Shown piece after piece: positions 1 to 33,966 of a stretch of 33,966 nucleotides of DNA. Within the stretch, counting starts at the first letter, position 1. Every line of letters starts with the position of its first letter. The notes under the pieces were generated by a model. The model was not told where the DNA came from. It did not search any database and saw only the letters and a program-made list of their open reading frames with translations. This DNA is from Elusimicrobia bacterium GWA2_51_34. GTDB lineage: Bacteria > Elusimicrobiota > Elusimicrobia > Elusimicrobiales > UBA9959. The stretch lies in contig MGTS01000021.1 in the NCBI GenBank assembly GCA_001799565.1, positions 1 through 33,966 on the forward strand, in the 5' to 3' direction. Made by a program: the position numbers and the translations under genes.

Positions 1-29
1 CTCTGAGCCAGGATCAAACTCTCCAAAAA
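1..29 (-). rRNA. rrs: 16S rRNA, 5' end only
   Basis: The reverse complement of bases 3-22 is the universal 5' sequence of bacterial 16S rRNA (the 27F primer site, E. coli positions 8-27). Counting back puts nucleotide 1 at about base 29. Only this end lies in the window; the rest of the rRNA operon continues beyond base 1. Confidence 0.97.
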
Positions 30-175
30 ATCCGTAACTGTTAACAGCGAACATCGCTATTAGCAATTAGCATTTACGGAGTGTTCTTAAAGGCTCTGAT
101 TTGCTTTAATGCTGTCTGTGCAAAGTTCTCACACCCAATTTGGATTTTAATGATTAATCATCCCATATAAACCTC

Positions 176-234
176 AGTAGCCGGTGATTAGTGGCTGGCG
201 GTCAGTTTCCCGGCCACCGGCCTATCACCTGCGC
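176..234. repeat. Decayed 7-bp-word inverted repeat in rRNA leader (R1)
   Basis: Words of about 7 bp related to CCGGTGA and TTAGTGG on the left are mirrored on the right by ACCGGCC and TATCACC. The result is an imperfect hairpin between boxA and 16S. It resembles the intergenic elements described elsewhere in the window but is the least clear of them. Confidence 0.45.
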
Positions 235-270
235 CTGATTTTATACGATCAGGGTGCCCATTCATACATA

Positions 271-285
271 ATTTTTTAGAGAGCA
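271..285 (-). promoter_or_regulatory. boxA-like antitermination site
   Basis: On the minus strand this reads TGCTCTCTAAAAAAT, close to the E. coli rRNA boxA TGCTCTTTAACAAT. It lies between the promoters and 16S rRNA, where NusB/NusE-type antitermination sites are expected. Confidence 0.6.
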
Positions 286-368
286 AACCCTTTCCTGCTT
301 AGTAGCTTCTACTTCACAGGTACGGGTAATTTGTCTTGCCGCGGCTTGTGTTCGCGGCTGGTACTACA

Positions 369-398
369 ATGTTAGCAAAACTTGGCGGAACCTGTCAA
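369..398 (-). promoter_or_regulatory. rRNA promoter P2
   Basis: On minus, a perfect TTGACA (393-398) is followed after 18 bp by TAACAT (369-374, 4 of 6 to consensus). It is the promoter nearer to 16S and lies upstream of boxA. Confidence 0.6.
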
Positions 399-515
399 CT
401 CTTTTTTTCTCGTCGGAGGAACTGCGGTTTGCTTTACTGAACTTCCGCTTTAAGAGATTTTCAGGCCGCTGGATTAGCGGACGCCTTCTGCGGAAAAATC
501 TCCGACAACACATTT

Positions 516-546
516 ACTATACCAAATTGTCCGGGGACCTTGTCAA
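516..546 (-). promoter_or_regulatory. rRNA promoter P1
   Basis: On minus, a perfect TTGACA (541-546) and TATAGT (516-521) are separated by 19 bp. AT-rich sequence immediately upstream could serve as an UP element. Tandem P1/P2 promoters are common for rRNA operons. The 19-bp spacer is longer than the usual 17. Confidence 0.6.
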
Positions 547-796
547 ACATTTTTTATAAAAATACCGGGGCAGGAATTTCGGGGCCGATGGGCCATTGGG
601 CGCCGACCGACAGCAGCCCGGAACCGGAGCAAAAAGGGCTCCGCACAGTTAAGGACGGCAATTCCCCCCTTAAAATGGCTTATTTGGCGGTTTTTCCTGC
701 GTTTTTATCTGTCTATATATGGATTTGTTTATAATTCACAGTATATTACCGCGAGAACGCGGTTTTTAACGCTTTTTTGTGGGTTTTAAACGGTTG

Positions 797-827
797 TTGA
801 CAAAAACCGCTGAAAATAAGTTATAAT
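797..827 (+). promoter_or_regulatory. Promoter of the POT transporter gene
   Basis: Perfect TTGACA (797-802) and perfect TATAAT (822-827) with a 19-bp spacer. The predicted start of transcription near 834 would coincide with the TTG at 833, which argues against that TTG and for the ATG at 890 as the start codon. Bases 547-796 hold nothing else I can recognise. Confidence 0.7.
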
Positions 828-889
828 CGGATTTGCTGGAAAAACCGGCAAACCCCAGAAATTCTGAGCAAAATAGTGAGGAACCGCAT

Positions 890-2341
890 ATGAGCCTGCA
901 CAAAAACCAGCCTAAAGGCCTTTTCCTTTTATTCTTCGTTGAAATGTGGGAACGCTTCTCTTATTACGGCATGCGCTCGCTGCTGGTGCTTTACATGGTG
1001 AAGTACCTGATGTTCACCACCGAAAAATCCGGCCAGATATACGGCTGGTACACCGGCATGGTATATTTCACACCGATCCTGGGCGGCTATATAGCCGACC
1101 GCTACCTGGGCCGGCGTAAATCCATAATAGTGGGCGGCACGCTGATGGCGCTGGGGCATTTCGCCATGGCCTTCTCGCCCCTGCCGTTCTTCTTTTCAGC
1201 CCTTATACTGCTTATAATGGGCAACGGCTTCTTTAAGCCGAACATCTCCACCGTGGTGGGCTCGCTTTACGAACAGAACGACCCGCGCCGCGATGCCGGA
1301 TTCACCATCTTCTACATGGGCATAAACCTTGGCGCATTCTTCTCGCCGCTGGTGTGCGGAACGCTGGGTGAAAAGATCGGCTGGCATTACGGTTTCGGCG
1401 CGGCCGGCGTGGGCATGGTGTTAGGCCTTGTCATGTATTTGTGGGGACAACATGCCCTACTGGGCGATAAAGGGATGAAGCCCACGAACCCGGGCGGCAA
1501 GCTGTATGTCCCCTTCGTCCTTGTGGGGATAGTGCTGGCTTTCCTTATAGCCAGCGCCTTCCAGTTCAGCGGCTACGACATTAAAGGAATGATACCCCGC
1601 TACGCCTACGTGCTGCTTGCCGTTGCGGTGTTGACCGGCCTGATCTATTCCTACGCCTCAAAGCATGAAAAGTCAACGCTGACCGCGGTGGAGAAACAAC
1701 GCATGGCCGTTATCTTTATAATGGTGTTCTTCACCATCTTCTTCTGGTCGGCTTTCGAGCAGGCAGGCAGTTCTCTTACGCTGTTCGCCGACCGCGAGAC
1801 CAACCGGGTCATAAGCCTGTTCGGCTGGACCTGGGAGATGCCGGCCAGCTACTTCCAGTCCATCAACCCGCTGCTGATCTTCATCATGGCCCCGTTCTTC
1901 TCAAAGATGTGGATTAAAATGGCGGAAACAGGCACAGAACCCTCCAGCCCGGTCAAGTTCGCCACGGGCCTCGGCCTGCTGGCTGTCGGCTTCGTGGTAA
2001 TGATAGCCGGCGCGGCCATGTACCAGCAGTCCGGGCCGGTAAGCGTTATGTGGCTGATAGGCGCATATTTCTTCCACACTCTTGGGGAACTGTGCCTGTC
2101 GCCCGTGGGGCTTTCCCTGGTCACAAAGCTAGCCCCGGTGCAGTTCGGCTCGCTGATGATGGGCGTCTGGCTGATGTCCAGTTTCGCGGCCAACTTCGTG
2201 GGCGGCTTCTTCGCCGGCAACTATGACGCGATGAACCACACGCTGTTCTACATGGTACCCACCGGCACCGCCGCCGGAGCTGCGGTCCTGCTGCTTCTCA
2301 TCACCCCGAAACTGAAGAAGTGGATGCACGGCATTCATTAA
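890..2341 (+). CDS. POT/PTR family proton-dependent peptide transporter
   Basis: Inner-membrane symporter of 483 residues that should import di- and tripeptides with protons (major facilitator fold, POT family, DtpT-like). The family signature ExxERFxYYG is present at residues 18-27 (EMWERFSYYG). It is followed by the PTR2 signature around GGYIADRYLGRR and by FFKPNISTVVG, and many hydrophobic helices run to the C-terminus. I chose ATG 890 over the in-frame TTG 833: GAGGA lies 7 bp upstream of the ATG, and the TTG would fall on the predicted transcription start. It is a single gene with its own strong promoter, divergent from the rRNA operon. Substrate range beyond small peptides cannot be read from sequence. 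Confidence 0.93.
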   Translation: MSLHKNQPKGLFLLFFVEMWERFSYYGMRSLLVLYMVKYLMFTTEKSGQIYGWYTGMVYFTPILGGYIADRYLGRRKSIIVGGTLMALGHFAMAFSPLPFFFSALILLIMGNGFFKPNISTVVGSLYEQNDPRRDAGFTIFYMGINLGAFFSPLVCGTLGEKIGWHYGFGAAGVGMVLGLVMYLWGQHALLGDKGMKPTNPGGKLYVPFVLVGIVLAFLIASAFQFSGYDIKGMIPRYAYVLLAVAVLTGLIYSYASKHEKSTLTAVEKQRMAVIFIMVFFTIFFWSAFEQAGSSLTLFADRETNRVISLFGWTWEMPASYFQSINPLLIFIMAPFFSKMWIKMAETGTEPSSPVKFATGLGLLAVGFVVMIAGAAMYQQSGPVSVMWLIGAYFFHTLGELCLSPVGLSLVTKLAPVQFGSLMMGVWLMSSFAANFVGGFFAGNYDAMNHTLFYMVPTGTAAGAAVLLLLITPKLKKWMHGIH

Positions 2342-2409
2342 TCGGAGGCTAGGGCTAATACGCCACCGCAAGTTTTAGACACAGCAGATAGCTAATCTAG
2401 TAATAGTTT

Positions 2410-4032
2410 ATGGCAACCATTACTTTCTGCCCTCCCCTAATCTACAATCAAATACGGTTATATAATTCTCTCGGAGTAATATCTCTTGCCGCCGTGGCGC
2501 GAAATTGCGGGCATCAGGTAAATATTCGGGACATCAATATAATCTGCACCGATACGGAGCAATTAGGCAAAATAGAAAACTTCGCAGGCTATTTGTTATC
2601 CGACCGCCCCGATATTATCGGTTTTTCAACGGTATACAATTCATATCCTGCGACAATCAGAATGGCAATTGCCTGTAAACGGTTACGGCCCGATGTCTAT
2701 GTGCTTATGGGCGGTCCCATGGCATCCGCAACCGCAGAAGAAACTCTCCGGGCATATAACGAAATAGACGGTATTATGGTCGGAGAGTGCGAAGTGGCCT
2801 TAGAGTCATTTATCAAGGAATTTGAGCATGGGAGGAATTGGAGCAATGTCCCCAACCTTGTATGGCGCAACTGTTCGCAACTTACCAGGAATCAACAAGC
2901 CCCTCTTGTGGAAAATCTTGATTCACTGCCGCTTCCTGCCTATGACCTGAGTCCATTTTCCCTTGCAGACGCCGGTACTATCCTCATTGAAGCAGGGCGC
3001 GGGTGTCCGCATCGGTGTTCATATTGTTCCACTTCGCGCTTTTGGAATTCGCGCATAAGAATGAAGTCCGCGCACAAATTGCTGGAGCAAACCAAGATGC
3101 TTTTAGCTAAGTACAGAACAAATAACGTTAAGTTTGTGTCTGACAATTTTACTGGTTCACCGGATTTTTGCCTGGAATTTTGCAAGGCGGTCAAAGCCGA
3201 CGGCGTGAAATTTAAATGGTATACAAGCGCCTGCGTGGATGCGCTTAATTCCAATCTGACGGAAAAAATGGCCGAAGCAGGGTGCAAATCACTATTTGTA
3301 GGGATAGAAACGGGTACCGCGAAAGTACACAAGATTATTGGGAAAAGGATGTTGGATCAGGCATTTGTGATAAAAAATATAATCAATGCGAACAAAGCCG
3401 GGATAGGGTGCACCGCATCTTTTATTGTCGGATTCCCCGGAGAAGATTTATCCGATGTCCGCGAAACGCTGAAATTGCTTTTGGATGTTATGTTCGCCGG
3501 AAACAGGCGGAATATTATACAGTTGCATACACTTACTCCTCACTCCGGCACGCCGATAGCCCAAAACAATATTCACCAGCTGGAGTTTGACGGATTTTCG
3601 CCGGGACCGGAGTGCCATCTTTCGAAAAAAGACGGAACTATGATTCGAAGCCATCCGGATATTTTTACCTCGTTTTATACCATCAAAAACGACGAACTCT
3701 CCAAAGCGTTTCTTCTCCGCTTGTGTCTGATCATAATCCACATGCAGAATTTTCCGGACACCATGCTTTTGCTGTGGCGGCAAGAACGCATGCGGTTTTT
3801 GGATTTGCTGTTATCCCAGGCGAAACATTTGAAAAAAGATGATACAAACTGGTTTATACAAAACAGAACGGAGACCATCGCACTGGTTTACAGGTTTTTT
3901 AGACAGCGCATATTACCGCAGTTAGATAATTCCAAAAAAATGCAGGAGACGCTGCTCCACGAATATATGATCAACAAAACAGCTGTCCGGTTGGAATTTG
4001 AGAGCATCCTTCGTTTTCAAAAGCCCGTATAA
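2410..4032 (+). CDS. B12-binding-type radical SAM protein, substrate unknown
   Basis: A 540-residue protein. Residues about 1-140 look like a cobalamin-binding Rossmann domain (hydrophobic strand, then IIGFSTVYNSYP and VLMGGPMAS). The radical SAM core follows, with the [4Fe-4S] motif C199-x3-C203-x2-C206 (GCPHRCSYC) and, downstream, VGIETGT and ASFIVGFPGE, which are typical of the family. The classical DxHxxG cobalamin motif is not evident. The C-terminal ~130 residues, starting near HPDIFTSFYTI, form a helical extension seen in some members of this superfamily. The gene is clearly lower in GC than the POT gene and abuts an IS3 scrap, which suggests horizontal gain. No precursor peptide or pathway gene is visible beside it, so I do not assign a product. 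Confidence 0.85.
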   Translation: MATITFCPPLIYNQIRLYNSLGVISLAAVARNCGHQVNIRDINIICTDTEQLGKIENFAGYLLSDRPDIIGFSTVYNSYPATIRMAIACKRLRPDVYVLMGGPMASATAEETLRAYNEIDGIMVGECEVALESFIKEFEHGRNWSNVPNLVWRNCSQLTRNQQAPLVENLDSLPLPAYDLSPFSLADAGTILIEAGRGCPHRCSYCSTSRFWNSRIRMKSAHKLLEQTKMLLAKYRTNNVKFVSDNFTGSPDFCLEFCKAVKADGVKFKWYTSACVDALNSNLTEKMAEAGCKSLFVGIETGTAKVHKIIGKRMLDQAFVIKNIINANKAGIGCTASFIVGFPGEDLSDVRETLKLLLDVMFAGNRRNIIQLHTLTPHSGTPIAQNNIHQLEFDGFSPGPECHLSKKDGTMIRSHPDIFTSFYTIKNDELSKAFLLRLCLIIIHMQNFPDTMLLLWRQERMRFLDLLLSQAKHLKKDDTNWFIQNRTETIALVYRFFRQRILPQLDNSKKMQETLLHEYMINKTAVRLEFESILRFQKPV

Positions 4033-4037
4033 TCTTC

Positions 4038-4246
4038 AATATCACCTATGTAAGGCTGGCGCATGGGTTTGCCTGCCATGTGGCGGTCATAGACTGGTAT
4101 AGCCGGCGGGTTTTAAGCTGGCGGCTGTCAAACACGCTGGAAAGCGATTTCTGCGTGGAAGCCCTGGAGGAAAGCATGAGGCTTATATGGGAAGCCGGAA
4201 ATGTCAGGATCAGCATGGACGGCCGCGAACGGGCATTCAATCCCGG
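4038..4246 (+). pseudogene. IS3-family transposase (OrfB) remnant, internally deleted
   Basis: The open frame from 4038 reads NITYVRL, then AVIDWYSRRVLSWRLSNT, the first part of the rve/DDE integrase domain of IS3-family OrfB, including the first catalytic Asp (VID). After EALEES the frame jumps to VRISMDGRERAF, a motif that normally lies well downstream. The second catalytic Asp block (NTDQGSQF-type) is therefore deleted, and the C-terminal ERLW part is missing. It starts immediately after the radical SAM stop codon. It cannot be active. Confidence 0.85.
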
Positions 4247-4259
4247 TATTAAACCGGGA
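4241..4259. repeat. Small inverted repeat before the antitoxin remnant
   Basis: TCCCGGT and ACCGGGA form 7-bp arms around a 5-base ATTAA loop. It sits 13 bp upstream of the short ORF at 4273 and could be an operator or simply an IS-end relic. Confidence 0.4.
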
Positions 4260-4272
4260 CTCTCTTATTGCT

Positions 4273-4338
4273 ATGAAACGCAGGAGCGCAAGCCTCCATG
4301 ACCTGGAGGACGTTAAAGCACAGGAGGAACTGAAATGA
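4273..4338 (+). CDS. 21-residue ORF coupled to the antitoxin remnant
   Basis: Encodes 21 residues (starting MKRRSASLHDLEDVK) and ends in an ATGA overlap with the next start codon (4335). AGGAGG at 4322-4327 serves that next start. The tight coupling is what one sees between toxin and antitoxin genes, so this may be the surviving end of a partner gene whose remainder was lost with the IS3 rearrangement. It may also be chance; I recognise no family. Confidence 0.35.
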   Translation: MKRRSASLHDLEDVKAQEELK

Positions 4339-4601
4339 AACCGGTCCAATATTTCTCCCAAGAATATCTGAAACAATGCCGCGGCATAAAGCCTGAACCG
4401 GCATTGCGCTTTATATAAAATTTCCGCAAACTTCACGCCCACAGGGAAAGGCCGAAAAGCGAACTGATAAGCATAAAAATCCCGGAGCCGCTTCTTGAAG
4501 CCTTCAGGGCCAAGACCGACCGGACCGGAACAGCGTATCAAACGCAAATAAAGAAGCTGATGGAAGCGTGGCTTTCAAACGGCATACTGGACGATTCTTA
4601 A
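4335..4601 (+). pseudogene. CopG/BrnA-like antitoxin gene with in-frame stop
   Basis: Read through, this encodes 88 residues. The start has the MKPVQYFS form, the middle NFRKLH, then LISIKIPEPLLEAF and YQTQIKKLMEAWL. This matches CopG-type ribbon-helix-helix antitoxins (PF12441-like, partners of BrnT/RelE-type toxins). A TAA at 4416-4418 interrupts the frame just before NFRKLH; a GAA-to-TAA change would explain it. A perfect AGGAGG precedes the ATG at 7 bp. No intact toxin gene lies beside it. The simplest reading is a decaying toxin-antitoxin locus next to IS debris. If an assembly error caused the stop, the antitoxin would be intact. Confidence 0.75.
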
Positions 4602-4706
4602 TATTTTAATTTTCGGGCTTCGGTAATTTCTTACCTTGGGGTGAGCGCTTTTGGAATGACCTTTGCCTTATTCCCTGAAAAAACATCACAAACAGCCGGA
4701 CGGTTA

Positions 4707-5621
4707 TCACACCGGCAGCACTTCTTTTTCAAGCGCGCGCTTGAAATTGAACTTTGACAGTTCGCCTATTATCATACCGGACACTATAAGGAACCCGCCC
4801 GCGGCACTGGCCCAAAAAAACTTCTCACCGCCAAGCGTCCAGGCAAAAACGGCCGCGAACACCGGTTCAAGCGTGAATATCAGGCCGACCTTAAAGGGTT
4901 CGGAATGTTTCTGCGCGAGCATCTGTATATAGAAAGCCGACAGCGTAGGAAACAGCGCGAGAAAAGTAATAACGCCCCAGCCGCTAAGGCTTGAAACGCC
5001 AAGCGGACAACCTTTTATTAAAGCCAGTCCGAAAGAGATGGCCGATACCATCCAGAACTGGTGGAAGGCTAGCATCACGGTATCGGCGTCGGCTTTTACG
5101 AATTTATCGGTAATTATCAGGTGCGCCGAATATGCAGCGGCGGCTATAAGCGTAAGAGCGTCGCCCAGGTTAAACCCGCCGACCCCGCCCGTCAAAAACC
5201 ACATGCCGCATACCGCAAGCGCGGCGGATACGCCCTGCAGCCGGGAAGGCTTTTGCCTTCTGAAAAAAAACATGAACACGGGTATGAAAATTATGAACAG
5301 CCCGGTTATAAAACCCGAATTTGAAGCCGTGGTATATAACAGGCCGGTGGTCTGGGTGAGATACAGGACCGACAGCAGCAGTGAAAGGATAAATCCTTCC
5401 TTCATCTGGGCCGCAAACGCCTTGCGCTTTAAAACCCACGGCAAAAGGAAAGCCGCGGAAATAAAAAACCTTATGCCGACCATAGTCACGGGGTTAACAG
5501 CGGAAAGAGCCCCTTTGGTAACCATGAAAGTGGAACCCCACACTGCGGCGCAGTAGAAAAGCCCCAAATCGGCAATAAGTTTTCTTCTCGGCGCCGCTAT
5601 TTCCATCTGAAAATTATACAT
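4707..5621 (-). CDS. EamA/DMT-family transporter
   Basis: A 304-residue inner-membrane protein with about ten hydrophobic helices in two EamA repeats (first repeat near FYCAAVWGSTFMVTKG, second near LTLIAAAAYSAHLIITDK). The family exports or exchanges metabolites such as amino acids; the substrate is not predictable. I chose ATG 5621 (MYNFQMEI) because GGGGA lies about 6 bp upstream; the ATG at 5648 and the one at 5606 lack a ribosome-binding site. It is a single gene with its own promoter at 5669-5697. Downstream on minus only a weak GC stem and T-rich sequence follow. Confidence 0.88.
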   Translation of the reverse strand: MYNFQMEIAAPRRKLIADLGLFYCAAVWGSTFMVTKGALSAVNPVTMVGIRFFISAAFLLPWVLKRKAFAAQMKEGFILSLLLSVLYLTQTTGLLYTTASNSGFITGLFIIFIPVFMFFFRRQKPSRLQGVSAALAVCGMWFLTGGVGGFNLGDALTLIAAAAYSAHLIITDKFVKADADTVMLAFHQFWMVSAISFGLALIKGCPLGVSSLSGWGVITFLALFPTLSAFYIQMLAQKHSEPFKVGLIFTLEPVFAAVFAWTLGGEKFFWASAAGGFLIVSGMIIGELSKFNFKRALEKEVLPV

Positions 5622-5668
5622 ATTATCCCCAAAATCGCGGGCAGCCATTGCGCAAAAAATCGGCGCGT

Positions 5669-5697
5669 ATTATAACTTTACGGAAACAATGTGTCTG
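5669..5697 (-). promoter_or_regulatory. Promoter of the EamA gene
   Basis: On minus, CAGACA (5692-5697) and perfect TATAAT (5669-5674) are spaced by 17 bp. The 5' UTR would be about 40 bases, which again supports the start at 5621. Confidence 0.6.
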
Positions 5698-5780
5698 TGA
5701 AAATTTTTGGCCCGCTTTTAGGATTGGGGGAATTTTAAAAATTAAAAATATCAGGCAAGAAGCAGCTATGGCTGACAGCC

Positions 5781-7046
5781 TTAAACCTTCAGCCCACCCA
5801 TTTTCATCTCTATCCTGGGCAGGAAAAGCACCGCGAACGACAGCGCAAGCACCGCGCAGGAATTAAGCAGTATTGAGAGGCCGGGTGAGAAAATGTCCGC
5901 AAGCGCCCCGTTAAGCATAAAGGTTAACGGCAGCACTGCGTAGCAAAGCGTGGTGAGCACGGCAAAAAACCGCCCCTTCATCTCTTCCGGCACCGTATGC
6001 TGGAAAAGCGTCAGCGCGACCGCGTTGCCAAGGCCCAGCGCCGAGCCAGCGGCTGAAAGGAGCGCGCACATAACATACCTGTTATCCGTAAAGTAAAGGC
6101 CAAGGAAGGACAGCCCCATTAAAAGGAGCGAAACAAAAAACCAGCCGTATATATTGCGGTAACTTTTTTTAAAACTGAGCAGAACCGAGACCAGCGTTGA
6201 GCCCAGAGCGAAAAAAGTTTCAAAAACAGCCAGCCAGGCCACGCCCGCCTTGAGCGTGAACTTGACCAGCATTGGGATGATGATGAGTATAGGCCCCACA
6301 AAAAAATTAAAGGCCGCGAAAGCCGTTATAAGCGCGAGCACCGGTTTATTGCGGAAAATATAGGAAAGTCCATCCTTAAACTGCGTCCAGAAAGACGCGC
6401 CGGAACCGATGCCCGGAGCCAGGCTCTTCTTTATTGAAAAAACCGCCGCGAAGGAAACCAGGTAGGAAACAGCGTTAAACGCGAAAGCCCCGGCCACTCC
6501 GATGACAGCCATTAAAACGCTGCCGAGCGCCGAACCGATGACATTTGAAACCTGCATCACCGAGGAATCCGCGGCCACCGCCTGGGAAAGTTTTTCAAGC
6601 GAGGTAAGCCTGACAAGCGAACCTGCCACAGCCGACTCAAAAAGCGGGCCGAAAGCGGAAACGGCAAAACAAAGCCCGTAGAGAAGGGCCAAAGTCAGGT
6701 TCCCCGAAAATAAAAACCATGCCAGCAAAAAAACCAGCGCGGCGCGGGCGGCATCGGCCCAAAGCATGACTTTTCTCTTATCGCAGCGGTCGGCTACCGT
6801 CCCCAGCAGCGGTCCGAAAACAACAACAGGAATAACATTCACCGCCATCACAAGCCCAAGGTGGAATTTGGCGTTTTCCCCTGCCTGGCTTAACACCCAC
6901 CAGGCGATGGAGATTGCGAAAAACTTATCCCCCACGGCGGAAACCACCCGCCCCGCGAACAACCGTCTAAAGTCGCTGTAAAGCGCGAGCGGATGGCCTT
7001 TTATTTCACTTAAAACGGACAATTCAGCTGTTCTTCCAATGGGCAT
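5781..7046 (-). CDS. MFS transporter (MFS_3/EntS-like exporter)
   Basis: A protein of up to 421 residues with about 12 hydrophobic helices. The N-terminal half has the pattern FRRLFAGRVVSAVGDKFF and, after helix 2, GTVADRCDKRKVM, the MFS loop 2-3 motif (G-x3-D-x2-x-RR/KR). The overall type is that of the EntS/MFS_3 exporters for siderophores or drugs. The substrate is unknown. The ATG at 7046 has no ribosome-binding site and lies at the predicted transcription start. An in-frame TTG eight codons in (7022) has GGAAGA about 9 bp upstream and may be the true start; otherwise the message is leaderless. It is divergent from pyrB with overlapping promoters. Confidence 0.85.
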   Translation of the reverse strand: MPIGRTAELSVLSEIKGHPLALYSDFRRLFAGRVVSAVGDKFFAISIAWWVLSQAGENAKFHLGLVMAVNVIPVVVFGPLLGTVADRCDKRKVMLWADAARAALVFLLAWFLFSGNLTLALLYGLCFAVSAFGPLFESAVAGSLVRLTSLEKLSQAVAADSSVMQVSNVIGSALGSVLMAVIGVAGAFAFNAVSYLVSFAAVFSIKKSLAPGIGSGASFWTQFKDGLSYIFRNKPVLALITAFAAFNFFVGPILIIIPMLVKFTLKAGVAWLAVFETFFALGSTLVSVLLSFKKSYRNIYGWFFVSLLLMGLSFLGLYFTDNRYVMCALLSAAGSALGLGNAVALTLFQHTVPEEMKGRFFAVLTTLCYAVLPLTFMLNGALADIFSPGLSILLNSCAVLALSFAVLFLPRIEMKMGGLKV

Positions 7047-7052
7047 AATGAA

Positions 7053-7081
7053 AATATATTACCATAAGTGAAGCAGTTGAA
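7053..7081 (-). promoter_or_regulatory. Promoter of the MFS gene (overlaps pyrB promoter)
   Basis: On minus, TTCAAC (7076-7081) and TATATT (7053-7058) are 17 bp apart. The -35 box shares five bases with the -35 box of the opposing pyrB promoter. Confidence 0.45.
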
Positions 7082-7105
7082 GCTGCGGGGAAGAGTTTAT
7101 ATAAT
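7077..7105 (+). promoter_or_regulatory. pyrB promoter
   Basis: TTGAAG (7077-7082) and perfect TATAAT (7100-7105) with a 17-bp spacer, about 40 bp upstream of the start codon. Confidence 0.65.
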
Positions 7106-7151
7106 CCTAGCATCAGCCTTGAAGCCTGAAGCTCTTTAAGGATCCACTATT

Positions 7152-8222
7152 ATGCCCATGGAAAGAACGAAGGAAATGACCAGCGTGGGCGCCGATTGGG
7201 ACAAATTCTACACCGCGGAGATTTCCTCAAAACTCCCTTTTTTTTCAAGGGAGGGCCGCCTTTACGATTGCCTTTTCGCCCAGCAATTGACCCGCGAACT
7301 GCTGAAACAACTTTTTAAGACCGCCGATACTCTGCGCGCAGTTACGCAGAAAAAAGCGGGCGCGGACTTTGTCTCCGGCCTGCTCTCCCACAAGCGCGGA
7401 ATGCTTTATTTTGTCCAGCCCTCAACGCGCACCTTCCTGTCGTTCCTTAACGCCTGCCACATCCTCGGCGTCAAAACCTCGGAAATCCGCGACACCTCCA
7501 CCTCCTCCGAGGTAAAGGGCGAAACTCCGGAAGACACGGTGCGCACCTTCTCCAGCTATGTGGACCTGATCATAATGCGCCACCCCGCGCCGGGCTTTGT
7601 TGAAAAAGCAGCCTGGCTGATGAACCGCACCGGAAGGCCGGTACCGATAATCAACGGCGGCTCCGGCAAGGACCAGCACCCCACCCAGGCCCTTTTGGAC
7701 ATGTACACGCTTTACCGCAGCTTCAACGGCGAACCGGACGGCAAAAAAATAGTAATGGTGGGCGATCTGAAGCGCGGGCGCACAGTGCGCAGCCTCAGCT
7801 ACCTGATGAAGAACTACAAGAATGTCAATCTGGCTTTTGTTTCGCCTAAAGAGTTCAAAATGGAACCGGACATTTTAGAATTCCTCAATAAGCACTCTAT
7901 CCCCTATACAGAAACGGAAGATTTCAGCTCGGTAATGCGGGAAGCCGACGCGATTTACATGACGCGCATACAGGATGAACACGACAAGGCCGGAGAGTCA
8001 AAGAAAGTGGATTATTCCCCCTATTATTTCAAAAAAGAACACCTGAAAATCATCAAAAAAAGCTGCGTCATCATGCACCCGCTTCCCCGCCGCCACGAAA
8101 TTGAACCGGAGGTGGACACGGACCCCCGGGCCATGTACTGGCGCCAGGAGCGTAACGGCATGTGGGCGCGCGCGGCCCTTATATCGCACATCTTCGGAGT
8201 GGACTTAAAAATAAAACCCTGA
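7152..8222 (+). CDS. pyrB: Aspartate carbamoyltransferase
   Basis: Cytoplasmic enzyme of 356 residues that should condense carbamoyl phosphate with aspartate, the committed step of pyrimidine synthesis. The carbamoyl-phosphate motif S91-T-R-T is present. The 80s-loop type SSEVKGET is followed by VDLIIMRHP, and then H176-P-T-Q-A-L. Near the C-terminus HPLPR is followed by YWRQERNGMWAR, as in the transcarbamylase family. MRHP and the S..K loop favour aspartate over ornithine as co-substrate. It is some 40 residues longer than E. coli PyrB, partly an N-terminal extension. AAGGA about 9 bp upstream supports ATG 7152. No pyrI regulatory subunit is nearby. It has its own promoter. Confidence 0.87.
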   Translation: MPMERTKEMTSVGADWDKFYTAEISSKLPFFSREGRLYDCLFAQQLTRELLKQLFKTADTLRAVTQKKAGADFVSGLLSHKRGMLYFVQPSTRTFLSFLNACHILGVKTSEIRDTSTSSEVKGETPEDTVRTFSSYVDLIIMRHPAPGFVEKAAWLMNRTGRPVPIINGGSGKDQHPTQALLDMYTLYRSFNGEPDGKKIVMVGDLKRGRTVRSLSYLMKNYKNVNLAFVSPKEFKMEPDILEFLNKHSIPYTETEDFSSVMREADAIYMTRIQDEHDKAGESKKVDYSPYYFKKEHLKIIKKSCVIMHPLPRRHEIEPEVDTDPRAMYWRQERNGMWARAALISHIFGVDLKIKP

Positions 8223-8289
8223 CGCTACTTAAAACCCAAAATAACTTCCTCCGATCCAAGATACCAAGCCCTAAAACCGGGGAGTCAGT

Positions 8290-8327
8290 AATAAAATAAA
8301 AAACGGCAGACTATGACAGTCTACCGT
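8290..8327 (-). terminator. Terminator downstream of tRNA-Gly
   Basis: On minus, a 10-bp stem (ACGGTAGACT and AGTCTGCCGT, one mismatch, 5-base loop) is followed by TTTTTTATTTTATT. It lies 24 bp past the tRNA 3' end. Plus-strand transcription from pyrB meets the same hairpin without a T-run. Confidence 0.75.
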
Positions 8328-8350
8328 CGGAGAATGATACCACAAAAATC

Positions 8351-8424
8351 TGGAGCGGGCGATGGGAATCGAACCCACATCTCAACCTTGGCAAGGTCGC
8401 GTTCTACCACTGAACCACGCCCGC
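8351..8424 (-). tRNA. tRNA-Gly (anticodon GCC)
   Basis: Full cloverleaf on minus. The acceptor GCGGGCG pairs with CGCCCGC, the D-arm contains GGTTCAGTGGTAGAAC, the anticodon loop CTTGCCAAG carries GCC, and the T-arm has GGTTCGATTCC. The discriminator is T, and CCA is encoded (8351-8353). It is transcribed alone from its own promoter and ends at its own terminator. Confidence 0.98.
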
Positions 8425-8439
8425 GCTCTCTATCTGTCA

Positions 8440-8468
8440 ATTTTAGCAAAGATTCCCCGGTTTTTCAA
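8440..8468 (-). promoter_or_regulatory. tRNA-Gly promoter
   Basis: On minus, TTGAAA (8463-8468) and TAAAAT (8440-8445), each 5 of 6 to consensus, with a 17-bp spacer, 15 bp before the tRNA 5' end. Confidence 0.7.
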
Positions 8469-8572
8469 ACTTGCCGTATTTTGAACGGCAGCCCGGGCCG
8501 CCGAAGCCTCCTACACCTGAACCGGCTGCACACAAAAACCAGACAGAAGGGCTAATAAAGCAAAAATGTTTT

Positions 8573-9982
8573 TTATCCGCGGGAGAGTTTCCACCTGGTG
8601 CCGCCGGGGACATCTTCTATCAGTACGCCTTTACCGGCAAGCGCCTTGCGCAGTTCGTCGGAACGTTTGAAATCTTTAGCCTTGCGGGCCGCCTCACGCT
8701 CTTTTATAAGCGCGGCCAGTTCAGCCGGTAGTTCCTGCCGCTCTTTGGCGGAGAAAAGACCGAGCGCCAGCACCTCTTCCGCCGCCAGCGCGAAAGCCAG
8801 CCGCTGCGGCGCGGGTATTGAGAAGTTTTTAAGCGTTTCCCAAAGGCCCGCCAGAGCCTCCGGCAGGTTTACATCATCAGCAAGCGCTTCTTTAAAATCC
8901 TTGAAATATTTTGCGTCCCTGTCCGCAGCTGGCGGCTCCCCCGTGACTTCGGTCCTCAACTTTTCGGCCAGCCCGCGCAGGCCGTCCAGGCCGCGGGCGG
9001 CGGCCTCTAGCCCCTCCCAGGTAAATTCAAGCTGCTTGCGGTAATGGGTGAGAAAACAGTAATAGCGGTAAGCCAGCGGGTCGTAGCCTTTCTCGGGCAG
9101 TGTGGAAACGGTAAGGAAACCGCCGGCGGATTTAGACATTTTCCCGGTGTCCCCCGTCACAAGGAACCGGCCGTGCATCCAGTAATTGGCAAAGGGCTTG
9201 CCGGTGGCGGCTTCGGACTGGGCTATCTCGTTGGTGTGGTGTATTGCCACGTGATCTTCGCCGCCGCAATGGATGTCTATTGTTCCGCCCAGGTGCTTCA
9301 TAGCCATAGCGGAACATTCTATATGCCAACCCGGAAAGCCGGTTCCCCACGGAGAAGGCCATTCCATCTGCCTTTTCTCGCCGGCCGGGGAAAATTTCCA
9401 CAACGCGAAGTCGTGAGGATTACGTTTTTCGGCGTTAACCTCAACCCGCGCCCCCTCCTGTATCCCTTCCATATGGCTTTTGCCGGCAAGTTTCCCGTAA
9501 TCCGGCAGCCTGGCCGTGTCAAAATATACCCCGTCGCCTGTACGGTAGGTAAAACCTTTTTTCTCAAGCGCCAGCACCAGTTCTATCATTTCCCTGATAT
9601 ATTCCGTGGCCGGGCACAGCACGTCGGGCATAAGGCAATTGAGCGCCTTGTAATCCTTAAAAAAAGCCTCCGTGTAGAATTTAGCTATGTCCCAGGCGGA
9701 CTTGCCCTCGCGGCGGGCGCCGACTTCCATCTTATCTTCGCCTTCATCGGAGTCCGAGACCAGGTGCCCCACGTCGGTGATGTTCATCACGCGTTTTACA
9801 CTGTAGCCGAAGAACTTCAGCGCGCGCACCAGGCCGTCCTCAAAGATGTATGTGCGCATATTGCCGATATGCGCGAATAGATACACCGTGGGGCCGCAGG
9901 TGTAAATACCGGCGGTGTTATCTTTTAAAGGCTTAAATAATTCCTTTCTGCGGGTAAGCGTGTTATAAACGGTAAAGCCCAT
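8573..9982 (-). CDS. cysS: Cysteine--tRNA ligase
   Basis: Class I aminoacyl-tRNA synthetase of 469 residues that charges tRNA-Cys. The zinc ligand C29 lies in CGPTVY, the HIGN motif is at 38-41, and the second zinc-site segment is GWHIECSAMAMKHLG. The KMSKS loop (GKMSKSAGG) and a C-terminal helical anticodon-binding part are present. Length is normal. The stop codon of the preceding lipoprotein gene ends one base before this ATG, and that gene's last codons supply AAGGACAGG as ribosome-binding site, so the two are translationally coupled. The gene closes the radA, PIN/TRAM, ispDF, lipoprotein, cysS run, an order reminiscent of the sms-yacL-ispD-ispF-cysS block of Firmicutes. Confidence 0.97.
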   Translation of the reverse strand: MGFTVYNTLTRRKELFKPLKDNTAGIYTCGPTVYLFAHIGNMRTYIFEDGLVRALKFFGYSVKRVMNITDVGHLVSDSDEGEDKMEVGARREGKSAWDIAKFYTEAFFKDYKALNCLMPDVLCPATEYIREMIELVLALEKKGFTYRTGDGVYFDTARLPDYGKLAGKSHMEGIQEGARVEVNAEKRNPHDFALWKFSPAGEKRQMEWPSPWGTGFPGWHIECSAMAMKHLGGTIDIHCGGEDHVAIHHTNEIAQSEAATGKPFANYWMHGRFLVTGDTGKMSKSAGGFLTVSTLPEKGYDPLAYRYYCFLTHYRKQLEFTWEGLEAAARGLDGLRGLAEKLRTEVTGEPPAADRDAKYFKDFKEALADDVNLPEALAGLWETLKNFSIPAPQRLAFALAAEEVLALGLFSAKERQELPAELAALIKEREAARKAKDFKRSDELRKALAGKGVLIEDVPGGTRWKLSRG

Positions 9983-9983
9983 A

Positions 9984-10544
9984 TTACCTGTCCTTTAAGG
10001 GTTCTTCAAGCCCGGTGGAGGGCGGTTTCTGTAAAATATTTTTTATTTTTTTGCCGAGGTCGAAAAAAAAGACGGAACAAAGCTTCGCGCCGTACCGGGA
10101 AGCGTATTTTTCCCTTATAACGCACGCCACTTCCATTTCCGAGAAAGGATACACCGCTCCTCTGGGGGCAAGCGTATAGCTGAAACCGGCGTCCGCCGGC
10201 GCGCCCGCTTTTTTAAAGGCGTAATTGTGGCTTTCGGCTACTATGTCCGGTAAAGCAATTTCAAGGTCCGGGTCGGAGGTTTTAGAAAGCGCGTAGAGGC
10301 GGGTTTTAAAAACCACCGCTCTCTCCCGCGCGGGGGCGGGAGCGCCTGGTTCAGGCGCGCTGCAGGCGCAAAAAAAGCACAAGAAAGCCAAGGAAGGCCA
10401 AAGAAAGCAACGGAACGCAACTGAAAGCGACGGAACGCAACTGAAGGTTTCGGAAGAAGGATTTTTCTTACATTCTGTTGCTTTCTGTTGCCTTCTGTTG
10501 CCTTCTGTTGCTTTTTTTAGCTTTCCGTTGCTATCCATCATCAC
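9984..10544 (-). CDS. Putative lipoprotein with repeat-derived N-terminus
   Basis: A 186-residue ORF that begins with GTG in a TGATG overlap with the ispDF stop and ends coupled to cysS. These positions suggest it is really translated. A hydrophobic stretch (SLAFLCFFCACS) with a lipobox-like end, Cys followed by Ser, precedes a Pro/Ala linker and then about 110 residues without recognised family. That part contains IALPDIVAESHNYAFKKAG and two short hydrophobic strands. Residues 1 to about 60 are translated from a 10-bp tandem-repeat element (10385-10535), so even the signal peptide is written in repeat words. The real start could also be inside the repeat, though no good internal ATG is visible. 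Confidence 0.6.
   Translation of the reverse strand: MMMDSNGKLKKATEGNRRQQKATECKKNPSSETFSCVPSLSVAFRCFLWPSLAFLCFFCACSAPEPGAPAPARERAVVFKTRLYALSKTSDPDLEIALPDIVAESHNYAFKKAGAPADAGFSYTLAPRGAVYPFSEMEVACVIREKYASRYGAKLCSVFFFDLGKKIKNILQKPPSTGLEEPLKDR
10385..10535. repeat. 10-bp-word inverted repeat inside the lipoprotein ORF (R2)
   Basis: The left arm repeats words such as GCAACGGAAC, GCAACTGAAA, GCGACGGAAC and GCAACTGAAG. The right arm repeats the complement: CTTTCTGTTG, CCTTCTGTTG (twice) and CTTTCCGTTG. The period is 10 bp on both sides. The centre is around TTCGGAAGAAGG near 10450-10460. Confidence 0.85.
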
Positions 10545-11725
10545 TTAACCACGCTTGCTACCGCATAGCAGACGATGGCCTCGCCGCGGCCCACCTCGCC
10601 AAGACCCTCGCGGCTTTTTGCCTTGATGTTCACGCTGTCAAGTTCAAGCTTGAAAATTTTAGCGAGCGATTTTCTTATAAGCTCATAATAAGGTTTCATT
10701 TTCGGCTCTTCCGCCACTATGGTCACGTCCAGGTTTACTATTACGGCTTTCCTGGCCTGCATGATCTTAAGGGTTTTTTCCGCTATATCCACGCTTGAAA
10801 TACCCATTATGGTGAGGTCGGTGGGCGGAAAATAAACGCCTATCTCGCCCGCGGCCACCGAGCCCAGAAGCGCGTCGCAAACCGCGTGCAGGACCACGTC
10901 GCCGTCGGAATGCCCAAGCAGGCCCTTTGAATAGTCAAGTTTCACGCCGCCCATTATAAGCGGCCTGCCGCCGGCCAGGCGGTGGATATCATAGCCGAAA
11001 CCGAACCTCGCGCGCGGCTGAGCGCGCTTGACTGTTTCCTTTACTTTCATAAGAGCCTCCGCTATTATTAAATCTTCGGGAGTGGTAACTTTCAGGTTTG
11101 AATAGTTAGAAATCACCACGGCGGGCTTTACGCCAAGAACTTCAAGCAGCTGGGAATCGTCGGTGCAATCCCTTCGGGCGCCCGGCGTATCAAGCGCCCG
11201 CTTTAACAGGGAACGCCTGTAGCACTGTGGCGTCTGCACCGCCATGTAGGCCCCGCGCTCAAGCGTGGCTTCAAAGTTTTTGCCGTCCTTTGAAAGCTTT
11301 TTAACCGTGTCTTTAAGCGCCACGCCCGGCACGGCGGCGCCTGTTTTGAACGCGCGTGCGAGGCACTCGGCTATCACTTCACGGCTCACAAGCGGGCGGG
11401 CTCCGTCGTGAACGGCCACAATAACGGAACGTGCGGAAACTTTCTTAAATCCGTTTTCAAGCGAACCCATGCGGCTTGAGCCCGCACCCGCCAGTTTCAC
11501 TCCCCGGCCTTTCCACCACGCGCCGTGCTTTTTAATGTTCTCAGGACTTAGAACAAGAATAATTTCAGAAAACAGAGCGCTATCCTCAAAAGCGGAAACT
11601 GTCCACTCTATCATGGGCTTTGAGCACAGGTTCAGATACTGCTTGTCCGAACCCATGCGCGAGCCCGCGCCTCCCGCGAGTATAAGGGCCGCTGCCCGCG
11701 GCTTTTTCTTGTTTTCCTTCCCCAT
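10541..11725 (-). CDS. ispDF: Bifunctional IspD/IspF (MEP isoprenoid pathway)
   Basis: A 394-residue fusion. Residues about 10-230 are IspD, CDP-ME synthase: AALILAGGAGSRMGSDKQYL nucleotide-binding start, VHDGARPLV, and CTDDSQLLE. Residues about 237-394 are IspF, MEcPP synthase: GFGYDIHRL with the metal ligands Asp and His, GHSDGDVVLHAVCDALLG, IGVYFPP, and NIKAKSREGLGEVGRGE. The two enzymes catalyse steps 3 and 5 of the MEP pathway. Fusions of this type are well known in several phyla. The stop overlaps the GTG of the following ORF. Upstream (11738-11797) the gap is a 7-bp-word repeat and the start has no clear ribosome-binding site. Confidence 0.95.
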   Translation of the reverse strand: MGKENKKKPRAAALILAGGAGSRMGSDKQYLNLCSKPMIEWTVSAFEDSALFSEIILVLSPENIKKHGAWWKGRGVKLAGAGSSRMGSLENGFKKVSARSVIVAVHDGARPLVSREVIAECLARAFKTGAAVPGVALKDTVKKLSKDGKNFEATLERGAYMAVQTPQCYRRSLLKRALDTPGARRDCTDDSQLLEVLGVKPAVVISNYSNLKVTTPEDLIIAEALMKVKETVKRAQPRARFGFGYDIHRLAGGRPLIMGGVKLDYSKGLLGHSDGDVVLHAVCDALLGSVAAGEIGVYFPPTDLTIMGISSVDIAEKTLKIMQARKAVIVNLDVTIVAEEPKMKPYYELIRKSLAKIFKLELDSVNIKAKSREGLGEVGRGEAIVCYAVASVVK

Positions 11726-11737
11726 TTTATTGTTAAT

Positions 11738-11797
11738 GCACCAGTAAACTGGTTACCAATTACCGGCCACCAGTTACCGGTTACTGGTCACTGGGTC
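11738..11797. repeat. 7-bp-word repeat element between PIN/TRAM gene and ispDF (R3)
   Basis: Consecutive heptamers GTTACCA, ATTACCG, GCCACCA, GTTACCG, GTTACTG and GTCACTG, preceded by CACCAGT and AAACTGG. The words are a mix of a motif and its complement, so the region can fold on itself. It covers the last ten bases of the PIN/TRAM coding region. Confidence 0.85.
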
Positions 11798-12789
11798 CTA
11801 CCGGGCGCCCGCGAGCCCTTTACCCTGACAAATATTATCCGGCCCTGCGAGGTCTGCAGAATAGACTGCACGGTCGCGTCCACTTTCTTACCCACAAAAT
11901 CGCGGCCGTCCTCCACCACTATCATGGTGCCGTCGTCAAGGTAGCCGACACCCTGCTCTTTTTCCTTGCCGTCTTTCATCACGAACACCGACATATCTTC
12001 CCCGGGCAGGACCACCGGTTTCAACGCTACGGTAAGATCGTTAATATTCAGCGCCACAAGGTTTTCAAGCGCGGCCAGCTTATTGATATTAAAATCCGTG
12101 GTAATAACCGCGGCGCCAAGCTCGCGCGCTATGCGCACGACTTTAAGGGAGCTATCCGCCAGTTCTTTTATGTCGCGGTCTATTACGCGGAAAGGCATTT
12201 CTTTTGACTCCTGCAGGCGCGCTAGAATATCAAGCCCGCGCCGGCCCTTGGCCCGTGCTATCGGCTCGCCCGATTCCGCCAGCGCGTGCAGTTCCTGCAC
12301 TACAAAACGCGGCGTAACCACGGAACCGGCAATAAAATGCGTTTCGCAGATGTCAAGTATACGCCCATCCACTATGGCGGACAGGTCAAGCACTTTTATA
12401 TTCCTGCCCGAGCGCTTGCCCAATGAAAGGATATTCTTGTCAAGGTCGTCTATTTCGGGGATCTTCCTGATGCTTATTATCATACCCAGAAGCGCAAGGG
12501 CGTAACGGATAATGCCGTTGTAGGTTTGCCAGATTTGATTAAGCCCGTCATTGCCTATCTGAAACACGGTATAGTCCAGCAGTTTTGAGACAATTATACC
12601 CACCACTGCGCCGATTATACTGATAATAAGAGAGAACAGGCTGACGCTTTCAAAAACATATTCCACTCCTATGATAACAAGGCCTATAAAAAACCCGAGC
12701 GCCGCGCCCTTTATATCTTTTGCTATCGTCAGATACGTAAGCACCGGGGTGCCGACCAAAGCTATAACCCTAAATATCCAGATAATCAT
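11788..12789 (-). CDS. Membrane-anchored PIN/TRAM domain protein (YacL-like)
   Basis: A 333-residue protein. Four hydrophobic segments occupy residues about 1-115. A PIN-like nuclease domain follows (about 133-260: KVLDLSAIVDGRILDI start, conserved Asp residues, TTDFNINKLA), then a C-terminal TRAM-type beta-barrel (about 265-325: EQGVGYLDDGTMIVVEDG). PIN domains cut RNA using clustered acidic residues; TRAM domains bind RNA. The family (B. subtilis YacL) lies beside radA and ispD in many genomes, as here. The cellular role is not established. It starts at ATG 12789 with GGAG upstream (AAGGAGAAAA), a good ribosome-binding site. Confidence 0.88.
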   Translation of the reverse strand: MIIWIFRVIALVGTPVLTYLTIAKDIKGAALGFFIGLVIIGVEYVFESVSLFSLIISIIGAVVGIIVSKLLDYTVFQIGNDGLNQIWQTYNGIIRYALALLGMIISIRKIPEIDDLDKNILSLGKRSGRNIKVLDLSAIVDGRILDICETHFIAGSVVTPRFVVQELHALAESGEPIARAKGRRGLDILARLQESKEMPFRVIDRDIKELADSSLKVVRIARELGAAVITTDFNINKLAALENLVALNINDLTVALKPVVLPGEDMSVFVMKDGKEKEQGVGYLDDGTMIVVEDGRDFVGKKVDATVQSILQTSQGRIIFVRVKGSRAPGRTQ

Positions 12790-12821
12790 TTTTTCTCCTT
12801 AAGTCGCGCGAACTAACAAAA

Positions 12822-12925
12822 GAATGCTGCCGTAAACTTATAAGGAACTCCTGTAAAGGACCATATGGCTTACGGCTTAGAACTTATGGCAGTCTTTCTA
12901 TCTATAGCTTACGCCTTATCGCAAT
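12822..12925. repeat. 7-bp-word repeat element between radA and PIN/TRAM gene (R4)
   Basis: The centre-like motif TAAGGAACTCCTG (12841-12853) is followed by heptamers TACGGCT, TAGAACT and TATGGCA, and then by complementary words AGCTTAC and GCCTTAT. It fills the gap between the radA stop and the next gene. Confidence 0.7.
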
Positions 12926-12926
12926 T

Positions 12927-14333
12927 TCACGCCCTGCTCTTAACACCCGGCGCAAGCTTCATGAGCTCGGAATTCAGAGCTCCCAAATCCTCCACAGGAA
13001 AAAGACCGAGGTTCTTAAACTTAGCGGCCTCTTTGACTGATTGCTTCGGAATAAAGGCCTTTTTAAAACCCAGCCGTTCGGCTTCGGCCAGGCGCCTTGA
13101 TACGAAACCGGGATTTGAACATTGAGCGAGTATCCCTACTTCCCCCGCAAAAAAGCAGTCGCCCGGCAGCTCTATATCCTTTGCCGAACTGATAAGCGCC
13201 GCGCAGAAAGCCAGGTCAAGCGCGGTATCTTTTATTTTAAGGCCGCCCTGGAAAGAGGCGAAAACATCCATGTTGTCCAGGCGCAACCCCACATTCTTCT
13301 CGGCAGCCGCGAGCAGCACCTGGGCGCGGTTTAGATCCATGCCGGTAACAGTGCGCCTGGGGAACGGGTAATAAGATCTTGAAACCAGCGCCTGCACCTC
13401 GGCAAGTATCGGACGCGAGCCTTCAAAGGCCACTGAAAAAGCCCGCCCCGCCAAAGCGCGCTCGCGGTTTGTTTCCGCTACAAGCGCCGAAGCGTCTGAA
13501 ACGGACTTAAGGCCCTTTTCGCCCATTTCAAAAATACCTATTTCATCTATGGCGCCGAAGCGGTTTTTGTGGGGCCTCAGGATTCTGTAAATATTGTTTT
13601 TCTCAGCGTCAAAATAAAGCACGGTATCAACTATATGCTCCAGCACCTTCGGGCCAGCGAGCGTCCCTTCCTTGGTAACATGGCCCAGCAGGAAAAGCGG
13701 CGTTCCCCTGGCCTTCACCGTTTTAAGCAATTCCGAGGCGCATTCCCGTATCTGGCCGACGGAGCCCGGCGCGCCCACAAAATCAGGGTGGTACATGGTC
13801 TGTATTGAGTCTATTATTAGCGCGGCCGGTTTTATTTTATTGAAAGCCTCAAGCACCCGGGCCAGGTTGGTTTCGGCCAGCAGATAAATATTCTCCGCCA
13901 CAGCGCCAAGGCGCGAAGCCCTTGATCCCACCTGCTCTATGGATTCTTCACCGGTAACATACAACAACTCGCCGCTCTTGAAGGCGCCGGAAGCCAGCGC
14001 CTTCGCGGTTTCAAGCATTAAAGTGGACTTTCCTATGCCAGGGGGACCCGCGAGCAGCAGCACCTGGCCGGCTATAAGGCCGCCGCCAAGCGCCCGGTCA
14101 AGTTCTGTTATGCCGGTGGCAATGGCGCTCTGGCTTGCCGCGCCCGCCTGTGAAAGTCTTACCGGGTCGCTTGAAAATTCGGTAAGCCCGCGGGATTTAG
14201 CCGCCGCCTTTGAAAGCACTTCTTCGGCCTCTTCCACAAAGGTGTTCCAGCCGTTGCAGGCCGGGCACTGGCCCATCCACTTGGCCGAAGCCTGGCCGCA
14301 TTCCTGGCAGCGGTAGATTGTTTTCAGTTTCAT
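12927..14333 (-). CDS. radA: DNA repair protein RadA (Sms)
   Basis: A 468-residue RecA-like ATPase that helps branch migration during homologous recombination. The N-terminal zinc finger C9-x2-C12...C23-x2-C26 comes first. Walker A (LAGPPGIGKST, near residue 95) and the Walker B region (AALIIDSIQTMY) follow. The RadA-specific KNRFG motif (HKNRFGAIDEIGIFEM) and the C-terminal Lon-like domain are complete. Length is normal. The start ATG is preceded by TTTTTTGTT with no Shine-Dalgarno; the upstream gap is an 8-bp-word repeat. Confidence 0.97.
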   Translation of the reverse strand: MKLKTIYRCQECGQASAKWMGQCPACNGWNTFVEEAEEVLSKAAAKSRGLTEFSSDPVRLSQAGAASQSAIATGITELDRALGGGLIAGQVLLLAGPPGIGKSTLMLETAKALASGAFKSGELLYVTGEESIEQVGSRASRLGAVAENIYLLAETNLARVLEAFNKIKPAALIIDSIQTMYHPDFVGAPGSVGQIRECASELLKTVKARGTPLFLLGHVTKEGTLAGPKVLEHIVDTVLYFDAEKNNIYRILRPHKNRFGAIDEIGIFEMGEKGLKSVSDASALVAETNRERALAGRAFSVAFEGSRPILAEVQALVSRSYYPFPRRTVTGMDLNRAQVLLAAAEKNVGLRLDNMDVFASFQGGLKIKDTALDLAFCAALISSAKDIELPGDCFFAGEVGILAQCSNPGFVSRRLAEAERLGFKKAFIPKQSVKEAAKFKNLGLFPVEDLGALNSELMKLAPGVKSRA

Positions 14334-14348
14334 AACAAAAAACTTTAA

Positions 14349-14445
14349 AAGCTGGAAGCGTAGAGGCGTAGAAGCGTGGAGGCATTGAAATTTAAGAAAC
14401 TCCGCCTCTAGACTCCACTCCCTAAGCCGCTACGCTTCTTCCCCG
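14349..14445. repeat. 8-bp-word inverted repeat between mlaD and radA (R5)
   Basis: The left arm has octamers GAAGCGTA, GAGGCGTA, GAAGCGTG and GAGGCATT. The centre is TTAAGAAACTCCGCC (about 14392-14406). The right arm, reverse-complemented, begins GAAGCGTA and GCGGCTTA and ends GGCGGA. It ends close to the mlaD stop codon. Confidence 0.85.
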
Positions 14446-14453
14446 CCACTCTC

Positions 14454-15752
14454 CTACTTCTTGCCTGCTGATCCTAAAGTGACCAGACCGAGAAGATAGG
14501 AGATGTCCTTGTCCTCAAAGGCAACTTTGGTGATATAATCAAGGCGCTTTACCTCGTTCATGTCATTTAAACGCAGGCAGGCCGAAATATATTTATTAAG
14601 CGCGACAGTCACGCCGGCGTCATAGCGCGGAGTATTGAAATACCTGTTTTTAATGTAACGGTTCCGGGTAAATTCCGAAGCCTCGAACAGCAGGCTGACT
14701 CTATCCCATGTGGAATTGTAATAAAAAGGCTGCCAGCGCACTCCGGCGCCGGCTGAGCCGCGCACAGAACCCGCGTACAGATCAAAGCCTCTTGCCTCCC
14801 AACCCATCTGCGCGTCCACAGTGTTTTTTATTTCGTAATCTGTGCCGCGGGCCATGTCTTTCGAGTTTATAATATTCGCCACGCCCACGTAGTAATAACG
14901 CCCGTCCCTGGGATAGATCCTGACGCCAAAATCGCTTCTTGAAGCCTTGGCCGCGGGTTCATATTTCCAATCCCAGCGCCAGTAGGTTTTAAAACCGGTT
15001 ATGCGCCCGACCACGTTTTTTACCGAGGCGCTCGCGTCTTTTAAATTGTTAAGAGTGGAGGTCACATTCTCTTTCATCTGTTTATCGGATACCAGCGCCC
15101 CCAGGGCGCCCTCTCCCTTATTTATTTTGTCCACTATGGCGTCGGTCTTTAACAGCATGTCGTCAAGTCTGGCGGTAATTGAGTCCAGGCGCTCCATCAT
15201 TTTCTGCGCGTGAGGCTGCGAATCGGACACCAGCTCGTTTAAATTAGCCGTGACCTCGCGCAAATTAGTCATGATGCCGTTGAGGTTTTGCGACAGGTTG
15301 CCGTCTCCGCGCACGTCTTTTATAAGGCTCTGCAGATCCTCCATCATCTTGGTCATGGCCCTGTCCAGCGGCAGCGAGTTTTCGCCGCGCACAGTTTCCC
15401 CCGCCTTAAGCACGCCGGCCGCCGGAGTACCCTGGTCTATCTCCATGAACTTGGAACCAATAACGCTGGTGGAACCCACAAGGTAGCGGGCGTCGCGGTA
15501 AATTTTTACACCTTCCTTAATGGCTAGCTGCACTATCACTTTATTTTCCCTGAGAAATATTTTTTTAATTTTCCCCACTTCCACTCCGGAGAGCTTAACC
15601 GTGGCCTTGTCGGGAAGTCCCGCCACGTCCGAGAACTCGGCGTAAACGGTGTAATAATTTTGGAAGGAATAGTCGCCAAGCAGGAATACGGCGGCTCCAA
15701 AAAGTATGGCGCCCGCCAGAACAAAAACCCCGACTTTCATCTCGCTGTTCAT
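14454..15752 (-). CDS. mlaD: MlaD-family MCE protein with C-terminal extension
   Basis: A 432-residue periplasmic substrate-binding component of the Mla phospholipid transporter. One N-terminal membrane helix (residues about 7-25) is followed by the MCE domain (about 38-115: VYAEFSDVAGLPDKATVKLSG, then ARYLVGSTSVIGSKFMEID). A helical region (about 128-250) carries repeated leucine/asparagine patterns. The last ~170 residues are rich in aromatic beta strands (VRIYPRDGRYYYVGVAN), like an outer-membrane barrel-type domain. This tail makes it much longer than E. coli MlaD (183 residues). AGGAAAG lies just upstream of the ATG. It is separated from mlaF by 334 bp. Confidence 0.88.
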   Translation of the reverse strand: MNSEMKVGVFVLAGAILFGAAVFLLGDYSFQNYYTVYAEFSDVAGLPDKATVKLSGVEVGKIKKIFLRENKVIVQLAIKEGVKIYRDARYLVGSTSVIGSKFMEIDQGTPAAGVLKAGETVRGENSLPLDRAMTKMMEDLQSLIKDVRGDGNLSQNLNGIMTNLREVTANLNELVSDSQPHAQKMMERLDSITARLDDMLLKTDAIVDKINKGEGALGALVSDKQMKENVTSTLNNLKDASASVKNVVGRITGFKTYWRWDWKYEPAAKASRSDFGVRIYPRDGRYYYVGVANIINSKDMARGTDYEIKNTVDAQMGWEARGFDLYAGSVRGSAGAGVRWQPFYYNSTWDRVSLLFEASEFTRNRYIKNRYFNTPRYDAGVTVALNKYISACLRLNDMNEVKRLDYITKVAFEDKDISYLLGLVTLGSAGKK

Positions 15753-16086
15753 GCTTTCCTATTAACTTACCACGGCCCAGTGTATAAAATAGCAATTTTT
15801 GCAGGGGTTTTACAGGGGCATGCGTGCAGGCCGCGCCGTAGCCGCTAGTTTAACCCGGAAAAACTCGCCGTTATTTCAGCGTTCGTCCGCCTAAAGCGGA
15901 CGATTTTAACTGCAATTTTCCGGCTAATAGTACGATTGTAATATTTTCCTCAACAAATGCCTGCTTTTTTGAGTTATTTATGCCGGGAAATAAAGTTATC
16001 AACAGGTAAAATGCATAAAAAACAAGCATTTTTCGATAAAGTCATAAATCTATTAACAGTTGTGGATAACTTGTGGATAATACCGG
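15753..16086. other. 334-bp mlaF-mlaD gap, AT-rich, with hairpin and DnaA-type boxes
   Basis: No gene is visible. The mlaD side carries a GC-rich hairpin, CGTCCGC-CTAAA-GCGGACG (15884-15902), with ATTTT next to it on plus, possibly a terminator. The mlaF side (15996-16080) carries DnaA-box-like sequences. A short segment at 15905-15923 recurs on the other strand at 18951-18969. A promoter for mlaD is expected, but I cannot pick convincing boxes. Confidence 0.5.
15996..16080 (-). promoter_or_regulatory. Cluster of DnaA-box-like sequences
   Basis: On minus, two perfect TTATCCACA boxes (16072-16080 and 16061-16069) stand as direct repeats separated by two bases. A third box, TTATCAACA (one mismatch), is at 15996-16004 on plus. 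The surrounding bases are AT-rich. This could be a DnaA-regulated promoter, a DnaA-titration site or part of an origin. The gene strand pattern does not support an origin. Confidence 0.55.
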
Positions 16087-16827
16087 CTATTTCCTGGAGA
16101 GATGGGAAATTTCCATGAATTCTTTTACACCTTTGTTTTCTGACCGGCGGAACTTTGCGGGTTCAGACACCTCGACGAACTCACCCCCGTAAAGCATGGC
16201 CACCCGGCTTGAAATTTCAAGCGCCAGGTTTAAATCGTGAGTAACCACCACCGTGGTGATATTAAGTTTGGCGCGCATATCAAGTATAAGGTCCTTCACC
16301 ATTCCCGTGGTCACAGGATCAAGGCCGGTGGTCGGCTCGTCGTAAAGTATGTATTTGGGTTCCGCCGCTATGGAGCGCGCAAGCGACACGCGCTTCTTCA
16401 TGCCCACCGACAATTCAGCGGGTTTCAAATTTTCCACATCTTTCAGGCCCACCAGCGCCAGCTTTTCCCTGACTATTTTTGCGTACCCGCTTTTGGGGAT
16501 ATCGGTAAGATATTTAAGGCCGAAAGCCACATTTTCAAGCACCGTGAGCGAATCAAAAAGCGCGCCCTCCTGAAACAGGTAACCGAAACTGCGCCGCACG
16601 CGCGCAAGCTTAAACTCGTCGGAAGTCCGGCCGATGTCCTGGCCGTCCACCACTATTTCCCCGCTCTCCGGCTTAAGAAGCCGGATAATGCATTTTATGA
16701 ATGTGCTCTTGCCTATGCCCGATGGGCCAATTACGCTGAAAAGCTCCCCATCTTTTATGTCCACGGAAATATTTTTGAGCACCTGTTTATCAGGAAAAGA
16801 CTTATTTAAATTCCTTATTTCAATCAT
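16087..16827 (-). CDS. mlaF: ABC transporter ATP-binding protein MlaF
   Basis: A 246-residue cytoplasmic ATPase that powers MlaE. Walker A is GPSGIGKST (residues about 34-42), the Q-loop is YLFQEGALFDSLTV, the signature LSVGMKKRVSLARS, Walker B YILYDEPTTGLDP, and the switch histidine VVVTHD. The signature LSVGM, rather than LSGGQ, is typical of Mla/MCE ATPases. The ATG lies inside the 3' arm of a long hairpin whose 5' arm begins in the mlaE stop codon (see 16822-16909). The ribosome-binding site is GGTGG, part of that arm. Confidence 0.95.
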   Translation of the reverse strand: MIEIRNLNKSFPDKQVLKNISVDIKDGELFSVIGPSGIGKSTFIKCIIRLLKPESGEIVVDGQDIGRTSDEFKLARVRRSFGYLFQEGALFDSLTVLENVAFGLKYLTDIPKSGYAKIVREKLALVGLKDVENLKPAELSVGMKKRVSLARSIAAEPKYILYDEPTTGLDPVTTGMVKDLILDMRAKLNITTVVVTHDLNLALEISSRVAMLYGGEFVEVSEPAKFRRSENKGVKEFMEISHLSRK

Positions 16828-16909
16828 CCCACCACCTGCCTGCGGCCACAGGCCGCCTCAAAATTTAAATTAATATTCGCCGCAGGCGAATAGGCGGGTG
16901 GTGGGATCA
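16822..16909 (-). repeat. Long inverted repeat spanning mlaE stop and mlaF start
   Basis: The arms share ATCCCACCACC plus GCCT. One starts at the mlaE stop codon and the other contains the mlaF ribosome-binding site and ATG. Between them are two perfect small hairpins, ATTCGCC-GCA-GGCGAAT and GCGGCC-ACA-GGCCGC, separated by an AT-rich stretch. In the mRNA the mlaF start would be base-paired. Confidence 0.85.
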
Positions 16910-17695
16910 TATGCCCACCGCCACCAGCGCCGCGCTTATGAAATAGTCCAGCACCATTACAAGCACCATGCTGGTAACCACCGCTTCCGTGGTAGCCTTC
17001 CCCACACCCTCAGCTCCGCCCCTGGTGTTCAGTCCTTTATAACAGGACACCGTGGCTATCATAAAAGCAAAAAAGAAAGTTTTAAGGAAACCGTGCAAGA
17101 AATCAGACACCTTAAGGAAGTTGAAAACATCGTCAAAGTACACAGAACTCGGAATACCCAGCTTCACCATGCCCACCAGACAGCCGCCGATAATGCCTAT
17201 AAAATCCGCGAAAACCGTGAGCAGCGGTAGAGTGATCATGAAGGCTATATAGCGCGGCACCAGCAGATACCGGGTGGGGTTGGTGCCAAGGGTATAGAGC
17301 GCGTCTATCTGCTCGGTCACTTTCATAGTGCCTATCTCGGCAGTAACCACGGCGCCGGCGCGGCCGGCCACCACTATAGAGGTAAGCACAGGCCCCAGTT
17401 CCTTCACCATGGAGAATGCTACCATGGTGCCGATATAAAGCGGTTCATTGAAAAGGTTTTTGGAACTGATACCGGTCTGAAGGGAAAGTACCATGCCGGT
17501 AAAAAAACTGGTAAGTGCGGTCACAATAAGTGAATCCACGCCTATTGTAACGGCCTGCTTGGCCGTTTCCCCCGCCTCAAACCTGGACCGAAAAAGCCAG
17601 AAGACCACGGACTTAAGCATAAGCGCCGCAGTGCCCATGGTTTCAGCCAGGCTTATAAATTCCCTGCCCACATATTCCGTAAACCGGTGTTTCAT
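16907..17695 (-). CDS. mlaE: ABC transporter permease MlaE
   Basis: A 262-residue inner-membrane permease of the Mla lipid transporter (MlaE/YrbE family). It has about five to six hydrophobic segments. The family blocks KELGPVLTSIVVAGRAGAVVTAEIGTMKVTEQIDAL and NPTRYLLVPRY are present (the first quoted in two joined pieces). It is the first gene of the mlaE-mlaF-mlaD run. The start ATG has no Shine-Dalgarno and follows an 8-bp-word repeat directly. The C-terminal residues end in GGGTGATCC-type sequence that begins the hairpin controlling mlaF. Confidence 0.94.
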   Translation of the reverse strand: MKHRFTEYVGREFISLAETMGTAALMLKSVVFWLFRSRFEAGETAKQAVTIGVDSLIVTALTSFFTGMVLSLQTGISSKNLFNEPLYIGTMVAFSMVKELGPVLTSIVVAGRAGAVVTAEIGTMKVTEQIDALYTLGTNPTRYLLVPRYIAFMITLPLLTVFADFIGIIGGCLVGMVKLGIPSSVYFDDVFNFLKVSDFLHGFLKTFFFAFMIATVSCYKGLNTRGGAEGVGKATTEAVVTSMVLVMVLDYFISAALVAVGI

Positions 17696-17705
17696 ATAAG
17701 TTAAC

Positions 17706-17806
17706 GAGGGACGAAAGGTTCAAAGGCACAAAGTGGCAGAGTTATAAGGAGTTCCTTCACTTAGTGCCTCGGTGCCTTTGACCCTTTGTGCCTTTCCATA
17801 GTCAGT
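17706..17806. repeat. 8-bp-word inverted repeat upstream of mlaE (R7)
   Basis: Octamers AAAGGTTC, AAAGGCAC and AAAGTGGC on the left, TAAGGAGTTCCTTC at the centre (17745-17758), and TAGTGCCT, CGGTGCCT, TTGACCCT and TTGTGCCT on the right. The two arms are complementary. It is among the clearest members of the set. Confidence 0.9.
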
Positions 17807-17813
17807 CTGCTGA

Positions 17814-18080
17814 TTACTGCTCACTGTCATTGCCCCATGGCGGATCTTTACTTATAACTTCTTTTATCCAGGGCATTCCGGCAAAACGTTCCGGCGGATG
17901 GCCGGTTTCAAGGTAAATGGTTTCAAAGCCACAGGCGTGAATGGTTTTGGCTATATCCTCGCCCTTCACTCCTTCGCCAAGTTCGGAATCTATGTAAATC
18001 GGCGTGCTTTTTGGGAAAGCCTCCAGACTTGACATAAATTCAGCCGGAACTTTAAAAGCTTTTAGTATTATACCATTGGT
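17814..18080 (-). pseudogene. Truncated receiver-like domain fragment
   Basis: The open frame encodes a 72-residue product from ATG 18035 and stays open upstream to 18080, where a TAA just past the methyltransferase gene closes it. The sequence PIYIDSELGEGVKGEDIAK, then GFETIYLETGHPPERF and MPWIKEVISKDPPW, looks like the second half of a degenerate response-regulator receiver domain, with IDS at the phospho-acceptor strand. The homologous part continues upstream of the ATG (AFKVPAEFMSSLEAF), so the start of the gene is missing. Insertion of the AT-rich methyltransferase beside it is the likely cause. It could still be expressed as a small protein. Confidence 0.6.
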
Positions 18081-18086
18081 TTATAA

Positions 18087-18866
18087 TTATTCTTTTGCAA
18101 TCACTAAGACATCTATTTCCTCATTCATAATATATTCCCCATTACGAGCACAATTCCCATCAATAAAATCGGCTATTTCTTTAAGTTTCAGTTCCGTATA
18201 TTTATCAACATTGCCAATTTCTTTCTTAATTTTATCATCTGAAATATTTACCGGATGCAGCCAACTCTCAAGGGTAAACAATTTACAAATATTAAAAAAA
18301 TCATTAAATGATTTAGTCTTAAAATTAAAGCTTATTGGCACAACTTCCGCGGATATCCCCATATCATGTAAATCCTTCAATATATCATGTGTTGTAGTAC
18401 TATATCCGAAAAAGAATTTCTTATAAAAATCATGTGATTGTCCGAACGGAGAAACCATAATAATAGCCATCTTCCCGTTTGGGGCCAGATGGCTATATAT
18501 TTTTTTTATAAAACCAGCCTGTTTCTCCCGTTTTACAAGCCAAAACACATGACTGCAAAGAATAAAATCAAAATTTTGTTTTCCGAATGCCACAGTCTCA
18601 AAGTATCCGTTAATAAATTCAATTCCTTTCGACTCAAAAATATTTTTCACCTGTTTATTAGGTTCAACAACGGCTGTTTTTTTAAAAAACTTAGCCAATC
18701 GAAAAGTCAAATCCCCATCCCCTGCGCCGATATCCAAAAAAGAATCATGTTTCTGAAGTTTTAAAATTGTTTTTGTCATAGCACTTTCGACCTTTTCTTT
18801 TTCGGTGGTGCATTTTACGTAGGTTTCATGCCATTTTTTATAAACTTCATCGTTTATTATTTCCAT
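18087..18866 (-). CDS. Class I SAM-dependent methyltransferase
   Basis: A 259-residue cytoplasmic enzyme. The SAM-binding motif I is FLDIGAGDGDLTFRL (about residues 42-56), the acidic end of strand 2 is AVVEPNK, and motif post-I is NFDFILCSHVFW. The methyl acceptor is unknown. GC content is strikingly low compared with mlaE and alr, and codons favour A/T. The gene sits beside a broken receiver fragment, so it was probably acquired horizontally. GGGGGGGCA just before the ATG gives a strong ribosome-binding site. Confidence 0.85.
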   Translation of the reverse strand: MEIINDEVYKKWHETYVKCTTEKEKVESAMTKTILKLQKHDSFLDIGAGDGDLTFRLAKFFKKTAVVEPNKQVKNIFESKGIEFINGYFETVAFGKQNFDFILCSHVFWLVKREKQAGFIKKIYSHLAPNGKMAIIMVSPFGQSHDFYKKFFFGYSTTTHDILKDLHDMGISAEVVPISFNFKTKSFNDFFNICKLFTLESWLHPVNISDDKIKKEIGNVDKYTELKLKEIADFIDGNCARNGEYIMNEEIDVLVIAKE

Positions 18867-19151
18867 TGCCCCCCCAATATTGGTGTTATAATCGTGCTCT
18901 ATAAGGCTTCAGCATGTGTAAAAAAACAAATGCCGAGCAATCTATCTAACCCGAAAATTGCAGTTGAAGAAGAAACCGCTACAGCGGTGTTCTCTCAGTA
19001 GTTGGAAGGAGTGAAAACCACAAAGCGGCATCGCCTCACTGTTGGAGAAGAGACTCAGACTTACGAAAGTATTCAGTCTGCAGCGACTAACACCCTACAG
19101 CCTTCAGCCTTTCCGCCAAAGGCGGACCCGCCGGGCTGTTTGGCGGGCAGC
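18867..19151. other. 285-bp gap with several small hairpins
   Basis: No gene is visible. It holds ACCGCT-AC-AGCGGT near 18978, an imperfect stem around the two CAGAC/GTCTG stretches at 19055-19080, and two GC-rich hairpins, TCCGCC-AAA-GGCGGA and CCCGCC...GGCGGG (about 19108-19147), directly past the alr stop codon. The GC-rich pair could terminate alr transcription, though no T-run follows. AAAATTGCAGTTGAA (18954-18968) is shared with the mlaF-mlaD gap. Confidence 0.45.
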
Positions 19152-20252
19152 CTAACCCACATACACCCGCGGCACTCTGGCGGTTATCAGCGTGGTAATT
19201 TCGTAGGGAATCGTAAGCGCCTTTAGGGCCAGCTCACGCGCCGTTATCTCTTCCCTGCCCTGCCGGCCTATTAAAACGGCTTCATCTCCCACCGCGGCCT
19301 CTTTTACGCCGGTGACATCAATCATCAGCATGTCCATGGTTATGTTGCCAACCACCCTGCAGCGACGGCCGCCTACAAGCACCTCGGCTTTATTTGACAG
19401 GGCGCGTGTGTAGCCGTCGCCGTAACCGATAGGCAGGGTGGCTATTTTCATCGGGCCGCGGACCCTGAAAGATTTGTTATAGCTTATATAAGCCCCCTCG
19501 CGCACCGTTTTTATAAAAACTATCCTGGTTTTCAGAGTAAGCGCGGCCTGAAAACCTTCCATGCAGCCGTAAGCGGCAAGTCCCACCCGGACCATGTCCC
19601 AGCGGCTTTGCGGATAATTTAGCGCGGCGAATGAATTGGCCGTGTGTTTTATAAGCGCGCGCGTTCCTGATTTTTCAAGCTCAATAACGGTCTGGCGGAA
19701 ATATTCAAGCTGCCGGGCGCTGAATTGCGGGTCGCTGTCGGAGCTTGAAAGGTGGGTATAAAGCCCGGCGGCCGCGGCGGTCTTTGAAGCGCCAAGCTCC
19801 TTAAAAATTTTAATAACTGAAGGTTTTCTAGCCCCTATACGGCCCATGCCGGTTTCAAGCTTCACGTGGCACCAGGCTTTTTTACCAAGACGTTTTGAAG
19901 CCGAAACCGCCTGACACGCCGCTTCAAGGCTTGAAATCGTAAGCGCCAGGTCCGCGTGTATGGCCTCAACAAAGCTTTCAAACGGATAAAGGCTGCCAAG
20001 CACCAGCACCGGCGACTTAATGCCCGCCCTGCGCAGCGCGAGCCCTTCCTCCACCGACGACACACCATAACCCCAGGCCAGTTTTTCCTTTTCGGCAAAA
20101 ACAGCCGCGGCCGCCGCGCCGTGGCCGTAGGCGTCCGCCTTTACAACAAACATCAGGCGGGTTTTGTCACCCACGGTTTTTTTTATTTTATGGAGGTTGG
20201 CCTCTAACGCCGGAAGACTTATTTCAGCTGTAGTCGGCCTGTGAACTTTCAT
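19152..20252 (-). CDS. alr: Alanine racemase
   Basis: A 366-residue PLP enzyme that makes D-alanine for peptidoglycan. The PLP lysine is K38 in VVKADAYGHG. The second catalytic residue, a tyrosine, lies in the AYISYNKSFRV segment. Substrate-loop MDMLMIDVTG and GDEAVLIG are family typical. It is the last gene of the rpsF-ssb-rpsR-rplI-dnaB-alr run. No Shine-Dalgarno precedes the ATG; the upstream gap to dnaB is a 7-bp-word repeat. Confidence 0.95.
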   Translation of the reverse strand: MKVHRPTTAEISLPALEANLHKIKKTVGDKTRLMFVVKADAYGHGAAAAAVFAEKEKLAWGYGVSSVEEGLALRRAGIKSPVLVLGSLYPFESFVEAIHADLALTISSLEAACQAVSASKRLGKKAWCHVKLETGMGRIGARKPSVIKIFKELGASKTAAAAGLYTHLSSSDSDPQFSARQLEYFRQTVIELEKSGTRALIKHTANSFAALNYPQSRWDMVRVGLAAYGCMEGFQAALTLKTRIVFIKTVREGAYISYNKSFRVRGPMKIATLPIGYGDGYTRALSNKAEVLVGGRRCRVVGNITMDMLMIDVTGVKEAAVGDEAVLIGRQGREEITARELALKALTIPYEITTLITARVPRVYVG

Positions 20253-20270
20253 TGGAAGAGCAAGGAATAG

Positions 20271-20337
20271 AGCTTAGAGTTTAGTACTTAGAACTTAAAA
20301 CTTAGAACTGTGAACTTAAAACTTAGAATAAGGAGTT
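20271..20337. repeat. 7-bp-word repeat between dnaB and alr (R9)
   Basis: Heptamers CTTAGAG, TTTAGTA, CTTAGAA, CTTAAAA, CTTAGAA, CTGTGAA, CTTAAAA and CTTAGAA lead to TAAGGAGTTTATTA (20329-20342), the same centre as R7 and R15. The mirrored arm is nearly absent, so this is a one-armed member. Confidence 0.88.
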
Positions 20338-20365
20338 TATTATTTCCGCACCCTCTACCCTGTCA

Positions 20366-21745
20366 TCAAAACACCGCTTCTTCGGGAATCGGCTCCATGC
20401 CAGGGGGGGCAGGGTCGTCAAAGCGCGTGTATTCAGAGAAGAAATTAAGGTCCACATCGCCCACAGGGCCATTCCGCTGCTTGGCAATGATAATCTTGGC
20501 TTTATTTTTAAGGGTGGGGTCGTCTTTTTTGTAATATTCTTCCCGGTGTATAAGCGCCACTACATCAGCGTCCTGCTCAAGCGAGCCCGACTCGCGCAGG
20601 TCGGAAAGCTGAGGGCGGTTGCCTTCGCGCGCTTTGTCTTCACTGCGGCGATTAAGCTGCGAAAGGGCGAGCACCGGCACTTTAAGCGTGCGGGCAAGGT
20701 CCTTTAAAAGCCGGGAAATTTCCGACACTTCCTGCTGGCGGCTTTCAATTCGGCCGGTGCCGCGTATCAGTTGAAGGTAGTCTATTATAATGAGGCCAAG
20801 CTCCTTGTTCTGATTTTTAAGCTGGCTCATCAGCTTGCGGGCGCGCGTGCGGATATCAAGAATGTTCAGGCCCGGCGAGTCGTCTATCCAAAGCGGGGCC
20901 TCGGAAATTACGGAAGAATATCGCGTAAGCTCGCTCCATATTTCCCTGGGGAAATAGCCCCTGCGCACATTCAAAAGGTTCGCCCTGGCGGCGCCGCAAA
21001 GCATCCTTTGAAAAATAGCGTGCTTATCCATTTCAAGCGAAAACACGGCCACCGGAATCTTCTTTTCTACGGCCGCGTGGTAAGCCATGTTAAGCGCCAT
21101 GGCGGTTTTGCCCTGGCTGGGGCGGGCCGCCAGTATTATAAGGTCGTTTTTCTGCAGGCCGCCGGTCATGTCGTCAAACTTGCTGAAGCCGGTTGGTACG
21201 CCGGTTACTGAGGAGTGGGTGCCGTAAAATTTCTCAAGCCGCTCCAGCACTTCTTTGGCAAGCGTCTCGGCGGAGGCAAAACCGTGGTCCGTGCTGTTTT
21301 GGGCCACGGAGAGTATCTCTTCCTGGGCGTAATCAAGCTGGTGACTTACGTCTTCAGGACTTGAGAAAGACCTTTCTATCACCGCGGTGGACACACGGAT
21401 AAGTTCGCGCAGGACGGCTTTTTCTTTTACCAGCTGGGCGTAAGCCTGGGTGTGGGCCGGAGTTGAGACCTTTTCCATAAGGTCAGCCAGGTACTTTTGC
21501 CCGCCCAGGTCCTCAAGACTGCCGGATTTTTTAAGCTCTTCGGTAAGCGTTACTATGTCAATCGGCTGATTTTTTGAGTAAAGCGCTCCCACAGCTTCAA
21601 AAATTTTGCGGTTGGAATCGTTATAAAAGTTTTTGGACTGCAGGATTTCGCTTACTGTTTCCACCGATTCCTTGGAAATAAGCATGGCGCCCAGAACGGC
21701 CATTTCCGCCTCAAGCGAATGGGGAGGCACCTTGGTTGTGTTCAT
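20366..21745 (-). CDS. dnaB: Replicative DNA helicase DnaB
   Basis: A 459-residue hexameric helicase that unwinds DNA at the fork. The N-terminal DnaB domain begins PPHSLEAEMAVLGAML. Walker A is AARPSQGKTA (near residue 205), Walker B LIIIDYLQLI, and the QLNRRSEDK and SDLRESGSLEQDADVV motifs follow. No intein is present. It sits after rplI, as in many bacteria. The start ATG lacks a ribosome-binding site and follows repeat R10. Confidence 0.97.
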   Translation of the reverse strand: MNTTKVPPHSLEAEMAVLGAMLISKESVETVSEILQSKNFYNDSNRKIFEAVGALYSKNQPIDIVTLTEELKKSGSLEDLGGQKYLADLMEKVSTPAHTQAYAQLVKEKAVLRELIRVSTAVIERSFSSPEDVSHQLDYAQEEILSVAQNSTDHGFASAETLAKEVLERLEKFYGTHSSVTGVPTGFSKFDDMTGGLQKNDLIILAARPSQGKTAMALNMAYHAAVEKKIPVAVFSLEMDKHAIFQRMLCGAARANLLNVRRGYFPREIWSELTRYSSVISEAPLWIDDSPGLNILDIRTRARKLMSQLKNQNKELGLIIIDYLQLIRGTGRIESRQQEVSEISRLLKDLARTLKVPVLALSQLNRRSEDKAREGNRPQLSDLRESGSLEQDADVVALIHREEYYKKDDPTLKNKAKIIIAKQRNGPVGDVDLNFFSEYTRFDDPAPPGMEPIPEEAVF

Positions 21746-21749
21746 TTTT

Positions 21750-21856
21750 GAGAGGTCGCAGGTGACAGGTTGCAGGTAAAAGCAAAGATGTTATGCGGAA
21801 TAAACCCCGGAAGGCCTTAATATTTTCTGCCTGTAACCTGCTACCCGTAACCTTTA
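21750..21856. repeat. 7-bp-word inverted repeat between rplI and dnaB (R10)
   Basis: Left arm heptamers AGGTCGC, AGGTGAC, AGGTTGC and AGGTAAA. Right arm CCTGTAA, CCTGCTA, CCCGTAA and CCTTTAA. The centre (21795-21825) is not TAAGGA but includes CCCCGG-AAGG-CCTT. Confidence 0.88.
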
Positions 21857-21864
21857 ATTTACGC

Positions 21865-22314
21865 TTATTTGCTCTGAGCGGAAACAACGACCTTTATTTT
21901 GGCGGCGATATTCATTTTAAGCACTATTTCCACTTCAAAATTACCCACGGCCTTTATGGAAGCCGGCAGCTTTATCATGTCTTTGTGGATCTTGACATCG
22001 GCAGCCTGCAGGTTCTTTATGATGTCGCTCTTGGCTACCGAGCCGAACATCACTCCGTCTTCTGATACCGGCCTTGAGAATGAGAGCGTGATAGCGGCCA
22101 AGCGCTTAGCGGTTTCCTGAAGGACGGCATTTTCCTGGTCCACGCGCTTTGAACGCTTCACCTCGCTGTTTTTCCAGGCCCTGAGGGTGCCTTCGGTGGC
22201 CAGTTCAACCAAGCCGCGCGGCAAAAGAAAATTACGGGCGTAACCGTCTTTAACCTGCTTAATTTCACCCATCCTGCCGATATTGCCAACATCTTTCTTA
22301 AGTATAACTTTCAT
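21865..22314 (-). CDS. rplI: 50S ribosomal protein L9
   Basis: A 149-residue ribosomal protein. The N-terminal RNA-binding domain begins MKVILKKDVGNIGRMGEIKQ and contains GYARNFLLPRG. A long central helix (ENAVLQETAKRLA) and the C-terminal domain (SEDGVMFGSVAKSDI) follow. The ATG at 22314 is preceded by GGAG at 8 bp; longer forms starting up to 22380 would run into the 10-bp-word repeat and are rejected. Confidence 0.96.
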   Translation of the reverse strand: MKVILKKDVGNIGRMGEIKQVKDGYARNFLLPRGLVELATEGTLRAWKNSEVKRSKRVDQENAVLQETAKRLAAITLSFSRPVSEDGVMFGSVAKSDIIKNLQAADVKIHKDMIKLPASIKAVGNFEVEIVLKMNIAAKIKVVVSAQSK

Positions 22315-22324
22315 AAAAAGAGCT

Positions 22325-22445
22325 CCGTTTATTTTTAAACTGATAGCAACTGAAAGGCACTGAACGCTACTGAATGCCACGGAAAGTTCCGGGGTTTACT
22401 TTCGGTTGCCTTCTTTGGCCTTCCCTTGCTTTCCGTGGCTAACGA
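22325..22445. repeat. 10-bp-word inverted repeat between rpsR and rplI (R11)
   Basis: Left arm decamers GCAACTGAAA, GGCACTGAAC, GCTACTGAAT and GCCACGGAAA. The centre is CGGAA-AG-TTCCG. Right arm TTGCCTTCTT, TGGCCTTCCC and TTGCTTTCCG. The words match those of R2 some 12 kb away, the only pair in the window with nearly the same words. Confidence 0.88.
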
Positions 22446-22459
22446 CTTATCTGTCAACG

Positions 22460-22822
22460 TCAACCGTCGTAGGACATGAGAGAAAGGTTACGGTTTATTT
22501 TAACCGCTCTCATTATCTGGCGCTGGTGTTTGGCGCAGGCGCCGGTAATTCTGCGAGAGAGAATTTTGCCGGATTCGCTGCAAAAGCTTTTTACGATCTG
22601 CCCCTGCTTGAAATCGATATGAGCGATATGCTCGGCGCAAAGCCTGCATACTTTCCTGCGGGGCGCGAAATGCCGCCTATTGGGCGGCCTTCTATTGGCC
22701 GAGGGGCCATGCGAAGGCCCCGCTGAATGGGGCGGCAAGCCGGCGCCAGACGGCCCCGTCGCGCCCGCGTTCCCGCCGGGGTTTGCGGCCGGTCTTGGAA
22801 TATTCTGTTCTCTGTTGTCCAT
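22460..22822 (-). CDS. rpsR: 30S ribosomal protein S18, with N-terminal extension
   Basis: A 120-residue protein; S18 is usually about 75-80. Residues about 50-120 are S18 (RRKVCRLC, then IDFKQGQIVKSF, SGKILSRRITGACAKHQRQI). The first ~48 residues are a Pro/Gly/Ala-rich low-complexity stretch. AGGAG lies 11 bp before ATG 22822. No internal ATG precedes the S18 core, so the extension is probably translated. S18 binds beside S6, encoded upstream by rpsF in the same run. Confidence 0.93.
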   Translation of the reverse strand: MDNREQNIPRPAANPGGNAGATGPSGAGLPPHSAGPSHGPSANRRPPNRRHFAPRRKVCRLCAEHIAHIDFKQGQIVKSFCSESGKILSRRITGACAKHQRQIMRAVKINRNLSLMSYDG

Positions 22823-22845
22823 AGTTTACAAGTCTCCTGGAATGA

Positions 22846-22922
22846 TTGCTAGTAGGCTTGCAGGCGGGTATGCTGGTATGCTTTTTAAAGCCTACTAGCT
22901 TACCGGCCTACCAGCTTACAAT
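22846..22922. repeat. 7-bp-word inverted repeat between ssb and rpsR (R12)
   Basis: Left arm words GCTAGTA, GGCTTGC, AGGCGGG and TATGCTG. Centre TTTTTAAAG. Right arm words CCTACTA, GCTTACC, GGCCTAC and CAGCTTA. It ends at the ssb stop codon. Confidence 0.85.
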
Positions 22923-22923
22923 C

Positions 22924-23379
22924 CTAAAACGGCACTTCGTCTATACCGGAGAAACTTCCTTTAGCCTGAACGCCGTTTTGCTCCTCCGTTTCCGCTGTTT
23001 CAACTCCGTCGCTATGCTCAGGAGCCGGGGAGGCCATGGCTAAAAACTGCACACGTCTGGCTGTCACTTTTAAAACCTTTCGTTTCTGCCCGGCCTTATC
23101 TACATAATCGGCGCCGGTTAAACGCCCTTCCACGTGCACGGGGCTGCCTTTTTGAAGTTTTTCTTTGCAGCGGTCGGCCATGGGCCCCCAGGTGGTTACA
23201 GGCACATATGTAACATCGTCTTTCCACTCGCCGGTGACCGTGTCTTTATACCGACGGTTTACTGCCACATCAAAAAAACAGCAGCCGGCGCCTTTCTGCG
23301 TCATCCGATGTTCCGGGTCGCGGGTAAGCCTGCCCGCGATAACCACGTAATTCTGTTCAGGAATCTTAATATTCACCTG
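22924..23379 (-). CDS. ssb: Single-stranded DNA-binding protein
   Basis: A 151-residue OB-fold protein that coats single-stranded DNA. The core begins IPEQNYVVIAGRLTRDPEHR and contains FFDVAVNRRYKD and GSPVHVEGRL. The C-terminal tip is DEVPF, in place of the usual DDDIPF, for partner binding. I chose GTG 23379 because AGGGG lies 7 bp upstream; the longer GTG form at 23403 lies in a repeat. It is the second gene of the ribosomal/replication run, between rpsF and rpsR as in many bacteria. Confidence 0.94.
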   Translation of the reverse strand, partial: QVNIKIPEQNYVVIAGRLTRDPEHRMTQKGAGCCFFDVAVNRRYKDTVTGEWKDDVTYVPVTTWGPMADRCKEKLQKGSPVHVEGRLTGADYVDKAGQKRKVLKVTARRVQFLAMASPAPEHSDGVETAETEEQNGVQAKGSFSGIDEVPF

Positions 23380-23387
23380 ATTGCCCC

Positions 23388-23493
23388 TCGCTTGCGCAGT
23401 CACAAGTCACAGGTTTCATGTCACAGGTAAAGGCAAAAAACACCATATACCCTTATTTTCCCTTAACCCTCTTGCTTGTGACTTGAGACTTGA
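23388..23493. repeat. 7-bp-word inverted repeat between rpsF and ssb (R13)
   Basis: Left arm words ACAAGTC, ACAGGTT, TCATGTC and ACAGGTA. Right arm CTTGTGA, CTTGAGA and CTTGAGC. The words resemble those of R14 at 31.5 kb. It stops exactly where the 27-bp palindrome begins. Confidence 0.82.
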
Positions 23494-23520
23494 GCATAAC
23501 GGCGCATTGCGCCGTTATGC
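23494..23520 (-). repeat. Perfect 27-bp palindrome at the rpsF stop codon
   Basis: 13-bp arms (GCATAACGGCGCA) surround a single central base with no mismatch. On minus the rpsF stop TAA lies in the first arm. On plus the palindrome is followed by TTTTTT, so in that direction it has the form of a terminator; on minus it would be a stable hairpin between rpsF and ssb without a T-run. Confidence 0.85.
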
Positions 23521-23820
23521 TTTTTTGGCGGGTTCAAGCCCGGCTTTAAGCGTCATGGACCGCAGAACATGCTGCTGAAGCTTTAGATTGCGGTTTATGG
23601 TCTTAACGGAGGCGGCTTCGGCTCTCACTTTTATGTAAACATAGTAGCCGTCGCGGTGTTTTCCCACCTGGTGATAAAACTTTTTGCGGCCAAGCCTGTC
23701 TTCCGCGAGAACTTCCGCCTTCTCGTCGGTAATTATCTTCTTGGTTTTGTCCACAATTTCATTAACTTCGGCGTCGGAAACCTGGGGATTAAGAATAACC
23801 ATCAATTCATATGTATTCAT
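23515..23820 (-). CDS. rpsF: 30S ribosomal protein S6
   Basis: A 101-residue ribosomal protein. It begins MNTYELMVILNPQVSDAEV, contains the GRKKFYHQVGKHRDGYYVYI block and NRNLKLQQHVLRSM. The ATG at 23820 is chosen because the family begins here; there is no Shine-Dalgarno. Instead the start codon abuts a stem formed by the leader (23820-23827 with 23880-23887). It is the first gene of the run to alr, with a promoter at 23905-23932. Confidence 0.95.
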   Translation of the reverse strand: MNTYELMVILNPQVSDAEVNEIVDKTKKIITDEKAEVLAEDRLGRKKFYHQVGKHRDGYYVYIKVRAEAASVKTINRNLKLQQHVLRSMTLKAGLEPAKKA

Positions 23821-23887
23821 AGCAGGGTAATGATAGCAAATCAGCGCGGCCTGTTTCAATGGCAATTCACAGGGGGGCTCCCTGCTA
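23820..23887 (-). promoter_or_regulatory. rpsF leader with start-codon-proximal stem
   Basis: TAGCAGGG and CCCTGCTA pair perfectly (8 bp) across about 52 bases; the second arm ends at the first base of the rpsF start codon. S6:S18 autoregulation through an rpsF leader is known in several bacteria, and both proteins are encoded in this run. Whether the CCG-containing motif of that regulator is present (an AGGCCGCG lies in the loop) needs structural comparison. Confidence 0.45.
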
Positions 23888-23904
23888 ATGCAAGGGGGTA
23901 TACT

Positions 23905-23932
23905 ATTGTACCATTATCACAAAATCCGCCAA
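23905..23932 (-). promoter_or_regulatory. Promoter of the rpsF-alr run
   Basis: On minus, TTGGCG (23927-23932), a 16-bp spacer and an extended -10, TGG-TACAAT (23905-23910), about 80 bp upstream of the rpsF start. Confidence 0.55.
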
Positions 23933-24002
23933 CGTGGTCTTTGGAGGAGCAAAGTCCGGCGTCAAAAGAACAATTCGCGTGTTTATTTCAACGGCAAGCT
24001 TC

Positions 24003-24087
24003 TTACCGAAGTCATGCCCGAAAAGTTTTTTCCTTTTGGTTTTTTTATTAGAAAACACCTATTCCGGGATGCGGTTTGCGCCATCTA
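24003..24087 (-). repeat. Direct repeat copy A, downstream of zapA-like gene
   Basis: On minus this reads CAAACCGCATCCCGGAATAG, then GTGTTTTCTAATAAAA and later TTTTCGGGCATGACTT. It matches copy B (24552-24637) over about 80 bp with indels. In copy B the same bases code for the C-terminus (KPHPRIG) of the DnaA-like protein; here they would read KPHPGIGVF and stop. No gene leads into it, so it is a detached gene end. The rest of 23933-24101 holds no recognisable gene. Confidence 0.65.
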
Positions 24088-24101
24088 TAACTTGGAAGAT
24101 T

Positions 24102-24452
24102 TCATTTTTCACAAATCCGACTGACTTCGACTTTTTGTTTTGAATTATATAGTTCGACGGCAAATTCAAAGGCGGCAAGGGCGCACAACTTAGCGGTGTC
24201 GGCCACTTCTGTTTTTTCCTCTATCCGCTTTATTCTTTCTTCAACTTGGCAGGCTATTGAACTTATTTCTATCGGCGATAGCCCTTCAACGGCAACAGTT
24301 ATTGAACGGCCTCTTATTTTTATCTGGGTTTCGACATTAGTTATGGGTTTCCTCCCACCGCTAAGCAGTTCCACCTGTTTTTTCAGCACGGCGTTCTCTT
24401 CTTCAAGCCGGGAAATAAGCGCCGCAGTTTTTTCCTGGTTTTCCATATTCAT
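24102..24452 (-). CDS. zapA: ZapA-like cell division protein
   Basis: A 116-residue protein. Residues about 4-30 are predicted coiled coil (ALISRLEEENAVLKKQVELL). The ZapA-type domain follows: QIKIRGRSITVAVEG, then EISSIACQVEERIKRIEEKT and DTAKLCALAAFEFAVELYNSK. ZapA cross-links FtsZ filaments at the division ring. In canonical ZapA the coiled coil follows the globular domain, while here a coiled stretch comes first. ATG 24452 (MNMENQ) or 24446 (MENQ) may be the start; CGGA lies close upstream of both. The frame extends to 24614 but that part is repeat copy B. It is flanked by direct repeats A and B. Confidence 0.7.
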   Translation of the reverse strand: MNMENQEKTAALISRLEEENAVLKKQVELLSGGRKPITNVETQIKIRGRSITVAVEGLSPIEISSIACQVEERIKRIEEKTEVADTAKLCALAAFEFAVELYNSKQKVEVSRICEK

Positions 24453-24551
24453 TCCGCTGCAAGTTATGTTTGCACACAGACTCTTTTGCGGTTTTAAAGC
24501 AGCAACCATTATCTGACGATAATCCAAGATATTATGTCCCCGATTTTGCTC

Positions 24552-24637
24552 CCCTAAAGTCATGCCGGAAAGATTTTTATTAAATTTATTAGACCTTCGG
24601 GCGTGGGAGAGCACCTATTCTGGGGTGCGGTTTGCCT
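24552..24637 (-). repeat. Direct repeat copy B, upstream of zapA-like gene
   Basis: Covers the last ~16 codons of the DnaA-like gene (GKPHPRIGALPRPKV and stop) and about 40 bp beyond, ending CCGGCATGACTTT. Copy A lies about 550 bp away in the same orientation, so the zapA-like gene sits between two direct repeats. About 20 bp of this copy (CGCCCGAAGGYCTAATAAAT) recur at the start of the homing-endonuclease gene (27094-27113). Confidence 0.7.
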
Positions 24638-25721
24638 TCATTCGGTTCTTTAGAGTTTCTGAACTGCTTCCAGAATTTTTTAACATCTGCATCGCGCTTC
24701 TTACACATTCTCTTAAAATCAAGCTCTCCGTCTTTACCTATTATCGGCTCCTCGCGTGGAAAAACGGGTCTTTTCAGAGCAGGGCATTTAACCTCAACTC
24801 GGTGCATTTCCACAAATTTAACTGTCCGCACAATCATAGGCGGCATTCCGGCGTAAACCGCGTTAGTCCCGGGCCCAGCCCAATTCCGGTCCAAAGCGAA
24901 CCGCTTCGCTTCCCGAATGGCGCCAGTCGGCGTTTTATGGCGGGTGATGTTAACATAGTCGGACATGTCTCCTTCATAGTCAATGATGTTGTAGTAGTAA
25001 GTCTTGTCCTCAACGCCACCTTTGCAGTCGGTTAAAATAATCTCGCGCGGCCCGTCTTTTTGAACACTGACTTTAACCTTAATCGATTTTCCAGGCCTTT
25101 CTAACCCCTGAGGTCTTGGAGAATTTTTTGCCTCTATTTTGTTTGATAATTGGAATATAGTCTCGGCAAAACGAGTATCCTCCCGCATATCACGCAATAT
25201 AATCTTCTTTGCAAACGCAACAGCAATCAGGCTTTGATTGAAGGCCTTTCCTACTTTAGCTGCACTAAGGCCGCATAATTCGCAGGCCAGGTAGATAGCT
25301 ATTTTACGCGATCGGGCAGACGCTTCCACACGCTCTTTAGAGCTAAAATCCTTTGCGTCAACGCCCACATCTGTCCGGGGAAATTCCGCCACATATCACA
25401 AAAAATTGGCGTAAACAGCCGTATTTATGCGTATTTCCCTGCGGAAACCGTCATGCTTGACTTTTAAAACGCTCAACGACGCAAGCCATCCCCCAAAATG
25501 GACATGATTCTGCATTTCCCGGTTTTGCCGCCTTACCGGACAGCACCGCTAAATTGACATAAAATCCCTTTCTCATAGGAGATTTGGCCTATTCTAAGGT
25601 CCGACTCGGTTTACACCCCACCCCAGTTTAAAACTTTCCCCGGACAGCTGTGGTCAACGCCATATTTATCAGCCACCACGTTTTTTATCAGGTCTATAGT
25701 AATTTTTTTCTTTTCCCCCAT
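24589..25721 (-). pseudogene. DnaA-domain-IV-like protein gene split by a MITE
   Basis: The first part (ATG 25721, GGGGG ribosome-binding site about 7 bp upstream) encodes MGEKKKITIDLIKNVVADKY then GVD. The second part resumes GVDAKDFSSKERVEASARSR, KIAIYLACELCGLSAAKVGK and on to the stop at 24589. Joined without the element 25366-25652 and one target copy, they give one 278-residue frame. Residues about 7-90 match the DnaA DNA-binding domain IV (compare DnaA ITVENIQ..VA and ARQIAMYL.RELT..S..EIG.AF). The DHTTV base-contact motif is replaced by SLIAVAF. The remaining ~185 residues are unrecognised. Without excision only a 36-residue peptide, or a product from an internal GTG at 25392, could be made. 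Confidence 0.75.
25366..25652. mobile_element. 287-bp MITE-like element with 9-bp target duplication
   Basis: Terminal inverted repeats match at 18 of 20 positions: CACATCTGTCCGGGGAAATT at the left and, reverse-complemented, CACAGCTGTCCGGGGAAAGT at the right. GTCAACGCC is duplicated directly outside both ends (25357-25365 and 25653-25661). There is no transposase gene inside. Removing the element plus one duplicate restores the reading frame of the interrupted gene exactly. The 9-bp duplication fits several families, such as IS256 or IS4; I cannot choose among them. Confidence 0.88.
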
Positions 25722-25821
25722 ATTAATTCCCCCCGTTCCGAACTATGTTTAAATTACCGGCAAGGCGAACCACCGTCTGCCTCTGATACAGATTCCTCCG
25801 CTAAAGCCCCTTTTTCCTTGA

Positions 25822-27117
25822 TTAGATTTTTCGTGTTTTACACACAGCAGAATATGCAGATTTTGTTGAGTCAAAATATTTGTGAATTGCGGCACCCAAG
25901 CACGATGCCCAATTTGCCACATCTTTCCCTGAATCTGGCTTACCACGTCTATTCCAAGCAGTGACAAATGCTCCAGGAGAGCAATTATGGGTTCTATGCC
26001 ACTTTGCGAGTTCCTTGACCAACAATTTTTTAGTCCATGCAGTCGTGCTTTCTTCCGGTTGGCCAAGCGCGAAACGGAGTTGTCTTATCCCCCTAAACCA
26101 TTTCTGTATATAGATTGCGACAGTGTTGTAAGCGAAACCCTTTCGATTTGTGAATTTGCCTCTTTTCCGAAGCCACTCTTCTGTGGGGAAAATCCCTCCG
26201 GGCATAGTCTTTGCGATTTGTTTGCAGGTCTCAAGCAGTTCATCGGCATCAGACCAGTGAGACGTCTCAATTCCTATATCATAAAAGTGCTTATGTTTTC
26301 GGAGATTATTGATTTTTTTACCGATATAGGGTTTAAGAAGCTTTGAAATACTATAGTCACTATAACAATCTTGAAATTGTAATCCCAAAAACAACGGATT
26401 ACTACCATTAAACCGTTCTTTTTGTTCTCGCTTTGTGGCGTAGTCAGCTTCATTATGCCCCAAAGGTTTATCCCCCCAAATTTCGACATCAATCCATTTC
26501 CTATTACACGCCTTAAATTGCAGATCATAATATCCATATGCCCTGCCAGTCATACGCGTGTATTCGTCTGGATAACGTCTTCCTTTTTTGTGTGACACTC
26601 CCCTTGCATAAAGGTAATCTGATAAAGACTTTTCCGCACGACTTCTCCAACGCAACCCATTTCGTGACACAAAAAATGCGGAATTGGCTTCGTCATGAAA
26701 ATAATCCCGAAGGTCTCCCCACGTTTTACCGAGAGTATATATTGATCCTACTATCCCACTTAAGTTGTTTTTATGAAACCAGCCAGCCGGAGGGAGATAC
26801 CCCAATTTCTTTCTAATTTTTGAAACGCTCCGGATAAGTCTTTCCCAATTCCATCTTTTTACGATCTTACCCGACGCGCACTTATAGCTCCAAGTTTCGA
26901 ACACATGCTTTTGGTATTGTTTCTTTAGCCCAAGATATGCAATGAGTTTTTTTTGTCCGATTCCCTTTAAGTAAAAGGCATTACACAAGCCCCGTGACTT
27001 AACCAATTGTTGGTATTCAAGTGCACGAATTCCATGTTTTCGGTAAAGCCTCCAGCAATAATCAATCAACTCCTTGCGGGTGTAGTCTTTGAATTTATTA
27101 GGCCTTCGGGCGCTCAT
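25822..27117 (-). CDS. Homing-endonuclease-like protein
   Basis: A 431-residue protein. The central region (residues about 170-245) has the spaced acidic pattern of a PD-(D/E)XK/Vsr-like nuclease: RSRAEKSLSDYLYARG, then YGYYDLQF, then WIDVEIWG. At least three segments resemble the homing-endonuclease-associated repeat (an LGxxP...FxxxW..L pattern): KLGYLPPAGWFHKNNLSG...GKTWGDLRDYF, FPTEEWLRKRG...WFRGIRQLRFALG, and CSPGAFVTAW...KYFDSTKSAYSAV. These repeats are DNA-binding helix bundles. AGGTG lies 7 bp upstream of ATG 27117. GC content is low. Family assignment is by eye and the nuclease fold should be confirmed. No disrupted host gene or intron is visible around it. Confidence 0.55.
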   Translation of the reverse strand: MSARRPNKFKDYTRKELIDYCWRLYRKHGIRALEYQQLVKSRGLCNAFYLKGIGQKKLIAYLGLKKQYQKHVFETWSYKCASGKIVKRWNWERLIRSVSKIRKKLGYLPPAGWFHKNNLSGIVGSIYTLGKTWGDLRDYFHDEANSAFFVSRNGLRWRSRAEKSLSDYLYARGVSHKKGRRYPDEYTRMTGRAYGYYDLQFKACNRKWIDVEIWGDKPLGHNEADYATKREQKERFNGSNPLFLGLQFQDCYSDYSISKLLKPYIGKKINNLRKHKHFYDIGIETSHWSDADELLETCKQIAKTMPGGIFPTEEWLRKRGKFTNRKGFAYNTVAIYIQKWFRGIRQLRFALGQPEESTTAWTKKLLVKELAKWHRTHNCSPGAFVTAWNRRGKPDSGKDVANWASCLGAAIHKYFDSTKSAYSAVCKTRKI

Positions 27118-27187
27118 GATATTACACCTATTATCTATCCCAAAAATTCTCTCCGTGGATACCCCCAACAGCCGGAACAGCTAACCT

Positions 27188-27769
27188 TCAACCCGGGCCG
27201 GCAGATTCTTGATTTTTTCTCCTAGATATTTCCGCATGGCTAAAGATCTTTATCAATTCAATATTTTCCACTTTACCGCAATTAATCTCCCAATCGTACC
27301 GGAACGGTTGGCCCAAGATGTTAAGAAAAGAAACCTGTAGAACCCCGGAAACATCGCATAGTTGTTTTCCGGATATTGCCCATTCAAACGGCTTACCCGG
27401 TGGAAGTGCAGGGGTTTCCTTGCTGAACTCAATCGTTCCAAGAGTATTTCTGAACTCAACCACAATTTTAAGGGCAACCCCTTTACCGACATTAAGCAAC
27501 TTAAAGTTAACTGGGGCGTCAGGCTGGCCCAACGCAACATTGTTCTGGACAAGATTTATTACCAAGAGGAAAGGCGCATTATCCAGTTCATAAGCCTTCC
27601 GGGTTTCCTGGCGTAGCAGGCGTGTTTCCCAACTGTACCAAATGATTACAGAATAGGTGAGAAACAGAATGATATCCGTGAGTCCTGAAGCCTTGTACAA
27701 GTAAAAAACCATCGCCGAACTCAGGACAATCAACCCAGGAAACCAATATATTTTAAAGATTTGCTTCAT
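27188..27769 (-). CDS. Membrane protein with Ig-like soluble domain
   Basis: A 193-residue protein with two N-terminal membrane helices (about residues 8-27 and 30-47), a short charged stretch (SWETRLLRQETRKAYELD), then a beta-rich domain of ~110 residues (LLVINLVQNNVALGQP, NFKLLNVGKGVALKIVVEF, LPPGKPFEWAISG). The pattern of a neutral asparagine after V-G-K-G suggests an immunoglobulin-like fold. It begins 2 bp after the AAA+ stop codon, whose last codons provide AGGA, so the two are coupled. I recognise no family. Confidence 0.75.
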   Translation of the reverse strand: MKQIFKIYWFPGLIVLSSAMVFYLYKASGLTDIILFLTYSVIIWYSWETRLLRQETRKAYELDNAPFLLVINLVQNNVALGQPDAPVNFKLLNVGKGVALKIVVEFRNTLGTIEFSKETPALPPGKPFEWAISGKQLCDVSGVLQVSFLNILGQPFRYDWEINCGKVENIELIKIFSHAEISRRKNQESAGPG

Positions 27770-27771
27770 AT

Positions 27772-29073
27772 TTATCCTGCCTCTTCCCGCACTACTGCGG
27801 AAAAGCCCACGGCGGCTTTCGTTGTGTCTTGGTAGAAGCCGCGGTAGGTTCTATTGATAATACCTAGCAACTCCGCTTTATCAAGGCCTTCCCGACCGTT
27901 GGTGCGTTTGCGGATTACGGCCTGCTTTACAAGGTTAGACAGGAAAGCGCCCACCACTTCCTTTCCCCGTAGAAGTGCCAGCACGTCGCTATCTTCAAAC
28001 AGTTTTAGTATTTCCTGGTCGTCGGTACGCCGTCTTACCAAATCAAGATAATTTTTGGGTTCAAGCGCGCCTACGTCAATTACCTGGTCAAACCGGCCCG
28101 GACGGCTGGCGGCCATATCAAGCATAGCCTTGTCATTGGTGGTCGTTAAAACGAAAACATGGTTTTCCACAAAACCATCCAATTTTTGCAGAAAAGTGCC
28201 AAGTACATTCTTATTAAACGTTTGTGTCCGATCCCCCACTATAAGGTCTAAATCGTCCACGCATAATATAGCGGGGTTGAAAATATTTGCGAACGAAAAC
28301 AACATGTTTAATCGTGCATCCCCTCCGCTTGCGAGTATTATAGTGGCCTTCCCCTCGCAAGCTTTGGCTATGGAGCGCACGATCTGGGTTTTGGCGGTGC
28401 CCGGCGGGCCGGACAGAATATAGCGCATGGATAGATTCAGATCACCGTACCGGCCAACGCATTCAATAAATTGGTGGAGATCCCGCGATACCGCCGCCGG
28501 AAGAAAAACATCCTCAAGCGCGGAATTGCCGAGGTCTTTAACTATCTCAATTCCCAGCCCAAAAGGGTCCTCATCATCACGCTCCGCCGGGGCCTCTAGT
28601 ACCCGCAATATTTTCCCCTTATACATTGAATTGTTAATGGCTTCATGTATAAGCAGATCCCGCAAAGCGTCCGGACGCTTTGCTTCCGGTGATGTTCCCG
28701 AAATGATTATTTCATGGACAATCCCTCTTATCTCATGATGCATTCTCAAAAGACTCACATAATAATCCGCATCCGCGTATTTGATCCGGGCATAAATATA
28801 ACTATCCTCTATGCGGACAAGCCCTGTTTCGGTTTGAAACGAGGTTCTTGGTTTTGTGAGCACAGGATGTTCAATTGATACCATTCCGTTGAAGGAGTCT
28901 ATTTTTACGCCGGGGTGGGCAAGTATGCCGGAATAGAGCGCGTGGATGTAAGTCTTCAAAAAGTCAAATACCCAGCTATTGATTTCCTTGCTGGAACTGA
29001 AAACATCAACACTATCCGATTTGCCCTGGTTTTCTCCCCTCATAAAGGGCATTCTCTTATATCTTCGGCTCAT
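27772..29073 (-). CDS. AAA+ ATPase of unknown role
   Basis: A 433-residue protein. Residues 1-190 are an N-terminal region with mixed alpha/beta character, unfamiliar to me. The AAA+ module follows: Walker A SGPPGTAKTQ (about 220-229; Ala where Gly is usual), Walker B AILCVDDLDLI (second acidic residue is Asp), sensor 1 VLTTTND, and the arginine-finger segment SRPGRFDQVIDV. A C-terminal helical lid ends the protein. The RPGRFD finger places it with the classic AAA clade (Cdc48/FtsH/proteasome type). A perfect AAGGAGG precedes the ATG. It follows the lipoprotein gene and is coupled to the membrane protein gene. Confidence 0.85.
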   Translation of the reverse strand: MSRRYKRMPFMRGENQGKSDSVDVFSSSKEINSWVFDFLKTYIHALYSGILAHPGVKIDSFNGMVSIEHPVLTKPRTSFQTETGLVRIEDSYIYARIKYADADYYVSLLRMHHEIRGIVHEIIISGTSPEAKRPDALRDLLIHEAINNSMYKGKILRVLEAPAERDDEDPFGLGIEIVKDLGNSALEDVFLPAAVSRDLHQFIECVGRYGDLNLSMRYILSGPPGTAKTQIVRSIAKACEGKATIILASGGDARLNMLFSFANIFNPAILCVDDLDLIVGDRTQTFNKNVLGTFLQKLDGFVENHVFVLTTTNDKAMLDMAASRPGRFDQVIDVGALEPKNYLDLVRRRTDDQEILKLFEDSDVLALLRGKEVVGAFLSNLVKQAVIRKRTNGREGLDKAELLGIINRTYRGFYQDTTKAAVGFSAVVREEAG

Positions 29074-29103
29074 ATAATCCTCCTTGCAAGCGCACCAATA
29101 CGC

Positions 29104-29793
29104 CTATTTGCCCCCGCCGAATAATCCGGTAATTTTTCCTAAAAAAGATTTCCCGCCGTTTTCCGTTCCCGGCGCCTGCGCCGGCGGTTTTTCCGGGGTT
29201 TTTGCCGGGATATCTTTCGCGTCAGGGTAGTTATAGACCGGCAAATCTGGCGTCTCCACAAATTTTTTGCTGTCCTTCGCAATAATGTCCTTAAAAATTC
29301 CCTCAACCCTGCCGGACTTTAGTATTTCGCCGCCGGGTCCGTGAAGTATCTCATAATACAGGCGGGTGCGGGCAATGCGTTGGATTTTTGAAGAAGAAAA
29401 AAGACCGGACTTCGCCTTCCCGTAGTCCACACCACAATCAAGAAGTCGGTAGGCAAGAACATATGGCATGGGCGCTTCCTGGCCGGCTTCCTGCGCGGCG
29501 GTTTTTGCGACTATTTTTTGAGTAGGCGCGGTAAGCGTCCACACTTTTACAGAAAGGCTCTCGTTTAATGCGTCCCTTACAATAATACCGTTCGGCACGC
29601 CTTCGTTCCAAAGCGGTTTAATTAATATTCTTTTCTGGTTAAGCAATTCTTTGTTTTGTGAAGCTATTTTGCGCCCGGCATCCAGAGCGGATTCATATAT
29701 GGTTTCGTAATTAGCCGCATACTCAAACCGTTTAGAGGTTGACGCACAGCCGGCCAAAAGTGTAAATATTAAAACAATTAAATATTTGCTCAT
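29104..29793 (-). CDS. Lipoprotein of unknown family
   Basis: A 229-residue secreted lipoprotein. The signal peptide MSKYLIVLIFTLLAGC ends in the lipobox LAGC; the +2 Ala predicts outer-membrane retention in Gram-negatives. The mature part has a helical start (NYETIYESALDAGRKIASQNK), a central beta region (LAYRLLDCGVDYGKA) with one cysteine, and a Pro-rich linker (residues about 195-215) before a short GGK-rich end. ATG 29793 has GGGGGA close upstream. It sits between the small membrane peptide and the AAA+ gene, with a 30-bp gap to the latter. Confidence 0.82.
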   Translation of the reverse strand: MSKYLIVLIFTLLAGCASTSKRFEYAANYETIYESALDAGRKIASQNKELLNQKRILIKPLWNEGVPNGIIVRDALNESLSVKVWTLTAPTQKIVAKTAAQEAGQEAPMPYVLAYRLLDCGVDYGKAKSGLFSSSKIQRIARTRLYYEILHGPGGEILKSGRVEGIFKDIIAKDSKKFVETPDLPVYNYPDAKDIPAKTPEKPPAQAPGTENGGKSFLGKITGLFGGGK

Positions 29794-29831
29794 ATTTCCC
29801 CCTATCACCGTAGCTTAACCGCGGCTTTTTC

Positions 29832-30074
29832 CTATTTTTTTTCGTTCAGACCAGCGCTTTTATCAGCGCCTCTACATTCGGCCCGCCGATCAATCATTCT
29901 TTTTATTAGTTCTACTGTGATTACCAGGGAAAACCCAAGAATCACATCACCATATATAGACGATTTACTCAAAAGTTTTCCAGTAATCGCATAGCAAACA
30001 ATCTCCACCACAAGCACGAACCCGAATACGAATAAGATGCTTTTAGCGACCCCAAGCAAGCTTCTAAATCTCAT
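29832..30074 (-). CDS. Small two-helix membrane protein
   Basis: An 80-residue protein with two hydrophobic helices (about residues 10-30 and 43-58) and a charged C-terminus rich in Arg/Lys/Glu. AGGTAGG precedes the ATG and overlaps the stop of the HTH gene 8 bp upstream, so it is translated with it. No family recognised. Confidence 0.7.
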   Translation of the reverse strand: MRFRSLLGVAKSILFVFGFVLVVEIVCYAITGKLLSKSSIYGDVILGFSLVITVELIKRMIDRRAECRGADKSAGLNEKK

Positions 30075-30082
30075 AAAATTAC

Positions 30083-30619
30083 CTACCTTTTCCTAAATAA
30101 TTTCTTAAACTGACTCTCTATCCACGGCTGAGGCTCATATTTTATCGTCCACAAACTACCATCCGGTGATTCAACCGTTATTGCAAAGGGACGATCTTTG
30201 CCATATTTCTTTCTGATACTGGCCCTGATTTTGGGGATGTCAGACCATGTGAAGCTTTCAATTTTATTGTCCTGTGGAAACATTTTTCCAAGCCCGACGT
30301 CTATCCCCACCTCGGCTTTCAATTTATCAGAAAGAGGCTCAATCTTAGCCTCCAATTTATCAGGAATGGCCTCGATTTTGGCTTTATCATCTTCCGTCCC
30401 CACTCGTTTACGGCTTATCTTATACGTTTCTATGTCTGTTTTTCTAAACAACCAGGTTTTCCCTACCTGTCCCCAAGGCTTAAGTCCTTCAGGTTTATCC
30501 TTTTCAATCCTCATTATATGGCGCACCGATGCGTAGTTGTAACCGAGGTGGTCAGCCGCTTGTTCCGTAGTTAGCAAATCCTCCCCTGTTTCGGGATCAC
30601 AAAGGTATTTTTCTTTCAT
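30083..30619 (-). CDS. HTH regulator with C-terminal domain of unknown role
   Basis: A 178-residue protein. Residues about 15-62 are a MerR/excisionase-type winged helix: LLTTEQAADHLGYNYASVRH, then WLFRKTDIETYK. A heptad-like linker follows (KIEAIPDKLEAKIEPLSDKL), likely coiled coil for dimers, then a ~70-residue domain (SFTWSDIPKIRASIRKKYG, ITVESPDGSLWTIKYE). It is the first gene of the island run, and its upstream region carries a palindromic operator, so it probably controls its own transcript and the genes that follow. Confidence 0.75.
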   Translation of the reverse strand: MKEKYLCDPETGEDLLTTEQAADHLGYNYASVRHIMRIEKDKPEGLKPWGQVGKTWLFRKTDIETYKISRKRVGTEDDKAKIEAIPDKLEAKIEPLSDKLKAEVGIDVGLGKMFPQDNKIESFTWSDIPKIRASIRKKYGKDRPFAITVESPDGSLWTIKYEPQPWIESQFKKLFRKR

Positions 30620-30634
30620 ATTTTTATCACCACA

Positions 30635-30669
30635 TTGTTGTAATATATTACAATGATGTTATACAACAA
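30635..30669 (-). promoter_or_regulatory. Operator/promoter region of the island run
   Basis: A perfect 16-bp palindrome, TTGTAATATATTACAA (30638-30653), is overlapped by an outer inverted repeat, TTGTTGTA (30635-30642) and TACAACAA (30662-30669). On minus a -10-like TATATT lies in the palindrome and a TTGTTG, 16 bp away, could be the -35. Binding would block the promoter, the pattern of an autoregulated HTH gene. Confidence 0.6.
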
Positions 30670-30722
30670 AATCACCCTTTTGTCAAGGGCTTTTAGATTT
30701 TTAGGTTTTTTAGAGCGGAAAT

Positions 30723-31499
30723 TCAGCAGCAGTGGAGGGCCGAGCAAACAACTATCTGTTTCGGGCTCTCTGAGCGGAAGGCGGAGCGGTCAAAATCTCC
30801 ATATTTGGCTTGTATCGCGAAACCGTTGTAATGCAGCAGCATTTCCAGTTCCAGCGGAAAAAAGCAGCGCATGTTCAACTTTTTAGCGCCCATAGCGCGG
30901 CGGCCGCGCTTATAGTGCCAGACAGGACGCGCCGCCTGCGCGGCCCTGTCATAGGAATAACTTTCATTGACCAGTATATCACGGCCGCCCGCCGGATCCT
31001 TGTAATGCGATATTGGAATAAGCTCATCCGCGTCACGGACCAGATAATGCGGGTTCGGATTGAAAACATCAAGTATAAAGCGCCCGTCCGGAGCCAAATG
31101 CGCCTTAACCCGGCTAAAAAATCGCTCCAGGGAAACCCTGTCGTGAAGATGCTGCATGGAATTGAAAGGAATAAAAATAAGTTTAAACTTCTTTTTTAAC
31201 CGGAAGGACCTGATATCGCCCTTAACAAAAACGGCGCTCGTTCCGATTTTGGCAGCCTTTTCCCGTGCCCGCGAAAGCATCGGCTGAGAAATATCAACGC
31301 CCGTGATGTCAACTCCGGAGCGGGCAATCGGGATGGTCAGCCGCCCGGTGCCGCAGGCAAGCTCCAAAACCGGCCCTCCGGCTTTTTTCGCCTCTTTCAC
31401 ATAAAAAGGGATATCAGCCGGATAAGAGGCGTTATCCGCATCGTAATGCGAGCCATCCCAGTAGACCTCGGAACCGTCAGGGATTTTATGTTTTGCCAT
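30723..31499 (-). CDS. Class I SAM-dependent methyltransferase (TylM1/DesVI-like)
   Basis: A 258-residue enzyme. Motif I VLELACGTGRLTIPIA (about residues 44-59), the acidic strand-2 end GVDISQPML, and post-I FKLIFIPFNSMQHL. The C-terminal third forms beta strands with NPNPHYL and Y-rich segments, as in N,N-dimethyltransferases acting on sugars, but the acceptor is unknown. The start follows the repeat R14 after 5 bp and has no ribosome-binding site. GC is like the core genes, so this gene marks the right edge of the island. Confidence 0.85.
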   Translation of the reverse strand: MAKHKIPDGSEVYWDGSHYDADNASYPADIPFYVKEAKKAGGPVLELACGTGRLTIPIARSGVDITGVDISQPMLSRAREKAAKIGTSAVFVKGDIRSFRLKKKFKLIFIPFNSMQHLHDRVSLERFFSRVKAHLAPDGRFILDVFNPNPHYLVRDADELIPISHYKDPAGGRDILVNESYSYDRAAQAARPVWHYKRGRRAMGAKKLNMRCFFPLELEMLLHYNGFAIQAKYGDFDRSAFRSESPKQIVVCSALHCC

Positions 31500-31504
31500 A
31501 GCTA

Positions 31505-31612
31505 AACAAGTTGCAAGTCACAGGTCACAGGTCACAAGCCAGAGGTACAGAAAACAAGTTACATATTACTGGTTACTGGTTACTGGTTACCGGTCACTGG
31601 TTACTGTTCACC
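31505..31612. repeat. 7-bp-word repeat between the nucleotidyltransferase and methyltransferase genes (R14)
   Basis: Heptamers GTCACAG, GTCACAG and GTCACAA in the first half, then GTTACTG (three times), GTTACCG, GTCACTG and GTTACTG in the second. It fills the whole gap, and its last bases overlap the stop of the gene at 31608. The words resemble R13 (first half) and R3 (second half). Confidence 0.92.
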
Positions 31613-32315
31613 GGCCACTTTCCACATACTTACGCAGGCTTTCCAGTTTTTCAATACTGCCGATGTCCTGCCAGTAACAAGCGTCTTCCCTGAAGCCCAT
31701 TATTTTTTCGCCTTCCGCCGCCAGCCGCAGGTACACATCGGTAATGGAAAATACGCCCGATTCCGTCATTTTTTCAAAGATGTCCGGCGAAATAACCTGA
31801 ACCCCGCTGAATGCGAGCGAAGTAAGACCGACAGGGATCTCTCCGGCTTGAAGCCTGCCCTTCAGGCTCAGTCCGCCGTCAAAAAGCAGCTGCCGGGCGG
31901 ACGGCCTTTTTTTTACTGCGAGTGTGGCAAGCGCCCCGTTCTTTAAATGCGCGGCGTAAAGCGCGGCGAGATCAAGATCCGTGAAGACATCGGAGTTATG
32001 CATAAAAAAAGGCTTCCCGTCGTCAAAAAAACAGGCCGCTTTTTTCAGCCCGCCGCCGGTTTCAAGCGGAAAGTAAATTTCAGGTGAAATATCTATATGT
32101 ACACCGAAATATTCTTTTTCAGCCAGGAAGGAGAGTATTTTATTGTGCAGGTGATGAACATTTATCACCAGAGAATCGGCGCCCGCGCTGATAAGGCGGC
32201 GTATGACTGTTTCTAGCATGCATATGCCGCCCACTTCCACCAGTGCCTTTGGGATATTGTCGGTGAGCGGTTTGAGCCGCGTACCGCGGCCCGCGGCAAG
32301 TATCATGGCTTTCAT
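31608..32315 (-). CDS. murU: Sugar nucleotidyltransferase, MurU-like
   Basis: A 235-residue cytoplasmic enzyme. The nucleotide-binding start is AAGRGTRLKPLTDNIPKALVEVGG (G-x-G-T-R-x-x-P-x-T...P-K, quoted in part), a metal Asp lies in FMHNSDVFTDLD, and ETGGG marks the sugar loop. The length and the neighbour, an AmgK-like kinase, fit MurU, MurNAc-alpha-1-phosphate uridylyltransferase of the peptidoglycan recycling bypass around fosfomycin-sensitive MurA. Related enzymes act on other sugar phosphates (RmlA, ManC types), so the sugar is inferred. No ribosome-binding site precedes the ATG; repeat R15 lies immediately upstream. Confidence 0.7.
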   Translation of the reverse strand: MKAMILAAGRGTRLKPLTDNIPKALVEVGGICMLETVIRRLISAGADSLVINVHHLHNKILSFLAEKEYFGVHIDISPEIYFPLETGGGLKKAACFFDDGKPFFMHNSDVFTDLDLAALYAAHLKNGALATLAVKKRPSARQLLFDGGLSLKGRLQAGEIPVGLTSLAFSGVQVISPDIFEKMTESGVFSITDVYLRLAAEGEKIMGFREDACYWQDIGSIEKLESLRKYVESGR

Positions 32316-32317
32316 AA

Positions 32318-32416
32318 GGGCAGGGCAGAGGGCAGAGGGGTTAGGGTAGAGGGTAAAGAAGTAAGGAACTCCTTAAACCCCAATCCTCTACCCTCTACCC
32401 TATACCCTATACCCTT
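32318..32416. repeat. 7-bp-word inverted repeat upstream of the nucleotidyltransferase gene (R15)
   Basis: Left arm words GGGTAGA and GGGTAAA, centre TAAGGA-AC-TCCTTA (32362-32375), right arm CCTCTAC, CCTCTAC, CCTATAC and CCTATAC. It is the cleanest full-length member: both arms and a symmetric centre. Confidence 0.93.
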
Positions 32417-32430
32417 GGCCAATGACTTCG

Positions 32431-33897
32431 TCATTGGCTTTTGGCCCCAAGTTCGCGATGCGTTAATTCCACGGTGGCCTTGTATTTTTCCCGCAGATGG
32501 CGGGCCAGGGCTTCGGCGCAGTAAACGGAGCGGTGCTGGCCGCCGGTGCAGCCGAAAGACACCATCAGGTCCGTAAAATTCCTGGAAAGATAATTTTCCA
32601 CGCTGGCGTCAAGCAACCCGTAAACATGCTCCAAAAATCCCGAGACCGCGGCCTCGCCGTCAAGAAATTTTATTACCGCTTCGTCTTTGCCGGTAAGACG
32701 CGCGTATTGCTCAAGGCGGCCGGGGTTTGGAAGGGCGCGGCAGTCAAAAACAAAACCGCCGCCGTGGCCTTTCTCGTCGGAAGGCACGCCGTTGTGGTAG
32801 GCGAAGCTGGTAACGCGGGCCGTAAGGCCAAGGCTCGGACAGCCGAACTGGCGAAGGCGTGAGGACGAAGAAACGCGCCTTAAGACCTGTAAAAGTTCAG
32901 GGAGTTTGGGCGGCAGCTCGGCATTTTCCAAAAGCCATTCAATATTTCTTACGGCATAAGGCACGCTTTGGAGGAACTGGGTTTTACCCTCGTAAAAACC
33001 GCGCAGACCGTAGGCACCCATGGCCTGCATGATGCGGACGAACGCGAAAGCGTGGAAATGCCGCATGAATTTAACCCTGTCCGTTTTGGCCGTAATGCCG
33101 GCGGCGTCAAGATAATATTTTATAAATTCGGTCCGCGCCCTTGGGCGGATATCCGCTTTAGCGTCGTATAACATAGAGGCAAGGTCGTACTGAGCGGCGC
33201 CTTTGCGCCCGCCCTGATAGTCTATAAACCAGGGCTCGCCCGCGCGCAGCATCACATTTCTGGACTGGAAATCGCGGTAAAGGAAAAAATCCGAATCGGC
33301 CTCAAGCAGGAAAGAGGCCAGGAGGTTAAAATCATCCTCTAGCTTCTGTTCATTGAAAGGTATATTGGCGAGCCGGAGAAAATAATATTTGAAATAGTTC
33401 AGATCCCACATTATGGACTGCCGGTCAAAAACGGCGCGCGGGTAGCAGTAAGAGTAATCAAGGTTTTTACCGGCCGGCGTCTGGAACTTCGGCAGCCAGT
33501 TCAGGGTTTTTTTATAAGCCTCAACAACCTGAGGCGGAAGCTCCGGGCCCGTACGCTCTTTTTGCATGAACTGGAAAAGGGTGGTATCGCCCAGATCTTC
33601 TTCAAGATAAAAGCCGGTTGCCTGCTCAAAGGCGAAAATTTCCGGCACCGGCAGACCTTCTTTTCTGAAATGCCTTGAAAACTCAATGAAGGCCCTGTTC
33701 TCAGGTTTATCGGGGCCGTACGCGCCTATTACCGTGCGCGCGGCGGACCCAAGCCTGAAAAGACGGCGCGCGGAACCGTCGCTGCCCACCGGCACGATGG
33801 TTTCAGGCTCAGAACCGAATGTTTTTTCAAAAAAGCTTTTGAGCCCGGCTTCCAACGCCTGCGGCGGTTTCTCTTTTTCGCTGTTTTTTAAAGGCAT
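32431..33897 (-). CDS. AmgK-like kinase fused to RapZ C-terminal domain
   Basis: A 488-residue fusion. Residues about 20-330 are an aminoglycoside-phosphotransferase-type kinase like AmgK (phosphorylates MurNAc or GlcNAc at C1). The catalytic loop reads YRDFQSRN, with Tyr where most members have His; the Asp and Asn are kept, and the metal Asp is in FIDYQGG. Residues about 355-488 match the C-terminal domain of RapZ, the GlcN6P sensor: FVFDCRALPNPG, then VSFGCTGGQHRSVYCAE and ELTHRELG. The RapZ N-terminal kinase-like domain is absent. AAGGTG lies just upstream of ATG 33897; the GTG at 33903 is less likely. Its own promoter is at 33926-33954. With the gene after it, it suggests amino-sugar recycling. 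Confidence 0.87.
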   Translation of the reverse strand: MPLKNSEKEKPPQALEAGLKSFFEKTFGSEPETIVPVGSDGSARRLFRLGSAARTVIGAYGPDKPENRAFIEFSRHFRKEGLPVPEIFAFEQATGFYLEEDLGDTTLFQFMQKERTGPELPPQVVEAYKKTLNWLPKFQTPAGKNLDYSYCYPRAVFDRQSIMWDLNYFKYYFLRLANIPFNEQKLEDDFNLLASFLLEADSDFFLYRDFQSRNVMLRAGEPWFIDYQGGRKGAAQYDLASMLYDAKADIRPRARTEFIKYYLDAAGITAKTDRVKFMRHFHAFAFVRIMQAMGAYGLRGFYEGKTQFLQSVPYAVRNIEWLLENAELPPKLPELLQVLRRVSSSSRLRQFGCPSLGLTARVTSFAYHNGVPSDEKGHGGGFVFDCRALPNPGRLEQYARLTGKDEAVIKFLDGEAAVSGFLEHVYGLLDASVENYLSRNFTDLMVSFGCTGGQHRSVYCAEALARHLREKYKATVELTHRELGAKSQ

Positions 33898-33925
33898 AAT
33901 CACCTTCTTCTTCCGGAATTCCCAA

Positions 33926-33954
33926 ATTATAACAAAATCCGCCCGCTATGCCAG
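33926..33954 (-). promoter_or_regulatory. Promoter of the kinase/RapZ gene
   Basis: On minus, CTGGCA (33949-33954) and perfect TATAAT (33926-33931) with a 17-bp spacer. The -35 box lies in the loop and right arm of a 7-bp hairpin (33940-33960). Confidence 0.55.
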
Positions 33955-33960
33955 CGGGCG
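33940..33960. terminator. GC-rich hairpin overlapping the promoter
   Basis: CGCCCGC and GCGGGCG form 7-bp arms around TATGCCA. On minus it is followed by GATTTTGTT, a weak T-rich tail, so it may end an upstream transcript that enters from beyond the window, while the promoter restarts transcription. Confidence 0.4.
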
Positions 33961-33966
33961 CCCGCC

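What the first reader, a model, noticed from the sequence alone, without database searches (positions are those of the whole stretch)
27188..30669. Candidate new membrane-associated AAA+ system
Five genes read as one run behind an autoregulatory-looking operator: HTH regulator, two-helix peptide, outer-membrane-type lipoprotein, AAA+ ATPase with a new N-terminal domain, and a membrane protein with Ig-like domain, with coupled starts. None but the AAA+ and HTH modules has a recognised family. Cytoplasmic ATPase, inner-membrane and outer-membrane parts together suggest envelope remodelling, secretion or defence. Lower GC and the adjacent homing-type nuclease and MITE mark it as acquired.
Basis: inference. 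Interest (0 to 1): 0.66.

Follow-up and report, generated by a model that had tools for sequence, protein, structure and literature searches.

The report
Acquired island with autoregulated AAA+ module
A recently inserted 6.9-kb DNA island in an Elusimicrobiota bacterium carries a five-gene run whose recurring core is a self-regulating DNA-binding protein next to an unusual ATPase with a shortened pore loop; the envelope genes beside it look like local add-ons, so a defined five-part 'new system' is not supported.

Summary
The five genes exist as described and read as one codirectional run (gaps 8, 38, 30 and 2 nt). They start behind a near-consensus promoter, and an 18-bp inverted-repeat operator overlaps its -10. 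Related operators lie upstream of most relatives of the HTH gene. The run sits in a ~6.85-kb insertion (about 23,870-30,720). Both sequenced congeners lack it: rpsF there directly abuts the methyltransferase gene.

The five-part system is not conserved. The lipoprotein has one weak relative in 295 phylum genomes, fused to an outer-membrane barrel. The last membrane protein has none. The ATPase has one full-length relative (42%), in an operon with MoxR and metallopeptidase-vWA-like genes. What recurs is the pair regulator + AAA+ ATPase. The regulator family occurs in 12 of 295 genomes, and in two other families of the phylum it adjoins an AAA+ gene with the same shortened pore-loop region but a different N-terminal domain. 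Related loci contain an integrase, DNA methyltransferase or DUF1016 genes.

Best reading: an acquired, autorepressed AAA+ remodelling or chaperone module (Bcs1/YjoB-like in action, not a threading unfoldase), with membrane proteins as exchangeable anchor or clients. Defence is possible but unproven.

The parts
30646..30663 (-). operator TATAAC-ATCATT-GTAATA, overlapping the -10 hexamer; a second exact 16-nt palindrome TTGTAATATATTACAA at 30638-30653 overlaps it
   Evidence: conserved upstream of relatives of the regulator; rank 2 of 33,949 positions with a leave-window-out matrix
30658..30686 (-). promoter TTGACA-17-TATAAC
   Evidence: sequence, 11 of 12 consensus positions
30083..30619 (-). 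P0005, HTH_17 regulator with conserved C-terminal domain (178 aa)
   Evidence: family found in 12 of 295 phylum genomes, own genome included; alignment A6
29832..30074 (-). P0004, 80-aa protein with two predicted TM helices, both ends predicted cytoplasmic
   Evidence: hydropathy; coding bias; no family
29104..29793 (-). P0003, lipoprotein (lipobox LLAGC, Ala at +2)
   Evidence: one relative, in G151, 27% identical and fused to an outer-membrane barrel
27772..29073 (-). P0002, AAA ATPase: N-terminal domain 1-~180, AAA ~184-411, shortened pore-loop-1 region
   Evidence: full-length relative L006, 42%
27188..27769 (-). P0001, two TM helices plus soluble domain predicted cytoplasmic
   Evidence: no relatives in 295 phylum genomes
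25822..27117 (-). P0006, nuclease-like ORF with repeated modules (same island, 70 nt downstream; may or may not be cotranscribed)
   Evidence: no relatives found
24592..25392 (-). ORF with DnaA domain-IV-like HTH, same insertion
   Evidence: Bac_DnaA_C E=1e-7
24105..24473 (-). second, diverged ZapA-like gene inside the insertion
23870..30720 (.). the ~6.85-kb insertion between rpsF and a methyltransferase gene; GGNAATTCA at both edges (possible 9-bp target duplication)
   Evidence: flanks adjacent in both congeners

Best explanation
The run is cargo on an acquired island and is built around a regulator + AAA ATPase module. Step 1 (supported by conserved sites, binding not shown): the HTH_17 protein P0005 binds an 18-bp inverted repeat over its own promoter and represses the run. 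Step 2 (inferred): when repression is lifted, P0002 assembles into a ring. Because its pore-loop-1 segment is about 10 residues shorter than in FtsH, it probably does not thread and unfold clients; it more likely encloses or reshapes folded clients under its N-terminal domain, as Bcs1 and YjoB are thought to do. Step 3 (speculative): P0001, whose gene is 2 nt downstream and whose soluble domain should face the cytoplasm, tethers the ring to the inner membrane or is its client. P0004 and the lipoprotein P0003 are strain-specific membrane effectors or clients. The AAA N-terminal domains and the partner genes differ between loci, as in modules whose target specificity turns over fast.
For: Operator: 7 of 9 regulator genes have an upstream site matching all 12 consensus positions, reached by 0-7 of 500 shuffles (the consensus came from these sites). 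With a matrix built without the window, its site ranks 2 of 33,949 positions and overlaps the -10. Recurrence: the P0005 family in 12 of 295 genomes; AAA gene adjacent on the same strand in G180 (L045) and divergent, 99 nt apart, in G210 (L047), with N-terminal domains that do not match P0002's. Short pore-loop region in P0002, L006, L045 and L047 against FtsH and an ~8-residue gap against p97 and AFG2. The L047 AAA aligns to YjoB (7w42) over 213 vs 210 residues. Insertion shown by two empty sites. In-frame coding bias for all five genes.
Against: Regulator-AAA adjacency rests on three loci, the window included; most relatives of the regulator have other neighbours. The P0002 model is poor (pLDDT 52), so ring shape and N-domain fold are not established. 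A Bcs1 relationship was not found by sequence (Pfam BCS1_N absent; no Bcs1 in the top 60). No evidence links P0001, P0003 or P0004 physically to the ATPase.
Confidence: 0.42

Rival explanations
1. Anti-phage defence: the AAA ATPase (or the regulator) senses infection and the small two-helix protein P0004, with P0001 and the lipoprotein, damages the envelope.
For: Weak IetA-profile similarity of the AAA part (E 4.5e-14). Related regulator loci carry a DNA methyltransferase and an integrase (L045), a DUF1016 nuclease and RhuM/Fic (L026). Acquired and strain-specific.
Against: No recognised defence gene among the six proteins scanned; the IetA match covers only the generic AAA region and no protease partner was recognised. 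NCBIfam IteA score 44.7 against a cut-off of 510.
Confidence: 0.25
2. No system at all: unrelated accessory genes collected on one mobile island behind one promoter.
For: The lipoprotein, P0001 and P0004 have no recurrent partner; the only full-length AAA relative sits with MoxR and vWA-like genes, not with any of these.
Against: Tight spacing on one strand, shared promoter and operator, and recurrence of the regulator-AAA pair with conserved operators.
Confidence: 0.25
3. A virus-derived assembly ATPase: a remnant of an assembly chaperone carried by an integrated element.
For: The closest full-length relative is in an operon with MoxR and metallopeptidase-vWA-like genes, a pair described in jumbo phages (PMC7824862). 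Some AAA proteins of phages lack the same loop, and viral AAA proteins align over the full length in structure search (poor model).
Against: No structural, packaging or lysis gene recognised in the insertion; no viral contig or phage encodes a close relative.
Confidence: 0.08

Closest known systems
YjoB of Bacillus subtilis (PDB 7w42)
   Same: N-terminal domain plus one AAA domain; the L047 relative aligns with equal spacing through the pore-loop region. Chamber-type chaperone role is from my own knowledge of the literature, not read here.
   Different: P0002 itself did not list YjoB among its top 60 hits, where two-domain p97 chains crowd the list; the N-terminal domain was not compared; YjoB is not known to me to have this regulator.
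Bcs1 (mitochondrial AAA translocase of folded Rieske protein; PMC12219900, PMC11143374)
   Same: possible likeness in action only: a domain ahead of a single AAA domain, and handling of folded clients at a membrane
   Different: P0002 has no transmembrane helix and no BCS1_N match
IetAS anti-phage system
   Same: AAA domain similarity
   Different: far below the curated cut-off; no protease partner recognised
MoxR / metallopeptidase-vWA chaperone pair of jumbo phages (PMC7824862)
   Same: the nearest full-length relative of P0002 adjoins such a pair
   Different: no MoxR relative found in the window's own genome with that query (no positive control)

Membership tests
IetAS | IetA ATPase above curated score | tested here: not met
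   44.7 bits against 510
IetAS | IetS protease encoded alongside | tested here: not met
   no protease among the six proteins scanned
Bcs1 | N-terminal transmembrane helix | tested here: not met
   no segment above hydropathy threshold in P0002
Bcs1 | Bcs1-specific domain | tested here: not met
   no BCS1_N hit
Bcs1 | wide heptameric ring acting on folded protein | not testable with these tools
   needs purified protein
YjoB-like AAA ATPase | AAA domain with the same spacing through the pore-loop region | tested here: inconclusive
   met for relative L047; P0002 shares the short spacing but was not directly aligned to YjoB
Threading AAA unfoldase (FtsH/p97 type) | pore-loop-1 segment of canonical length | tested here: not met
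   segment about 10 residues shorter than FtsH; gap against p97 and AFG2
AAA (Pfam PF00004) | Walker A, Walker B, sensor 1, arginine residues | tested here: met
   E=4.4e-18; GPPGTAKT, CVDD, N313 and R324/R327 in the alignment; Walker B has D in place of E
HTH_17 autoregulator | HTH_17 domain | tested here: inconclusive
   25.5 bits against a cut-off of 27; conserved across 9 relatives
HTH_17 autoregulator | conserved operator at own promoter | tested here: met
   (sequence conservation only; binding not tested)

The most novel reading that the evidence does not exclude
An undescribed Elusimicrobiota island module: an autorepressed HTH regulator plus a short-pore-loop AAA ATPase with exchangeable N-terminal domain and exchangeable (here membrane and outer-membrane) partners, acting as a specificity-switching chaperone or defence machine.
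Probability: 0.25. Interest if true: 0.62.

Novelty: new variant of a known kind. Interest (0 to 1): 0.4.

Why it matters
If the pair is a real module, it gives a regulator with a readable operator that can be used to find its cargo across a poorly studied phylum, and it would extend the non-threading AAA ATPases, whose bacterial roles are little known, to mobile islands.

Tried and rejected
Lipoprotein + AAA pair as recurrent unit: rejected. N-terminal domain of P0002 shared with phage AAA proteins: only a ~30-residue S-x-Y-x-G stretch, profile probability 13%, not claimed. Eag/SciW- or START-like fold of that domain: best E 3e-3 from a weak model, left as a lead. P0003 fold: model unusable (pLDDT 39). 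Viral, phage or plasmid relatives of P0001, P0003, P0005 and P0006: none found in the combinations searched. Own genome MoxR partner: none. RNA elements: none. Weak N-domain hit in G303 lies in a histidine-kinase-like ORF.

Full report
What is there. The window lies on contig C21 (270,604 bases) of a 2.63-Mb genome. A relative of the same family carries the record title Elusimicrobium minutum, so the phylum is taken as Elusimicrobiota. Five minus-strand genes run from 30,619 to 27,188: P0005 (HTH_17), P0004 (two TM helices), P0003 (lipoprotein), P0002 (AAA) and P0001 (two TM helices plus a soluble domain). Gaps are 8, 38, 30 and 2 nt. Each gene scores best in its own frame with codon usage from core genes.

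Acquisition. In both other genomes of the genus, rpsF and the methyltransferase gene that flank this region are adjacent. The break lies at about 23,870 and 30,720, and both edges show GGNAATTCA, so a ~6.85-kb insertion is the simplest reading (loss from both congeners is the alternative). Its GC is lower than that of most flanking genes. The insertion also holds a nuclease-like ORF, a DnaA-domain-IV-like ORF and a second ZapA-like gene.

Who recurs with whom. P0003: one relative in 295 phylum genomes, in G151 (27%), fused to a barrel domain, near a TPR gene and a DUF1016 nuclease. P0001: none. P0002: one full-length relative, in G030/L006 (42%), between a SAM synthetase gene and MoxR, a 191-aa ORF and a protein with a HELLH motif and a vWA-like end (the vWA reading is mine from the sequence; PHROG hit phrog_1314). 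A MoxR-vWA pair with N-terminal metallopeptidase is reported in jumbo phages (PMC7824862). P0005: matches in 12 of 295 genomes, 8 genera, own genome included.

The recurrent pair. In G180 (L045) an AAA gene follows the regulator on the same strand; in G210 (L047) it is divergent, 99 nt away. Both AAA domains resemble that of P0002 (29% and 35% over ~162 residues) while the N-terminal domains do not. In G208 (L026) a 194-aa protein resembles those N-terminal domains without an AAA domain (E 2e-7). L045 also holds a phage-type integrase, a DNA methyltransferase and, by eye, a serine recombinase; L026 holds RhuM/Fic, ORF6N and DUF1016. Most other relatives of the regulator do not adjoin an AAA gene, so this is an association, not a rule.

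The operator. Seven of nine regulator genes have an 18-bp inverted repeat T[GA][TC][TA]AC-N6-GTAA[CT]A within 100 nt upstream. Two pairs come from the same genus (L026/L049 and L050/L051), so five lineages are independent. The consensus was derived from the same sites. A matrix built without the window still ranks its site second of 33,949 positions. It covers the -10 of a TTGACA-17-TATAAC promoter, the usual place for a repressor. Repression itself is inferred.

The ATPase. Walker A, sensor 1 and arginine residues are present; Walker B carries Asp-Asp. The stretch that holds the pore-loop-1 aromatic in FtsH is about 10 residues shorter, and p97/AFG2 alignments need an ~8-residue gap there. 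L006, L045 and L047 share this. The L047 relative aligns with YjoB over equal lengths. Hence a chamber-type or remodelling action is preferred over threading; this is inference. The structure model is too weak to use.

Verdict. Real, acquired and regulated; not a conserved five-part envelope system. The interest is the regulator-operator-AAA pair. Cellular function is open, with chaperone/remodelling (0.42), defence (0.25) and chance grouping (0.25) as the main options.

Noticed in passing
24105-24473: A second, diverged ZapA-like gene lies inside the insertion; the genome's own copy is at C7:28118 and both congeners have only the latter type.
   Followed up: partly
24580-24603 and 27089-27112; 24009-24079 and 24557-24635: Short repeats (86-92%) link the start of the nuclease-like ORF and the left part of the island, suggesting repeated rearrangement or a decayed copy.
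   Followed up: partly
24592-25392: ORF with DnaA domain-IV-like HTH and an unknown C-terminal part.
   Followed up: no
25365-25653: Inverted repeat of 19 nt (95%) bounding ~290 bp, MITE-like; copies elsewhere not searched.
   Followed up: no
18087-18866: Low-GC (about 34%) methyltransferase-like gene, probably another acquired piece.
   Followed up: no
L006 1025-8081: Two SAM synthetase genes flank an AAA / MoxR / 191-aa / metallopeptidase-vWA-like gene run in G030.
   Followed up: partly
31544-31613: Short tandem repeat, 14-nt period (GTTACTGGTTACTG-like), between the methyltransferase and nucleotidyltransferase genes.
   Followed up: no
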